In this document: positions 1 to 64,000 of the stretch, piece after piece | Layout: the number at the start of each line of letters is the position of its first letter | Numbering within the stretch: position 1 is the first letter of the stretch | Origin: an uncultured Cryomorphaceae bacterium | GTDB taxonomy: Bacteria > Bacteroidota > Bacteroidia > Flavobacteriales > Schleiferiaceae | Length of the DNA stretch: 64,000 nucleotides | NCBI GenBank assembly: GCA_913043005.1 | Contig: CAJWKU010000002.1 | Span: forward strand, 62,001 to 126,000 | Reading direction: 5' to 3' | The notes under the pieces: model-generated | The model's input: the letters and a program-made list of their open reading frames with translations, nothing else | Database searches by the model: none | What the model was told of the DNA's origin: nothing | Translations under genes and position numbers: made by a program

Positions 1-7
1 AAGGCTA

Positions 8-760
8 TTAATGATCGTCTGGAGCGTGCCGCATATCCTTTCTAAGCTCAAAATTTTTTCCCAGATAAACTCGACGAACAATAGGATCCTCAGATAACTC
101 TTGAGCTGTTCCACTTTTTAGTATTTTACCTTCAAACATTAAATATGTCCTATCAGTAATTGCTAAAGTTTCTTGAACATTATGATCTGTAATTAAAACT
201 CCGATATTTCTATCTACAAGTTTTGCTACAATAGACTGGATATCTTCAACGGCAATGGGGTCAACTCCCGCAAAAGGTTCATCTAACAAAATAAATTTAG
301 GATCTGAAGCCAGAGCTCTGGCAATTTCTGTTCTTCTGCGTTCTCCTCCGGAAAGAAGATCACCCCGTGTATCTCTTATTCGTGTTAATGCAAATTCATC
401 AAGAAGAAAATCTGTTCTAGACTTAATTTCGCTTTGATTAAACCCTCGCCACTCCAAAACTGCAGCAATATTATCTTCAACTGTCATCTTTCGAAAAACC
501 GATGGATCTTGAGCTAAGTAACCAATACCTCTCTGAGCTCTCTTGTACATTGGCAGTCGGGTTATATTTTCATTATTCAGTAAAACTTCCCCTAAATCCG
601 GCTTAACCATACCCACTACTGTATAAAAAGAAGTTGTTTTACCAGCACCATTTGGACCCAACAATCCGACTATTTCTCCCTGGTCAACATGGAAGCTGAC
701 ATTATCAACAACCCTTTTTCGACTGTAATCTTTTGATATTTTAATTACTTCAAGTCTCAT
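8..760 (-). CDS. lptB: LPS export ABC transporter ATP-binding protein LptB
   Basis: This is the cytoplasmic ATPase that powers extraction of lipopolysaccharide from the inner membrane with LptF, LptG and LptC. Walker A is GPNGAGKTT near residues 35-43, the ABC signature LSGGE is near 136-140, Walker B FILLDEP near 156-162, followed by the H-loop histidine in ITDHNV. The 250 residues match the family length. The end VYLGKNFEL is typical of LptB. It lies 9 bases downstream of tatC on the same strand, so the two are probably co-transcribed. Other Lpt partners are not in the window. The family call is very secure. Confidence 0.95.
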
Positions 761-769
761 TTTGATACC

Positions 770-1564
770 TCATTCTTTTGTTGGTTGGGCCACTCGGCTG
801 ATAAACATACTCAATTCGTACAATACAGCAACTGGGATAGAAACAATAATTTGACTGAATATATCTGGTGGTGTGATAATCGAAGAAACTGCCAAAATCC
901 CAATCCAAGCATGCTTTCTGTACATCTTCATACCGTTAGGCGTAATAATTCCTGCACGTGACAAAAAATAAACTACGATGGGCAATTCAAATAAAAATCC
1001 ACAAGCCAATATTACACTCGCTATCGTTGCTAAGTAAGATGACATTTCAATAAGATTTACAATCTGATTAGATACCACATAGTTTGATAAAAATTGGATA
1101 CTTAAAGGAACAATTAAAAAATAACCAAAAGCAGCTCCCAAAAAGAAGAGGATAGATGAAATACTTATGAAAGCAACAGATTTTTGCCTCTCGCCAAATG
1201 TCAACCCAGGAGAAACAAACATCCACAATTCTTTCAAAACGAATGGAATAGCCAAAATAAAACCTGTCATTAATGACAAAGAAATATGAAGGGAAAATTG
1301 GCCAGCCATCCTGGTATTTAACAATTCAATATTAATTTTATCAATACACAAACTTGAAATATTCAAAATATCCGATAGTTGACAAAGCCCACGATAAGTG
1401 ATGAAATCTAATGATTTAGGAGCAAGAAGGACACCATCAAATAGAGTCTCTCTAAAGGCAAAAGCCAATCCAGCAGATATTAGCACAGCTATAGAAGCCC
1501 GCATCAAATGTTTGCGCAATGCTGCGAGATGATTTAAAAAAGACATTGAATTTCCTTCTGACAT
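770..1564 (-). CDS. tatC: Sec-independent protein translocase TatC
   Basis: TatC is the polytopic inner-membrane core of the twin-arginine translocase. The N-terminal MSFLNHLAALRKHLMRA is the classical TatC opening, and several hydrophobic helices follow, including FGYFLIVPLSIQFL and the C-terminal ITPPDIFSQIIVSIPVAVLYE. The open frame reaches 1597, but I place the start at the ATG at 1564 because a perfect -7 box TACTTTTG sits at 1571-1578, inside the longer frame and 6 bases before this ATG. A further ATG 18 bases downstream is also possible. No tatA/B homologue is visible here. It forms an apparent operon with lptB. Confidence 0.93.
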   Translation of the reverse strand: MSEGNSMSFLNHLAALRKHLMRASIAVLISAGLAFAFRETLFDGVLLAPKSLDFITYRGLCQLSDILNISSLCIDKINIELLNTRMAGQFSLHISLSLMTGFILAIPFVLKELWMFVSPGLTFGERQKSVAFISISSILFFLGAAFGYFLIVPLSIQFLSNYVVSNQIVNLIEMSSYLATIASVILACGFLFELPIVVYFLSRAGIITPNGMKMYRKHAWIGILAVSSIITPPDIFSQIIVSIPVAVLYELSMFISRVAQPTKE

Positions 1565-1570
1565 GATATG

Positions 1571-1578
1571 CAAAAGTA
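1571..1578 (-). promoter_or_regulatory. Bacteroidota -7 box before tatC
   Basis: A perfect TAnnTTTG match (TACTTTTG on the minus strand) lies 6 bases upstream of the ATG at 1564. Transcription would begin essentially at that ATG. No clear -33 TTTG was found, so the assignment rests on the -7 box alone. Confidence 0.5.
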
Positions 1579-1619
1579 GTTTATAGCGTAACTTCATAAA
1601 TTCTATTTCATCAAAAAAG

Positions 1620-3806
1620 ATGATTCAAAAAACAACTAACGAAAGCAAAGCCTTATTGAAGACTTTCTTTGGCTTTGACGAATTCAAAGGCAATCAAGCA
1701 GACTCAATAGATTCCATCCTCAATGGAAATAACACATTTGTTCGAATGCCAACAGGTGGAGGTAAATCATTATGCTATCAACTTCCAGCTATCCAAATGA
1801 AGGGAATCGCAATAGTGATATCACCGTTAATAGCATTGATGAAAAATCAGGTAGATTCAATAAGAAGTTTTGCTGCCGATGACTCTATAGCCCATGTTTG
1901 GAACTCCTCTTTAACTAAAAGGGAAATGGTGACTGTTCGTAAAGATCTCTCTTCAGGGGAGACAAAACTTTTATATATGGCACCAGAATCTCTTAACAGA
2001 TCTGAAAATATTGATTTTTTAAAAAATCTTAAAATATCATTTTACGCTATCGATGAAGCCCACTGTATTTCGGAGTGGGGTCATGATTTTCGTCCTGAGT
2101 ATAGACAACTGCGTGCAGCAATCAATTCAATCAATAATAGGCCGATTATGGCATTGACTGCCACAGCTACGGAAAAAGTTGTCTCTGACATTCAAAAAAG
2201 CCTTGAAATGAAGCAGGTAAATGTCTTTTCAACTTCGTTCAATCGTCCAAATCTATTCTACGAGATTAACTTGAAGAATGAAGTAGAGAAAGACATCATA
2301 AAATTGATTAAAAAGCATGATGGAAAGTCTGCAATTATCTATTGCCTTAGTCGAAAAAAAGTTGAAGAAATTGCTCAAATTCTTCAACTTAATGACATTC
2401 GAGCCCTACCCTATCATGCAGGATTAGACAGCAGCACAAGATCTAAACATCAAGATGCTTTTTTAAATGAAGATATTCATGTTATTGTTGCCACTATTGC
2501 CTTTGGAATGGGAATAGATAAACCGGACGTCAGACTTGTACTTCATCATGACATCCCAAAAAGTATAGAAAGTTACTACCAAGAAACAGGAAGAGCCGGA
2601 AGAGACGGAGGAGAAGGTATTTGTGTTACTTATTATTCGGAAAAAGATATTCAGAAACTAGATAAATTTCTCAGTAAAAAACCTGTTTCCGAACAAGAGA
2701 TTGGTCGACAATTACTCCAAGAATCAAAAGGATATGCGTTATCCTCAACATGCAGACGAGAATACATCCTGCATTATTTCGGAGAAGAATTCCAAAACGA
2801 AAATTGCGGAAATTGCGATAATTGTATCAGGAATTCTGAAAGAATAGATTCTTCAGAAGAAGTAAAATTATCTCTCAAGGTAATAAAAGAGGGAAAAAAT
2901 AATTTCAGATCTGAGCAAGTCGTGAATGTTTTAATGGGAAATGAAACTTCTGTGCTAAAAACTTTTGGTGCTAATAAATTGCCTCAATGGAGTTTAGGAA
3001 AAGATAGAACATCAGAATATTGGTCAGATTTGATACGTCAAATTTCATTAAAACATCTCATCAAAAAAGACATTGAGCGGTATGGCATCCTAAGCCTTTC
3101 GGAAAAAGGTAAAACTTTTTTAAATGATAACGTAAAGTTTCTCGCTAAACCACATCGAGAAATTTCTGAAAATATTGACTTAGCGGAAAAGAATAAACAA
3201 AGTAATTCTGTTTTAGATTCTGAACTTTATAAAAAACTACAATCAATAAATAAAACTTTAGCGAAAGAAAGAAGCATACCTCCTTACGCAATGTTTTCAG
3301 AAATATCTTTACAAGAAATGGCTAGCTCTTATCCATTTACTCAAGATGAATTAATGGTGATACCTGGGGTTGGAGAGGGAAAAGCAAAAAGATTTGGCAC
3401 TGATATCCTAGAAGCGATTAAGATCCATTGCGATGAAAATAATATTGAGAGACTTGAAGACCTTAAGATTCGAAGTGCAGGTCAAAAGGGGTCTCTCAAA
3501 ATATATATAATTCAATCTATTGATCGTTTGTTGTCCTTGGAAGAAATGGCAAATAACAAAGGTGTTTCACAAAATGAGCTACTTGAAGAAATGGAGCGTA
3601 TCGTTGGAAATGGAACACGGCTCTCCCTTGATCATATTATCGAGGAAATAATTGATGATGATGACTCAATCGATGAAATACTGGAATACTTTTCAGAAGA
3701 GTCTAAATTAGGAGATATAAATGAGGCACTTACTTATTTTGAAGACACTTATAATGAAGAAGAGCTTCGCCTTGTAAGATTAAAGTTTTTATGTTCAGTT
3801 CTTTAA
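1620..3806 (+). CDS. recQ: ATP-dependent DNA helicase RecQ
   Basis: RecQ is a superfamily 2, 3'-5' DNA helicase for recombination and repair. Motif I is TGGGKS at residues 45-50 and motif II is DEAH at 145-148. The QETGRAGRDG motif VI marks the second RecA-like domain. A zinc-binding RecQ-Ct region contains CRREYILHYFGE followed by CGNCDNC, and an HRDC domain lies roughly at 525-605 (MVIPGVGEGKAKRFG). About 120 further residues resemble the C-terminal helix-turn-helix extension of Bacteroidota RecQ. At 728 residues it is the usual length for this lineage. It is divergent from tatC, with only 55 bases to the chosen tatC start. Confidence 0.95.
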   Translation: MIQKTTNESKALLKTFFGFDEFKGNQADSIDSILNGNNTFVRMPTGGGKSLCYQLPAIQMKGIAIVISPLIALMKNQVDSIRSFAADDSIAHVWNSSLTKREMVTVRKDLSSGETKLLYMAPESLNRSENIDFLKNLKISFYAIDEAHCISEWGHDFRPEYRQLRAAINSINNRPIMALTATATEKVVSDIQKSLEMKQVNVFSTSFNRPNLFYEINLKNEVEKDIIKLIKKHDGKSAIIYCLSRKKVEEIAQILQLNDIRALPYHAGLDSSTRSKHQDAFLNEDIHVIVATIAFGMGIDKPDVRLVLHHDIPKSIESYYQETGRAGRDGGEGICVTYYSEKDIQKLDKFLSKKPVSEQEIGRQLLQESKGYALSSTCRREYILHYFGEEFQNENCGNCDNCIRNSERIDSSEEVKLSLKVIKEGKNNFRSEQVVNVLMGNETSVLKTFGANKLPQWSLGKDRTSEYWSDLIRQISLKHLIKKDIERYGILSLSEKGKTFLNDNVKFLAKPHREISENIDLAEKNKQSNSVLDSELYKKLQSINKTLAKERSIPPYAMFSEISLQEMASSYPFTQDELMVIPGVGEGKAKRFGTDILEAIKIHCDENNIERLEDLKIRSAGQKGSLKIYIIQSIDRLLSLEEMANNKGVSQNELLEEMERIVGNGTRLSLDHIIEEIIDDDDSIDEILEYFSEESKLGDINEALTYFEDTYNEEELRLVRLKFLCSVL

Positions 3807-3807
3807 A

Positions 3808-3957
3808 TCAATTCTTATAAATCCATTTTAATTCATTCGGGATTTCTGCAGAGCCTAAATTTATAAAGGCTATACTTTTTGAATAGTTTAATATTTGTTG
3901 AATTGTATTTGCTGAAGGTTGGCTTAAATATTCTGAGTTTTGTATAAATTTATCCAT
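3808..3957 (-). CDS. Small ORF downstream of the ECF sigma factor, 49 residues
   Basis: This short frame starts with ATG at 3957 and ends with TGA at 3808. The product begins MDKFIQNSEYLSQPSANTIQ and ends NELKWIYKN, with no membrane segment or signal peptide. It starts 42 bases after the stop of the sigma factor gene on the same strand, and ends one base beyond the recQ stop codon on the opposite strand, so it fills the whole intergenic space exactly. Its composition (QPSANTIQQILNYSKS) looks like real soluble protein rather than random AT-rich translation. I recall similar short proteins beside sigma genes in Flavobacteria, but cannot verify this. Function unknown. Confidence 0.6.
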   Translation of the reverse strand: MDKFIQNSEYLSQPSANTIQQILNYSKSIAFINLGSAEIPNELKWIYKN

Positions 3958-3999
3958 AGGCTTTGTTAATAGAAAATTAACGCACTTACTTCTAAATTA

Positions 4000-4569
4000 T
4001 TATGCGTCGATCTGCAATATTTTACGCAAGTTCATAATTGCATATCTCATTCTACCAAGAGCTGTATTAATACCTACACCTGTCTCATCAGCAATATCCT
4101 TAAAGCTTAATCCCGAAACCATACGCAACTTGATTACTTCTTGCTGGTCCAAAGGCAACTGCTCAACAGCAATTTTAATATCCTTGTACCACTGATCTTG
4201 GAGATCCTTTTCTTCATAATTAAGGGTTTCATCAGTTATACCCAAAATAGAATCACGACAGTCATCTATTCCAATGAGTTTAGACCGTTTTTTTTTTCTA
4301 AAATGATCCATAACCGCGTTTCTTGCAACTCTATGAATCCAACCAGAGAATTTACCTAATTCCTTGTATTCATTAGCTTTTGAAACTCGGATAAACTTGA
4401 TCCAAACCTCCTGCAAAATATCATTAGATAACTCCTCATCGTGAACTTTCTGTAAAATTAAGTTGAAAACGGATGGAGAATACCTCCTAACAAGATTTTC
4501 GAGAGCAATCTCATTGCCTTTTGAGTATTGCAAGACCAATTCGGCATCGCTTTTACCTACATTATTCAT
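4000..4569 (-). CDS. ECF-type RNA polymerase sigma-70 factor
   Basis: This 189-residue protein has the two domains of an extracytoplasmic-function sigma factor. Region 2 spans about residues 20-90 (LVRRYSPSVFNLILQ, then DILQEVWIKFIRV). Region 4 spans about 130-185, with the helix-turn-helix SFKDIADETGVGINTALGRM. It binds core RNA polymerase and directs it to specific promoters. No anti-sigma gene is adjacent: the neighbours are a 49-residue ORF downstream and a divergent uvrA paralogue upstream. The regulon cannot be read from the sequence. The family call is secure; the subgroup is not assigned. Confidence 0.92.
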   Translation of the reverse strand: MNNVGKSDAELVLQYSKGNEIALENLVRRYSPSVFNLILQKVHDEELSNDILQEVWIKFIRVSKANEYKELGKFSGWIHRVARNAVMDHFRKKKRSKLIGIDDCRDSILGITDETLNYEEKDLQDQWYKDIKIAVEQLPLDQQEVIKLRMVSGLSFKDIADETGVGINTALGRMRYAIMNLRKILQIDA

Positions 4570-4607
4570 AAACCAAGAATGTTTAAAAAGTTGAGTAGGG
4601 TTTAAAT

Positions 4608-4639
4608 CAAATAGGCAATATTATTTTTCTTTTTACAAA
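4608..4639 (-). promoter_or_regulatory. Candidate promoter of the ECF sigma gene
   Basis: On the minus strand a TTTG (4636-4639) is followed after 22 bases by TATTTG (4608-4613), which is one base short of the TAnnTTTG consensus. The start codon of the sigma gene lies about 39 bases downstream. Moderate support only. Confidence 0.35.
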
Positions 4640-4668
4640 TTTAACATTTTTTCTTTGAAAACAAAGGG

Positions 4669-4676
4669 TATTTTTG
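4669..4676 (+). promoter_or_regulatory. Bacteroidota -7 box before the first uvrA
   Basis: A perfect TAnnTTTG match (TATTTTTG) ends 10 bases before the uvrA ATG at 4687, predicting a leader of only a few bases. A T-rich stretch near 4646-4650 could be a weak -33 element. Confidence 0.5.
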
Positions 4677-4686
4677 CATTTCAACT

Positions 4687-7449
4687 ATGAAAAAATTAGA
4701 TTACTTAAGTATCCAAGGCGCTAGAGTCAATAACTTAAAAAATATTAATATCGAATTTCCACATGGTCACTTAGTAGTTATTACTGGTGTAAGTGGTAGT
4801 GGAAAATCATCATTAGCATTTGACACACTATACGCTGAAGGCCAAAGAAGATATGTTGAGTCACTGTCTTCATATGCTCGTCAATTCTTAGGAAAGTTAG
4901 ATAAACCTGAAGTAGATAGTATCCAAGGACTTGCCCCAGCGATTGCAATCCAGCAAAAAGTAATATCAAAAAATCCAAGATCAACGTTAGCAACGGTTAC
5001 AGAACTTCATGATTACCTGAAGGTATTATTTGCTCGTATTGGCAGAACCTATTCTCCAATTTCAGGGAAAGAGGTAAGACGCCATCAAAGTATTGATGTT
5101 CTGAACAAGATTGAGGAAAAAGTTAAGGAAAAAAAGGACTCTGTTGTTCTCATTATTAGTCCACTTGATTTCCATGATCGCTCTAAAAGTGAAATGTCAT
5201 CTTTATTGAGCCAGCAAGGATATTCTAGAGTGATTGATTCAACAGGAGATATTCACCGCATCGAAAAAATACCAGATGCAATAAATACTTTCTCTCTTGT
5301 TGTTGACAGACTTCATTTAACAAACCTTAATGAAGAGACCCTGAATCGAGCCAATGATTCTATTCAAACTGCTTTTTTTGAAGGTAAGGGAGAATTAATA
5401 TTGAGATGGGAAAATAACGTGGAAAATAGATTTTCAAATCAATTTAGTTTGGATGGAATAGACTTCGAGGAACCTTCTCCATCATTATTTACGTTTAACA
5501 CTCCTCAGGGAGCTTGTCCAAAATGTGAAGGCTTTGGTTCAAAAATAGGTATTGATAAAGACTTAGTAATTCCAAATAGAACATTAAGTATATATGACAA
5601 TGCAATAGCTCCATGGAAAGGTGAAAAACTCTCAAAATGGAAAAATCAGTTAATTCTTGGATCTGAACTTGCTAATATCCCTATTCACAAACCCATAAAC
5701 CTTTTAACCCCAGAACAAGAAGATTTAATATGGAGTGGCTGCAAGCATTTTAAAGGGATTAATGATTTTTTTACCTATGTGGAAAGCAAAATATATAAAA
5801 TTCAATTTAGAGTTCTCCAATCCCGATATCGAGGGAAAACAATTTGTTCTGACTGCAAGGGTAAACGACTCAGAAAAGAAGCTAGTTATGTAAAAATTAA
5901 TGGGTCATCGATAACAGAAATATTATCATGGTCTATATCAAAAGCAATGATTTGGTTCAATCAGCTTGAATTAGTAGGAAATGATTTTAAAATTGCAGAG
6001 AGATTAATTTTAGAGATAAAAAATCGACTTAATGTTCTAGAAAAAGTAGGGCTTCACTACTTAACTTTAGAAAGGCCGTCTTCTACATTATCTGGAGGAG
6101 AATCTCAACGGATACATCTTGCAAAAAGTCTAGGTTCATCTCTAGTGGGATCCATCTATATTTTAGATGAGCCAAGCATTGGACTCCACCCAAGAGATGC
6201 AGAAAAACTACTTGAAGTACTGTTTCAACTCCGAGATATGGGAAATACCGTAGTAGTAGTAGAACATGATTCTCTTTTTATGAAAGCTGCTGACACTTTA
6301 ATTGATATTGGACCCAATGCAGGTTCTAAAGGGGGAAATGTAATTTATTCTGGACCGGGAAATGATATCGATTCTCAAAATAGTTTAACTGCTCTCTACC
6401 TCAAAGGAGAAAAAAAAGTATCACGGCTTCATTTAAAGATAAAAAATGCAAAAACTATTGGTATTCGTGGAGCAATTCTTAATAACCTAAAAAAAGTTGA
6501 CATTGATATTCCTTTGGGGTTTCTATCTGTAGTTTGCGGAGTAAGTGGAAGTGGTAAAACTTCTTTAATTAGAAATGTATTAATACCTGCTCTTGAAAAG
6601 AATTTAGGAAATTCCAATATGAAATCAGATATGTATTCATCTTTAGTTGGAGATATATTTTTAGTTAATTCAGTTGAAATTGTGGATCAAAATCCAATGG
6701 GGAAGTCATCTCGATCTAACCCAGCAACATATTTAAAGATTTACGATGATATTCGTTCAGCGTTCGCATCAACAAAAAGTGCTCAGATCCGAAGCTTAAA
6801 ATCTAAGCATTTTTCCTTTAATACTGAAGGAGGAAGATGCGATATGTGCAAAGGAGATGGATTTGTGACCATCGAAATGCAATTTATGGCGGATGTAAAC
6901 TTAAAATGTGAACATTGCAATGGGAATAGATTTCAAGATGAGATTCTTGGTGTCGAAATTAACGGGAAGAATATTTCAGATGTCTTGCGCATGACAGTTG
7001 ATGAAGCCTTTGTTTTCTTCAAGAGTTGTGAATTATCGAAAATTTCAATAAAACTTCAGCCACTCATTGATGTAGGGTTGGGCTATTTGCAGTTGGGACA
7101 AACAAGTTCTACTCTATCTGGAGGTGAAGGTCAAAGAGTTAAACTGGCATATTATTTGTCAAAGGGCAACTCAATTAATCCGATTTTCTTTGTTTTTGAT
7201 GAACCAACTACTGGACTTCATTTCGATGATGTTCAAAAACTACTTGACTCTTTCAATGCGTTAATTGACTTAGGACATACCGTTTTAGTTATTGAACACC
7301 ATACAGATGTTATTTCAAACGCAGATTGGATAATTGAATTAGGTCCTGAAGGAGGTGAAGATGGTGGGTACTTAGTTTTCCAAGGTGAACTTGAAAAATT
7401 TCGGAAAGAAACTAAATCTCCTACATCCATGTTTATTCAAAATCTTTAA
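4687..7449 (+). CDS. uvrA: UvrA-type excinuclease ATPase, paralogue 1
   Basis: This is a UvrA DNA-damage recognition ATPase with two ABC modules and zinc modules. The first Walker A is GVSGSGKSS (34-42), with its signature LSGGESQR later in the chain. The second Walker A is GVSGSGKTS and the second signature LSGGEGQR. Cysteine pairs CPKC/CSDC and CDMC/CEHC match the two zinc modules. The region between the first Walker A and the first zinc module is full length, so the UvrB-binding and insertion domains seem present, unlike short UvrA2 proteins. A second, more canonical uvrA lies at 23145-25970. Differences such as LSGGEGQRVKLAYYLSKGN suggest specialisation. Whether it works with UvrB is not shown. 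Confidence 0.9.
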   Translation: MKKLDYLSIQGARVNNLKNINIEFPHGHLVVITGVSGSGKSSLAFDTLYAEGQRRYVESLSSYARQFLGKLDKPEVDSIQGLAPAIAIQQKVISKNPRSTLATVTELHDYLKVLFARIGRTYSPISGKEVRRHQSIDVLNKIEEKVKEKKDSVVLIISPLDFHDRSKSEMSSLLSQQGYSRVIDSTGDIHRIEKIPDAINTFSLVVDRLHLTNLNEETLNRANDSIQTAFFEGKGELILRWENNVENRFSNQFSLDGIDFEEPSPSLFTFNTPQGACPKCEGFGSKIGIDKDLVIPNRTLSIYDNAIAPWKGEKLSKWKNQLILGSELANIPIHKPINLLTPEQEDLIWSGCKHFKGINDFFTYVESKIYKIQFRVLQSRYRGKTICSDCKGKRLRKEASYVKINGSSITEILSWSISKAMIWFNQLELVGNDFKIAERLILEIKNRLNVLEKVGLHYLTLERPSSTLSGGESQRIHLAKSLGSSLVGSIYILDEPSIGLHPRDAEKLLEVLFQLRDMGNTVVVVEHDSLFMKAADTLIDIGPNAGSKGGNVIYSGPGNDIDSQNSLTALYLKGEKKVSRLHLKIKNAKTIGIRGAILNNLKKVDIDIPLGFLSVVCGVSGSGKTSLIRNVLIPALEKNLGNSNMKSDMYSSLVGDIFLVNSVEIVDQNPMGKSSRSNPATYLKIYDDIRSAFASTKSAQIRSLKSKHFSFNTEGGRCDMCKGDGFVTIEMQFMADVNLKCEHCNGNRFQDEILGVEINGKNISDVLRMTVDEAFVFFKSCELSKISIKLQPLIDVGLGYLQLGQTSSTLSGGEGQRVKLAYYLSKGNSINPIFFVFDEPTTGLHFDDVQKLLDSFNALIDLGHTVLVIEHHTDVISNADWIIELGPEGGEDGGYLVFQGELEKFRKETKSPTSMFIQNL

Positions 7450-7472
7450 AAGAGAAATATTCATGGATTTAA

Positions 7473-8258
7473 TCAGCCAACTTTCTTTAATCTGCGCTGT
7501 CTTAGAACTTCATACAACATAACTGCACCTGCAACACTAACATTCAACGAGTCTACAATACCATTCATTGGGATTTTTAATTTTTGGAAATTATTATTTC
7601 CCCAACTTTCCCCCAACCCTTTATCTTCTGAACCCAGAACAATAGCACAAGGCACCCCCAGGTCTGTATCTAAAGATAAATCTTTACCATTTGGATCCAT
7701 TAAATAACATTTCAAATTATTATTTATTAGAAATTTTTGGACATCAAAACTATTCGATTCAAACCACGGAGTATTAAAAATCCCCCCTAAACTATTTCTT
7801 ATGGAATGTGAACTTAATGGATCACATTTTAAAGATGAAAATACTACTGCATCTACAGCTGCGGCATTTGCTGTTCGCATTAGAGCACCAATATTCCCTG
7901 GCTTTTCAATACCATCGATAATTAAAAGAAACGGGTTTTTCGATAATTTTAAATCAGCCAAACCATTTTTGGGTCTTAAAAAAACAGCTAAGGATTTAAC
8001 CGTACCTCTGCGGATTACAAGCTTTGCAAATACTTCCTTTGAGCAGATTATTGGATTCTTTACTGGGAAAACATTGATCAATTCTGATTCTTTAGAAATA
8101 AATAAGTCTTTTAAATTGTAACCCGATTGAATAGCACGAGTTATTTCTCTCTCTCCTTCTACCAAAAAAATTTGATCTCGTTTTCTTAAGGCAGGTTTAT
8201 TTAACCAATGAACTAACTTTTTTATTCTAACATTATGTAAGCTCTCGATATAAATCAT
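7473..8258 (-). CDS. TrmH/SpoU-family RNA 2'-O-methyltransferase
   Basis: This protein of 261 residues is a SPOUT-fold RNA ribose methyltransferase that uses S-adenosylmethionine. The N-terminal substrate-binding part carries FLVEGEREITRAI. The catalytic half has the three SpoU motifs: IEKPGNIGALMRTANA, then CAIVLGSEDKGLGE, then IPMNGIVDSLNVSVAGAVMLYE. The conserved Arg of motif 1 and the Asn-Val-Ser of motif 3 are intact. The target nucleotide (tRNA or 23S rRNA) cannot be deduced. It overlaps the upstream SUI1-like gene by 4 bases and is the last gene of the leftward run from 13.1 kb. Confidence 0.9.
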   Translation of the reverse strand: MIYIESLHNVRIKKLVHWLNKPALRKRDQIFLVEGEREITRAIQSGYNLKDLFISKESELINVFPVKNPIICSKEVFAKLVIRRGTVKSLAVFLRPKNGLADLKLSKNPFLLIIDGIEKPGNIGALMRTANAAAVDAVVFSSLKCDPLSSHSIRNSLGGIFNTPWFESNSFDVQKFLINNNLKCYLMDPNGKDLSLDTDLGVPCAIVLGSEDKGLGESWGNNNFQKLKIPMNGIVDSLNVSVAGAVMLYEVLRQRRLKKVG

Positions 8259-8644
8259 CCCCCAATTCTTTTTGATTTTAATCCTAAGTTCATCAAGTAT
8301 TTCTCACACTTATCTCTTACATCTCCCTGTAAAAGAAGCACAACACCATTCAAACTACCCCCAACACCGCATGATGCTTTTATGGATTTTGCCAAAGAAA
8401 TCAAACCGTCTCCTTCTGCATTACTGAAGTCTAATAATGTAACAGTTTTCCCGGCACGACCTTTCTTTTCAAAATAAATCTCCACCAAACCCTTTAAAGA
8501 AATTTCAGTTTTATTAATGTCATTCTCTTCTGTACTCAAGGGAACTATTGATACTCTATCAACATTTCCTAATGCATTTGCTAGGGCTTCAGAAAAAGGA
8601 TTATTATTTTGAGGTCCAGACTTAAAATTATTATTTTTTCTCAT
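8255..8644 (-). CDS. SUI1/eIF1-like translation factor (YciH family)
   Basis: This 129-residue protein carries a C-terminal SUI1 domain: KKGRAGKTVTLLDF, then a helix ending in CGVGGSLNGVVLLLQGD and CEKYLMNLG. Bacterial YciH-type proteins resemble eukaryotic eIF1, which controls start-codon selection, and in E. coli YciH acts on non-standard initiation. The first 45 residues are polar and probably flexible. The frame overlaps the upstream bshA by 14 bases and the downstream methyltransferase by 4, indicating translational coupling. Its presence in a genome with few Shine-Dalgarno sequences is notable, but its role here is inferred only from the family. Confidence 0.85.
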   Translation of the reverse strand: MRKNNNFKSGPQNNNPFSEALANALGNVDRVSIVPLSTEENDINKTEISLKGLVEIYFEKKGRAGKTVTLLDFSNAEGDGLISLAKSIKASCGVGGSLNGVVLLLQGDVRDKCEKYLMNLGLKSKRIGG

Positions 8645-9758
8645 CTATAATTTTTTTATAAAGCGCTAAATACGTTTCACTAATTTGCGACATGGAGAAA
8701 GATTCTGCTTTCGCTCTTGACGAAGCAGAAAAAATTGACATTTTACTCTCGTTAGTTAAAAGCTCCAAAGCTCTTTTCGACATTGCATCTATGTCTCCAA
8801 TATTTTCCAGATATCCATTTATTTCATGATCAACTACCTCACCAAGCCCGCCAACTCGTGAAGCTACTACGGGAACGTAGGAAGCCATAGCCTCCAACGC
8901 CGACAACCCGAAACTCTCTGTTTCAGAGGGTAACAAAAAAATATCAGATATTCCCAGCATCGACTTCACATCAAAAGTTTTACCTCTAAAAAACACCTTT
9001 TCATTTATATCTAACTGATCAACCAATTGCTCAGCAGCTACTCTATCAGGACCATCACCGACCATTAGCAATATAGAATCTTTTTCCTCTTGGATTTTAT
9101 TAAAAATTTTAATGACATCCATAATTCTTTTAACCGGACGAAAATTACTAACATGGCATATAATGGATTGATTTTTAGATGCAAATGATTGTCTTAATTC
9201 TCTATCTGCGCGGCCATAACCTGCGATATTGACAAAATTTGGTATGACCTCTATTGGATTTTTAATCTCAAAAAGACTTTCGGTTTGCTCCTTTAGGCTT
9301 TTGCTTACTGCCGTAACATAATTACTATGATTTATTGAGAAACAAACTGCTGCCTTGTATACTGGCTTTTTACCCACAAGAGTAATATCAGTTCCATGCA
9401 GCGTAGTAATTACTGGAATAAAAATACTTTGATCTTTTAAAATTTCCCTTGCCATATATGCAGCGTAAGCATGCGGTATAGCATAGTGGACATGTAATAT
9501 TTCAAGTTGCTCTTTGCGAACAATTTCAACAATTGTACTTGCCAGGGCTAATTCATAAGGCTGATACTGAAACAAAGGATATGCATCTACCATAACCTCA
9601 TGGAAATTTATATTTCCATTTAACTGATCTAATCTAACCGGTAAAGCATTGCTTATTACATGGATACTATGACCCTGTCTACCTAAAAAATTCCCCAGCT
9701 CCGTTGCCATGACCCCAGAACCTCCGTAAGTCGGATGGCAAATAATGCCTATTCTCAT
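8631..9758 (-). CDS. bshA: N-acetyl-alpha-D-glucosaminyl L-malate synthase BshA
   Basis: BshA is a GT4-family glycosyltransferase that joins UDP-GlcNAc to L-malate, the first step of bacillithiol synthesis. The N-terminus MRIGIICHPTYGGSGVMATE is highly characteristic, as are HVHYAIPHAYAAYMAREIL and TTLHGTDITLVG. The GT4 donor-binding region near the C-terminus contains FLLPSETESFGLSALEAMA with the conserved E-x7-E pattern. At 375 residues the length is normal. The deacetylase and cysteine-adding enzymes of the pathway are not in the window. It overlaps the preceding gene (stop/start overlap 4 bases) and the following gene. Confidence 0.92.
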   Translation of the reverse strand: MRIGIICHPTYGGSGVMATELGNFLGRQGHSIHVISNALPVRLDQLNGNINFHEVMVDAYPLFQYQPYELALASTIVEIVRKEQLEILHVHYAIPHAYAAYMAREILKDQSIFIPVITTLHGTDITLVGKKPVYKAAVCFSINHSNYVTAVSKSLKEQTESLFEIKNPIEVIPNFVNIAGYGRADRELRQSFASKNQSIICHVSNFRPVKRIMDVIKIFNKIQEEKDSILLMVGDGPDRVAAEQLVDQLDINEKVFFRGKTFDVKSMLGISDIFLLPSETESFGLSALEAMASYVPVVASRVGGLGEVVDHEINGYLENIGDIDAMSKRALELLTNESKMSIFSASSRAKAESFSMSQISETYLALYKKIIDEKK

Positions 9759-10327
9759 CTCTTCATTTTCTTTATGAGCTCATTATTTTGATATTTTTTC
9801 CGAGATACCTCTAATCCATTTGAATCAAAATAAATCACATCCCCATCTATTTTCCCTCTGCTGTATGGATAAATCGCAGCCTCGATAGAATTATCATGAT
9901 ACCAAATTGATAAACCATGTTTTAAATTCAAAGACCAAATTGTTCTCTTTTGAACAACTCCAGTTGGATAATAAACAAGCTCTTCTCCATCCAATCTGCC
10001 GTCTAACCAAGTTGTGCTTTTTATTTTTTTTCCTGCCTGATCGAAAGTTAATTCTAGTCCATTTCTCAAACCTTTAGACCATTGATTATGTATCATTATT
10101 TGACCCGAAGAATGAAACTCCCATGAAGGTCCGTTTAACAATCCAAACTCGAATAATTGTATCCTTTGTGGCTTCCCATTGCCAAAATAATTAACAAAAG
10201 TAGAATCTACGGATGAGCTAAATTCATATTTATTTATTTGACCATCAAGGGTATAGGCACTAATGAAAAAACTAAAGAATAGAATCCTGAATGACCTGCT
10301 GAATCCTAGTCCGAATATCAAGTTCAT
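9755..10327 (-). CDS. Exported YwqK-like (MORN-variant repeat) protein
   Basis: This 190-residue product has an N-terminal signal-like segment (charged SRSFR then ILFFSFFISAY), so it is probably exported. The rest consists of short repeats of the form G-x-x-x-W/Y-x-x-G-x-x: LLNGPSWEFHSSGQIM, LRNGLELTFDQAGKK, RLDGEELVYYPTGVV, LKHGLSIWYHDNSIE, KIDGDVIYFDSNGLE. These match the MORN-variant repeats of YwqK-type proteins that are sometimes labelled antitoxins; no toxin partner is adjacent. The start overlaps the 3' end of the upstream hydrolase gene by 56 bases in another frame, an unusually long overlap. Function is not known. Confidence 0.75.
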   Translation of the reverse strand: MNLIFGLGFSRSFRILFFSFFISAYTLDGQINKYEFSSSVDSTFVNYFGNGKPQRIQLFEFGLLNGPSWEFHSSGQIMIHNQWSKGLRNGLELTFDQAGKKIKSTTWLDGRLDGEELVYYPTGVVQKRTIWSLNLKHGLSIWYHDNSIEAAIYPYSRGKIDGDVIYFDSNGLEVSRKKYQNNELIKKMKR

Positions 10328-13142
10328 ATATATTTTTATTTTCTGCGTTAGGGAAAATACGATTAGAAAGAAATACTAAGATAATTCCAGATTCAGGGTC
10401 AGCCCAAGCAAAAGTGCCAGTAAATCCAGTATGTCCGAAACTATTATCGCTTACACACCCACATGTAGGCCCATCGCCCTCCTTTTGAGGACGATCAAAA
10501 CCTAGTCCTCTTCTATTTCCAGTTTCACATGAATAGCATGCAACAAAACGTTTCAGTGTTTTAGAATCCAAATATTTATAACCATTGAAATTGCCGCCAT
10601 TTAAATAAAGTTGCATTATTTGACCAACGCTGAAAGCATTCGAAAATATCCCTGCATGCCCGGCAACACCACCAAGAAGCGCAGCCCCTTGATCATGCAC
10701 TGTTCCGCGAATTTGTTGTTTTCGAAAAACTAAATCATTCTCGGTAGGAGCAATATCAAAATATTTGTAACCATATTCAAGTGGGTTATATGTCATGGAT
10801 AGGCCCATGGGTTTATACCATTGGGAATGTACAATTTCATCTAGTCCTGATTTTTGTTGGTCTTCTATAAATCTTTGAAAAAGGTAGTAACCAAGATCTG
10901 AGTACTTATAAATTAATTCTCCTAATTCAACCGATGATATTGATTTAAAAATACTATCGCGAATAATATTAGATCCATATATTTTTGGTGCAATAGAGAT
11001 ATTAAATTCCGGAGTTTTAATGGATCTGAAATATTTATTGTCCAGAGAACCATCACTCCATAGAAACTTTTGATAAAACGGTATCCATCCTGGCAAACCT
11101 GACTGATGAGCAAGAACTTCTTTTACTATGAGAGAATCCAAAGAGCTACCTATAAACTCTGGTAATAATCTCGAAATGGGACTGTCTAAAAAATCATCAC
11201 CACCATATCTCTCATAATATTGCATCAATAAGGGCAGAGATGCCAATATTTTAGTCAGACTGGCAACATCATAAAGATGATGAGTTTTTACCTCATTGAA
11301 ACCATCTAATGTCCCCCAGGCCGAATCCAAAAGAACCTTACCATACCTGGATAAAAAAATTTGACAACCTGGAAAGGCATCCTCATTTATCCCTTCATTT
11401 ACTATTGAATCTATTGACTCTATGAGTTTGGCCTTCAAGCCAGTTGACGAAAATGAATATATACTTTTTTCAGGATTAAGATTAATTCCAGAAACAGGGA
11501 TAAATCCGGGAAAACTCTTTTTAATAGGTTGTAGAACAACTTTCTTGATTATTCTCAAAGCATTATTTTCTCCCTCATAACCAATAATCACTGCATCGAA
11601 AATTTTTGTTATTTCTTTTGTAAAATCAATTGAATTCAAACTTCGAATCAATCCATAAGGATTTGCCATTTGAATGAGTCCTACTTTAAATCCTTTTTCC
11701 TTAAATTCCGTAGCATCCTTCAATAAATCAATACCAATCCTTCCATTCTTCCATGGACTACTGGTTTTTTCTATATTTAAAAACCAAATAGTACCATTTC
11801 CATCTATTTGACCCAGACCGATTTCATGATCAGAAAAAATATCTTTAGAACCTAAGAGGTTATTTGAATTTTTATAATAGCTTTTAAAATAAACTTTTGA
11901 ATTACTGTTTGAATCTAGCAACCCCAAATTATCGTACACTAAAGTATTTGCGCCTGAATAAATCGCTTTTGTTAGCTTTTTCCTGGCTTTTTTAATCCTT
12001 GCGAAGTCTTCATTATTTATTTTGTGGTTATCACTTAATAAATACTTGAACTTTGATTCAAGTATTCTTATGACATGACCTTCTATTTCCTCTCGACTAA
12101 GACGCCCGCTTTTAACTGCATATGTAATGGCATCAATTGCAGATTTAGGGTCTGAAACAAAAAGCAAAATATCATTACCAGCTTCAATGGCCCTTACTTC
12201 AATTTCTCCAGGAGCCATGTCTTGAGATATACCTTTCATATTAAGAGCATCAGTAAAAATTAGCCCTTTAAAATTCAAGCTATCTCTCAACCAATAAGTG
12301 ACTATAGGCTTCGAGAGTGATGCCGGTGTACCAGACGAATCAAGAGCTGGAATATTCAAATGGGCAACCATAATCGCTGATACCCCTGAATACACTGCAT
12401 TTACAAAAGGAGCCATTTCTCTACTCCGAAGCGTCTGAAGATCATGACTCAATGTTGGCAATGTCTTATGACTATCAGTTTCAGTGTCACCATGGCCAGG
12501 GAAATGCTTTACGCAAGCCATTACACCTTGACTCTGAATGCCCCAAATCTGCTGGGTAGATAAATTATTTACATTAAATAAATCAGATCCTAATGAACGT
12601 TGTCCTATAATAGGATTTCTTGAGTTTGTATTTAAATCAACTACAGGACTAAAGTTTACATTAATTCCAAGATAATTAGACTCCGCTCCAAGGGACTTAC
12701 CATATTCATTTGCCAATTTATTATTTCTTGTTGCACCCAAGGTCAACGGCCAAGGGAGACGATCCAGAGAGTCTAATCGCATAGCTGCTCCCCATTCCGC
12801 ATCTTGAGCCATTAGCAGATTTATCCCATTGTTTTTTTGAGAAACATCTTGAAGTTCTCTAATCATATTTCTCTGTTTATTTGGTGAACCTTGCATCCAA
12901 ATCAACCCTCCAACTTGACCCTTCTTGACCCATTTTTTCAACATAGAAAAATGATTGTCACCTAAATTACTGTAACCAGAAACCATAATCATTTGACCGC
13001 ATAACTTCTCTAAAGGCATAGACTTTACTATCAGCGAAAGTGATGTTTCAGATTTATAATTCAAATCATTATCAGCCTGGATCGGTGTTGAGATGAAAAA
13101 AGTAAAAAGAAGAATTAATGTTAATAGCATGTAGCGCAGCAT
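10272..13142 (-). CDS. Exported fusion of GH3 glycosidase and serine hydrolase
   Basis: This large protein (about 956 residues) begins with a signal peptide (MLRYMLLTLILLFTFFISTP). Residues about 40-375 form a glycoside hydrolase family 3 NagZ-like domain with KHFPGHGDTETDSH near 215 and the probable nucleophile in IFTDALNMKG. The C-terminal 380 residues form a beta-lactamase/CubicO-type serine hydrolase with the SxxK motif SLTK near 625, a YSD motif and FGHTGFTG. Both active sites look intact. The fusion is common in Bacteroidota and is thought to act on peptidoglycan fragments in the periplasm. A TTG 18 bases upstream is possible, but the ATG at 13142 gives a cleaner signal peptide. Confidence 0.88.
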   Translation of the reverse strand: MLRYMLLTLILLFTFFISTPIQADNDLNYKSETSLSLIVKSMPLEKLCGQMIMVSGYSNLGDNHFSMLKKWVKKGQVGGLIWMQGSPNKQRNMIRELQDVSQKNNGINLLMAQDAEWGAAMRLDSLDRLPWPLTLGATRNNKLANEYGKSLGAESNYLGINVNFSPVVDLNTNSRNPIIGQRSLGSDLFNVNNLSTQQIWGIQSQGVMACVKHFPGHGDTETDSHKTLPTLSHDLQTLRSREMAPFVNAVYSGVSAIMVAHLNIPALDSSGTPASLSKPIVTYWLRDSLNFKGLIFTDALNMKGISQDMAPGEIEVRAIEAGNDILLFVSDPKSAIDAITYAVKSGRLSREEIEGHVIRILESKFKYLLSDNHKINNEDFARIKKARKKLTKAIYSGANTLVYDNLGLLDSNSNSKVYFKSYYKNSNNLLGSKDIFSDHEIGLGQIDGNGTIWFLNIEKTSSPWKNGRIGIDLLKDATEFKEKGFKVGLIQMANPYGLIRSLNSIDFTKEITKIFDAVIIGYEGENNALRIIKKVVLQPIKKSFPGFIPVSGINLNPEKSIYSFSSTGLKAKLIESIDSIVNEGINEDAFPGCQIFLSRYGKVLLDSAWGTLDGFNEVKTHHLYDVASLTKILASLPLLMQYYERYGGDDFLDSPISRLLPEFIGSSLDSLIVKEVLAHQSGLPGWIPFYQKFLWSDGSLDNKYFRSIKTPEFNISIAPKIYGSNIIRDSIFKSISSVELGELIYKYSDLGYYLFQRFIEDQQKSGLDEIVHSQWYKPMGLSMTYNPLEYGYKYFDIAPTENDLVFRKQQIRGTVHDQGAALLGGVAGHAGIFSNAFSVGQIMQLYLNGGNFNGYKYLDSKTLKRFVACYSCETGNRRGLGFDRPQKEGDGPTCGCVSDNSFGHTGFTGTFAWADPESGIILVFLSNRIFPNAENKNIYELDIRTRIQQVIQDSIL

Positions 13143-13169
13143 AATCGAAATGTACCTCAAAAAAGGCTT

Positions 13170-13177
13170 TACCTTTG
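13170..13177 (+). promoter_or_regulatory. Bacteroidota -7 box before the 13185 gene and mutL
   Basis: A perfect TAnnTTTG match (TACCTTTG) ends 7 bases before the ATG at 13185, predicting an mRNA with almost no leader. No clear -33 element was seen. Confidence 0.5.
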
Positions 13178-13184
13178 ACGTATA

Positions 13185-13490
13185 ATGGGATTATTTTTCT
13201 CTTTTTCTAAACAACGCAAACCGAAGGGTTTTCAATTGCAACATCGTTATTATGATGAAAGAAAATTGCGCTTACAAAAAATAGAAAATAAAAGCGTTGA
13301 GATTAATGAACAAAGGCGTAATAAAATTAGACAAGCCTGGAAAGAAAAAAGAAAAAATGTGAAGTATGAAAAAAACAAGAGATTATTAATTATCCTGACT
13401 GCAATAATTACCCTGTGGTTGTCATTCAAACTACTACCAGCCGTAGTTATTGAATACACTGCTGGTTACAACAAGAGCGTTCTACAATAA
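13185..13490 (+). CDS. Small single-pass membrane protein upstream of mutL
   Basis: This 101-residue protein has a basic N-terminal half (FQLQHRYYDERKLRLQ, RRNKIRQAWKEKRKN) followed by one hydrophobic segment near residues 67-88 (LLIILTAIITLWLSF). I recall a family in Flavobacteria found at the same place before mutL, with a KF-x-x-x-PRYYD-like motif, that is sometimes wrongly labelled a riboflavin synthase subunit; nothing in it resembles that enzyme. It ends 36 bases before the chosen mutL start and is probably co-transcribed with it. Function unknown. Confidence 0.75.
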   Translation: MGLFFSFSKQRKPKGFQLQHRYYDERKLRLQKIENKSVEINEQRRNKIRQAWKEKRKNVKYEKNKRLLIILTAIITLWLSFKLLPAVVIEYTAGYNKSVLQ

Positions 13491-13526
13491 CGAATGCAAT
13501 ATCTTAATTACTCCACAACTAAATTC

Positions 13527-15281
13527 ATGAAAAAAATATCAATACTCCCTGAACATGTAGCGAACCAAATTGCTGCCGGAGAAGTAGTACAGAGGCCTGC
13601 GTCTGTTGTCAAAGAATTAATGGAAAACTCGCTGGATTCTGGAGCTTCAGAGATAAAGGTGAATATAATTAATGCTGGGAAGACAAGTATTCAAATCATA
13701 GACAATGGGGATGGAATTGAAAAAGATCAGATAAAACTAGCTTTCATTCGGCACGCCACCTCTAAATTAAATACTGCAGATGATCTATTTTCTATAAACA
13801 CCATGGGTTTCAGAGGGGAAGCCCTTGCTTCTATTTGCGCAATTTCCCAGGTTAATTTAAAAAGTAGAACTACCGATTCTGAAGCAACCTATCAAATTAC
13901 TTTAGATGAAAATAAAGAGGGGGAAATTATAAACAGCGTTGGCTCAGTAGGCACTACAATCACAGTGAAAAATTTATTTTATAATGTTCCTGCTCGAAGG
14001 CAATTTTTAAAATCCGAACCCATAGAATTTAGACATATTAGTGAAGCATTCACAAGAATTGCACTTGCTAATCCCAAAATTAAATTCACTCTCAAACACA
14101 ATAATAAGGAAGAAGCTCAATTTGAGTTCGAAAATTTAAGACAAAGAATTTCACATGTCTTAGGAAAAAAAATAAACGAAAGTTTGATTCCAGTTGAAGA
14201 GTCAACCGAAGTAGTATCAATTGACGGCTTTGTGTTGAGGCCAAGTAATGCTAAAAAATCAAAAGGAAATCAATACTTATATGTTAATAAACGTCACATA
14301 AAAAATAACTATCTCCATAAATCAATTGTTGAAGCTTTTGAAGGTTTAGTTGCTCCAGGCATGCATCCATTATATGTATTAAAATTAAAAGTCCCAGAGG
14401 ATAGAGTTGACGTAAATGTCCACCCTTCAAAAACCGAAGTTCAATTTGAGGATGAGCGAACCATATACAAGATTCTTTGCTCCGCAGTTAAACGCTCTCT
14501 TGGAATTCATCAAATTGCTCCAACCATGGATTTCGAAAACAATCTAGATCAACACATTTCGACTCAGAGCAGTAAGGTACTTTCAACTCCCAAAATAAAC
14601 GTTAATTCAAACTTTAATCCTTTCAATTTTGAAAGTAAAAAAAGTAAAACTGCAACAGATATTTTTTTTCAGTCAAATGATAAATCTGAACAAAAACCTT
14701 TAGAATTTTCCAGCTCATGGGATGAAGGTGAGTCTAAATCTGAAGCAGATAAAACCTCCTTCTTTTTACCTCCTAATTATATAATTACCAATTTAAAGAC
14801 CAGCCTAGTAATCATAAATATAAAAAGAGCTAAAAAACGAATTTTATTCGATCAATTGATTTCTACTCTTAACGGCGATAATCAATTAAGTGGACAATCC
14901 TGGGTGTTTCCTGAAAAAATTCAATTGAATTATAACAACAATATCCAGATATGGAATACGCAATTGAAAAAAATGGGATTTCATTGGGAAAAGCAAGAAA
15001 ACGAATTTATATTCACTGCAGGACCCCTATTTTTAAATCAATCCGAATCTATTAGTTGGCTTGAAACAATCATTCAACAAGATCCTGATGATTACTTATA
15101 CCAGGATTTAGCGCTCTCTTGGCTTTCAAATTCAGAGAATAAGTATTCTGCGATGATTGATTCCAATATCACCGATATGTTAGATGCACTGTTTCAATGC
15201 AATAACCCATGGACAGATCCCTATGATAAACTTATTACACAGATTTTAGACTCAAAAGCTATATTCGAAAAATTTAATTGA
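13527..15281 (+). CDS. mutL: DNA mismatch repair protein MutL
   Basis: MutL couples mismatch recognition by MutS to strand removal. The N-terminal GHKL ATPase is intact: ILPEHVANQIAAGEVVQRPA, ENSLDSGA, IDNGDGI, TMGFRGEALASI and GTTITVKNLFYNVPARR. The start at 13527 (MKKISILPEHV) matches family starts better than the in-frame ATG at 13494. The C-terminal dimerisation domain is shortened and divergent: where endonuclease MutLs have DQHA-x2-E and CPHGRP motifs, this protein reads NIKRAKKRILFD (about residues 431-442) and CNNPWTDP. It therefore probably lacks the endonuclease metal site. Two rhomboid genes follow immediately. Confidence 0.93.
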   Translation: MKKISILPEHVANQIAAGEVVQRPASVVKELMENSLDSGASEIKVNIINAGKTSIQIIDNGDGIEKDQIKLAFIRHATSKLNTADDLFSINTMGFRGEALASICAISQVNLKSRTTDSEATYQITLDENKEGEIINSVGSVGTTITVKNLFYNVPARRQFLKSEPIEFRHISEAFTRIALANPKIKFTLKHNNKEEAQFEFENLRQRISHVLGKKINESLIPVEESTEVVSIDGFVLRPSNAKKSKGNQYLYVNKRHIKNNYLHKSIVEAFEGLVAPGMHPLYVLKLKVPEDRVDVNVHPSKTEVQFEDERTIYKILCSAVKRSLGIHQIAPTMDFENNLDQHISTQSSKVLSTPKINVNSNFNPFNFESKKSKTATDIFFQSNDKSEQKPLEFSSSWDEGESKSEADKTSFFLPPNYIITNLKTSLVIINIKRAKKRILFDQLISTLNGDNQLSGQSWVFPEKIQLNYNNNIQIWNTQLKKMGFHWEKQENEFIFTAGPLFLNQSESISWLETIIQQDPDDYLYQDLALSWLSNSENKYSAMIDSNITDMLDALFQCNNPWTDPYDKLITQILDSKAIFEKFN

Positions 15282-15282
15282 T

Positions 15283-15969
15283 ATGAACTTCAGACCTCAA
15301 TCATTTTCCTTCTTACCTCCAATAATAAAGAATCTTCTAATAATTAATGGACTAGCATTTTTTGCTGCTATTATATTTCAGAGAATGGGTATTAATTTAT
15401 TAGGACTCTTGGGTTTATATATTCCCCAATCAGATTTATTTCAACCCTATCAGCTAGTTAGCCATTTATTCTTTCATGATATTTCTGGTTTTAATCATAT
15501 TCTTGGCAATATGTTTGCGCTTTGGATGTTTGGGACTCCACTAGAAAACCTTTGGGGGTCAAGACGCTTCTTGATATTCTATTTTGTAACTGGATTTGGT
15601 GCTGCAGCAATCCATCTTGGTGTAAATATTTTCGAATATTATAGTTACCTGAATTCTTACAATATTTCCGGTATTGATAGTTATGCTATTAATGCTCAAA
15701 GATTACTTTGGACTCCTACTGTAGGGGCTTCAGGTGCTGTTTTTGGATTACTCTTAGGTTATGGGATGACTTATCCCAATCAAAGGATTTATTTATATTT
15801 TTTGATGCCGATAAAAGCTAAATATTTCGTCGCATTTTACGGTTTATTCGAGTTGTTTAGTGGTTTTGCTAGGAGCGATAGTAATATTGCTCATTTTGCC
15901 CATATTGGGGGTATGATTTTCGGTTTCCTTCTAATCAAGTATTGGAAAGGAAAACAAAGACGTTTTTAA
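15283..15969 (+). CDS. Rhomboid-family intramembrane serine protease (first of two)
   Basis: This 228-residue polytopic membrane protein carries the rhomboid signatures: HILGNMFALWMFG in the second helix, the catalytic serine in TVGASGAVFGLLLGYG, and the catalytic histidine in HFAHIGGMIFGFL. Rhomboids cleave membrane proteins within the bilayer. It begins 1 base after the mutL stop and ends 3 bases before the next rhomboid, so it is certainly in the same operon. The substrate is unknown. Confidence in family and catalytic competence is high. Confidence 0.9.
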   Translation: MNFRPQSFSFLPPIIKNLLIINGLAFFAAIIFQRMGINLLGLLGLYIPQSDLFQPYQLVSHLFFHDISGFNHILGNMFALWMFGTPLENLWGSRRFLIFYFVTGFGAAAIHLGVNIFEYYSYLNSYNISGIDSYAINAQRLLWTPTVGASGAVFGLLLGYGMTYPNQRIYLYFLMPIKAKYFVAFYGLFELFSGFARSDSNIAHFAHIGGMIFGFLLIKYWKGKQRRF

Positions 15970-15972
15970 ATA

Positions 15973-16773
15973 ATGATAGATCAATTAAGAAACTGGCTCA
16001 AAGAATCGATCATAAATAAATGGATTGGAATACTGACTTTTTGCTTTGGAATTCAAAGCATACTTGAAGTTGTAGGATGGTCATTGAATATACCCTTTGA
16101 GCAAGGGATTCTTAATCTGTTTGGTTTAAAAAATGAATTAAGTTGGAAAATTCATAGTCTATTTACTTATGGATTTATTCATAATGGATTTTTTCATTTC
16201 ATTTTTAATGTTTTTACTTTATTCTTTTCGGCTCAAATGCTCCAAACATTTTGGCGACCTAAACAAGTGATTCATCTTTTCATATTTGGGATAATATCGG
16301 GTGGGATATATTTTCTGTTAGGAACTATTCTGATTAGTGGACCTAGCCTTGTAGTTGGGGCTTCGGCTGGAGTCTTTTCCCTTTTATTTGCGGCAACACG
16401 ATTTTCACCAAATATGCCAGTATATCTATTTGGTATCTTTCGAATTCCATTATGGTTAATTTCTGCAGGTTTACTTCTTTTATCAATATCAGGTCTTAAT
16501 AGTTCTAATTCTGGAGGGGAATGGGCCCATATTGGTGGAGGAATTTTGGGGTTAATATTGGCAAAAAGACCAGATTTTGTGAATGAATTGAATTTAAGTA
16601 TTAAGTCAATTTTTAAAACAAAATCAAAAATTTATATTGATCGAAACGAACCCGAAACAAGTTTTGATCGAGCCCAGCATCTAGACATGATTCTCGATAA
16701 AATAGGCAAAGTAGGATATGAAAAACTCACCGCTAAAGAAAAAACATTCTTAAAAAAATATGGTGAGAAATAG
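15973..16773 (+). CDS. Rhomboid-family intramembrane serine protease (second of two)
   Basis: This second rhomboid has 266 residues. The helix-2 motif is FHFIFNVFTLFFSA, the catalytic serine lies in VVGASAGVFSLLFAATR and the histidine in WAHIGGGILGLIL. The serine motif is GASAG rather than the GASG of its neighbour. A cytoplasmic tail of about 70 residues ends in a region resembling the small DUF6576-type helical tail (LDMILDKIGKVGYEKLTAKE), which is common in Bacteroidota rhomboids. It overlaps the next gene by 14 bases. Confidence 0.88.
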   Translation: MIDQLRNWLKESIINKWIGILTFCFGIQSILEVVGWSLNIPFEQGILNLFGLKNELSWKIHSLFTYGFIHNGFFHFIFNVFTLFFSAQMLQTFWRPKQVIHLFIFGIISGGIYFLLGTILISGPSLVVGASAGVFSLLFAATRFSPNMPVYLFGIFRIPLWLISAGLLLLSISGLNSSNSGGEWAHIGGGILGLILAKRPDFVNELNLSIKSIFKTKSKIYIDRNEPETSFDRAQHLDMILDKIGKVGYEKLTAKEKTFLKKYGEK

Positions 16774-17830
16774 ATCATTTAAAAATATGCTTTGGAATAT
16801 TTGGCTAATACCCCATTGGCTTATTCTCCCGTTTACTATGCTATCTGCTTTGGGGTTTTATTTTTCACCAAATCCAATCCCATTTATATCACCATTTGCA
16901 CTGGCATTTCCTATTTTTTTTATTTGGCATTTATTTTGGACTCTTATTTCCATTTTAAGACTCAAACCTGCATCCCTATTCGGCATTATCCTGATAGCAT
17001 TAATTTATCCTCAGTTTAAAGGAATAATCAGTTACCATAAAACCGATAAAAAAGAAAATAAAGTTTTTAAAATAGTAAGTTGGAATGTTCATAACTGGAA
17101 AAATATTAATTGGAGTGACGTAGAGCTAACCGAGACTAACATGGGTAATTGGATTTTAAATACAGACCCCGACATATTATGCATTCAAGAAAATAATTCT
17201 AAAGGGGCCTCAAAAATGCTAAAAAATAGTTTCCCATATAATGTGACAGGAAAATATAAAATGCTTTCTATTTATTCAAAGTATCCAATTTTACAATGGG
17301 ATTTTGAACCTTATTCATCTGTATATCCTGGTCATAAAGGGTTTATTTGGGCAGATATTGAAATTAGTGATCCTGAGGGTAATATTGATACCTTAAGAAT
17401 GACAAATATTCATCTAGTAACAACCACTTTTGATAAAAATGAGGCCATAAATAGAAACGAAAAATTAGATGTTTCAAAATCCATTTACAAAAGTTTCTTA
17501 AGCCTTACGAAAACTGCAAAAAAAAGAAGTCAGCAACTAGATCAAATACTAGAATGGAAAAAACATTCTAATCATCCAGTTTTTCTTTCTGGGGATTTTA
17601 ATGAAATCCCAACATCTAATGCATATTTTAGAGTAACTCAAAATATGAAAGATGCATTTTCCCTTGCGGGAAGTGGACTGGGTTCAACCTACACAAATCT
17701 TTGGGGATTTCCACTTAGAATTGACTGGGTCATATGTCCCAGTGAAATAAATATTCACTCAGCAAAAACATTAAAACAGGAATGGAGTGATCATAACCCT
17801 ATAATTGTTGAGATTAGCCCTTTTAAATAG
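16760..17830 (+). CDS. Membrane-anchored endonuclease/exonuclease/phosphatase-family protein
   Basis: Three hydrophobic segments occupy about residues 10-95 and are followed by an endonuclease/exonuclease/phosphatase domain from about residue 105. Active-site motifs are SWNVHNW, DPDILCIQENN, LSGDFNEIPTS, LRIDWVICP and WSDHNPIIVEI; the catalytic histidine is in SDHNP. Family members cleave phosphodiesters in nucleic acids, phospholipids or inositol phosphates, and the substrate cannot be assigned. It overlaps the upstream rhomboid gene by 14 bases and ends the mutL operon; convergent with the next gene 5 bases away. Confidence 0.87.
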   Translation: MVRNRSFKNMLWNIWLIPHWLILPFTMLSALGFYFSPNPIPFISPFALAFPIFFIWHLFWTLISILRLKPASLFGIILIALIYPQFKGIISYHKTDKKENKVFKIVSWNVHNWKNINWSDVELTETNMGNWILNTDPDILCIQENNSKGASKMLKNSFPYNVTGKYKMLSIYSKYPILQWDFEPYSSVYPGHKGFIWADIEISDPEGNIDTLRMTNIHLVTTTFDKNEAINRNEKLDVSKSIYKSFLSLTKTAKKRSQQLDQILEWKKHSNHPVFLSGDFNEIPTSNAYFRVTQNMKDAFSLAGSGLGSTYTNLWGFPLRIDWVICPSEINIHSAKTLKQEWSDHNPIIVEISPFK

Positions 17831-17835
17831 GATAA

Positions 17836-19461
17836 TTAATTCAAGGATTTTCTCGTGCGTCGCAAATCGAGCCAGTTCATAGGGTGAGTAGGTAATCCTC
17901 TCCATTCTTTTCTAAGAACACGTATACTTTCATCATAAATCAATGGTATTAATCGGGACTCATCATGGAGTTGCTTATCTGCCAGCTGAAATGAACTAGC
18001 TCTAATTGAATCTGAGATGGCAAATTTGCCTAAACCAACGAGAGAATCAAAACTTTCGTTTTTAAACTGTGATGAATTAGGGCCATGGGGTGCTGATCTT
18101 TTACTTTCAAAAAGCATTAAATAATTCTCGGCATCAGGATAATCCGCTATCCAGCTAGCCCTATAAACGGCAAGCCTTCCATTCGATTTATCATCTCTAA
18201 ATGAAGCCGAAGGCATAACATTTACTTCCACCGGAATTCCAATGTTTCCCCATACATTCTGTAAATATTCACATAAATCACGATATCCTGAGGTTGTTGA
18301 TAGCACTATGGGATCCAATGTAGAATCATTTAATCCGAAAGTTAAACCTGCCTGATTTAATAAACTAATTGCTGTATCTCGATCATACTGAAAAGGGTTA
18401 AGCCAATCAGACTCTTTTCTATGACCAATTAAGCCAATAGGAATAACTCCACCATACGCGGCCTTACCTATTCCGTTTTTTAAATAACGAATCATACTAG
18501 TTCTATCAATGGACAAGTTCAATGCTCGCCTCACTCTTGAATCAGCCAAATATGAAGGCCTTGGGTTTGTGCTTCGGATTCCAATAAATTCGGTGTTCAA
18601 AAACGGTGCACGATATAGATCATATTCACGAACCCAACGCTCTTTAAGTTGACCGTTTTTTGTGAATAATTGGTCCTTATATGACGCGTCAATTCCTGTT
18701 AGAAAATCTAAATTACCTTTTACAAATTCTAAAAATGCTGCTTGCCTATCCGGAATAAATCTAATTGACACTGCCTCTAAATACGGTAGTGAAATACCCG
18801 AATCATCAAATTGATAAAAGAAATTATTTCGACGTAAAACAAGCTTATCACTGCGTTTCCATTTTTTAAAAAAAAATGGTCCAGTACCAACTGGATTTGA
18901 AGAAAATTCTTTTCCATAATATTCAATAGCCTCAAACGGAACAATTCCGCAGTAAGGCATACTAATCTTTGAAAGAAAAGAGGGGTCAGCAGAATTTAAT
19001 GTCACAATTATATGAAAAAGTCCATTGGATTCTATATTCTTAACATTCTCAAGAACCCAAGAGCCAGGTGATCCTGTCATTGGGTTCATTAATCGTTCAA
19101 ATGAATAAACAACGTCATTTGCTGTTAAGAATCTTTTTTGTCCATTGAAGCATGGAGAATTATGAAAAACAACATCTGATCTTAAAAGGAAATCATAAAC
19201 TCTAGCGGTCTCATCAACTTCCCATGAAAGAGCAAGATTTGGCAATATTTGAAGAGAAGAATCTATATCCACTAGAGTACTGAATATTTGCTTCGTTATC
19301 CAATTACTCGCTTGGTCTCTTGAAAATGCTGGGTCGAGAGATGAAATACCTCCTGCCTCATTATAGCGAAAAACATCCCCAATTATCTTATTCCCTGGGT
19401 CACCACAGGAAATAAAAATCATAATTGAAATAACTAAAGAAAAAAAACCCTTCTTAAACAT
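17836..19461 (-). CDS. ABC transporter substrate-binding lipoprotein, family 5 (peptide/nickel type)
   Basis: This 541-residue protein has a lipoprotein signal (MFKKGFFSLVISIMIFISCG) with the modified cysteine at about residue 19. It then follows the family-5 solute-binding pattern: ISSLDPAFSRDQASNW, LTANDVVYSFERLMNP, SNPVGTGPFFFKKW, RRALNLSIDRTSMI and a long C-terminal lobe with SWIADYPDAENYLMLF. Relatives bind oligopeptides or similar solutes outside the membrane. No permease or ATPase genes are adjacent, so the transporter must be encoded elsewhere. The promoter region is shared with divergent mtaB. Confidence 0.9.
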   Translation of the reverse strand: MFKKGFFSLVISIMIFISCGDPGNKIIGDVFRYNEAGGISSLDPAFSRDQASNWITKQIFSTLVDIDSSLQILPNLALSWEVDETARVYDFLLRSDVVFHNSPCFNGQKRFLTANDVVYSFERLMNPMTGSPGSWVLENVKNIESNGLFHIIVTLNSADPSFLSKISMPYCGIVPFEAIEYYGKEFSSNPVGTGPFFFKKWKRSDKLVLRRNNFFYQFDDSGISLPYLEAVSIRFIPDRQAAFLEFVKGNLDFLTGIDASYKDQLFTKNGQLKERWVREYDLYRAPFLNTEFIGIRSTNPRPSYLADSRVRRALNLSIDRTSMIRYLKNGIGKAAYGGVIPIGLIGHRKESDWLNPFQYDRDTAISLLNQAGLTFGLNDSTLDPIVLSTTSGYRDLCEYLQNVWGNIGIPVEVNVMPSASFRDDKSNGRLAVYRASWIADYPDAENYLMLFESKRSAPHGPNSSQFKNESFDSLVGLGKFAISDSIRASSFQLADKQLHDESRLIPLIYDESIRVLRKEWRGLPTHPMNWLDLRRTRKSLN

Positions 19462-19466
19462 AATAC

Positions 19467-19474
19467 CAAAGATA
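19467..19474 (-). promoter_or_regulatory. Bacteroidota -7 box before the solute-binding protein gene
   Basis: A perfect TAnnTTTG match (TATCTTTG on the minus strand) lies 5 bases before the ATG at 19461. The predicted transcription start coincides with the start codon. Confidence 0.55.
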
Positions 19475-19489
19475 GCCGATCAAAAGTCC

Positions 19490-19497
19490 TAAATTTG
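19490..19497 (+). promoter_or_regulatory. Bacteroidota -7 box before mtaB
   Basis: A perfect TAnnTTTG match (TAAATTTG) lies 4 bases before the mtaB ATG at 19502. It is divergent from the box at 19467-19474, with 15 bases between the two. The predicted transcript is leaderless. Confidence 0.55.
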
Positions 19498-19501
19498 CCC
19501 G

Positions 19502-20839
19502 ATGCATCTTAACGGAAAAACAGTAGCTTTTCATACTCTTGGTTGCAAGCTGAACTTTGCTGAAACTAGTACGATTGCTCGAGACCTTAATAATGCGGGA
19601 ATGCAAACCATACAGTTAAAACAAGGAGCGGATTTAGTTATAATTAATACATGCTCAGTTACTGAAAAAGCTGATATAGAATGTCGCTCAATTGTAAGAA
19701 AGTCACTAAGGGCAAATCCAGATTCTTTTATTGTTGTCACCGGTTGTTATGCCCAACTTCGACCTAGTCAAATAGCAGATTTAGATGGCGTTGATATCGT
19801 ACTTGGAGCTGCTGAAAAATTACACCTAAGAAGATTCCTAAATGATTTAGAAAAATTTCCTGAAACAGAGATTCATAGTTGCGAAATTAGTGATATTGAA
19901 GCTTATGAAGCCGCGTATAGCCATGGAGACCGTACTCGTGCATTTTTAAAAGTTCAAGATGGTTGTGACTATAAATGCACCTACTGTACTATACCAATGG
20001 CAAGGGGTATAAGCAGGTCGGCATCTCTTGATCAAATTGTTTCTCAAGCAGAAAATATTGTAAAAAAAGGAGTTCAAGAAATAGTTTTAACTGGAGTCAA
20101 TATCGGGGATTATGGTAAAGGAGAGTTTGGTAATAAGAAGCATCAACATCATTTTATAGATCTACTATTAGCCCTGGATAAAATTGAAAATCTAGACCGA
20201 ATTCGAATATCATCCATAGAACCTAATTTACTGACAAATCAAATTATTGATTTTATTTCAACAAGTGAAAAATTTGTTCCTCATCTCCATATTCCTTTGC
20301 AAAGTGGAAATAATGAAATATTAGGAAAAATGAAAAGGCGTTATAAACGAGAACTTTACCTGGAGCGAGTCAATAGAATAAAAAAAGTAATGCCTGATGC
20401 CTGTATTGGGGTAGATATGATTGTTGGCTTCCCAGGAGAATCGGAAGAACACTTTTTAGACTCCTATAAATTTGTAAAAGATTTACCAATAAGTTATCTG
20501 CACGTATTCACATATTCTGAGAGACCAGGTACAGAGGCAGTAGACTTAAGTCACCCTATTCCAAAGATTGAACGAAAAGCGAGAAACCATCGGTTAAGAC
20601 TCTTAAGTGCTCAAAAGACAAAGTTTTTTGCTGATTCGCATATTGATAGCATGAGAAGAGTACTTTGGGAAGATTCCGATAGAGGTGGCCGTATGCAAGG
20701 CTACACTGAAAATTATATCCGTGTCTCAGCTCCTTTCAATTTGAAAAAAGTAGGTACTGTTGAATATGGGATTATTGGTAAAATTCAATCGGACGACTGC
20801 TTTGAGTTTAACCATATTCAGGTCACGCAGACGGCATGA
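19502..20839 (+). CDS. mtaB: tRNA (t6A37) methylthiotransferase MtaB
   Basis: This 445-residue radical-SAM enzyme adds a methylthio group to N6-threonylcarbamoyladenosine at tRNA position 37. The N-terminal UPF0004 domain begins HTLGCKLNFAET, with further cluster-binding cysteines in NTCSVTEKAD and GCYAQLRP. The radical-SAM cluster motif CDYKCTYC (C-x3-C-x2-C) follows, and a TRAM-like C-terminal domain ends the protein. The GCKLNFAE form, rather than GCQMN, favours MtaB over MiaB. It overlaps the following phosphatase-like gene by 4 bases and heads the rightward operon. Confidence 0.9.
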   Translation: MHLNGKTVAFHTLGCKLNFAETSTIARDLNNAGMQTIQLKQGADLVIINTCSVTEKADIECRSIVRKSLRANPDSFIVVTGCYAQLRPSQIADLDGVDIVLGAAEKLHLRRFLNDLEKFPETEIHSCEISDIEAYEAAYSHGDRTRAFLKVQDGCDYKCTYCTIPMARGISRSASLDQIVSQAENIVKKGVQEIVLTGVNIGDYGKGEFGNKKHQHHFIDLLLALDKIENLDRIRISSIEPNLLTNQIIDFISTSEKFVPHLHIPLQSGNNEILGKMKRRYKRELYLERVNRIKKVMPDACIGVDMIVGFPGESEEHFLDSYKFVKDLPISYLHVFTYSERPGTEAVDLSHPIPKIERKARNHRLRLLSAQKTKFFADSHIDSMRRVLWEDSDRGGRMQGYTENYIRVSAPFNLKKVGTVEYGIIGKIQSDDCFEFNHIQVTQTA

Positions 20840-21648
20840 TAAAGAATTGGCAAAAAGAAGCTTTGCAATTAATCAAAGATGTTGGTATCTGGATTAATGA
20901 AGAAAAATTAAAATTATCTTCGAAACAAATAAAAACTAAAAGTTTAAATTCTTTCGTTTCTTATGTGGATAAAGAGGCGGAAAAATTATTAATCGAGGGA
21001 TTAAAAAAAATAATACCTGATTCCGGAGTTATAGCTGAAGAAAGTGGAGGGGTTGAGCTATTAAATGGTTTTAACTGGATTATTGACCCTCTGGATGGCA
21101 CTACAAACTACATCCATGGCTTGAATCCCTATTCAATATCCGTAGCGTTAATGCTAGATAATGAAATCATTTGGTCTACAATCCTAGATCTGTCAACATT
21201 CAAAATATACATGGCTGAAAAGGGGAAAGGAGCAGTTTGTGACGAAATACCACTTGACATAACTAATGGAAGTAAATTATCAGAAGGAATTATAGGCACT
21301 GGCTTTCCATACTATGATTTCTCTAAGGTTAATTCATACTTAAAAGTTCTTAAAAAATGTTTTGAGAATTCTCGTGGAGTTCGACGATTTGGATCTGCAG
21401 CAATTGATTTGTGTCTTGTTGCTGAGGGTAAGTTTGTTGCTTTCTTTGAATATGGACTTGCTCCATGGGATATTGCTGCAGGCATGCTAATAGTTCGCGA
21501 AGCAGGTGGTATTGTTGGTACATTTGACTCTAGAGAAATTTCAGATCGAAACTTGCTTTTTGCTCGTAATATTGTAGTTGGCAATCCCGCCAGTTTCGCT
21601 ACACTCGCAAATTGGACCGAGGAATACTTTGAAAAGATAGAATCATGA
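20836..21648 (+). CDS. Inositol monophosphatase-family protein
   Basis: This 270-residue protein belongs to the lithium-sensitive, magnesium-dependent phosphomonoesterase family (SuhB/IMPase). Metal-binding motifs are intact: AEESGG near residue 68, IDPLDGTTNYIHG near 84, and WDIAAGMLIVREAGG near 213. Substrates in the family include inositol phosphates, fructose-1,6-bisphosphate, NADP and PAP, and I cannot choose between them. It overlaps mtaB by 4 bases and rfbC by 4 bases, so all three are translated from one message. Confidence 0.9.
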   Translation: MIKNWQKEALQLIKDVGIWINEEKLKLSSKQIKTKSLNSFVSYVDKEAEKLLIEGLKKIIPDSGVIAEESGGVELLNGFNWIIDPLDGTTNYIHGLNPYSISVALMLDNEIIWSTILDLSTFKIYMAEKGKGAVCDEIPLDITNGSKLSEGIIGTGFPYYDFSKVNSYLKVLKKCFENSRGVRRFGSAAIDLCLVAEGKFVAFFEYGLAPWDIAAGMLIVREAGGIVGTFDSREISDRNLLFARNIVVGNPASFATLANWTEEYFEKIES

Positions 21649-22205
21649 AAACTGCAACGAATAAAATTGAGGGTTTAATAATACTTGAACCTAAAGTTCA
21701 TCAAGATAACCGAGGATATTTTTTTGAAAGTTTTCGTTCAAACATAATTACTTTAAATAAATACAAGTTTGTCCAAGAGAACGAAAGTCTTAGCTCAAGG
21801 GGGACACTAAGAGGGCTGCATTTTCAATCTCCACCATTTGCACAAACTAAGCTTGTTAGAGTTGTTTCAGGATCTGTATATGACGTTGCCGTTGATTTAA
21901 GAATTGGATCTCCGACATATGGGAATTGGCATGGTGAGGTCCTATCAGGTGAAAATAAGAGGCAAATGTTAATTCCAGAAGGATTTGCACATGGTTTTAT
22001 AACCTTGGAAGATGATACTATATTTCAATACAAATGCTCAAATTATTATTCTTCGGAAAACGAGGGTGGAATTTCGTATCGCGACAATGAATTAGATATA
22101 AATTGGAGCGAAATATCTGGCATTCCAGAAATTGATTTTTTGTTGACTCAAAAAGATCAAGAATATCCTTTACTAGATGATTTTAACAGTCCTTTCACCT
22201 TATAA
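21645..22205 (+). CDS. rfbC: dTDP-4-dehydrorhamnose 3,5-epimerase
   Basis: This 186-residue cupin-type epimerase acts in dTDP-L-rhamnose synthesis for surface polysaccharides. Diagnostic motifs include NRGYFFESF, SSRGTLRGLHFQ (catalytic histidine), VRVVSGSVYDVAVDLR, and LIPEGFAHGF followed by FQYKCSNYYS with the active-site tyrosine. The length is typical. Other rml genes are not adjacent, although an RmlD-like reductase is encoded at 55.5 kb. The gene overlaps the phosphatase-like gene by 4 bases and is followed 4 bases later by a lytic transglycosylase. Confidence 0.92.
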   Translation: MKTATNKIEGLIILEPKVHQDNRGYFFESFRSNIITLNKYKFVQENESLSSRGTLRGLHFQSPPFAQTKLVRVVSGSVYDVAVDLRIGSPTYGNWHGEVLSGENKRQMLIPEGFAHGFITLEDDTIFQYKCSNYYSSENEGGISYRDNELDINWSEISGIPEIDFLLTQKDQEYPLLDDFNSPFTL

Positions 22206-22209
22206 ACAA

Positions 22210-23136
22210 ATGAAATTTTATAAATCAAAATTCATTGTCGTCTCTCTTTTTATTGGCGCTTTATTAATTTTTGCAATTCCGGATACCTTCACTCGTGGCG
22301 AGAAAATGATGCATCTTTCTACATCTAATCATGTTATGGTCGTTCCTTTACCTGAAGAAATTAGTCTTGCCGGTGAATCAATGCCAGATAATATAAATTC
22401 GAGAGAATCATTAAGTAGGGAAATGCAGGTAAATTCTTTTTGGCATAGTAATACCCTTCAAATGTTACAAAGAAGCGGTAGGTTTTTCCCGGTAATAGAA
22501 TTAATTCTGCAAGAAGAAGGAATCCCCAATGACTTCAAATATTTAGCTGTTATCGAAAGTGGACTATCTCCAGCTCTTTCTCCAGCTGGTGCTGCAGGCT
22601 TGTGGCAATTAATGAAAGGTACTGCCATTGATTATGGCCTTGAAGTTAATGACCAAATAGATGAGCGGTACCATATTATGAAAGCGACAAGAGCTGCATG
22701 CGCATATCTTAAAGATGCGAAAGAGAAATTTGGCTCTTGGACCCTTGCTGCCGCATCGTATAATATGGGAATGGCTGGATTGCAAAAGCAACTATTTAGG
22801 CAAAAAGAATCTAATTACTATGATCTATTGTTAAATGAAGAAACAAAACGTTATGTATATAGAATATTAGCTCTTAAATATATTTTTAAAGAACCTAGGG
22901 CTTACGGGTTTGATATTCTTCCAAATGATTATTTTCTCCCTTGGGATGATCAAATAATAACTATTGATAGTAATATAACTAGTTGGGGAGAGTTTGCACA
23001 TCTTTACGAATGGTCATATAAAGAATTAAAAATTCATAATCCGTGGTTAAGAGATTCATATTTAAATAATTCTTTTCAAAAGCAATATGAAATATCTGTT
23101 CCCTCCAAAAATCCTAAACTGAAAATAAAAAATTAA
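22210..23136 (+). CDS. Lytic transglycosylase (SLT domain)
   Basis: This protein of about 308 residues has an N-terminal signal anchor (KFIVVSLFIGALLIFAI) and a lysozyme-like SLT domain near residues 95-215. Motifs are the catalytic glutamate in AVIESGLSPALSP, GAAGLWQLM and AAASYNMG. It cleaves peptidoglycan between MurNAc and GlcNAc with anhydro-ring formation. The C-terminal 60 residues look like a single degenerate LysM-type module. I start it at the ATG at 22210, after the rfbC stop; an upstream in-frame ATG at 22177 would overlap rfbC and put polar residues before the signal. Same operon as rfbC. Confidence 0.88.
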   Translation: MKFYKSKFIVVSLFIGALLIFAIPDTFTRGEKMMHLSTSNHVMVVPLPEEISLAGESMPDNINSRESLSREMQVNSFWHSNTLQMLQRSGRFFPVIELILQEEGIPNDFKYLAVIESGLSPALSPAGAAGLWQLMKGTAIDYGLEVNDQIDERYHIMKATRAACAYLKDAKEKFGSWTLAAASYNMGMAGLQKQLFRQKESNYYDLLLNEETKRYVYRILALKYIFKEPRAYGFDILPNDYFLPWDDQIITIDSNITSWGEFAHLYEWSYKELKIHNPWLRDSYLNNSFQKQYEISVPSKNPKLKIKN

Positions 23137-23144
23137 ATAGGTTT

Positions 23145-25970
23145 ATGAGTGAGGACATAGTTATTCTCGGAGCAAGAGAACATAATTTACGTAACCTTGA
23201 CATACGTATTCCACGAAATTCACTTGTCGTGATAACTGGGCTCAGCGGAAGTGGAAAATCCTCCCTTGCATTTGACACCATTTATTCAGAAGGTCAAAGA
23301 CGGTATATGGAAACTTTTTCAAGTTATGCCCGTCAATTTTTAGGTACAATGGAACGTCCCGATGTAGACTCCATCGAAGGATTAAGTCCAGTCATTGCAA
23401 TTGAGCAAAAAACAACCAATAGAAATCCTAGGTCTACAGTTGGAACGGTAACAGAGATTTATGATTTTCTTCGCCTTCTTTTTGCCAGAGTTTCTACCGC
23501 ATATTCTCTAAATACTGGAGAAGAGATGATCAGTTATACTGATGAGGAGATATTACAAAAAATATTAAAAAAATATATGGGTAAACGAATAGCTATTCTT
23601 GGCCCAGCTATTCGCTCCAGAAAAGGACATTATCGAGAATTATTTGAAACATTTGCGAAACAAGGTTATCTCAAAGCACGTGTCGATAATGAATGGATGG
23701 ATATAGTTAGAAACATGAGACTCGATCGTTATAAGACACATGATATTGAGATAGTTGTCGATAGGATTGATGTCACGAAAAACATTGAAGACAGATTAAA
23801 GAAAAGTATTCTTCTGGCAATGAGAATTGGCAAAGGAAGCATAATTATTTCTGATTATGAAAGCTCTAATAGTGTAAACTTTAGTCGAAACTTAATGTGC
23901 CCAACAACTGGTATATCATACCTTGAGCCTGAACCAAATTCTTTCAGTTTTAATTCGCCTAAGGGTGCATGTATTAAGTGTGACGGAATAGGTAGGGTTC
24001 AAGTCGTTGACTTATTAAAAGTAATTTCTAATTCTAAAAACTCACTTAAAAACGGGGCATTAAAACCTCTTGGAGAATATCGAAAATCATGGATATTTCA
24101 ACAGATGGAATATTTAGGATTGCGATTCAATTTTGACTTAGATACTCCATGGGGAAAGATTTCAGCCCAAGGGAAATCGGCAATCTTAAACGGTCATAAA
24201 GAAAAATTTCAAATTGAGAATAAAACTATTGGCATCACTAGAAAAATTAATATCGATTATGAGGGAATAATAAATTTTATTCAAACCCAAAAGCTTGAAA
24301 GCAAAAGCAAAAGTTTACAACGCTGGGCAGATGAGTTCATGATTGAAGAGGTTTGTGATTCTTGCAATGGCGCTAGGCTAAAAAAAGAATCTTTGAATTT
24401 TAAAATAGAAAACAAAAGCATTGCGGATTTAACGCAAATAAGTATTGGGGAATTGCAGCAATGGGCGGAGACCATACTGAGTAAATTAGATGATTCCAAA
24501 AAGCGAATTGGATCAGAGATAATCAAAGAACTTAAAGTTCGAATAAAATTTCTTACCGATGTCGGACTCCATTATCTTTCCCTAAATCGCAGTTCCCGAT
24601 CTCTTTCGGGTGGAGAAGCTCAAAGAATAAGACTAGCTACTCAAATAGGATCTCAATTAGTAAATGTCCTTTATATACTTGACGAACCAAGTATTGGACT
24701 TCATCAAAGAGATAACCAAAAATTGATCAATAGTCTCAAGAATTTAAGAGATATAGGTAATTCAGTTATTGTTGTCGAACACGATGAAGATATGATGAAG
24801 TCCGCTGATCATATTATAGATCTTGGTCCAAATGCTGGAATTCATGGTGGAGAAATAATGGCACAGGGAGATTATCTCACTATATCTAAAAGCAAGAGTT
24901 TAACTGGGGAATTCCTGAGGAATGAGTTGAAAATGTCAATTCCAAAAAGACGAATTGGTAACGGGGAATATATTCAAATAACCGGCGCAAATGGGAATAA
25001 TCTTAAAAATGTTGACCTAGAAATCCCTCTAGGAGTTTTAACAGTTGTTACAGGAGTTTCTGGGTCTGGTAAATCTACTCTAATAAATAGCACATTATAT
25101 CCAGCAATAGCTGGTCCCTTACATGGGCTCCTTAAAGTCCCCGAACCGCACAAATACTTAAAAGGAATTGAATATATCGATAAAGTTATTGATGTTGATC
25201 AAAGTCCTATTGGTAGGACTCCAAGGTCAAATCCAGCAACTTATACAAATGTTTTTAATGATATCCGTAAACTGTTTTCAGATATACCTGAAGCAAAAAT
25301 TCGCGGATACGCACCCGGACGGTTCTCATTTAATGTGAAAGGCGGACGTTGTGAAACATGTCAAGGGGGAGGAATGAAGACTATTGAAATGAATTTCCTT
25401 CCAGATGTTTATGTCCCTTGCGAAACTTGTCAAGGAAAACGATTTAATAGAGAAACCCTAGAAATACGTTATAAAGGAAAAAGCATTAGTGATATATTAA
25501 GCCTATCTATTTCCGATGCCTATGTATTTTTTGAGTCGATCCCGAAAATACATAGAGTTTTAAAAACCTTGACAGACGTTGGTCTTGGTTATATAACACT
25601 AGGTCAACCATCGACAACACTAAGTGGTGGCGAAGCTCAACGTATTAAACTAGCCACTGAACTCTGTAAAAGAGACACGGGAAAAACATTATATATACTA
25701 GATGAACCAACTACAGGGCTTCATTTTGAAGATATACGAATACTCATGAAAGTTATTAATAAACTAGTGGACAAAGGAAATACAGCAATTATCATAGAGC
25801 ACAATATAGATGTTATGCTTCAAGGAGATAATATCATTGACTTAGGACCTGACGGTGGAGAAGCTGGTGGTAAAATTGTTGCTTCAGGAACTCCGGAAGT
25901 TGTCTCTAAAAGTGCTAAAAGTATTACTGCTCCATTCCTAAGAGAATCGCTAAAAAAAAGTCTTAATTAA
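23145..25970 (+). CDS. uvrA: Excinuclease ABC subunit A (canonical UvrA)
   Basis: This 941-residue protein has the length and motifs of housekeeping UvrA. It has two ABC modules (Walker A GLSGSGKSS near residue 33 and GVSGSGKST later), signatures LSGGEAQRIRLATQ and LSGGEAQRIKLATE, and zinc modules with CIKC/CDSC and CETC/CETC pairs. It scans DNA for bulky lesions and loads UvrB in nucleotide excision repair. It starts 8 bases after the transglycosylase stop. It is closer to textbook UvrA than the 4687 paralogue, so I take it as the main copy. Confidence 0.95.
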   Translation: MSEDIVILGAREHNLRNLDIRIPRNSLVVITGLSGSGKSSLAFDTIYSEGQRRYMETFSSYARQFLGTMERPDVDSIEGLSPVIAIEQKTTNRNPRSTVGTVTEIYDFLRLLFARVSTAYSLNTGEEMISYTDEEILQKILKKYMGKRIAILGPAIRSRKGHYRELFETFAKQGYLKARVDNEWMDIVRNMRLDRYKTHDIEIVVDRIDVTKNIEDRLKKSILLAMRIGKGSIIISDYESSNSVNFSRNLMCPTTGISYLEPEPNSFSFNSPKGACIKCDGIGRVQVVDLLKVISNSKNSLKNGALKPLGEYRKSWIFQQMEYLGLRFNFDLDTPWGKISAQGKSAILNGHKEKFQIENKTIGITRKINIDYEGIINFIQTQKLESKSKSLQRWADEFMIEEVCDSCNGARLKKESLNFKIENKSIADLTQISIGELQQWAETILSKLDDSKKRIGSEIIKELKVRIKFLTDVGLHYLSLNRSSRSLSGGEAQRIRLATQIGSQLVNVLYILDEPSIGLHQRDNQKLINSLKNLRDIGNSVIVVEHDEDMMKSADHIIDLGPNAGIHGGEIMAQGDYLTISKSKSLTGEFLRNELKMSIPKRRIGNGEYIQITGANGNNLKNVDLEIPLGVLTVVTGVSGSGKSTLINSTLYPAIAGPLHGLLKVPEPHKYLKGIEYIDKVIDVDQSPIGRTPRSNPATYTNVFNDIRKLFSDIPEAKIRGYAPGRFSFNVKGGRCETCQGGGMKTIEMNFLPDVYVPCETCQGKRFNRETLEIRYKGKSISDILSLSISDAYVFFESIPKIHRVLKTLTDVGLGYITLGQPSTTLSGGEAQRIKLATELCKRDTGKTLYILDEPTTGLHFEDIRILMKVINKLVDKGNTAIIIEHNIDVMLQGDNIIDLGPDGGEAGGKIVASGTPEVVSKSAKSITAPFLRESLKKSLN

Positions 25971-26003
25971 AGAATTCGTATCTTTTGATTATGTGGTAAG
26001 GGC

Positions 26004-26054
26004 ATGAATTCCGAAATTAACTTCACGACACAACCTAAAATAAATCAATATTGA
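26004..26054 (+). other. 16-codon upstream ORF overlapping the LOG-family start
   Basis: An ATG at 26004 opens a 16-codon frame (MNSEINFTTQPKINQY) whose TGA stop overlaps the TTG start of the next gene by two bases (TTGA). It may be a coupled leader peptide, or the true N-terminus displaced by a one-base frameshift. A near-consensus -7 box (TATCTTTTG, one extra base) lies at 25980-25988. Confidence 0.35.
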
Positions 26055-26734
26055 AAACTGTAAATTCAAAAACCTGGAATGAAATAAAGACCAATGACTC
26101 ATGGGCAATATTTAAAATAATGTCTGAATTTGTAGAAGGCTATGAAAGACTGTCGCGCATTGGACCATGCGTAAGCATTTTTGGGTCGGCAAGACTAAAA
26201 GAAAATCATCAATGGTATTTAAAAGCACAAAATATTGCAGAAAAGTTAGGTGAACTTGGATATGGTATAATTTCTGGCGGAGGTCCTGGAATTATGGAAG
26301 CAGCTAACAGAGGAGCAAAAAAAGTTAATTCACCTTCGGTTGGACTTAACATTGAACTAGAACATGAGCAAAGCCCAAATGGCTTTATTGATACTGATAA
26401 AAGTGTGGATTTTGATTATTTCTTTGTTCGCAAAGTGATGTTTGTCAAATACTCACAAGGCTTTGTTGTAATGCCTGGAGGTTTTGGTACACTTGATGAA
26501 CTTTTTGAGGCACTCACTCTTATTCAAACAAAAAAAATTGATAAGTTCCCTGTAGTTTTAGTAGGAAAAGAATATTGGTCTGGATTAATAGATTGGATAA
26601 CTAATACTTTAATGAAAAACGGACTTATTGGCAATGATGATCTCGGTATTTTGAGTATTGTAGACAGCCCAGAAGAGGCTGTTAAAGAAATAAATGATTT
26701 CTATGAAAAATACCTTTTAAAACCAAATTTTTGA
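26051..26734 (+). CDS. LOG-family (TIGR00730-type) Rossmann-fold protein
   Basis: This 227-residue protein has the LOG signature: SIFGSARLKE, GGGPGIMEAANRGA and the nucleotide-binding PGGFGTLDELFEALTLIQT. Relatives are cytokinin riboside 5'-monophosphate phosphoribohydrolases or nucleotide hydrolases, often mislabelled lysine decarboxylases. The only available start in this frame is TTG at 26051, because a stop lies at 26036. The family usually has 10-25 residues before KTWNEIKTNDSW, so the N-terminus here is slightly short. It is convergent with the choice-of-anchor B gene 7 bases away. Confidence 0.85.
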   Translation: MKTVNSKTWNEIKTNDSWAIFKIMSEFVEGYERLSRIGPCVSIFGSARLKENHQWYLKAQNIAEKLGELGYGIISGGGPGIMEAANRGAKKVNSPSVGLNIELEHEQSPNGFIDTDKSVDFDYFFVRKVMFVKYSQGFVVMPGGFGTLDELFEALTLIQTKKIDKFPVVLVGKEYWSGLIDWITNTLMKNGLIGNDDLGILSIVDSPEEAVKEINDFYEKYLLKPNF

Positions 26735-26741
26735 AAGAATA

Positions 26742-28394
26742 TCAAGGGCGAAATAAGCGAACCGCACCTTCTAAACCATTTTTTAATTTATAATTCAAAA
26801 TATAGATTGCAGAATTTGGAGGCATAGGAATTGACTTAGTTTCTTCCTCTAACCAATGATCTGTATATAATTCTTTTCCACTTAAATCCAGAACACGAAC
26901 TAACATCCCTTGATAATGATCTCCTGCACTGATCAATCTCCAATATTCATTTCCATTTAAAATTTTAAATGGAATCTGGTCAAGTTCTTTTAGATGACTT
27001 ACGGGTGACGCAATTAATGTATCATGTGGATAGATACCTGAACCCAAATTCACAATTAATGAATCTGATCCAGATACTCCTCCGGCTAGTGGATTATATT
27101 CGTAAATAAGCGTATCATCTGTTTCCATGGGAGAACTATAAATAACAATACCATTATCATCAGCAAACAAAGTATCTCCAATATTTTTCCAATAAACAAA
27201 ATCTTTTCCACTAGCATTACCAAAAACAACATTACCACCACTTATATCAATATGTCCTAATTGAACATGCAATCTGCTCACTTCAGGATATTCAGGCTCT
27301 AAAACAAACAGACCCTCTTGTCTATCTGATACTAAAATCTTACCACTTGGTAAATATGGATATGCTCCCCAAGCTCCTGAATATCCACCTCCAGAATTTG
27401 GAGAAGTATCATAATATCCTGATAATACCGGGAGTTCAGGGAATTCAACATCTAAAATATGTAACCCAAAAGTATAATATGATGTTATGAGATTTGTTCC
27501 TAGAACGTGAGTATTGTGTGGGACTAAAGAAGTATTGGGTTGAACATTATGTCGAAATAATTCATTTACATTATTTAGATCAGAAATATCGAATGAACTT
27601 ATATATCCATTTGAAAGTTCATCTGTTGCGTAAAGAATATCTCCATCATCACTCAACCATGTGTTATGGCAAAAATTTCCTGGTGTCGGCCACGTCCTAA
27701 TTAATTGAGGATTTGATTTTAACGAGACATTAACTGCAACAACTCCTGAATATAGAGCTGCCCCATAAATTGTATCATTTCTTGCATAACCATCATGAAA
27801 GCTGTGATTATCATAAATTCCTGAAAACGACGGATTCCAAGGATCCGAGGCTAAATCTAGCATCAAAGCGCCACCAACTCCCACATTAGATCCAAATGCA
27901 AATAGAACCCCAGTATCATCAATCCAGAGATTATGAGCACGAACCAATGTATCTACTTGTCCATTGCCTCTTGGTATCGGAAGTTTCACAAACTTATACC
28001 TACCCGAAGCAAGGCTATCCAAATCGATAATTAATAAACCATCGAAAACTGGAACATCGGGAACATCATGAACTATATAGGCATAATGGCCATAAGTTTT
28101 AATATCTCTCCAAATAGAGGGAGATCCAGAAAACCAGTAAGAATCTCCAACTTGACTTGAAGCTGTTATCTCGGCTATTAAAACACCATTATAATTACCA
28201 ATAAGAGCATATTCCTTTCCGGTCGAAGAATCAGCGTATCCCCAGACATCAGAACATAGTCCTCCGGCATTTGTATCTAACCAATCTGAAACAGGATAAT
28301 GTAATTTACTGATGACATTTAAACTGTCATTATTTGGTTGAGCGGTTAAGCCAAAAGCAAAACAGATAAAGACTATGGATAGATATTTACTCAT
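26742..28394 (-). CDS. Exported choice-of-anchor B family protein
   Basis: A signal peptide (KYLSIVFICFAFGLTAQ) is followed by beta-propeller-like LVIVP-type repeats: CSDVWGYADSSTGKEYALIG, SPSIWRDIKTYGHYAYIVHD, GLLIIDLDSL and FCHNTWLSDDGDILYATDEL. This matches the choice-of-anchor B domain of Bacteroidota. The C-terminal 80 residues (NGNEYWRLIS, VRVLDLSGKELYTDHW, SAIYILNYKLKNG) resemble a type A secretion-system-9 sorting domain. The protein may thus be surface-anchored or secreted by T9SS. Start ATG at 28394 overlaps the parC stop by 1 base; a TTG one codon upstream is less likely. Function unknown. Confidence 0.82.
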   Translation of the reverse strand: MSKYLSIVFICFAFGLTAQPNNDSLNVISKLHYPVSDWLDTNAGGLCSDVWGYADSSTGKEYALIGNYNGVLIAEITASSQVGDSYWFSGSPSIWRDIKTYGHYAYIVHDVPDVPVFDGLLIIDLDSLASGRYKFVKLPIPRGNGQVDTLVRAHNLWIDDTGVLFAFGSNVGVGGALMLDLASDPWNPSFSGIYDNHSFHDGYARNDTIYGAALYSGVVAVNVSLKSNPQLIRTWPTPGNFCHNTWLSDDGDILYATDELSNGYISSFDISDLNNVNELFRHNVQPNTSLVPHNTHVLGTNLITSYYTFGLHILDVEFPELPVLSGYYDTSPNSGGGYSGAWGAYPYLPSGKILVSDRQEGLFVLEPEYPEVSRLHVQLGHIDISGGNVVFGNASGKDFVYWKNIGDTLFADDNGIVIYSSPMETDDTLIYEYNPLAGGVSGSDSLIVNLGSGIYPHDTLIASPVSHLKELDQIPFKILNGNEYWRLISAGDHYQGMLVRVLDLSGKELYTDHWLEEETKSIPMPPNSAIYILNYKLKNGLEGAVRLFRP

Positions 28395-31129
28395 CAAAAT
28401 TCTAATGTGAATTGGCCTTCATCTTGGGAATCTTCCTCTAGCTTGCCCTCCGTTTTTTGAAGATCACCGTCAATCCGTTCATTCTCAGGATTAATATTAT
28501 CAATATCAACTTCTTCAATAGACATAGGTTCTTGAGCTCCATCACCTATGTTTTTTTTAATATTATTTATTTCAGTAGTATCCTGAATAAAATCTTTAGA
28601 GGCTTCATCAATTTGAATATTCTCCTCACTGACCAACTTAATACGTTTAATTTGAAACGAGGAAAGCCTATTTCCAGCTGCTTTAAATCCTTTAATATTT
28701 ATTAAGTCCGAGAGAATGAACCGCTCGGAGATTTTTTCCTTACCCTTTATTTTTGAATATATAATTTCAAAGTCAACCTTGTCAAATTGACTAATGATGT
28801 CAATGGATGACTTGGCGTGTTCATTGATTATATGTTCCCACTGATTATTTTTAAACTCTAATAAACATCGTTTCACAAAATGTTTTCCTTTGTCTCCATC
28901 ATAATAAACAACCCCTACTGGTTTGGACGAATTCCATTTCATTAAATAATATGGAACTTCATCAAAATGGGTTCTTTTATTAGGAATATAAATTCTAAAC
29001 CTACCTTTTATATCAGATTGTAAAAGGTAGTCATCCCCTTGAAATGCTCCCAAATACCTTCCTCTTCCCTGATCATTAATTCTCAAAACAGTATCGTCAA
29101 ACCATAGTTTTCTTGCAGCTAACGTACTAATTCCTGTTGACTTAAGCTCGACTCGCTTGACAGTTTCTTTGGTAACCGTATTTCCGCGAGTCGTTCTGCT
29201 TCTTATACTCATGTCCGCAAAATCTATATCCCATTTCAATTTTTTTAATCTCGCAGATGCTCTTAATTGAATGGTAATAGTTTCAGCTTCACCATTTGCA
29301 TTAACACTCAGATACTGAATCACCGATCCCTTTCTACCCTGAGTAAGAGGATATTCTTTGTCACGCGTAACACCACCAACAGCGAAACGTTTTATAAAAC
29401 TTGAACCTTTGGGTCCATCGCGATAAATTAAATTATAAATCGTCCGATCATCACCTTTTCTATAGACTCCAGCATAAAGAATATTAAGACCAACAAACTT
29501 TTTTGAATCAACTTTGGTGACTACAAGCGTTCCGTCTTTTCGAATAATTAAAATGTCATCTAAGTCAGAACATTCACAAACAAATTCTTGTTTTTTCAGA
29601 GAAGTTCCAATAAAACCTTCTTCTCTATTCACAAATAATTTAACGTTAGCCAAAGCTACTTTTGAAGCGATTACAGAATTAAAAGATCTAATTTCTGTGT
29701 GCCGTCCCCGACCCTCACTATACTTCTTTTTAAGATTCTTAAAGTACTGAATTGCATAGTCTACAAGATTATCTAGATTACCTTTTATTTCAACAATTCT
29801 AGATTCAAGGACCAAAAGTTGTTGATCTGCTTTACCGGTGTCAAACTTTGAAATTCGTTTGATCTTTATTTCGGTTAATTTGATGATATCATCCTCCTCG
29901 ATATCGCGAATCAAATGAGAAATATGTGGCTTCAGTCCCTCCCAAATATTCTCTAAAACCTGTTCCCAGGTCTCGGCATCTTCAATATCTCTGTATATTT
30001 TATTATTTATGAATATTTTCTCAAGACTTGCAAAATGCCATAACTCTTGCTGTTCGTTTAAATTAATTTCTAATTCAGAACGAAGTAACTCTATTGTATT
30101 GGAAGTAGAAGATTTCAAAAGCTCAGAAACTCCCGTAAATAATGGTCTATCATTTTCTATTACACAGCAAAGAGGAGAGATAGATGTCTCACAAGAAGAA
30201 AATGCATATAACGCGTCAACAGTTTGATCTGGGGAGACACCTGGAACAAGATGTAGTAGTATTTCGACTTTTTCCGCAGTATTGTCCTCAATTCTCTTGA
30301 TTCTGATCTTTCCTTTATCATTTGCCTTGATGATTGAATCAATTAATGTTTGAGTAGTTAGCCCAAATGGCAATTCAGAAATGATCAAAGTCTTCTTATC
30401 GAGTACAGATATTTTTGCTCTTACACGCACACGCCCTCCTCTTTTTCCATCATTATATTGGGAAAAATCAGCAATGCCACCTGTCGGAAAATCGGGGAAG
30501 ATTTGAATATTCTTACCCTTTAAAATTGATATTGAACCCTCTATTAGCTCTATAAAATTATGTGGTAAAACCTTTGTGCTCAATCCAACAGCAATACCCT
30601 CTACCCCTTGAGATAATAATAACGGGAATTTCATCGGGAGATTAATTGGTTCACGACCTCTTCCATCATAGCTCGACTGCCACTTAGTAATTTTCGGATT
30701 AAATGCTACTTCAAGAGCGAACTTGCTCAATCGAGCTTCTATATATCTCGATGCTGCTGCTGAGTCACCTGTGTAAATATTACCCCAATTCCCTTGGGCA
30801 TCAATTAAGATATTCTTCTGCCCTAACTGAACTAGAGCGTCACCTATACTCGCGTCACCATGAGGATGATACTTCATAGTTTGCCCAATTACATTTGCCA
30901 CTTTATGAAAGCGACCATCATCCATCTCCCTCAAAGCATGAAGTAGTCGGCGCTGCACAGGCTTAAGCCCATCCATGATTGATGGTACTGCCCTTTCGAG
31001 AATGACATAACTAGCATAGTCTAAAAAATATTCGCGATACATTCCCCGAACTCTAGATTCAATTGGTTTTGAATCACCATTAGAATTATCACGATCACTA
31101 TCTAATATGTTCTCGATTAAATTTGTCAT
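28394..31129 (-). CDS. parC: DNA topoisomerase IV subunit A
   Basis: This type IIA topoisomerase breakage-rejoining subunit has 911 residues. The N-terminal domain contains [25 protein letters not shown] and [16 protein letters not shown], and the active-site tyrosine is in [13 protein letters not shown] (about 128). A beta-pinwheel C-terminal region follows, then a very acidic tail of about 75 residues ending GQFTLEF. It decatenates daughter chromosomes with ParE. ParE precedes it with a 4-base ATGA overlap, so the two are translationally coupled. GyrA-like activity cannot be excluded from motifs alone, but the pairing supports topoisomerase IV. Confidence 0.92.
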
Positions 31130-32973
31130 AGATCGGCAATATCCTTTTCAACCTTTAAATTATCAATGATAAACTCTTGGCGCTTTGGTGTGTTTTTTCC
31201 CATATAATATTCTAACAAAGAGTCAATATGTTCTTTACCAAGCATAACGGGTTCTAATCTAATATTCTCACCGATAAACATCTTGAATTCTCCTGGTGAG
31301 ATTTCACCTAAACCCTTAAATCTAGTAATCTCCGGTTTCATCCCTAGTTCAGACATAGCCTTTTCTTTTTCACCAGAATCATAACAATATAGAGTCTTTT
31401 TCTTATTTCTAACCCGGAAAAGAGGTGTTTGCAGAATATAGAGGTGTCCCTCACTCACTAATTCCGGAAAAAATTGCAGAAAAAAAGTTATCAAAAGAAG
31501 CCTAATATGCATTCCGTCCACATCGGCATCGGTAGCAATTACAACGTTATTATAACGCAAATCTTCTAAACCGTCTTCAATGTTGAGAGCAGCCTGCAAT
31601 AAATTGAATTCCTCATTTTCATAGACTACTTTTTTTGTTAAACCATAGCAATTTAAAGGCTTCCCTTTAAGGCTAAAAACGGCTTGTGTTTGAACATCAC
31701 GAGACGAAGTGATTGACCCTGATGCTGAGTCACCCTCAGTTATGAACAATGTTGTTTCAAGCCTCCTTTCGTTTTTAATATCACTGTAATGAAGTTTACA
31801 ATCTCGAAGTTTTCGATTATGAAGATTAGCCTTTTTAGCACGCTCTTTTGCTAATTTTTGAATCCCAGAAAGTTCTTTACGCTCACGCTCAGCTCGAATA
31901 ATTTTTTTCTGTATTGCGTTCGCCACTTCTATATTCTTATGAAGAAAATTATCTAATTTCGTTCTCAGAAAATCTAGGATATAAGTTCGAATTGTTGAGC
32001 CCCCCGGCCCCATATCATTACTTCCTAATTTTGTTTTTGTTTGAGACTCAAAAACTGGCTCAATTACCTTCAACGAAATTGCACCAATAACACTTTGACG
32101 AATATCTGAAGCTTCGTATTGTTTACCGAAATAATTACGAATTGTAGCAACTAATGCCTCACGAAAAGCACTCTGATGAGTTCCACCTTGAGTGGTGTGT
32201 TGACCATTGACAAAACTATAGTACTGCTCACTTTGGGACCTATCGGCATGAGTCAAAGCAATTTCAATATCCTCTCCTTGAAGATGAATTATTGGGTGAA
32301 TTATCTCTCCAGAAAGGTTATTTTCTAACAAATCTTTCAACCCATTCTCTGAAAAATATTTCTTCCCATTGAGGAATATCGATAAACCTGGATTTAGATA
32401 AACATAATTCCAAACTAGCTTCTCAACATATTCAATTTGATATTTATAATTATGAAAGATTCTTAAATCTGGTCTAAATTCTACTTTTGTTCCGCGTCTT
32501 GCGGTACTCTCCAGGATATCGCTTTCATCAATTAAAACACCTCTAGTAAATTTTGCAAATTTTCTCTTTTCGTCACGGTATGATTCAACAGTAAAGTTTT
32601 CTGACAAGGCGTTAACTGCTTTTGTTCCTACCCCATTGAGTCCAACAGATTTTTTAAATGCCTTTGAATCATACTTAGCTCCGGTATTCATTTTAGAAAC
32701 AACATCTACAACTTTCCCTAAAGGTATACCTCTACCAAAATCTCTTATCTCTACCGCACCTTCATTGATATTTATTTCGATGGTCCGACCTCCTCCCATC
32801 ACAAATTCATCAATAGAGTTATCAACGACTTCTTTTACTAAAATATAAATACCGTCATCTGCTGATGACCCGTCACCTAATTTACCAATATACATACCAG
32901 GCCTGAGCCTAATATGTTCCTGCCACTCTAAGCTCCGAATATTATCTTCAGTATATTCCGTGTTTTCAGACAT
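31126..32973 (-). CDS. parE: DNA topoisomerase IV subunit B
   Basis: This 615-residue GHKL ATPase subunit pairs with ParC. The ATP-binding motifs are [27 protein letters not shown] and [16 protein letters not shown]. The TOPRIM domain has [12 protein letters not shown] and [16 protein letters not shown], and the protein ends RQEFIIDNL followed by VEKDIADL. The N-terminal [16 protein letters not shown] is typical. It starts the parE-parC-anchor B operon. A near-consensus -7 box (TAGATTCG) is seen about 13 bases before the ATG. Confidence 0.93.
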
Positions 32974-33102
32974 AGTTATGTTGCGAATCTACATAAGACT
33001 TGAGAACTGAGCTTAGTCAATCCGGACCTTTTAATTCACTAAAAGCATAAGTTTTTAACAAGAAGATCTAAAAATAGTATTCGAATGTGAGAATGTCCTT
33101 GT

Positions 33103-34194
33103 TTAGACATTAAATCTAAAATGCACTACATCACCATCTTGAACTAAGTAATCTTTCCCTTCAACTCTCATTCTGCCTGCTTCTTTTACCGCGAGTTCAT
33201 TTTTAAACTTTATATAATCTGAATAAGAAATAACTTCTGCTCGAATAAATCCTTTCTCAAAATCACTATGAATTACGCCTGCACTTTGAGGAGCTGTACT
33301 TCCTTTTTTTATAGTCCAGGCTCTAACCTCTTTTACCCCAGCTGTAAAATATGTTTGCAAATTCAGCATGGAATAAGCCTCTCTCACTATTCTATTTACA
33401 CCTGGCTCTGTCAATCCCAAATCCTCTAAAAACATAGTTCTTTCATCATAATTCTCTAATTCAATAATATCCGACTCAATTGCCACAGCAAGATGCATAA
33501 CATGGGAGCCTTCCTCGGCAGCCATCAGTTTAACTTTATCTACATAATGATTACCATCTTTTGCGGAAGATTCATCGACATTACATACATACAAAACTGG
33601 CTTATCTGTAATGAGCCCATATTCCCGAATCCATTGAGATTCTTCTTGTGATCTATTATATGAGCGAACAGATTTTCCGGACTCAAGGTGCTTCTTTAAT
33701 CCAATCGCCATTTCTGTTTCACGAATCGCCTCTTTGTCTCCAGTTTTTGATATTTTACGAACTTTTTCCAGGCGCCTATCTAGAGAATCCAAGTCTTTTA
33801 ATTGTAATTCCATATCAATAGTTTCTTTATCCCTTATGGGGTCTACTGAGCCATCAACATGAATTATATTGTCGTTATCAAAACACCTTAAAACATGTAA
33901 AATCGCATTACACTCTCTAATATTTCCCAAAAATTGATTCCCTAGTCCTTCCCCCTTACTTGCTCCTTTTACGAGGCCAGCAATATCAACAATTTCCACA
34001 GTTGCTGGAATTACTTTTTCAGGACTCACCAAAGACTCTAACATTTCCAGTCTTACATCTGGAACATTGACCGTACCAACATTGGGATCAATAGTGCAAA
34101 ACGGAAAGTTTGCTGCCTGAGCCTTAGCATTACTTAAGCAATTAAATAAAGTTGATTTACCCACATTAGGAAGGCCTACAATCCCGCATTTCAT
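33103..34194 (-). CDS. ychF: Ribosome-binding ATPase YchF
   Basis: This 363-residue Obg-family P-loop protein prefers ATP. G1 is GLPNVGKSTLFN (residues 5-16), G3 is DIAGLVKGASKGEGLGNQFL, and the altered G4 is NVDES rather than NKxD, as expected for YchF. A coiled-coil insertion (LDRRLEKVRKISKTGDKEAI) and a C-terminal TGS domain (VRAWTIKKGSTAPQSAGVIH to VEGKDYLVQDGDVVHFRFNV) complete the family architecture. It binds ribosomes and has been tied to oxidative-stress responses. Divergent from the transketolase operon. Confidence 0.95.
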   Translation of the reverse strand: MKCGIVGLPNVGKSTLFNCLSNAKAQAANFPFCTIDPNVGTVNVPDVRLEMLESLVSPEKVIPATVEIVDIAGLVKGASKGEGLGNQFLGNIRECNAILHVLRCFDNDNIIHVDGSVDPIRDKETIDMELQLKDLDSLDRRLEKVRKISKTGDKEAIRETEMAIGLKKHLESGKSVRSYNRSQEESQWIREYGLITDKPVLYVCNVDESSAKDGNHYVDKVKLMAAEEGSHVMHLAVAIESDIIELENYDERTMFLEDLGLTEPGVNRIVREAYSMLNLQTYFTAGVKEVRAWTIKKGSTAPQSAGVIHSDFEKGFIRAEVISYSDYIKFKNELAVKEAGRMRVEGKDYLVQDGDVVHFRFNV

Positions 34195-34210
34195 AATCTT
34201 AAATTTTGCA

Positions 34211-34218
34211 CAAATGTA
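34211..34218 (-). promoter_or_regulatory. Bacteroidota -7 box before ychF
   Basis: A perfect TAnnTTTG match (TACATTTG on the minus strand) ends 16 bases before the ychF ATG at 34194. Confidence 0.5.
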
Positions 34219-34233
34219 CTCCCTTAAAGACCT

Positions 34234-34241
34234 TACTTTTG
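34234..34241 (+). promoter_or_regulatory. Bacteroidota -7 box before the transketolase operon
   Basis: A perfect TAnnTTTG match (TACTTTTG) ends 27 bases before the ATG at 34269. A TTTG at 34205-34208 is 25 bases upstream, longer than the usual -33 spacing. Confidence 0.45.
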
Positions 34242-34268
34242 TGTATTATGAATTGATGAAACTATTTT

Positions 34269-35117
34269 ATGAATAACTCTATTGAACTCATTCCATCTCA
34301 GGTAAGACGAGATATACTTCGAATGGTACATGCCGTACAATCAGGACACCCAGGGGGATCGATGGGTTGCACTGAATTTTTTGTTGCTTTATATTTTAAA
34401 TTACTCAACCATAGCCCAGAACCTTTTAATATGGATGGAAAAAATGAAGACCTTTTCTTCTTGAGCAACGGACATATAAGCCCTGTTTTTTACAGCGTTT
34501 TGGCCAGGTCAGGATATTTTCCAGTTGAGGAGTTAAATACTTTTAGGAAGATAGATTCGCGCCTTCAAGGTCATCCAACAACACATGAAGGTCTCCCAGG
34601 TATACGAGTTGCATCTGGAAGTCTGGGGCAAGGTTTGTCCGTAGCAATTGGTGCTGCTGAAGCAAAAAGACTATCTGGAGATAAAAACTTAGTATTTACT
34701 CTTCATGGTGATGGTGAACTCCAAGAAGGTCAAGTTTGGGAAGCTGCGCTTTACGCAGGATCTAAAAATATTGATAATATCATTGCAACAATTGACGCGA
34801 ATGGGCAACAGATCGATGGCTCTACTGAAGAGGTAATGGCAATGGGAGATATAGGATTAAAATTTGAAGCTTTTGGTTGGCAGGTTATTCAAATAATAGA
34901 TGGCAATGATTTATCTCAAGTTATTGATGGTTTAACATCTGGAATAAAACACTCAGGAAAAGGAAAACCAATTTGTATTGTTATGAAGACCGAAATGGGT
35001 GCAGGCGTTGACTTTATGTCAGGCACTCACAAATGGCACGGAATTGCCCCGAATGATGAGCAATTAGAAAATGCTTTAAGCCAATTACCTGAAACTTTAG
35101 GCGATTACCCCCTTTAA
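34269..35117 (+). CDS. Transketolase, N-terminal subunit
   Basis: This 282-residue protein is the thiamine-diphosphate-binding half of a split transketolase. Motifs are SGHPGGSMGCTEFFVALYF, FFLSNGHISPVFYS, GSLGQGLSVAIGAA and the ThDP/Mg motif HGDGELQEGQVWEAALYAG. Transketolase moves two-carbon units in the non-oxidative pentose phosphate pathway. The matching C-terminal half is at 36520-37470, separated by a VWA-domain gene whose ATG overlaps this stop codon by one base (TAATG). Many Bacteroidota have fused transketolase, so the split form is of interest. Confidence 0.92.
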   Translation: MNNSIELIPSQVRRDILRMVHAVQSGHPGGSMGCTEFFVALYFKLLNHSPEPFNMDGKNEDLFFLSNGHISPVFYSVLARSGYFPVEELNTFRKIDSRLQGHPTTHEGLPGIRVASGSLGQGLSVAIGAAEAKRLSGDKNLVFTLHGDGELQEGQVWEAALYAGSKNIDNIIATIDANGQQIDGSTEEVMAMGDIGLKFEAFGWQVIQIIDGNDLSQVIDGLTSGIKHSGKGKPICIVMKTEMGAGVDFMSGTHKWHGIAPNDEQLENALSQLPETLGDYPL

Positions 35118-36505
35118 TGAAGTTTATACTTTTTTTAACAACTGCACTATTTACTCATAGTGTTATCCTCTGCCAAACAAGATCGACAGAGCAATCTTTT
35201 GGCCCAGAAAAAATAAGTAGAATTTTATTTGTCCTAGACGCTTCAAATTCTATGTACGGTCGTTGGGAAAATGGAACAAAAATGGAAGTTGCTCAAAGAT
35301 TAATGACTGAAATGATAGACAGTCTGTCTGATGTAGATAATCCAAATTTCGAATTAGCCCTTAGAGTATATGGACACCAAAAACCAGTCCCTCCGCAAGA
35401 TTGCAATGACACAAAGTTAGAGGTTGCGTTTGGCCCCAATAATCTTTCTCGAATAAAGCAAAAAATACGAGAACTAAGGCCTTTAGGAACCACTCCAATC
35501 GCTCGGTCCATTCTCAGCTCTGGAGGTGATTTTCCAAAGTGTGAAAATTGTCGAAATATAATAGTACTTATAACTGATGGAGTCGAAGCTTGTGAGGAAG
35601 ATCCTTGCGCAGCTTCGAAAATACTTCAAAAAAGAGGTATTACACTCAAACCTTTTGTTATTGGCATTGGTCTAGACCCTGAGCTTGTAAAATCTTTTGA
35701 CTGCGTAGGCTCTTATTATGATGCAAAAAATGAAGTGGCATTCAAAAAAGTTCTTGGGGTCATTGTAACTCAAGTTTTAGATAATACAACAGCCCAAGTA
35801 AACCTCATTGATAATCAAGGTCTAGCGTCTGAGAGCAATTTACCCGTTATTCTTAGAAATGCAGAAAGTGATTTAGTTGAAAAACTGTTCATTCACACTT
35901 TAAACTATAAAAACTTACCTGACACACTCTCTTTAGATCCTCTTATTCAATATAATGGGTTGGTCTATTCTATACCTCCGGTTGCAATAGATTCAACATA
36001 TATATATGCGGGTAAGCATAATCAAGTTGGAACACGGGTGATTATGGGGCAATTAAATCTTAGCATTCCAGGGGCAAAACCTTCTCAAACGAAACCAATA
36101 GCTTTGATCCGAAGACCTGGAGAAACTCAAATATTAAATGTCCAAGTCTTTAATACATCAAATAGATATTTATCAGGCATATATGAATTAGATATTCTCA
36201 CCCTTCCCAGGTATAACGAAAAAATTGAAATAAAACCTGGAGGTATTCATGATTTCAGCATTCCTGCACCGGGAGATGTAACTATACAACTTAAAACTAA
36301 TGGGTATGGAGCAATTTTTGAGATTGATGGTGAAAAATTAAAATGGGTAACTAACTTAGATGACAAACTTACTCGACAACGATATGCAATTCAACCAGGT
36401 CAATATATGCTAGTTTTTAGATCTGGAAGTTCACAGCAAACGTCTTATTCAAAAACAAAAAAATTCAATGTTTCATCAGGCACTTCAACATTAGTGCGAC
36501 TATAA
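35117..36505 (+). CDS. Exported von Willebrand factor A domain protein
   Basis: A signal peptide (MKFILFLTTALFTHSVILC) precedes a VWA domain with an intact metal-binding MIDAS: DASNS at 41-45, a threonine in RPLGTTPIARSI, and aspartate in VLITDGVEAC. Several cysteines (PKCENC, EACEEDPC) may form disulfides, fitting an extracytoplasmic location. The C-terminal 220 residues are beta-rich and without a recognised name. It sits between the two halves of transketolase and is joined to the first by a one-base stop/start overlap, so it is co-translated with a metabolic enzyme to which it has no obvious link. Function unknown. Confidence 0.82.
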   Translation: MKFILFLTTALFTHSVILCQTRSTEQSFGPEKISRILFVLDASNSMYGRWENGTKMEVAQRLMTEMIDSLSDVDNPNFELALRVYGHQKPVPPQDCNDTKLEVAFGPNNLSRIKQKIRELRPLGTTPIARSILSSGGDFPKCENCRNIIVLITDGVEACEEDPCAASKILQKRGITLKPFVIGIGLDPELVKSFDCVGSYYDAKNEVAFKKVLGVIVTQVLDNTTAQVNLIDNQGLASESNLPVILRNAESDLVEKLFIHTLNYKNLPDTLSLDPLIQYNGLVYSIPPVAIDSTYIYAGKHNQVGTRVIMGQLNLSIPGAKPSQTKPIALIRRPGETQILNVQVFNTSNRYLSGIYELDILTLPRYNEKIEIKPGGIHDFSIPAPGDVTIQLKTNGYGAIFEIDGEKLKWVTNLDDKLTRQRYAIQPGQYMLVFRSGSSQQTSYSKTKKFNVSSGTSTLVRL

Positions 36506-36519
36506 TTAATCCAAATAAA

Positions 36520-37470
36520 ATGCATTCATATATAAATTCAGGACATAAAGACACTAGATCAGGATTTGGCTCAGGCCTTTATCATCTTGGTAAGATCAAT
36601 CCTAAAGTTGTCGCTTTATGCGCTGACTTAACTGGGTCTTTAAAAATGAATGCCTTTGCTGATGAGTTTCCAGAACGATTTTTCCAAACTGGAATTGCTG
36701 AAGCTAATATGATTGGAATTGCTGCGGGACTCACTATCGGGGGAAGAATTCCTTTTACTGGAACTTTTGCGAACTTTTCCACTGGTCGTGTTTATGATCA
36801 AATACGTCAAAGTATTGCATACTCTGGAAAAAATGTCAAAATATGCGCATCACATGCTGGACTTACACTTGGCGAAGACGGTGCAACTCATCAAATTCTT
36901 GAAGATATAGGGCTGATGAAAATGCTACCCGGTATGACAGTGATTTCAACTTGTGACTACAATGAAACCAAAGCAGCAACTATTGCTATTTCCAATCACT
37001 CTGGACCTGTATATTTGAGATTTGGACGTCCAAAAGTCCCTAATTTCACAGCACCAGAAAAACCATTTTTAATTGGTAAAGCTGATATTTTAACTGAAGG
37101 TGATGATGTTACAATAATAGCAAATGGTCATCTGGTTTGGGAAGCTCTTGAAGCATATAATAGCCTTAAAGAAATTGGCATAAAAGCAGAGGTAATTAAC
37201 TTTTCAACTATTAAACCATTAGATATTAAAACTCTTCTAAAAAGTGCAAAAAAAACAGGTAGAGTGGTAACTGCAGAAGAACATCAGAGAAATGGAGGAC
37301 TGGGAGATTCTGTATCTCAAGCTCTTTCTTTAAATAATCCTTGTCCCATAGAAATGGTTGCGGTGAATGATTCATTTGGTGAAAGTGGTAAACCTGATCA
37401 ATTATTAAAAAAATATGGCCTTGACGCAAAAAACATAATCTCTGCAGTAAAGCGAGTATTAAAGCGTTGA
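36520..37470 (+). CDS. Transketolase, C-terminal subunit
   Basis: This 316-residue protein supplies the pyrimidine-binding and C-terminal domains of transketolase. Motifs are DLTGSLKMNAFADEFPERFF, FQTGIAEANMIGIAAGL (containing the cofactor-activating glutamate), FANFSTGRVYDQIRQSIAY, SHAGLTLGEDGATHQ and VTAEEHQRNGGLGDSV. It must combine with the 34269 product to form the active enzyme. It begins 14 bases after the VWA stop codon. The 1-deoxyxylulose-5-phosphate synthase family is related, but the split organisation and pairing favour transketolase. Confidence 0.92.
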   Translation: MHSYINSGHKDTRSGFGSGLYHLGKINPKVVALCADLTGSLKMNAFADEFPERFFQTGIAEANMIGIAAGLTIGGRIPFTGTFANFSTGRVYDQIRQSIAYSGKNVKICASHAGLTLGEDGATHQILEDIGLMKMLPGMTVISTCDYNETKAATIAISNHSGPVYLRFGRPKVPNFTAPEKPFLIGKADILTEGDDVTIIANGHLVWEALEAYNSLKEIGIKAEVINFSTIKPLDIKTLLKSAKKTGRVVTAEEHQRNGGLGDSVSQALSLNNPCPIEMVAVNDSFGESGKPDQLLKKYGLDAKNIISAVKRVLKR

Positions 37471-37535
37471 TTTTATAATTTATAACATTATACCAAATCA
37501 CTTTTTTACTGATTTTAAAATCACATGAATAATTT

Positions 37536-38720
37536 ATGGATTTAAAACAATCATTTCTGCACCACCTAGCGCCTACAACTGAGTCACCCATGGCTTTAAC
37601 ATTTTCTAAGGCAAAAGGAATTTATTTATTTGACCCGCAAGGAAATAAATATTTAGATATGATTAGCGGGATTGGAGTGGCTAATATCGGTCATAGCCAC
37701 CCCGATGTTACTTCAGCGGTGCATGAGCAAGTTGACTCTCACATGCACTTAATGGTTTATGGAGAGTTTATTCAAAAAAAACAAGTAACCTATGCCGAAT
37801 TAGTGACAAAAACACTTTCTGACCAATTACAATGTGTTTATTGGGTTAATTCTGGAACTGAAGCGACAGAGGGTGCTTTCAAACTAGCAAAACGAATAAC
37901 TGGTAGATCTGAAATCATTTCCTTCAAAGGATCCTATCATGGATCAACATTAGGAGCACTTTCAGCAATGGGGTATGAAAAATATAAGAGAGCATATAGA
38001 CCATTAATCCCGGGCCACAGGCAGCTAAATTATAATGATATTAAATCATTAGACGAAATCTCTTCTCGCACCGCTGCAGTAATCGTAGAATGTATACAAG
38101 CCGGTTCTGGATATACCAAAGGCACAAAAGAATTTATCTCCGAACTATCTCTAAGATGCTCAGCACTCGGAGTTATGCTAATTATTGATGAATGCCAAAC
38201 TGGTTTTGGAAGAACCGGAAAACTTTTCGCGCACCAATTGTATGAAGTAACACCTGATATTCTTTGTTTAGGAAAAGCTCTTGGTGGAGGACTGCCCTTG
38301 GGGGCTTTCATATCATCCAAAAAAAATATGAAAAATCTTGCCCATGACCCTATGCTAGGCCATATAACAACTTTTGGCGGGAGCCCCTTAAGCTGTGCAG
38401 CTGGAAAAGCAGCGTTAGAAGTATTGATTGCTTCGGATTGGATGAGTTCGGTTAATGAACTCGGTGAAATTATAACTAATACATTAATGGACCACCCCAA
38501 AGTCAAAAGTATAAAGGGTATGGGATTATTAATTTCAATCTTCTTGGATAGTCCAGAAGTGGTTCTTCAGATTCAAAAAAAATTAATAGAACGAAAAATA
38601 ATTACAAACTTTTTTCTTTTTGAGGATACAGCATTGAGAATAACACCACCGTTATGCATTAAAAAGAAAGAACTAAAATATTTTACCTCAAATTTGATTC
38701 AGGTTCTAAACGAATTATAA
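37536..38720 (+). CDS. Class III (acetylornithine-like) aminotransferase
   Basis: This 394-residue PLP enzyme has the class III pattern: GSYHGSTLGALSAMG, LIIDECQTGFGRTGKLFAHQ and the Schiff-base lysine in CLGKALGGGLPLGAFISS (about residue 247). The N-terminal KGIYLFDPQGNKYLDMISGIG is typical. Family members act on ornithine, acetylornithine, 4-aminobutyrate or other omega-amines. No arginine-pathway neighbours are present, so the substrate is unassigned. It follows the transketolase C-terminal gene by 65 bases and precedes a small membrane protein by 3 bases. Confidence 0.88.
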   Translation: MDLKQSFLHHLAPTTESPMALTFSKAKGIYLFDPQGNKYLDMISGIGVANIGHSHPDVTSAVHEQVDSHMHLMVYGEFIQKKQVTYAELVTKTLSDQLQCVYWVNSGTEATEGAFKLAKRITGRSEIISFKGSYHGSTLGALSAMGYEKYKRAYRPLIPGHRQLNYNDIKSLDEISSRTAAVIVECIQAGSGYTKGTKEFISELSLRCSALGVMLIIDECQTGFGRTGKLFAHQLYEVTPDILCLGKALGGGLPLGAFISSKKNMKNLAHDPMLGHITTFGGSPLSCAAGKAALEVLIASDWMSSVNELGEIITNTLMDHPKVKSIKGMGLLISIFLDSPEVVLQIQKKLIERKIITNFFLFEDTALRITPPLCIKKKELKYFTSNLIQVLNEL

Positions 38721-38723
38721 CAT

Positions 38724-38960
38724 ATGGAAAAGCCAAAAAAACCAACAAAAAAACCAAGTTTAATAAAGGGTGTTATAATCCTAGCATTCTCATTTCCGTT
38801 TTTATTTGCAGGACCCGCATTTTATTTTTGGATCGGAGCACCAGCTCTAAGACAGGGAAATTGGGGATGGACAGCCTTTATAGTCATTAGCATGTTTGTC
38901 GGTGCCGGACTGATTATCCGCGGTATTGTCGCTATACTCGATAGTTTTTTTGAAAACTAA
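38724..38960 (+). CDS. Small two-helix membrane protein, DUF6095-like
   Basis: This 78-residue protein has a lysine/proline-rich start (MEKPKKPTKKPSLIKG) and two hydrophobic segments (GVIILAFSFPFLFAGPAFYF and AFIVISMFVGAGLIIRGIV). Its shape resembles the DUF6095 family of Flavobacteria, often found in this genomic position after an aminotransferase; I could not confirm this. It starts 3 bases after the aminotransferase stop and is convergent with the DUF3467 gene. Function unknown. Confidence 0.7.
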   Translation: MEKPKKPTKKPSLIKGVIILAFSFPFLFAGPAFYFWIGAPALRQGNWGWTAFIVISMFVGAGLIIRGIVAILDSFFEN

Positions 38961-38994
38961 CAAAGCAAAAGCGATAAACGAACAAACTATTTTC

Positions 38995-39303
38995 TTAGGC
39001 CTGGCCCGTTGGTCCCCCGAAATGAATTGGAATTTGGGGGTGATCAGTTTCTGATATTTTTCCGTGTGCAGTCTCGAATCGAGCAACATTTTCGTCAAGA
39101 GCGCTTATTAGTCTTTTAGCATGCTGAGGGGTTAAAATAACACGAGCCTTTACCCGCGCTTTCGGTAAACCTGGCATCATCTGAATAAAGTCTAGAACAA
39201 ATTCTGAAGGTGAATGATTAATCACAGCCAAATTGCTGTAAATTCCATCAGCCATTTCTGGACTTAGTTCAATTTGAACTTGATTTTCTTTATCATCACT
39301 CAT
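38995..39303 (-). CDS. DUF3467 family protein
   Basis: This 102-residue soluble protein matches DUF3467: QIELSPEMADGIYSNLAVI, PSEFVLDFIQMMPGLPKARV and RVILTPQHAKRLISALDENV. The family commonly follows rpoC in Bacteroidota. Here the start codon is 12 bases after the rpoC stop, implying co-expression with RNA polymerase. Its function is not established; the conserved position makes a link to transcription plausible but unproven. No terminator hairpin is visible after it. Confidence 0.88.
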   Translation of the reverse strand: MSDDKENQVQIELSPEMADGIYSNLAVINHSPSEFVLDFIQMMPGLPKARVKARVILTPQHAKRLISALDENVARFETAHGKISETDHPQIPIHFGGPTGQA

Positions 39304-39315
39304 ACCATCAACATA

Positions 39316-42300
39316 TTAATCCTCAACATCAATATCTACTGTCTTTCTTGACATCATTTCCTCATATTCATCTTTACTTCCCACGACAGAAGTATAGTAC
39401 TTTTTAAGACCTGTACCTGCAGGAATACGATGACCAACAATCACATTCTCTTTCAATCCCTCAAGAGTATCTTGCTTAGCAGCAATTGCCGCTTCATTCA
39501 ATACTTTAGTAGTTTCCTGGAAAGATGCAGCAGAGACCCAAGATTTTGTCTGAAGAGAAGCCCTGGTAATACCCTGTAAAATAAGCTTAGCCGTTGCTGG
39601 CTCTGCATCTCGTGCTTCAACTATAATTTTATCTGATCGCTTCAAGAGGGAATTCTCATCACGGAGTCTTCTGGTAGATATCTTCATTCCCGCTTTTAAT
39701 GAATCGCTCTCTCCAGCGTCAACAACAATTTTTCTGTCAAAAATTGAATCGTTTTCAGTTATAAAATCAATTGTATGCTCCAAATGGCCTTCAAGGAAAG
39801 ATGTATCTCCACCATCGACTATTTCCACTTTACGCATCATCTGCCGCACAATCACTTCAAAATGTTTATCATTAATTTTCACTCCCTGCAAACGATAAAC
39901 TTCTTGGATTTCATTTACCAAGTACTCTTGAACTGCAGTAGGGCCCTGTATAGCAAGGATATCTGCAGGCGTAATAGCTCCATCACTCAAAGCAGATCCA
40001 GCGCGAACAAAATCATTTTCTTGAACCAATATTTGCTTTGATAAATTTATCAAATATTTTCTTTGCTCACCTGTCTTACTTTCAATGATAATCTCACGAT
40101 TTCCACGCTTAATTTTACCATAAGAAACAGTACCATCAATTGCAGCAACTACTGAAGGATTAGAAGGGTTTCTTGCTTCAAATAATTCTGTGACACGAGG
40201 AAGACCACCTGTAATATCCCCAGCCTTTGCTCCACGTCGAGGAATTTTTACTAATATTTTTCCTGCTTTTATTTCTTCTGATTCATCAACCATAAGATGC
40301 GCACCGACAGGTAAGGTGTAATGCTTTATTTCATTACCTTTCTTGTCCATGACTTTTAGCATCGATACTAATTTCTTATTTCGATTATCAGAAATAACCT
40401 TGTCCTGGAAACCTGTTTGTTCGTCAATTTCAACTTTATAAGTTACACCTTGAACAATATCTTGATATGCAATAGTTCCCGCATGTTCTGAAATAATAAC
40501 AGCATTATACGGATCCCACGAACATATGACATCGCCTTTCTTGACTTTATCTCCACTTTTCACAAGTAAGCTCGATCCGTAAGGAATATTACCAGTCATG
40601 ACGGCAATACCTGTATTCGAATCAACTACCTTCATTTCTCCAGTCCTACCGATAACTATATTAGACTTTTTCCCGTCACTATTCTCACCGATAACAGTAC
40701 GAACCTCTTCAAGTTCAACTGTACCGTCAAATTTCGCACTTAGATTACTTATTTCAGAGACATTACCAGCGGTTCCACCAACGTGGAAAGTACGCAATGT
40801 CAACTGTGTTCCTGGCTCTCCAATTGATTGAGCTGCTAAAACACCAACAGCCTCTCCTTTTTGAACAAACTTAGCAGTAGACAAGTTTCGACCATAGCAT
40901 TTTGCACAAATCCCACGTTTACTTTCACACGTTAGAGGAGAACGAACTTCAACAGATTCAATCGGTGATTTACCTATTTTAACAGCCGTAATATCTGAAA
41001 TCATTTCACCTGACTCAACATAAGTTTCACCTGTAAGAGGATCAATAACATCCATAAGAGAAACACGTCCAGCTATTCTTTCAGATAAAGACTCTACAAT
41101 TTCTTCATTCTTTCTTAATGCCTGAATCTCCAGCCCCCTTAACGTTCCGCAGTCATCTTCATTCACTATGACATCCTGAGCAACATCGTGAAGACGACGA
41201 GTCAAATACCCAGCATCTGCCGTTTTTAATGCAGTATCAGCAAGTCCTTTACGAGCACCGTGAGTTGAAATGAAATACTCAAGAATAGATAGCCCCTCTT
41301 TAAAGTTAGATATGATAGGGTTTTCGATAATTTCACCACCACTAGAACCGGATTTTTGAGGTTTCGCCATCAAACCACGCATTCCGGATAACTGACGAAT
41401 CTGTTCTTTTGAACCACGAGCACCAGAATCTAACATCATATATATTGGGTTAAAGCCTTGACGGTCATTTATTAACTGAGACATTGCTGACTGAGTTAAC
41501 CGAGCATTTGCATTTGTCCAAACATCAATAACTTGATTATACCTCTCGTTATTCGTTATCAGTCCCATATTATAATTAGTAAGTATGCCTTCTACTTCAG
41601 TATCAGCTCCACTAATCAAGGATTCTTTTATCTCCGGAACCATAATATCACCCAGTGAAAATGACAAGCCTCCAAAAAATGCGTTTGAATAACCTAGGTT
41701 CTTCATTTCATCCAAAAACTTAGCCGTTCTTGGAACATCTGTTCTCGTTAGAATTCCAGCAATAATATCTCGTAAAGCTTTCTTTGTTAAAACCTCATTT
41801 ATAAATCCAACTCCTTCCGGAACAACTTGGTTAAATAACACGCGGCCTACGCTAGTTTCAATTACCTTGGAAATAAGGTTACCATCTTCCCCATCAACCA
41901 AAGTTCTGACTTTGATATATGCATTTAAATCAACACGCTTTTCATTGTAGGCAATATTTACCTCTTCAGCTGAATAAAAAGTCATCCCCTCGCCTTTAAC
42001 GGAATCTCCAGGCAGGTTTCTTTTTGCTTTCGTCATATAATACAAGCCTAATACCATATCCTGGGATGGAACTGTTATCGGTGAACCATTTGCTGGATTC
42101 AATATATTATGAGAGGCAAGCATTAATATCTGAGCTTCTAAGATCGCAGCAGGTCCTAGTGGTAAATGAACCGCCATTTGATCACCGTCAAAATCTGCAT
42201 TAAACGCAGTACAAGTAAGCGGGTGCAGTTGAATTGCTTTACCCTCTATCATTTTCGGTTGAAAAGCTTGAATTCCCAATCTATGAAGAGTTGGGGCCCG

Positions 42301-43620
42301 ATTCAGTAGTACTGGGTGCCCCTTCATTACATTCTCTAAAATATCCCAAACAACTGCTTCCCTATTGTCAATAATTTTTTTTGCTGACTTAACGGTCTTA
42401 ACAATACCTCTTTCAATAAGCTTACGGACAATAAATGGTTTGTATAACTCAGCAGCCATTCCTTTTGGAAGTCCGCATTCATGTAGTTTTAAATCTGGTC
42501 CAATAACAATAACCGAACGTGCAGAATAATCTACACGTTTTCCTAGTAAATTCTGTCTGAACCTACCCTGCTTACCTTTAAGACTATCGCTAAGTGATTT
42601 TAATGGACGATTACTCTCTGTTTTGACAGCACTTGCTTTTCGGGTATTATCAAATAAACTATCTACCGACTCTTGAAGCATACGTTTCTCATTACGCAGA
42701 ATGACCTCTGGAGCCTTGATTTCAAGCAAACGTTTCAATCGATTATTTCGAATTATCACTCTTCGATACAAATCATTAAGATCAGATGTCGCAAATCTTC
42801 CACCATCTAGAGGTACAAGGGGCCGTAATTCTGGTGGTATGATTGGTACAACTTTTATCAGCATCCATTCAGGTTTATTTTCCATTCGAGAATTAGCATC
42901 ACGCATAGACTCAACGACTTGAAGACGTTTCAATGCTTCTTGTTTACGCTGTTGAGATGTCTCTTTAGCAGCTTTATCTCTGAGATCATATGACATTTGA
43001 TCTAAGTCAAGTCTCTGAATCAGCATCAATAAAGCTTCTGCTCCCATTTTAGCAATGAACTTAGTTGGATCGGTATCATCTAGGTACATGTTTTCTGCAG
43101 GGAGTCGATCTAAGGCATCTAAATACTCCTCTTCAGTCAAGAATTGCATGTGAGTAAATTCATTACCCTCATCATCCACAGCTGAACCATTTTGAATAAC
43201 AATATATCTTTCATAATATATTATCATATCCAATTTTTTAGTTGGGATTCCAAGCAGGTAACCAATCTTATTCGGTAAAGACCGGAAGTACCAAATATGA
43301 GCAACGGGTACAACAAGATTAATGTGACCTATGCGTTCGCGACGCACTTTTTTCTCGGTAACTTCGACACCACAACGGTCGCAAACAATACCCTTGTATC
43401 GAATGCGCTTATACTTTCCACAAGCACATTCAAAATCCTTTACGGGGCCAAAAATACGCTCACAAAACAAACCATCACGTTCGGGTTTATGTGTTCTATA
43501 ATTAATAGTTTCTGGCTTTAAAACTTCCCCACTTGAGCGTTCCAAAAGGAACTCTGGTGATGCCAATCCAATCGTTATCGATTGAAAGCTGCCGGTTGTA
43601 TTTGTTTCTGATTTTCTCAT
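39316..43620 (-). CDS. rpoC: DNA-directed RNA polymerase beta' subunit
   Basis: This 1434-residue subunit holds the active site of RNA polymerase. The N-terminal zinc finger has [20 protein letters not shown], and the catalytic magnesium triad is in [15 protein letters not shown]. The second zinc region contains [13 protein letters not shown]. The bridge helix and trigger loop region reads [20 protein letters not shown]. It starts 37 bases after rpoB. The length is usual for Bacteroidota, which carry insertions relative to some other phyla. No disruption was seen. Confidence 0.97.
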
Positions 43621-43657
43621 AGCTCTACTATCAGTATGTGATTTTCAATAATTTCAA

Positions 43658-46600
43658 TTAGTCTAGGTTGACTTTAAGTCCAAGTCCTTGTAATTCGTGA
43701 AGTAATACGTTAAAAGACTCAGGGATTCCTGGTTCTGGCATACGATCACCTTTCACTATTGCCTCATATGTTTTGGCACGCCCGATAACATCATCAGACT
43801 TCACAGTAAGAATTTCTCTCAAAATATTTGATGCCCCAAATGCTTCTAAAGCCCAAACTTCCATTTCACCAAATCTTTGGCCTCCAAACTGCGCTTTACC
43901 TCCCAACGGCTGCTGCGTAATTAAGGAATATGGCCCTATCGAACGTGCATGCATTTTGTCATCAACCATATGGCCAAGCTTCAACATATAAATAACACCC
44001 ACAGTAGCTTTTTGATCAAAAGCTACTCCTGTACCCCCATCGTATAGCTGCGTATGGCCAAACGTTGGAATTCCAGCTTCTTCGGTGTAGCCTGTAATTT
44101 CATCCAAAGTTGCTCCATCAAAAATTGGAGTTGCAAATTTCTCTCCTGTTTTTAGCCCAGCCCAGCCCAGAACCGTTTCATATATCTGACCAATATTCAT
44201 ACGAGAAGGAACACCCAAAGGATTTAAGACAATATCAACTGGAGTTCCATCTGAAAGGAAAGGCATATCTTCTTCACGAACAATTTTCGCTACAATACCC
44301 TTGTTACCGTGACGTCCAGCCATTTTATCCCCAACCTTAAGCTTGCGCTTTTTAGCAATAATAACTTTCGCCATTTTCACAATGCCAGCTGGTAATTCAT
44401 CTCCAACAGAAATAGTAAATTTCTGGCGCCGGTAGACACCACCCATATCACTCTCCTTGATTTTATAATTATGAAGAAGGTTATCTATTGATTTATTTCT
44501 TGAGTCGTCCGTAGTCCATGTCCCACCGGTTAGGTGAGTGTAATCATCTATTCCATTTAAGATCTTCAAGGTAAACTTAGTGCCCTTTGGAACAATTTCT
44601 TCATTTAGGTCATTAGTAACACCCTGACATGTCTTTCCCGAGACCAGTTTAGCAAGTTTTTCAATTAAAACCACCCTCAGATTATCAAGCTGAGAATTAA
44701 ATTTGGATTCTAAAGATTGAAGCTCTTCTTTGTCCCGAATTCGTTGACGCTTGTCCTTGACGCTTCGACTAAAAAGTTTCTTATCAATTACAACACCATG
44801 CAATGATGGTGATGCCTTCAAAGAAGCATCTCTAACATCACCTGCTTTATCTCCAAATATCGCACGCAAAAGTTTCTCTTCTGGAGAAGGGTCACTTTCA
44901 CCTTTCGGGGTTATTTTTCCAATTAAAATATCTCCAGGATTAACCTCAGCTCCAACTCTAATAATACCATTTTCATCAAGATCTTTAGTTGCCTCTTCAC
45001 TCACGTTTGGTATATCAGAAGTTAATTCTTCCATTCCCAATTTTGTATCTCTAACATCCAAGGTATATTCATCCATATGGATAGAAGTGAATATATCTTC
45101 CCTTACTACTCGCTCATTAATTACAATAGCATCCTCAAAATTGTAACCTTTCCATGGCATAAATGATACCAAAAGATTTCGCCCTAAAGCTAATTCTCCT
45201 CCTTGGGTAGCATATCCTTCGCACAAAACTTGTCCACGATCAACTCTTTCGCCACTTTTAACAATTGGTTTAAGATTGATTGTTGTACTCTGATTTGTTT
45301 TTAAGAATTTAGTCAGGGGATAGGATTTCGTAGCAGAATCAAAACTTACTAGCTCTTCATCATCCGTGCGATCGTAATCAATCTGAATTTCTTTCGCATC
45401 CACGTACCTTACTACTCCGGGACCCTCGGCATTAATTAAAACGCGAGAATCATGTGCAACTTGAAGCTCTAATCCTGTTCCAACAATTGGAGATTCAGGC
45501 CTCAACAGAGGCACCGCTTGTCGCATCATATTTGACCCCATTAGGGCACGATTAGCATCATCATGCTCCAAAAATGGAATCAAGGAGGCTGAAATAGATG
45601 CAATCTGATTAGGAGCGACATCCATCAGGTCAACCTTTTTCGGATCAACAACAGGAAAATCACCTTCATCTCTCGCTTTTACCTTATCGTTTACAAATGT
45701 CCCATCCGAATTCAACGGAGCATTTGCTTGAGCAATAACTTTACTCTCTTCTGCATCTGCTGCAAAATAAACTGGTTCGGTATCAAGCTGAACTCTTCCT
45801 TCATCGTCAACTGATCGGTAAGGGGTCTCTATGAATCCCATACTATTAACTTTAGCGTAGACACACAAAGATGAAATTAATCCAATATTGGGACCTTCAG
45901 GTGTCTCGATGGGACATAACCGACCATAATGAGTATAATGGACATCACGAACCTCAAATCCAGCTCTCTCCCGACTAAGACCTCCAGGTCCTAGAGCAGA
46001 GAGACGACGTTTGTGCGTAATCTCTGCTAGTGGATTGGTTTGATCCATAAATTGACTCAATTGATTGGTACCAAAAAACGAATTAATCACTGAGCTCAAT
46101 GTTTTCGCATTGATTAAGTCAACCGGAGTAAAAACTTCATTGTCCCTTACGTTCATCCTTTCTCTGATAGTTCTCGCCATTCTAGCAAGACCAACTCCAA
46201 ACTGATTCGCCATTTGCTCACCAACAGTGCGGACTCTTCTATTTGAAAGGTGATCAATATCATCAATTTCAGCTTTGGAGTTAATCAATTCAATTAAGTA
46301 TTTTATGATTGAAATTATATCTTGCTTACTTAATACTTGTTGATCTTTTTCAATATCCAAATTTAATTTATTATTCAGTCGATAACGTCCAACCTCTCCT
46401 AGGCTATATCGTTGTTCGGAGAAGAATAATTTATCAATGATTCCACGCGCCGTTTCTTCATCGGGCGGTTCGGCATTACGTAATTGTCTGTAAATATGCT
46501 CTACTGCCTCGATTTCAGAATTTGTAGGATCCTTTTGAAGTGTATTATAAATTATTGAGAATTCACCTTCAATAACATCTTTTTTATGCAATAAAATAGT

Positions 46601-47467
46601 CGGCACTTCTGCCTCGAGAATCATTGCAACATGATCTTTCTCAAGTATTGTATCCCGATCGAGAATTACCTCATTTCTTTCAATTGATACGACTTCACCT
46701 GTATCCTCATCAACAAAATCTTCGATCCAAGTTTTTAAAACACGAGCAGCTAATTTCCTACCTACGGTACGCTTTAAACCAGCCTTGGAGACTTTAATCT
46801 CTTCAGCAAGATCAAATATTTCGAGAATATCCTTATCCCGCTCATAACCAATTGCACGAAATAAAGTTGTAACTGGTAATTTCTTTTTCCGATCAATGTA
46901 TGCGTACATAACATTGTTTATATCCGTAGCAAATTCTATCCAACTACCTTTAAATGGTATCACCCTTGCAGAATATAACTTTGTGCCATTGGCGTGGAAA
47001 CTTTGTCCAAAGAAAACACCAGGTGACCTGTGAAGTTGTGAAACGATCACACGCTCCGCTCCATTCACAATAAAAGTACCACGAGGACTCATATATGGAA
47101 TTGTACCCAAGTAAACATCTTGCACGATTGTTTCAAAATCCTCATGCTCTGGGTCAGTACAATATAATTTTAATCGAGCTTTTAGAGGAACACTAAAGGT
47201 CAGTCCACGCTCTATACATTCCATTTCCCGATACCTTGGAGGATCGACGAAATAGTCTATAAATTCCAAAACAAACTGGTTTCGCGAATCTGATATTGGG
47301 AAATTCTCGTTAAACGTTTTAAAAAGGCCCTCATCAGAACGGTCTTCAGGTTTAGTATCGATTTGAAAGAAGTCCCTAAATGACTTGATCTGAATATCAA
47401 GAAAATCAGGAGTATCTGCCTGAGCGAAAGTAGAGGTGAAGTTAATTCGCGGTTGAACGTGCGCCAT
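43658..47467 (-). CDS. rpoB: DNA-directed RNA polymerase beta subunit
   Basis: This 1269-residue subunit is complete. The rifampicin-binding cluster reads [19 protein letters not shown], then [18 protein letters not shown], so the residues usually mutated in resistance (the Asp, His and Ser of this region) are all of the sensitive type. Other motifs are [30 protein letters not shown] and the C-terminal [19 protein letters not shown] strong hairpin in the 96-base gap after rplL (47507-47545) may tune expression of rpoBC relative to the ribosomal proteins. Confidence 0.97.
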
Positions 47468-47506
47468 AAAACTCGACTATTGATGAATATTAATGAAATA
47501 CGAAAA

Positions 47507-47545
47507 GGTTTAGGACTTAAAACTTGTGTTTTAAGAGCCTAAACC
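47507..47545 (-). terminator. Hairpin between rplL and rpoB (attenuator or processing site)
   Basis: A near-perfect inverted repeat forms two stacked 8-base stems: GGTTTAGG/CCTAAACC outside and CTTAAAAC/GTTTTAAG inside, with a 1x2 internal bulge and a 4-base loop. On the minus strand it is followed by only four Ts (TTTTCG), so it is more likely a leaky terminator or an RNase site than a full stop. Confidence 0.6.
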
Positions 47546-47563
47546 CGAATGCTAATGTTCTAA

Positions 47564-47941
47564 TTATTTAAGCTCAACTTCAGCTCCAGCCTCCTCAAGT
47601 TGCTTCTTGAGTGCATCAGCTTCATCCTTGCTTACACCTTCCTTAATCGGTGCTGGAGCTGCATCTACTGCGTCTTTAGCATCTTTAAGACCTAGGCCTG
47701 TTAATTCTTTAACCGCCTTAACTACAGCTAACTTAGAAGGGCCTGAACTCTTCAAGATAACATCAAAAGATGATTTTTCTTCAGCAGCGGCTTCTCCGCC
47801 AGCAGCCGGTCCTGCAGCAACTGCAACAGCAGCAGCAGCCGGCTCAATACTGTACTCCTCCTTGAGGTAGTCAGCAAGTTCTTTAACTTCTTTAACTGTC
47901 AAATTGACTAAAGAGTCTCCGAGGTTTTTTATGTCAGCCAT
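47564..47941 (-). CDS. rplL: Ribosomal protein bL12 (L7/L12)
   Basis: This 125-residue protein forms the flexible ribosomal stalk that recruits translation GTPases. An N-terminal dimerisation helix ([16 protein letters not shown]) leads into an alanine-rich hinge ([15 protein letters not shown]) and the C-terminal domain with [20 protein letters not shown]. It lies 53 bases after rplJ, in the usual order, and is followed by a 96-base gap with a strong hairpin before rpoB. Confidence 0.97.
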
Positions 47942-47994
47942 TTTGGTTGATTTTAAAATTAATTTATATACACTATTAAAATATTGAAGCTGAT

Positions 47995-48519
47995 TTAAGA
48001 ATTGCGCTCTTCAAGCGCCTTGATCAATCCAGATATAGTTTGACCACCGCCGGCTTGAATTCCAGAAATCACATTATTAATTGGGCTCTGCAAGAGCAGG
48101 ATAACGTCCCCAATAAGTTCATTCTTAGATTTCAAGCTAGTTAACATTTCGAGCTGCTCGTCGCCAATATATATTGACTCTTCTACATAAGCCCCTTTCA
48201 ACAGAGGTTTCTCACTTTTCTTTCTAAATTCTTTTATCAATTTTGCCGGAAGGTTTCCTGCTTCAGCAATCATGATACTCGAATTTCCTTTTAAAACTGA
48301 TGCGAGCTCACCGAATTCCTTTGTGGATCGTTCCATCGCCTTATTTAAAAGTGCGTTTTTTACAACGGTCATTTTTACATCTGCTTTGTGGCAGGCACGA
48401 CGTAAATCACTTGAATTTTTAGAATCCAACCCTTCGATATCGGTAATGTAAACCGTAGGAGATGATTCTAAAATTGATGTTAGACTATCTATCAGGGTGT
48501 TTTTTTCTTCGCGTGTCAT
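47995..48519 (-). CDS. rplJ: Ribosomal protein uL10
   Basis: This 174-residue protein anchors bL12 dimers to the large subunit. The N-terminal [17 protein letters not shown], the [17 protein letters not shown] segment and the C-terminal helices that bind bL12 ([20 protein letters not shown]) are recognisable. It starts only 14 bases after rplA, so there is no room for a classical long L10 leader; any autoregulation must involve other sites. Confidence 0.95.
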
Positions 48520-48533
48520 AAGAGAATATCTAT

Positions 48534-49223
48534 TTATGCGTTTTTAACTTCAACAGCAATGCCGGGTCCCATAGTTGGGCTCAATGTAACACTGCGCATG
48601 TAGGTTCCTTTTGCAGAGGTTGGTTTCATTTTCACTATTGACGAAATAACTTCGTTAGCATTTTCATGAATTTGGTCGGCCGTAAATGAAACTTTGCCTA
48701 CCCCCGCATGAATAATTCCATAACGATCTACTTTAAAATCAATCTTACCTGCCTTCACTTCACGTACAGCTTTGCCAATATCCATAGTAACAGTACCGGA
48801 TTTAGGATTAGGCATTAGACCCCGAGGTCCTAACACTCTTCCCAAGGGACCAAGTTTACCCATCGCTGCTGGAACGGTAATAATCACATCCACATCAGTC
48901 CAACCAGATTTAATTTTAGCCAAATAATCATCCATTCCAACGAAGTCAGCACCAGCTTCTTTTGCCTCTGCCTCCTTGTCTGGAGTAACTAAGGCTAAAA
49001 CGCGAATTGTTTTTCCACTGCCATTGGGCAGGCTAACAACACCACGAACCATTTGATTCGCTTTTCTGGGATCAACTCCCAATCTTATAGCTAAGTCAAC
49101 AGAGCCGTCAAATTTACTCGTACTGACCTCCTTGACTAGAGCTGAAGCATCCATTAAAGTATATAGCTTACCAGGAACGAGTTTATCCTCTGCAGCCTTA
49201 CGATTTTTACTCAGTTTTGCCAT
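48534..49223 (-). CDS. rplA: Ribosomal protein uL1
   Basis: This 229-residue protein forms the L1 stalk near the E site and often represses its own operon. Motifs are [33 protein letters not shown] and [16 protein letters not shown]. The frame is open to 49256, but I start at the ATG at 49223 ([13 protein letters not shown]), because this matches usual uL1 starts and falls 7 bases after the rplK stop. Confidence 0.96.
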
Positions 49224-49230
49224 AATCGAA

Positions 49231-49674
49231 TTAATTAAAACTTGGTTTCGAGCCACTTACTGTGAGCCCCATACTTCGGGCTGTTCCAGCAACCATTTCC
49301 ATAGCAGATGCTGTAGTAAAACAATTAAGATCACTCATTTTATCTTCAGCAATCGTCTGGACTTGAGCCCATGAAACTTTGCCAACTTTTTCTAGGTTTG
49401 GTACACCGGATCCACTTTTTAGTTTTGATGCCTCTAATAACTGGACAGCAACAGGAGGTTGCTTAACAATAAAGTCAAAAGATTTATCAGAATAAACAGT
49501 TATTACTACAGGGAGTAATTTTCCTGCTTTTTCTTGTGTTCTCGCATTAAACTGCTTGCAAAACTCCATAATATTAACACCTTTAGAACCTAAAGCAGGA
49601 CCTACTGGTGGTGATGGGTTAGCTGCGCCACCACGAACTTGAAGTTTCAACAATCCACTAATTTCTTTTGCCAT
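49231..49674 (-). CDS. rplK: Ribosomal protein uL11
   Basis: This 147-residue protein binds the GTPase-associated region of 23S rRNA. Clear motifs are [32 protein letters not shown] and the C-terminal [10 protein letters not shown]. It follows nusG by 6 bases in the conserved secE-nusG-rplK-rplA order. Confidence 0.97.
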
Positions 49675-49680
49675 TTTATA

Positions 49681-50238
49681 TTAATTTTCTTTTTCTACTT
49701 GCATAAAACTCAATTCGAGAGGTGTCCGACGTCCAAATATTTTAACCATGACTTCCAACTTACGTTTATCTTCCATGATTTTCTCGATTGAACCAATGAA
49801 ATCTCTAAAGGGTCCATCTATAACTTTTACTGACTCACCGATAACAAAAGGAATAGTCACATGCTCAGCAGACTCTGCTAATTCATCAACCTTACCTAGC
49901 ATTCGATTCACTTCACTCGCCCGCAAGGGGGTTGGTTTACCTCCTTTAGTCTCACTTAGAAAACCAATAACATTCGTTACATTTTTCAAAGTGTGAGCAA
50001 ATTCACCTGTCAGGTTTGCTTCTATCATTATATATCCTGGAAAGAAATTTCTTTCCTTTAAAACTTTTTTTCCATTTCGTATCTGGTATACTTTTTCAGT
50101 AGGTATCAAAACTTGACCCAACAAATCAGTCATTCCAGTTCTCGCCATCTCTGTTTCAATGTAGTGTTTGGTTTTCGTCTCCTTTCCACTAATCGCTCGG
50201 AGAGCATACCATTTCATTTCTTTAGTATCTGTCATCAT
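49681..50238 (-). CDS. nusG: Transcription termination/antitermination factor NusG
   Basis: This 185-residue protein has the NGN domain (KWYALRAISGKETKTKHYIE) and a C-terminal KOW domain (VKVIDGPFRDFIGSIEKIME). It increases RNA polymerase processivity and links it to Rho or the ribosome. Two ATG codons in tandem start the frame; either may be used. It begins 2 bases after the secE stop. Confidence 0.95.
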   Translation of the reverse strand: MMTDTKEMKWYALRAISGKETKTKHYIETEMARTGMTDLLGQVLIPTEKVYQIRNGKKVLKERNFFPGYIMIEANLTGEFAHTLKNVTNVIGFLSETKGGKPTPLRASEVNRMLGKVDELAESAEHVTIPFVIGESVKVIDGPFRDFIGSIEKIMEDKRKLEVMVKIFGRRTPLELSFMQVEKEN

Positions 50239-50240
50239 AC

Positions 50241-50435
50241 TTAAGCAAAAAGAGTGTATATGAAATCCAAGACTTGGGTAATTACTTTATCCATGACAAA
50301 AATCGCCAAAGCAAAAACTAAAGAACCAACAATTACAACAATCGTACTTCTCTGTAGACTCATCCAGGAAGGCCAAGTTGCACGCTGCACAAACTCAACA
50401 TAAGATTCTTTGATGTATTTGCTTATTGTTTCCAT
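50241..50435 (-). CDS. secE: Preprotein translocase subunit SecE
   Basis: This 64-residue protein has the SecE amphipathic helix (YVEFVQRATWPSWMSLQRST) followed by a single transmembrane segment (TIVVIVGSLVFALAIFVMD). It clamps the SecY channel. It lies between tRNA-Trp and nusG, its usual place in Bacteroidota. Confidence 0.93.
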   Translation of the reverse strand: METISKYIKESYVEFVQRATWPSWMSLQRSTIVVIVGSLVFALAIFVMDKVITQVLDFIYTLFA

Positions 50436-50460
50436 CAGTTTATTTATTACACATTTTTAG

Positions 50461-50531
50461 CACGGGTGGAGAGATTCGAACTCCCATCAATGGTTTTGGA
50501 GACCACTATTCTACCCTTGAACTACACCCGT
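50461..50531 (-). tRNA. tRNA-Trp (CCA anticodon)
   Basis: A 71-base cloverleaf on the minus strand has acceptor ACGGGTG/CACCCGT, anticodon loop CTCCAAA and T-loop TTCGAAT. The discriminator is G. CCA is not encoded. It lies between tuf and secE. Confidence 0.95.
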
Positions 50532-50535
50532 AGGT

Positions 50536-50572
50536 GGATATGAAATTCAAAAAAAACTCAAATTTCGTATCC
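50536..50572 (-). repeat. Inverted repeat between tuf and tRNA-Trp
   Basis: Arms GGATA-GAAATT and AATTTC-TATCC, with a single mismatch on the minus strand, surround a T-rich loop. It sits 5 bases upstream of tRNA-Trp, so it may act in transcript processing or as a weak terminator of tuf. Confidence 0.35.
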
Positions 50573-50590
50573 ATTTCCGGTGTTTGAATA

Positions 50591-51778
50591 TTACCCTAAT
50601 ATTTCAGTTACTTGACCAGCACCGACAGTACGACCTCCTTCTCGAATTGCGAAACGAAGACCCTTACTTACAGCAACTGGAGCAATTAGATTCACCTCAA
50701 TTGTTAGATTGTCACCTGGCATTACCATCTCAACACCATCGCCAAGCATAATTTCCCCTGTGACATCGGTGGTTCGTAAGTAGAATTGTGGACGATATTT
50801 ATTGTGAAAAGGAGTGTGACGACCACCCTCTTCTTTCTTCAAAATATAGACTTCTGCTTTAAACTTACTCGCTGGTTTTTGAGAGCCAGGCTTACAAATA
50901 ACCATACCGCGACGAATATCTGATTTCTCAATACCACGCAAAAGCAGACCAACATTGTCACCTGCCTCACCTCGATCTAGAATCTTACGAAACATCTCTA
51001 CCCCAGTAATAGTCGATGAAAGTTTCTCGTCACCATAACCAATGATATCAACAACATCACCGGTTAGACCAACTCCAGTTTCAATTCGACCCGTCGCAAC
51101 AGTACCACGACCAGTTATAGTAAATACGTCCTCAACTGGCATCAAAAAATCTTTATCTATTTCGCGAGTTGGCTCTTCGATGTAAGAATCACATGCTTCC
51201 ATTAATTCCATGATTTTCCCAACCCAAGATTCTTCTCCGTTCAAACCACCTAAGGCCGAACCTTGAATCACTGGAGTGTTGTCTCCATCATATTTGTAAA
51301 ACGATAATAAATCACGAATTTCCATCTCAACTAATTCAAGGAGCTCTTCGTCATCGACCATATCAACCTTATTCATGAATACAACAACTCTTGGCACTCC
51401 TACTTGACGTGCTAGAAGAATGTGCTCTCTTGTTTGAGGCATCGGCCCATCAGTAGAGGCAACAACCAATATTGCTCCATCCATTTGAGCTGCTCCTGTT
51501 ACCATGTTTTTAACATAGTCAGCGTGACCTGGACAGTCAACGTGAGCATAGTGGCGATTCGCCGTCTCGTACTCAACGTGAGCTGTATTGATAGTTATTC
51601 CACGTTCCTTCTCCTCCGGCGCTGAATCGATTGAATCGAAACTTCGCAGAGCAGATAGACCTGCATTTGCTAAAACCGTAGTAATAGCAGCAGTTAAAGT
51701 TGTTTTACCATGATCAACGTGACCGATGGTACCAATATTAAGGTGCGGCTTGTTCCGCACGAAATTCTCCTTAGCCAT
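50591..51778 (-). CDS. tuf: Elongation factor Tu
   Basis: This 395-residue GTPase delivers aminoacyl-tRNA to the ribosome. G1 is GHVDHGKTT (residues 19-27), the switch region holds [14 protein letters not shown]3 is [12 protein letters not shown] and G4 is NKVD. The C-terminal [14 protein letters not shown] is standard. The frame is open up to 51976, but the upstream part is only the antisense of tRNA genes; the true start is ATG at 51778 ([17 protein letters not shown]). The gene is embedded between tRNA genes on the same strand. Confidence 0.97.
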
Positions 51779-51834
51779 GATATTTATTTTATTAATTGAA
51801 ATTGAACCAAAAGAAAAAAAAGAAACTGTTTTCG

Positions 51835-51906
51835 AGCCAATGACGGGAATTGAACCCGTGACCTCTTCCTTACCAAGGAAACGCTCTACCCCTGAGCTAC
51901 ATCGGC
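51835..51906 (-). tRNA. tRNA-Thr (GGU anticodon)
   Basis: The acceptor stem is GCCGATG/CATTGGC with discriminator T; the anticodon loop is TTGGTAA within stem TTTCC/GGAAG, and the T-loop is TTCAATT. It lies 56 bases upstream of tuf. Confidence 0.93.
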
Positions 51907-51918
51907 TGATGTGTCTTG

Positions 51919-51991
51919 AGCGGAAGACGAGATTCGAACTCGCGACCCTCAGCTTGGAAGGCTGATGCTCTACCAACTGAGCTACTTCCGC
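51919..51991 (-). tRNA. tRNA-Gly (UCC anticodon)
   Basis: The acceptor stem is GCGGAAG/CTTCCGC, the anticodon loop is CTTCCAA (anticodon TCC) within stem TCAGC/GCTGA, and the T-loop is TTCGAAT. It lies 12 bases upstream of tRNA-Thr(GGU). Confidence 0.95.
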
Positions 51992-52009
51992 TTAAAAATA
52001 TAAACGCTG

Positions 52010-52091
52010 TGGGAGTGGATGGACTCGAACCATCGATACCGTAAGGTGACAGATTTACAGTCTGCTGCAATAGCCACTATGCGACACTCCC
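52010..52091 (-). tRNA. tRNA-Tyr (GUA anticodon)
   Basis: The acceptor stem is GGGAGTG/CACTCCC with discriminator A. The anticodon loop is CTGTAAA. The long variable arm (ACCTTACGGTATC) is as expected for a class II tRNA-Tyr. Confidence 0.95.
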
Positions 52092-52143
52092 AATTATTTA
52101 TTTTTTGCCAAAAAAGCATTAACGCACTTCAAAGAAATAAGTG

Positions 52144-52216
52144 AGCCTCCAGACGGACTTGAACCGCCGACCTACTGATTACAAATCAGTGGCTCTACCA
52201 ACTGAGCTATGGAGGC
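52144..52216 (-). tRNA. tRNA-Thr (UGU anticodon)
   Basis: The acceptor stem is GCCTCCA/TGGAGGC with discriminator T; the anticodon loop is TTTGTAA within stem ACTGA/TCAGT. It is the first gene of the tRNA-tuf transcript. Confidence 0.95.
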
Positions 52217-52301
52217 ATTTAAAGAGTTGGATACCTCTTTGAAGAGCGTTAAATAAAGAACGTTGCTGCACAACAGCTTCCCCGAATTTTCAAACGGACT
52301 G

Positions 52302-52331
52302 CAAATGTAGAAAATAAAAGGGTCTCCGCAA
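52302..52331 (-). promoter_or_regulatory. Promoter of the tRNA-tuf operon
   Basis: On the minus strand TTGC (52328-52331) is followed after 18 bases by a perfect -7 box TACATTTG (52302-52309). The predicted start is about 80 bases before tRNA-Thr(UGU), immediately after raiA. This is one of the best two-part matches in the window. Confidence 0.65.
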
Positions 52332-52338
52332 GCGTCTT

Positions 52339-52647
52339 TTATTGCTTTTTCAAAGTCTTTGCTTTTCGGTTACTTCGTAACAAGAGTCGACCTATGCATA
52401 ATTGAGCCGAAGACAATGACTTTTCAAAGGTTTCGGAGCGTTTCTTAACAACAAGATCTCTCCCAGGTAAATGCATGCAAATCTCCGCAACCTTGTTTTT
52501 TTTTCTGCGATCTTTCTCCAATCTCAGATGAATTCTAGCAGATTCTATGCGCGAGTTGAATTTTTTTAGTGTATTAATTCTATTTTCGACAAAGGAAATA
52601 AGACCCGAACTTGGTCTGAAATGGATTGTTTTTATAGATATATTCAT
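52339..52647 (-). CDS. raiA: Ribosome hibernation factor, RaiA/HPF short type
   Basis: This 102-residue basic protein fits the RaiA/HPF family: MNISIKTIHFRPSSGLISFV, ARIHLRLEKD, AEICMHLPGRDLVVKKRSET. Family members sit in the decoding region of idle ribosomes and protect them. It lacks the extra dimerisation domain of long HPF. It lies between the xer recombinase gene and the tRNA-tuf promoter, in conserved order. Confidence 0.88.
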   Translation of the reverse strand: MNISIKTIHFRPSSGLISFVENRINTLKKFNSRIESARIHLRLEKDRRKKNKVAEICMHLPGRDLVVKKRSETFEKSLSSAQLCIGRLLLRSNRKAKTLKKQ

Positions 52648-52696
52648 ATTATTTAATTCCCCTTTGGTTACTTGTTAAGTTTGATTAGTCATGATG

Positions 52697-53569
52697 TTAG
52701 CTTCCTGGGTGCGATTTTAAATACACACTTTTAAGATGTTCCATCGATGCATGAGTATAAATCTGAGTAGCTGATAAATTCGCATGACCCAATAATTCAC
52801 GAATTGAAGACAAATCCGCGCCCATATCAAGTAGGTGTGTTGCAAAAGTATGACGCAAAATGTGTGGGCTTTTTGAATCGATATTACTAACTCTTTTAAT
52901 ATACGAATGAACTATAGAATAAAGACGTCTCGGATCCAAAGAATTTCCGTTTTCATCAAAAAACAAGGTTTTTTTTGATTGAAGTTCAGGCCAATCATGA
53001 CAATGAATTTTGTATAATTCTAACCATTCAGGAATACATGGTAGTTCTCTTTCTTTATTTCGCTTACCCAGAACTCTTATCTTACGCGCACCGGAGTCAA
53101 TAGAAATATTTTGAAGACCTAATAGTTCTGATCTCCGCAATCCAAACGCATACAGGGTGAATAAAATAAATCGATCACGCCTGCCATACCGGTCGTCATG
53201 AAATAAATTCTCATTTAATAACGAATTCATTTCATCTTTAGTTAGAGCTCGCACAAGCCTTTTTTTCTCTTTTAAAGATGGAATACTTTGAGTAGGATTT
53301 TTATCTAATTCTTCGACTTCAGCTAAAAATTTATAAAAGCCTTTTAGAGCACTTAACTTTCTATTAACCGAACGATGATCTAAGCCCAAATCTACTAGGG
53401 AAGCAATCCATGATCTAACGTGAGGCCTATTTGCTTTTGCCGGATTATTTAAACCTATTTGAAATTCTAGAAACAACAAATACTGACTAATATCCTTAAC
53501 ATAAGCAATAACCGTCGCCTTTGATAAGCGACGTTCGAAAAGAAGGTATTCTTGATATTTTAAAATCAT
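52697..53569 (-). CDS. XerC/XerD-type tyrosine recombinase
   Basis: This 290-residue protein has the SAM-like N-terminal domain (FERRLSKATVIAYVKDISQY) and the catalytic domain: arginine in FGLRRSELLGL, HILRHTFATHLLDMGA (H-x-x-R), LLGHANLSATQIYTHASM with the tyrosine nucleophile in IYTH. It probably resolves chromosome dimers at dif. A TTG at 53578 could extend it by three codons, but ATG at 53569 is preferred. It is in a conserved housekeeping position after rpsU, so it is not evidence of a mobile element. Confidence 0.92.
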   Translation of the reverse strand: MILKYQEYLLFERRLSKATVIAYVKDISQYLLFLEFQIGLNNPAKANRPHVRSWIASLVDLGLDHRSVNRKLSALKGFYKFLAEVEELDKNPTQSIPSLKEKKRLVRALTKDEMNSLLNENLFHDDRYGRRDRFILFTLYAFGLRRSELLGLQNISIDSGARKIRVLGKRNKERELPCIPEWLELYKIHCHDWPELQSKKTLFFDENGNSLDPRRLYSIVHSYIKRVSNIDSKSPHILRHTFATHLLDMGADLSSIRELLGHANLSATQIYTHASMEHLKSVYLKSHPGS

Positions 53570-53576
53570 TGATAAC

Positions 53577-53610
53577 AAAAAAGCCCCAAGAAGGTAAAGC
53601 TTCTTGGGGC
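53577..53610 (-). terminator. Rho-independent terminator after rpsU
   Basis: A perfect 11-base stem (GCCCCAAGAAG/CTTCTTGGGGC, loop of 6) at 53583-53610 is followed on the minus strand by six Ts at 53577-53582. It lies 23 bases after the rpsU stop and 8 bases before the xer start codon. Confidence 0.88.
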
Positions 53611-53633
53611 AATTTTAAATATTTTCTTGTAAA

Positions 53634-53828
53634 CTATTCTGCCTCTTTCATTTTCAGGCCTTGAACATAGTTGGCCTTGATAAATTCAGCCCTACGACTA
53701 ACTGACGGCTTAGTAAATGCTTGACGCTTACGAAGTTGACGCATAGTTTGCGTTCTATCAAATTTACGCTTGAATCTCTTCAATGCGCGATCGATTCCTT
53801 CTCCTTCTTTAATTTGTATTACTAACAT
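53634..53828 (-). CDS. rpsU: Ribosomal protein bS21
   Basis: This 64-residue basic protein (EGEGIDRALKRFKRKFDRTQ) is bS21 of the small subunit. In Bacteroidota ribosomes bS21, with bS18 and bS6, covers the 3' end of 16S rRNA, which hides the anti-Shine-Dalgarno sequence. This gene is the only one I saw in the window with a strong Shine-Dalgarno site, consistent with feedback: ribosomes lacking bS21 would prefer this mRNA. A strong terminator follows, making it a short separate transcript with its own promoter. Confidence 0.95.
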   Translation of the reverse strand: MLVIQIKEGEGIDRALKRFKRKFDRTQTMRQLRKRQAFTKPSVSRRAEFIKANYVQGLKMKEAE

Positions 53829-53836
53829 AAGACACT

Positions 53837-53846
53837 ACCTCCTTTC
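53837..53846 (-). promoter_or_regulatory. rpsU: Strong Shine-Dalgarno site of rpsU
   Basis: The minus strand reads GAAAGGAGGT, perfectly complementary to the conserved 16S 3' sequence ACCTCCTTTC over 10 bases, with 8 bases to the ATG. Other genes checked here (tuf, rplK, rplJ, rplL, rpoB, uvrA, transketolase) have A/T-rich leaders with no such site. Confidence 0.9.
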
Positions 53847-53856
53847 AATTGGATGG

Positions 53857-53864
53857 CAAATGTA
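53857..53864 (-). promoter_or_regulatory. Bacteroidota -7 box before rpsU
   Basis: A perfect TAnnTTTG match (TACATTTG on the minus strand) predicts a start near 53850 and a leader of about 22 bases, just enough to include the Shine-Dalgarno site. Confidence 0.6.
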
Positions 53865-53930
53865 GAACATTATTAATTAATGGAATCCATAAATAATTAA
53901 AATTTAATTTTAATCAAAAAAAGAAAGTAC

Positions 53931-55460
53931 TCACTTTGACTTTATCGCTTCTATATATTTCTTGAGCTCTTCTTTTACAATTGGAAATAAGAGGTATAAT
54001 CCAACCATATTGGGGAAAACCATTGCAAAAATCATCGCATCAGAAAAAGCCCAAATTGAATTCATACTTGCTGCTGCACCAATAATAACAAACATCAAAA
54101 ACAAAACCTTGTAAGTCATATCAGCTAATTTCCCTCTTCCAAAAAGATATTTCCAAGATTGAAGCCCATAATAAGACCATGAGATCATAGTTGAAACAGC
54201 AAACAATACCACTGCAATCGTTAAAAACTCTGATGAGTAAGGAATATATTCCGCAAAAGCCTTCGATGTTATACCTGCACCTTCATAAGTCTCTCCATCA
54301 ATTAAAACTCCCCCAAGTCCATCTCCACCATATAAGAATGCACCATTTGAATTAAAAATAATTATTACTAAAGCTGTCATTGTACAAATAACAACGGTAT
54401 CAATAAATGGCTCCAATAAAGCCACGAGTCCCTCAGATGCTGAATACTTTGTTTTCACAGCAGAGTGGGCGATTGATGCAGAACCTGCGCCAGCTTCGTT
54501 GGAAAATGCTGCTCTTTTAAAGCCCACCATCAACACACCAATAATTCCTCCAACACCAATAGCAGTGGGATTAAATGCTTCATTTAAAATCAAGGTGATA
54601 GCATCATCGATATAACTAAAATTAATAGTTAGAATATACAGGCACGCCAGAATATAAAGTGCAGCCATGAGAGGTACAATCTTCTCGGTAACTGAAGCTA
54701 TTCTTTTAATTCCTCCAATAATGATTACTCCAACAAAAGCTGCCAATATAAGACCAATGACAGCACCGGAAAAAGTCGTCTCCAGTCCAAATAAATCTTT
54801 TAAAACAATAGTTGCTTGATTAGATTGAGCAGCATTACCCCCACCAAAAGAGCCTCCAATGCAAAATATCGCAAATAATACTGCTGATAATTTTCCAAGT
54901 TTTACCCATCCTCTACTTTTTAGTCCTTTACTTAGATAATACATTGGACCACCATAAACAGTACCATCTTCACCAACATCTCTATATTGAACTCCTAACG
55001 TACATTCAACAAATTTTGTGGACATTCCTAGCAAGCCACAGACTATCATCCAAAAAGTTGCTCCAGGTCCGCCCAAGGCAATAGCTAGAGCTACCCCAGC
55101 AATATTACCATTACCAACTGTACCTGAAACCGCTGTTGATAGGGCTTGAAAGTGAGAAACCTCGCCTTCTTTATTTCCAGTTTCATCGCGATCTAGATCA
55201 TCATACTTACCCCTTACTACATTTATAGCTGTCCAAAAATATCTAACATTTGGAAAACCAAAATATGCCGTAAAAAATGCTGCACTTCCTACTAACAATA
55301 AAATAACAAAAGGGTAGCCTGCTATTTCAAAAAACACAATGTCAGAAAAGAAATTTGATATTGGAGCAAATGCCTCATCAATTCGTTTATCTAGACCTTT
55401 CTCTTGGGAATAAGACAGAAAAGGAACAGAAAAAAATAAAAATGAAAATAATTTTTTCAT
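53931..55460 (-). CDS. Alanine/glycine:cation symporter family protein
   Basis: This 509-residue polytopic protein belongs to the AGCS family of sodium- or proton-coupled alanine/glycine importers. Motifs are GNGNIAGVALAIALGGPGA, FWMIVCGLLGMSTKFVECTL, VQYRDVGEDGTVYGGPMYYL and FKRAAFSNEAGAGSASIAH. It has an unusual signal-peptide-like N-terminus (KKLFSFLFFSVPFLSYSQ) before the first conserved helix, so the mature N-terminus would be periplasmic. It stands alone between rpsU and the rmlD-like gene. Confidence 0.9.
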   Translation of the reverse strand: MKKLFSFLFFSVPFLSYSQEKGLDKRIDEAFAPISNFFSDIVFFEIAGYPFVILLLVGSAAFFTAYFGFPNVRYFWTAINVVRGKYDDLDRDETGNKEGEVSHFQALSTAVSGTVGNGNIAGVALAIALGGPGATFWMIVCGLLGMSTKFVECTLGVQYRDVGEDGTVYGGPMYYLSKGLKSRGWVKLGKLSAVLFAIFCIGGSFGGGNAAQSNQATIVLKDLFGLETTFSGAVIGLILAAFVGVIIIGGIKRIASVTEKIVPLMAALYILACLYILTINFSYIDDAITLILNEAFNPTAIGVGGIIGVLMVGFKRAAFSNEAGAGSASIAHSAVKTKYSASEGLVALLEPFIDTVVICTMTALVIIIFNSNGAFLYGGDGLGGVLIDGETYEGAGITSKAFAEYIPYSSEFLTIAVVLFAVSTMISWSYYGLQSWKYLFGRGKLADMTYKVLFLMFVIIGAAASMNSIWAFSDAMIFAMVFPNMVGLYLLFPIVKEELKKYIEAIKSK

Positions 55461-55490
55461 ATGTTCTATTTCTTAATTAAAGTTTGAAAT

Positions 55491-56381
55491 TCAAATATAA
55501 GGAATCGCATCTAAGACCTCTTTAAAACTATGAGGTTTAAAGCCCAAATCTTTTTTTGCTTTTGAAATATCTAGGTCTGAGATCAGAGGGCGCATTGCTA
55601 ATTGCCCTAGAGTTTGACTATCAACTCTATCAATCAATGACAAATCGAAATCACCATGAATTGCCACTTGCCGCACCAATTCAATAATAGATAATTTATC
55701 TGAGCCTGAGATATTATAAATACCGAAAGATTTATTTTTCGCAAGTAATAAGCACCCTTCTGCAAGGTCCAAAGACCAAGTAGGAGTTCTTACTTGATCA
55801 TCAACAACGTTAATCTTATCTCCTTTTGCTAATTTTTTTCGGGCCCACAAAATAATATTGCTATTCATTAAATCAGGGAAATAGCCTATTACCAGAGATG
55901 TCCGCGCTATAGACCATTTGCAATTTGAAGATTGTATTAATTTTTCAGCATCAAATTTAGATTTACCATAAACACTTAGTGGATTCTCTTCGGCAGTTTC
56001 CGAATATGAACCTGTTTTTCCATCAAAAATAAAATCTGTTGAAATAAAAATTAAATGGGATGAATGTTTTTCACATGCCTCGATAACGTTTTGCGTTCCA
56101 TCTACATTAATTTTATTGCAATAACTAGGCTTAGCCTCGCACTTATCCACATTGGTAAATGCAGCTCCATGAATAACAACATCAGGTTTAAAGTCGGAAA
56201 ATATGATTTCTATTTCATCAGGATTTAAAATATCCATGGCTTTAAATAGAATTCTATTCGAATCAAAAACAGAATCCCTCTTAGCAGTTGCACATATATC
56301 AAATCTACCATTATTGACGTGAAGAAGAGATTGACCCAGCAAACCATTAGCTCCCGTTATTAATATTTTCGTCCGTACCAT
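55491..56381 (-). CDS. RmlD-like NAD(P)-dependent sugar-nucleotide reductase
   Basis: This short-chain dehydrogenase-like protein (about 296 residues) starts with the Rossmann motif ILITGANGLLGQSLLH and has the RmlD pattern HGAAFTNVDKCEAKPSYCNK, STDFIFDGKTGSYSETAEEN and YGKSKFDAEKLI (YxxxK catalytic pair). Relatives reduce dTDP-4-dehydrorhamnose, but similar Bacteroidota proteins lie outside rhamnose clusters, so the substrate is uncertain. I start at ATG 56381, 2 bases after the pyrF stop; a TTG at 56396 is an alternative. Confidence 0.83.
   Translation of the reverse strand: MVRTKILITGANGLLGQSLLHVNNGRFDICATAKRDSVFDSNRILFKAMDILNPDEIEIIFSDFKPDVVIHGAAFTNVDKCEAKPSYCNKINVDGTQNVIEACEKHSSHLIFISTDFIFDGKTGSYSETAEENPLSVYGKSKFDAEKLIQSSNCKWSIARTSLVIGYFPDLMNSNIILWARKKLAKGDKINVVDDQVRTPTWSLDLAEGCLLLAKNKSFGIYNISGSDKLSIIELVRQVAIHGDFDLSLIDRVDSQTLGQLAMRPLISDLDISKAKKDLGFKPHSFKEVLDAIPYI
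55492..55499 (-). promoter_or_regulatory. Bacteroidota -7 box before the symporter gene
   Basis: A perfect TAnnTTTG match (TATATTTG on the minus strand) overlaps the stop codon of the RmlD-like gene and lies 31 bases before the symporter ATG at 55460, suggesting separate transcription. Confidence 0.45.
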
Positions 56382-56383
56382 AT

Positions 56384-57205
56384 TTATCGAGGCCAATAAT
56401 TTTTCATTTCTTCATGTAGACGTAGAGCCTCTTTATTTGCCGATTCAGCATAGTTTTCATCGTTGCCTGCATAGCAAATACTTCGTGATGCGTTTATCAA
56501 AACACCCATCCCTTGACCGGAACTAAACGAACCAGACCTTAATACATTTTGAATATCACCTCCTTGGTGACCTACTCCTGGAACTAGAAAAAAATGGTTT
56601 GGAAGCTGCTGCCTTATTTTTTTCATACTCTCTGAGCGAGTGGCTCCAACAACAATCATCCATTGATCTGGGGATGTCCATTCCCTGTATGAATCAATAA
56701 CATGCTCATACAAATAACGATCATCTTGCATTCTTTTCATTTGAAAATCTTGTGCGCCTGAGTTACTGGTCAAGCCCAATGCGATGGCCCATTTTCCTGG
56801 AATAGCAAATGGTTGAAGACTGTCTTTCCCCATGTAGGGAGCAACTGTTATAGAGTCAAACCCCATCTTGTTTAAGATTCCTTCAGCATACATCTTCGAT
56901 GTATTTCCAATATCTCCACGCTTTGCATCTGCAATGCTAAAATGTTGAGGGAATTTTTTCAAGTAATTAGCTACTTCAGCTAAAGCTTCCCATCCTTCGT
57001 ATCCCATCGATTCAAAAAACGCCAAATTCGGCTTGAAAGCAATAGCATGTTCAGCTGTAGCATCAATAATACCTTTACAAAATTCAACAACTCCCCTGGA
57101 ATCTCCACCAAATAATTTAGGCATTTTACTCAAATCAGGATCTAAGCCAACGCAAAGAACTGACTTCTTAAATTCGATATTTTTTATTAGCTCTAATCTT
57201 GTCAT
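56384..57205 (-). CDS. pyrF: Orotidine 5'-phosphate decarboxylase
   Basis: This 273-residue enzyme makes UMP in pyrimidine synthesis. It is of the longer type: [25 protein letters not shown], the catalytic [15 protein letters not shown] and [25 protein letters not shown]. It overlaps prfA by 4 bases. The order purM-prfA-pyrF links purine, translation termination and pyrimidine functions in one operon. Confidence 0.95.
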
Positions 57206-58281
57206 TCTCCAGTTCCTTCTTTCATACGTTGAGCATTTTCAGCTAATCGTAACTCATCCAATATCTTTTTTATTTGACCATTGAGGACTTCTGTTAAAGA
57301 ATATAAAGTAAGTCCAATACGATGATCTGTCAATCTGCCTTGAGGGAAATTATAAGTTCTGATTTTTGCCGACCTGTCTCCTGTACTGACGATTGTTTTT
57401 CTCTTTTTCGCAACCTCTTTATCTCTCTCCGTTCGGGCTTTATCCCATATCCTGGCGCGAAGAACAGTAAGAGCTCGATCATAGTTCTGGTGCTGAGATC
57501 TTCCATCTTGACACTCTACAACTATTCCAGTGGGGAAATGTGTTAATCTAACACCAGATTCTGTTTTATTGACATGTTGCCCGCCAGCTCCACTAGATCT
57601 AAACGTATCCTTTCTGATATCAACATCATTAATTTCGACTTCAAGCTCATCAGCTTCAGGCAAAACTGCAACTGTAGCTGCAGAAGTATGAACGCGTCCC
57701 TGAGATTCGGTAGATGGAACGCGCTGAACGCGATGAACACCGGACTCATATTTTAAAACTCCATAAACACCTTTACCTCTTACCTGAATACTCGCCTCCT
57801 TATATCCGCCAGCAGAGCCTTCTGTCGCGGATAACCATTCAGCCGTCCAACCTTTATCTTCTATGAAACGTATATACATTCGGATCAAATCACCAACGAA
57901 CAATCCAGCTTCATCGCCACCAGTTCCAGCTCGAACCTCTAAAACAGCATCTTTTAAATCCTCAGGATCTTTAGGAATTAAAAGTTGCTGAATCTCAGAC
58001 TCTAACTCATCCAATAAAGGCTGAATTTCTTCGAGTTCTGACGATGCCATTTCTCGCATCTCAGAGTCCTTTTCTTTCGATATTATCTCTTTAGCCTCAG
58101 ATTTCCTAGCGGTTAGAATCAAATATTTATTTCGAGCTTCAACAACTAAATCCAACTCTTTAAACTCTCTGTTCAGTCTTATAAACCGATCATAATCACT
58201 TGCCAATTCTGGTTGCATCAAAAGATCATTAACCTCTTGATGACGAATCCATATTGCATGAAGTTTATCGGTTAAGTTCAT
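57202..58281 (-). CDS. prfA: Peptide chain release factor 1
   Basis: This 359-residue protein recognises UAA and UAG. The catalytic GGQ is in [21 protein letters not shown] and the stop-codon-reading motif is present as PSTES (R-x-PSTES region [16 protein letters not shown]). The length is normal. It overlaps purM by 4 bases and pyrF by 4 bases, so all are translationally coupled. Confidence 0.96.
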
Positions 58282-59456
58282 TGAATATCATATATATGCC
58301 ACCCATCAGGAGCCTTTAAATGTACTTGAGGTTTTTCCTGAGGTTCGACTCTCCCTATAATTTTTGCATCAATATTAAACTTCTTTGAAATCGAAATAGC
58401 TTTTTCTGCAGCCGAAGGATTCATATATATTTCCATACGATGCCCCATATTAAAAACCTTGTACATCTCTCTCCAAGGAGTCCCAGATTCTGCTTGAATC
58501 AATTTGAATAGTTCTGGAATATCAAACAAATTATCTTTAACTACTTTACCTTGAGTTAAAAAATGTAAAACTTTAGTTTGAGCTCCACCACTGCAATGAA
58601 CCATTCCGCTAATTTCATTTCTAATTTCAGTTAAAATATCAACGATTACTGGAGCATAGGTTCGGGTTGGAGATAATACAAGTTTGCCAGCATCTAATGG
58701 TACTCCTTCTAATTGATCTGTTAAAGATTTAGAACCTGAATAAATTAATGAATCATCTATTTCTGGATTAAAGCTTTCCGGATACTTCTGAGATAGCAGC
58801 TTATGAAAAATATCATGCCTAGCTGATGTTAAACCGTTTGACCCCATACCTCCATTGAATTGTTTTTCATACGTGGATTGACCAGATGAAGATAACCCCA
58901 CAATAACTTGACCAGGAGCTATATTAGCGTTATCAATCACCATATCCCTTGGCATCCTTGATATTACTGTTGAATCAACAATAATAGTTCGCACCAAATC
59001 ACCAACATCTGCGGTTTCACCACCTGTAGATTTAATATCTAAACCATTATCTCTTAAATCAGATAATACAGACTCTGTTCCCTGAATAATTTCCGAAATA
59101 ACCTCTCCAGGTATCACATTTTTATTTCTACCTATCGTGCTTGATAATAAAATTGGACCTGTAGCTCCGACACATAAAAGATCATCTACATTCATTATGA
59201 CAGCATCTTGAGCAATACCTTTCCAAACGGACAAATCCCCAGTTTCTTTCCAGTACATATATGCCAACGAAGACTTAGTGCCTGCGCCATCAGCATGCAT
59301 GACAATACAATGATCTGGAGATCCGGTTAAGTAATCTGGAACAATTTTACAAAAAGATTTAGGGAACAATCCTTTTTCTAGTTTTTCTATCGCCTTGTGG
59401 ACGTCTTCTTTACCCGATGAAACTCCCCTACTTGCATAACGATCCTTTTGCTTCAT
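58278..59456 (-). CDS. purM: Phosphoribosylformylglycinamidine cyclo-ligase (AIR synthase)
   Basis: This 392-residue enzyme closes the imidazole ring in purine synthesis. Family motifs are [52 protein letters not shown] and [20 protein letters not shown]. The length is that of the Bacteroidota form, slightly longer than in E. coli. It heads the purM-prfA-pyrF-rmlD-like operon and is preceded by a perfect -7 box only 4 bases before the ATG. Confidence 0.92.
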
Positions 59457-59460
59457 TTAG

Positions 59461-59468
59461 CAAAGATA
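59461..59468 (-). promoter_or_regulatory. Bacteroidota -7 box before purM
   Basis: A perfect TAnnTTTG match (TATCTTTG on the minus strand) sits 4 bases from the purM ATG at 59456, predicting a leaderless mRNA for the operon. Confidence 0.55.
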
Positions 59469-59478
59469 GCGAAGGCAA

Positions 59479-62025
59479 CTATCGAATACGGATATAAGTT
59501 CCGGCGGGAAGATCTTTTTCATATTCAGGATTCAAAGACTGTAAGTCTCGCACCTTAATGCCTAGCTCTTTGGCGACACTCCTAAAAGAATCTCCCGACT
59601 TAATCTGTCGGTGAGATGCGTCAAACTCCTTATAATCACCCTTTACAGTCACTTTTAAAATCATTCCAGAAAAAGGGCGAATACCCCTAAGGCCTCCATT
59701 AAGTCTCTTTAAATTTGTCAAAGTAATATCATTGGCACGGCAAATAGTTGTAAATGAAGGCCTTTCTCCAACCGTATATAATTTACCTATCAATAGTTCT
59801 TCATTTGACTTAGCTCGATCATTATCCACGGCCATATCAAGATCTACAGGCGGAACATAGTCATCTCTTATCACACGAAAATCTGTACGCCGGTTGATCT
59901 GATTCGCAATCTCTTGCTTGGAAGAAGACATCTTTTTAATATTTTGCTCCGTTAACCTTGTACCTACTGGAAAAATATCTGAACCAAGGCCTTTATATGA
60001 TTTGGGCATTTCAAAAGGAGTCGACTCACCCATGCCAACTGGAACTAAGCGTTCCGAGGCCACACCTAATGAAATTAAATATTTTACCGATGTATCGGCT
60101 CTTCTTTGCGAGAGAATCATATTTTTATCATCAATATCACGATAATCAGTATGAGATCGCAACTCGATAACAATATTCGGATTTCTCTCTAAAGTTTTGA
60201 ACACTGTATCTAATGCATTTGTGGCACTTTGATTTAAGTCCCACTTAGCCAGAGCAAAATAAACATCAGGAAGAACAATAGGAATTTCTATTGGGTCCAT
60301 TTTTCCGTTCACTTCCGAGGTGTGCATATATACATTATCTGCTTCGATAAAATCAAAACTTTCAAATTTCAAGCCTGAGGTATTTACCCCTGCTGTGTTG
60401 AACAAAAACTTCTTTTTCTCAAAAGAAAAAGAATATTGCACATCACGATTAAGATCATCTGATTCAACAAAGAAAGAACCATCTTTCAATGTTTTAACCA
60501 CTTTAAAGAATCCATCATTCCCTGAAACTTTGACGGAAGCGCCTCCAATCGGAGAATTGTCTTTGCTGCTAGTTAGTTTTCCCGCAATACTGTACTTTAG
60601 GGGCACCTCATACAAGGTCCAAATATCGTCGCCACCAGCACCACCGGAACGATTAGAGACAAAATAACCATCCTCTAGACCTCCAGGGCGCAAAACAATA
60701 TTAAAATCATCTGCAGCACTATTAATTGGAGCCTTCAAATTTTCAGGAACCCCGGTAGGTATACCATCCTCTCCAAGTTTCACTCGATAAAGGTCAAAAC
60801 CTCCCATACCAGGAAGCCCGTTGGAAGCAAAGTACAAGTACCCATCATCATGGACAAATGGGAAAAGTTCATCTCCAGGAGTGTTAACCATAGGCCCCAG
60901 ATTAATTGGTTCACCCCAACCTCGCTTTCTCTTGTCAACTCGCACAAGCCACAAATCTTTACTCTCTTTTGTACTACCCTTTAAATCACCCGCAAAAAAT
61001 AAAATTTTATCATCTTTCGATAAAGATGGATGACCCACACTACGAGATGAATCAGCCGTGACTACCACAATCTGGGGTTCCTGCCAGGATAAACCAGCTT
61101 TTCTGGTAGTAAATATCGAACATCCTAATTGCTGTCGTTTAACTTCCATACAGCGAGTGAAATACATAGTCCTGCGCCGCGAATCAAAAACTGGTGAACC
61201 CTCATGGTCTTCCGTATTAATCACTTCTGGTAGAAGCTCTGGTTTATTAAATTTTTGTAAACGTGCTGCTGCAGAATTTGACTTTGCTGCCCTTCCGCGA
61301 CTCCTTTTAGTTCGAGAAGAACCATCAGAATTTAATCTTTCTGTGATGTAGATATCTGAAAACTTTTGACCTGTCCAACCATCATCCTTGCGACCTATTC
61401 CACCTTCTCTCATTGATGTAAATAATATTTCCTCAAACGTATTTGGACGGCCACTAAATGCTATACCAAAATCATTGGAACGTGAATTTAATGAGATGAG
61501 ATTACCAACCTGATAACGAGTCTTGACTTTTTGCCATAACACTGCATCTTCACAAGATTCGATACCAATTTGACCTCGTGTATCATTCGGGAAAACCTTC
61601 AATAAGTCATTGTAGGCCACTATGGCCTCTTCATACTCTCCTTGGTATTTAAGCATTTCTGCAACACCTAGATAATTATCTACTATTGCCTGTTTTAATT
61701 TTATCGCCCTTTTATATTGAGCTTCAGCTGCTCGGTAATTAAAAGTAAATTTGTAGCACTCAGCCAACCGATGTGCGATTTCCGCCTTCTCTTCTCGAGT
61801 CTTGACTTTGGAATAAGCTTTCTTAAAATGATCTATAGCTTCAGAATATTCTTTCGCTAGATAAAAATCATCTGCATTCTTAACAGACCTGGGTCTTTTC
61901 ACAACCTCTTCCTTCTCTTTAACATCAGGAATAGCAGTCATAGCAGCTTGTTGGGCGCCAATAGATCCGATGCATAAAATAGAAAAAATAAAGGATACGA
62001 TGAGATGAGAAATAACCTTCTTCAT
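59479..62025 (-). CDS. PorE-like outer-membrane protein: TPR, propeller, OmpA and LysM domains
   Basis: This 848-residue exported protein starts with a signal peptide (KKVISHLIVSFIFSILCIGS). TPR-like helices cover about residues 45-150, followed by WD40/PD40-like propeller strands (about 170-480, e.g. YFASNGLPGMGGFDLYRV, GYFVSNRSGGAGGDDIW). A carboxypeptidase-regulatory-like domain lies near 485-560, an OmpA peptidoglycan-binding domain near 590-710 (ELRSHTDYRDIDDKNMILSQ) and two LysM-like modules at the end. The first four match PorE of the type 9 secretion system; the C-terminal LysM pair is additional. It probably ties an outer-membrane complex to the cell wall. Confidence 0.85.
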   Translation of the reverse strand: MKKVISHLIVSFIFSILCIGSIGAQQAAMTAIPDVKEKEEVVKRPRSVKNADDFYLAKEYSEAIDHFKKAYSKVKTREEKAEIAHRLAECYKFTFNYRAAEAQYKRAIKLKQAIVDNYLGVAEMLKYQGEYEEAIVAYNDLLKVFPNDTRGQIGIESCEDAVLWQKVKTRYQVGNLISLNSRSNDFGIAFSGRPNTFEEILFTSMREGGIGRKDDGWTGQKFSDIYITERLNSDGSSRTKRSRGRAAKSNSAAARLQKFNKPELLPEVINTEDHEGSPVFDSRRRTMYFTRCMEVKRQQLGCSIFTTRKAGLSWQEPQIVVVTADSSRSVGHPSLSKDDKILFFAGDLKGSTKESKDLWLVRVDKRKRGWGEPINLGPMVNTPGDELFPFVHDDGYLYFASNGLPGMGGFDLYRVKLGEDGIPTGVPENLKAPINSAADDFNIVLRPGGLEDGYFVSNRSGGAGGDDIWTLYEVPLKYSIAGKLTSSKDNSPIGGASVKVSGNDGFFKVVKTLKDGSFFVESDDLNRDVQYSFSFEKKKFLFNTAGVNTSGLKFESFDFIEADNVYMHTSEVNGKMDPIEIPIVLPDVYFALAKWDLNQSATNALDTVFKTLERNPNIVIELRSHTDYRDIDDKNMILSQRRADTSVKYLISLGVASERLVPVGMGESTPFEMPKSYKGLGSDIFPVGTRLTEQNIKKMSSSKQEIANQINRRTDFRVIRDDYVPPVDLDMAVDNDRAKSNEELLIGKLYTVGERPSFTTICRANDITLTNLKRLNGGLRGIRPFSGMILKVTVKGDYKEFDASHRQIKSGDSFRSVAKELGIKVRDLQSLNPEYEKDLPAGTYIRIR

Positions 62026-62069
62026 GGATGCAGAAACAGTATGAATATTTAATTTTTCTTAAAAGTAGC

Positions 62070-62097
62070 CAAAAATAACTGACTACGAATAAAACAA
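62070..62097 (-). promoter_or_regulatory. Candidate promoter of the PorE-like gene
   Basis: On the minus strand TTGT (62094-62097) and a perfect TATTTTTG (62070-62077) are 16 bases apart. The predicted start is about 38 bases before the ATG. Confidence 0.5.
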
Positions 62098-62124
62098 CAC
62101 TCATCTATTTAGTTGTTCTATTTT

Positions 62125-64000
62125 TTAACGCACATAGAGCATCTCACGATATTTAGGTAGCGGCCACATTTCATTATCCACCATCAATTCTAGCTTATCC
62201 ACAGAATACCTTATTTTCTCAAAAAATGGCTTTACAGAGTCACAGTATGCAATAGATTTATCACGAGTAGATTCAATTTTATTAGCAACTTTTCTTGCTT
62301 CAGTCATTTGCGCAACACCGTTTAAAGCCAAACTTACTCTCTCTGAGATTTCGACAATCATATCTATCTGTTCTTTAGAGACCCTAGCATAGACATCTTC
62401 ATCGAGGACTTTTTTCAATCGATTTACATTTTCACTAAGGACAGATTGATACCTGATTGCAGTAGGTACGATATGATTTTTCACAAGATCTCCAAGAGTT
62501 CTAGACTCGATTTGGATATTTTTAAAATACTCTTCCTGCAAAATATCATAACGCGCCTCAATTTCTACCTTGGTTAAAACGCCTGTTTTCTCAAATAGTT
62601 TTACAGAGTTCTTTGTTAAGTAAAAATCCAAGGCTCGCGGAGCATCTGGAGTGTTTTTAAGCCCTCTTTTTGCGGCGATATCTTCCCATTCTTTCGAATA
62701 CCCATCACCCTCAAATCGGATATCTTTTGAAGATTTAATGTACTCACGTAAAATATTGAAAATAGCATCTTCTTTTTTTAATCCTGTCTCTATAAGACTG
62801 TCAACTTCTTGTTTAAATTGAACTAATTGATCCGCTACAATCATATTCAGAATTGTCATTGGAACAGCACAATTAGCTGTAGAGCCAACAGCTCTTAATT
62901 CAAACTTGTTACCAGTAAATGCGAATGGCGAAGTTCTATTTCTATCTGTATTATCCAATAATATTTCAGGTATTTTACCCACAACATTCAATTTAAGGTC
63001 AGTCTTTTTCTCCGGAGAAAGTTTGCCATTCTCTAATTTTTCAAGCTCGTTTAGAACCTGTGAGAGTTGTGAACCTATAAATACAGATATGATAGCAGGA
63101 GGAGCTTCATTTGCTCCTAACCTATGATCATTACTAGCTGAAGCTATAGCCGCTCTGATTAGGTCAGCTTGATCGTTAACAGCTTTGATAGTAGCTATGA
63201 AAAATGTTAAAAATAACAGATTTCTTTTTGGTGTCTTTCCCGGCGCTAATAAATTAACTCCAGTATTAGTGCTAAGAGACCAGTTGTTGTGCTTTCCGGA
63301 GCCATTGATAGCAGAAAAAGGCTTCTCATGCAAAAGCACTCTAAATAAATGTCGACGGGCAACCTTCTCTAAAATATCCATGAATAATGAATTGTGATCA
63401 ACAGCAATATTAGCTTCCTCAAAAACTGGAGCAAATTCGAATTGACCGGGAGCAACCTCATTATGTCTGGTTTTTACAGGAATACCCATTTTGTGACATT
63501 CAAATTCCACCTCACGCATATAATTCATTACACGTTCAGGTATACTACCAAAGTAGTGATCATCTAGCTGCTGGCCCTTTGCTGGAGAATGGCCGATTAA
63601 AGTTCTTCCCGTCATGACTAAATCTGGACGACTCATGAAAAGGGACTCATCAACTAAAAAATATTCTTGTTCCCAGCCGAGGGTGGCGTTAACCTTTGAG
63701 ATATTTTTATCAAAATATTGCGCGACCGAGGTTGCCGCTAGATCAATAGATTGAAGAGCTCTGAGTAAAGGAACCTTATTATCTAATGCCTCACCAGTGT
63801 AGGCCACAAAAATAGTTGGAATGCAAAGTGTACTGCCAAAAATAAATGCTGGAGATGTCGGATCCCAAGCCGTATAACCGCGAGCCTCAAAAGTATTTCG
63901 AATACCTCCATTAGGAAATGAAGACGCATCAGGTTCCGCCTGAACCAACATTCCACCACTAAATTTTTCGATAGCAAAACCATCTAAAGTAGGCTCAAAA
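62125..64000 (-). CDS. glnN: Glutamine synthetase type III (5' end cut by the window edge)
   Basis: The frame runs without interruption to the right edge of the window, where it still encodes family-like sequence (FEPTLDGFAIEKFSGG), so the start is outside. GSIII enzymes have about 720-730 residues; about 624 are seen here. Motifs are ARGYTAWDPTSPAFIFG, GWEQEYFLVDESLF, HNEVAPGQFEFAPVFEEAN and NGSGKHNNWSLST. It forms glutamine from glutamate and ammonia using ATP as a dodecamer. It precedes the PorE-like gene with a 99-base gap. The identification is firm, the gene is only partial. Confidence 0.93.
   Translation of the reverse strand, partial: FEPTLDGFAIEKFSGGMLVQAEPDASSFPNGGIRNTFEARGYTAWDPTSPAFIFGSTLCIPTIFVAYTGEALDNKVPLLRALQSIDLAATSVAQYFDKNISKVNATLGWEQEYFLVDESLFMSRPDLVMTGRTLIGHSPAKGQQLDDHYFGSIPERVMNYMREVEFECHKMGIPVKTRHNEVAPGQFEFAPVFEEANIAVDHNSLFMDILEKVARRHLFRVLLHEKPFSAINGSGKHNNWSLSTNTGVNLLAPGKTPKRNLLFLTFFIATIKAVNDQADLIRAAIASASNDHRLGANEAPPAIISVFIGSQLSQVLNELEKLENGKLSPEKKTDLKLNVVGKIPEILLDNTDRNRTSPFAFTGNKFELRAVGSTANCAVPMTILNMIVADQLVQFKQEVDSLIETGLKKEDAIFNILREYIKSSKDIRFEGDGYSKEWEDIAAKRGLKNTPDAPRALDFYLTKNSVKLFEKTGVLTKVEIEARYDILQEEYFKNIQIESRTLGDLVKNHIVPTAIRYQSVLSENVNRLKKVLDEDVYARVSKEQIDMIVEISERVSLALNGVAQMTEARKVANKIESTRDKSIAYCDSVKPFFEKIRYSVDKLELMVDNEMWPLPKYREMLYVR

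Follow-up and report, generated by a model that had tools for sequence, protein, structure and literature searches.

The window, by which we mean the whole stretch of 64,000 nucleotides analysed, carries between recQ and an ECF sigma gene a 49-residue open reading frame that, on evolutionary grounds, is a real gene. The reading we prefer, to which we give about an even chance of being right, is that this ORF encodes a translated small protein, the usual partner of the ECF sigma factor of type IX secretion, which would exert a reduced, anti-sigma-like form of feedback.

A small gene behind the sigma factor

The ORF lies on the minus strand at 3808..3957, stop codon counted, behind a gene for a 189-aa ECF sigma factor (4000..4569, also minus) and convergent with recQ (1620-3806, plus strand). 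An earlier note had proposed the ORF with its coordinates, placing its ATG 42 nt past the sigma stop and its end 1 base from the recQ stop, and all of this was confirmed. When the 193-nt gap was shuffled, an ORF that begins with ATG and reaches 49 aa or more arose in 179 of 20,000 trials (about 1%), which is what a chance ORF has in its favour, and length by itself is weak evidence for a gene. The matter is settled by the evolutionary evidence: conservation behind the sigma throughout the class, together with frame-specific selection, is decisive against a chance ORF, the probability of which we regard as negligible.

Sigma matches were found in 58 of 60 relatives, and 28 of the 30 loci L002-L031, the window included, have a family ORF just downstream of the sigma; the two without it, L017 and L022, run off their contigs. 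The earlier note had named disruption of the frame, by a stop codon or a frameshift, at the corresponding site of close relatives as evidence that would count against the gene; the 28 family-bearing loci show none. In these the ORF is 47-53 aa long, depending on the ATG chosen, and all 28 aligned members share M1, S26 and the terminal Asn. The codon substitution analysis that the same note had proposed points to selection on the protein, in frame: by the Nei-Gojobori method pN/pS is 0.24 in frame and rises to 1.35 and 1.14 once the frame is shifted, measured over 20 close pairs, some with a member in common, and third codon positions hold 213 of the 368 differences. In the window's own clade the selection signal is weak, the pN/pS values of 0.55, 0.56 and 1.16 resting on few changes. 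A read-through or C-terminal extension of the sigma was rejected as an explanation, because the frame of the ORF relative to the sigma differs among close relatives (0 in the window, 1 in L003) and the peptide is yet kept from its Met onward.

Of 131 loci in which the sigma stop could be read (three places counted twice), 121 have a family ORF within 700 nt of the sigma; among the ten others, two have less than 80 nt of downstream sequence, L123 has 670 nt and seven have at least 2 kb. The named loci with the small ORF include Flavobacterium, Tenacibaculum, Gramella, Maribacter and Chryseobacterium, while it is absent from two Mucilaginibacter loci. Asn is the final residue of every one of the 117 distinct versions next to a sigma, but not of the relocated copies at L049, L052 and L054. 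A profile of 28 members matched 122 of 295 genomes of the class and one of 98 members matched 157, mostly once each, leaving 138 without a match; the sigma itself was found in 261 (E <= 1e-22). The small gene and the sigma occur together in 155 of the 157 genomes (Fisher 7e-10), and the small gene is present in 2 of the 34 genomes that lack the sigma, these exceptions (G292 and G317) being 84% and 80% complete. Among the 83 of 121 class matches (the window's apart) for which the place of a sigma is listed, 60 lie 78-476 nt behind it on the same strand and 23 lie elsewhere. Thus, by the counts of sigma loci (121 of 131) and of placed class matches (60 of 83), the small gene usually adjoins its ECF sigma, as the gene of an anti-sigma factor would.

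In Pfam and NCBIfam no family fits the small ORF of the window, and the short forms of the family, of which it is one, gave no convincing sequence match in Pfam, NCBIfam or PDB; weak Pfam matches to short forms (GDI, PG_1098_N and others) were taken as chance. Rfam holds nothing at the site, and a literature search with partial coverage of titles and abstracts returned no paper on the small protein or on the class-wide motif described below. Judged by sequence, the gene is real and widespread, and none of the libraries searched has a family for it. It is too short for usual gene calling, which tends to miss the family.

The promoter and the regulon it points to

Between the sigma and the ORF lies a match to an ECF-type promoter, A[CT]A[AC]TA-N15-CGTTA, at 3978-4003. 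As read from the sequence, its -35 element, ATAATA (3998..4003, minus strand), overlaps the sigma stop codon, and its -10 element, CGTTA (3978..3982, minus strand), stands 25 nt before the ATG. Of 121 spacers between sigma and ORF, 117 contain CGTT where shuffling predicts 18.5, and its usual place is some 33 nt upstream of the start codon. When 115 sites were aligned on CGTT, a strong A[CT]A[AC]TA block appeared 15 nt upstream in most rows, one of its columns, for example, reading A in 111 of 114 cases; the spacing is mostly fixed, a few rows being shifted (L005, L006 and L027 among them). This bipartite motif is, by its sequence, of ECF promoter layout, and its sharp consensus, ACAATA-N15-CGTTA, holds across many families of the class. 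The window site has the top score of the 64 kb (18.1), but with a matrix whose training set included it; a held-out matrix trained on L061-L140 only gave it 17.4. The held-out matrix at 8 or above found sites in 23 of 28 other loci, vs none of 28 on the opposite strand, where the 23 include an L024 match that is not at the CGTT site and the 28 include two loci from Flavobacterium, like part of the training set. In the organism's own genome a degenerate pattern has two matches, one of them the window site, and a backward control pattern has seven.

Two further observations concern the vicinity of the motif. GCCT directly before the ATG (3954-3960 in the window, minus strand) recurs in 32 of 121 loci across distant lineages and is unlike a Shine-Dalgarno sequence, a count that the rule used for picking starts favoured; the idea that CGTTA and GCCT form one RNA element was dropped, as alignment revealed CGTTA as one of the two halves of a phased bipartite promoter. 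In L093, L118, L119 and L125 a second motif match stands shortly before the sigma start (from about 2868-2886 to 2895), a placement that suggests autoregulation in those lineages.

Where the small gene lies away from the sigma, a promoter scoring at least 12 is found just before it in 25 of 28 loci, with none on the opposite strand, and it is the promoter-gene unit that, by this comparison of sequences, is conserved rather than position alone. At L046 and L055 the relocated gene adjoins a gene that reads, by eye, as endonuclease III; the window sigma adjoins recQ and uvrA.

The earlier note missed that this promoter type is common to sprA, gldK and the small gene. With a matrix trained on small-gene promoter sites only, all 30 Flavobacteriaceae gldK loci have a site at 14 or above before the gene, as do 25 of 40 genomes of the class before sprA; the opposite strand gives none in either case, and the background is 3 in 678 pieces of 900 nt. 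A strict form of the motif has 64 matches in 43 of 60 Flavobacteriaceae genomes. Among the 30 of these with a locus (L141-L170), 17 lie inside ruvA, exactly 120 nt before its stop and followed by a SprA-like ORF, and four or more coincide with the small-gene site; RuvA identity was confirmed for L152 and L216, and SprA was identified by place for G053. The strict matches that read NTNKDEAL in translation (30 of the 64, filtered) had been considered a coding coincidence, an interpretation given up on finding that 17 of the 30 loci L141-L170 are ruvA sites.

The sprA site is mostly inside ruvA, where it fixes an otherwise uncommon codon. The first Ala of EALSAL is GCG in 25 of 30 ruvA genes, against 2 of 30 for the second (Fisher 1.4e-9) and 55 of 467 for the other Ala codons, the 30 genes being those of 40 regions with a readable ruvA end, chosen regardless of the motif. 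An apparently embedded promoter of this kind, pointing at sprA, was seen in L142, L143, L145, L149, L152 and others (match at about 1501) and in L174-L212, and it would explain the control of sprA. In the window's genus the site stands just before ruvA, where 11 of 18 loci have the exact pattern and the opposite strand has it in none; 13 of 19 loci have a site before gldK at 12.5 or above. The organism's own genome has the site before ruvA-sprA and none before gldK. Single strict matches (1501-1526) precede gldJ in L156, an LptA-like gene in L147 and a lipoprotein-like gene in L141; these are possible further members of the regulon, or chance.

The neighbouring gene matches Pfam Sigma70_r2 and r4_2 and so has regions 2 and 4 of an ECF sigma. 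Because the promoter type of the small gene also precedes sprA and gldK, we infer that this is the SigP-type sigma of type IX secretion. A sigma of the window's type would read the sprA/gldK motif, and promoters of type IX secretion genes carry that motif in sequence (gldK, sprA and the codon within ruvA). The small gene in turn looks like a member of this sigma's regulon, as far as promoter sequences can indicate. Co-occurrence of the sigma with type IX secretion was set aside as support, SprA being nearly universal (286 of 295 genomes) and leaving little contrast; it is missing from 5 of 34 sigma-negative vs 4 of 261 sigma-positive genomes (p=0.0014), and two of those five sigma-negative genomes are 0.5 and 1.2 Mb in size.

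The system to compare is PorXY-SigP of Porphyromonas gingivalis, where an ECF sigma likewise acts on secretion genes according to passages of PMC4800418 and PMC8265659; unlike here, those passages name no small partner, and the motif described here is bipartite and derived from the class. The genes with sites here belong to the machine that is under SigP control in that species. The P. gingivalis SigP motif, in the published passages, contains an AATA-like core. According to a passage of PMC4800418, rSigP bound upstream of ruvA and porT and not directly upstream of sov or porK. For F. johnsoniae the relevant passage of PMC10951265 gives one SigP homologue only, presumably the sigma studied here. 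A P. gingivalis hypothetical protein, PGN_0273, resembles the small protein in standing behind sigP (PGN_0274), by gene number alone. In the passages that mention it, PGN_0273 is on the side of sigP away from the sigP promoter (PMC8265659), is up 4.22-fold in one study where sigP is up 2.75-fold (PMC6994654), and appears with porT among the genes most strongly induced (PMC5329018).

Likeness to anti-sigma domains and the rival explanations

The earlier note had guessed that the ORF might encode a small protein linked to the ECF sigma gene, either co-regulated with it or itself regulatory, a guess that sigma co-occurrence and an ECF-type promoter of its own support at the level of sequence and that the predicted likeness of the long forms to anti-sigma domains supports at the level of models. 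A read-through fusion of a Flavobacteriaceae sigma-small pair was modelled with pLDDT 74.9 and pTM 0.53, its small part forming a helix (ETVDFLLNYSKAL) and a beta hairpin, at a local confidence that is fair to good. The long forms of 86-89 aa have three extra predicted helices. The model of an 89-aa homologue (15 rows; pLDDT 76.6, pTM 0.46) has helices at 7-14, 20-32, 34-53 and 59-70 followed by the hairpin, the last helix being the conserved segment. The ILNYSKAL helix is the helix after the first three in long forms, and the hairpin nearly always ends in Asn. In the short forms, that of the window among them, the first three helices are gone and the ILNYSKAL helix and C-terminal hairpin remain.

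With the long form as query, ECF sigma/anti-sigma complexes make up the first eleven Foldseek rows and 12 of 16 overall, at a best E of 0.21 with none at or below 0.001. In VIA the first seven rows are entries for ChrR, RslA, MucA, RseA, RskA, ChrR and DdvA, with Z from 8.2 to 4.5 among the 24 chains compared, values that can also reflect a common arrangement in helical models. The sole repeated NCBIfam match is an anti-sigma model, hit by 4 of 9 long forms with a best E of 2.1e-5, far below its cut-off. A PDB sequence search with the long-form profile put interferon gamma on top (E 0.008) and DdvA at E 1.1, and was not counted as evidence. Each of these lines is weak; jointly they favour a descent of the family from a class I anti-sigma domain, as far as the models go.

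Like the class I anti-sigma domains (RskA, ChrR, RslA, MucA, RseA, DdvA), the small protein has a gene that adjoins an ECF sigma, a promoter of that sigma's likely type and, in its long forms, three predicted helices with a following helix, the fold matches being individually weak. Unlike them, it belongs to a family of 44-89 aa with no membrane or sensor part recognised, and the window protein keeps the last helix and beta hairpin only. The three-helix core of the domain plus helix 4 was not found in the 49-aa window protein, a short homologue having been modelled as one helix and a hairpin, and on these models we do not count the window protein among the class I anti-sigma factors. Helix 4 of class I anti-sigma domains contacts sigma region 2; if the corresponding helix does so here, the short forms may, by analogy, keep that contact only. 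EcfO and Reo of Bacteroides fragilis, likewise in Bacteroidota, are another such case, an ECF sigma next to an anti-sigma protein of an unusual kind.

Tandem sigma-small modules occur in 8 of 80 named loci (L080, L088, L107, L108, L109, L111, L112 and L124), all from Flavobacteriaceae or near, with a small ORF behind each sigma in all eight. One module of each tandem has a strong site (16.4-19.7) and the other a weak, drifted one (-0.1 to 10.4), and the eight duplications may stem from one event. This paired retention fits, on sequence, a partner of the sigma better than a component of the secretion machine, and it bears on the rival that deserves most weight: that the small protein is an accessory of type IX secretion, acting on the machine, for instance on GldL/PorL or PorX, and not on the sigma. 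We consider that unlikely, though well worth keeping in mind. A promoter common to sprA and gldK would suit such an accessory, as would a gene able to leave the sigma yet keep its promoter; against it stand the usual place of the gene beside the sigma, the small ORF kept beside each sigma in the tandems and the anti-sigma-like long forms.

Less probable still is a protein that binds the sigma to help it, as a chaperone or an adaptor to PorX, with no inhibition. The linkage to the sigma and the promoter would be the same, and PorX is reported, in passages of PMC4800418 and PMC10951265, to bind SigP; however, the folds that the modelled long forms match are those of ECF sigma inhibitors. That the functional product is an RNA, alone or with the peptide, as a short sigma-dependent regulatory transcript, appears very improbable. 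The predicted transcript is short and has its own promoter, and in some relatives (L024, L031) a hairpin with a T-run stands right behind the ORF, but the selection is on the protein and frame-specific, a protein-level profile holds across the class and Rfam is without a match.

A proposed feedback arm for the type IX secretion sigma

Under the preferred reading, that of a small partner with anti-sigma-like feedback, the sigma would transcribe the small gene while turning on the secretion genes. The small protein would, as a soluble and pared-down relative of the class I anti-sigma domain, bind the sigma and damp its activity in negative feedback. By analogy, then, it is probably a stripped-down brake on the sigma. 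Against this reading count the loss of the three N-terminal helices in the window protein, the weakness of the single fold and NCBIfam matches, the seven sigma loci with at least 2 kb downstream and no recognisable small ORF, the 138 genomes of the class without a match, the weak selection in the window's own clade and the lack of a gldK site in its own genome. The more general proposition, which we hold somewhat short of evenly balanced, is that the type IX secretion sigma has a built-in feedback family of soluble proteins of about 44-89 aa, which would be expressed from the sigma's own promoter type and would extend from almost complete anti-sigma domains down to remnants with a single helix. 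If this is true, the family would supply the negative arm that is missing from the PorXY-SigP loop, and the short forms would rank with the smallest of anti-sigma proteins. A candidate regulator is thereby proposed for the type IX secretion sigma, and a conserved small protein with a defined promoter makes the circuit directly testable in Flavobacterium.
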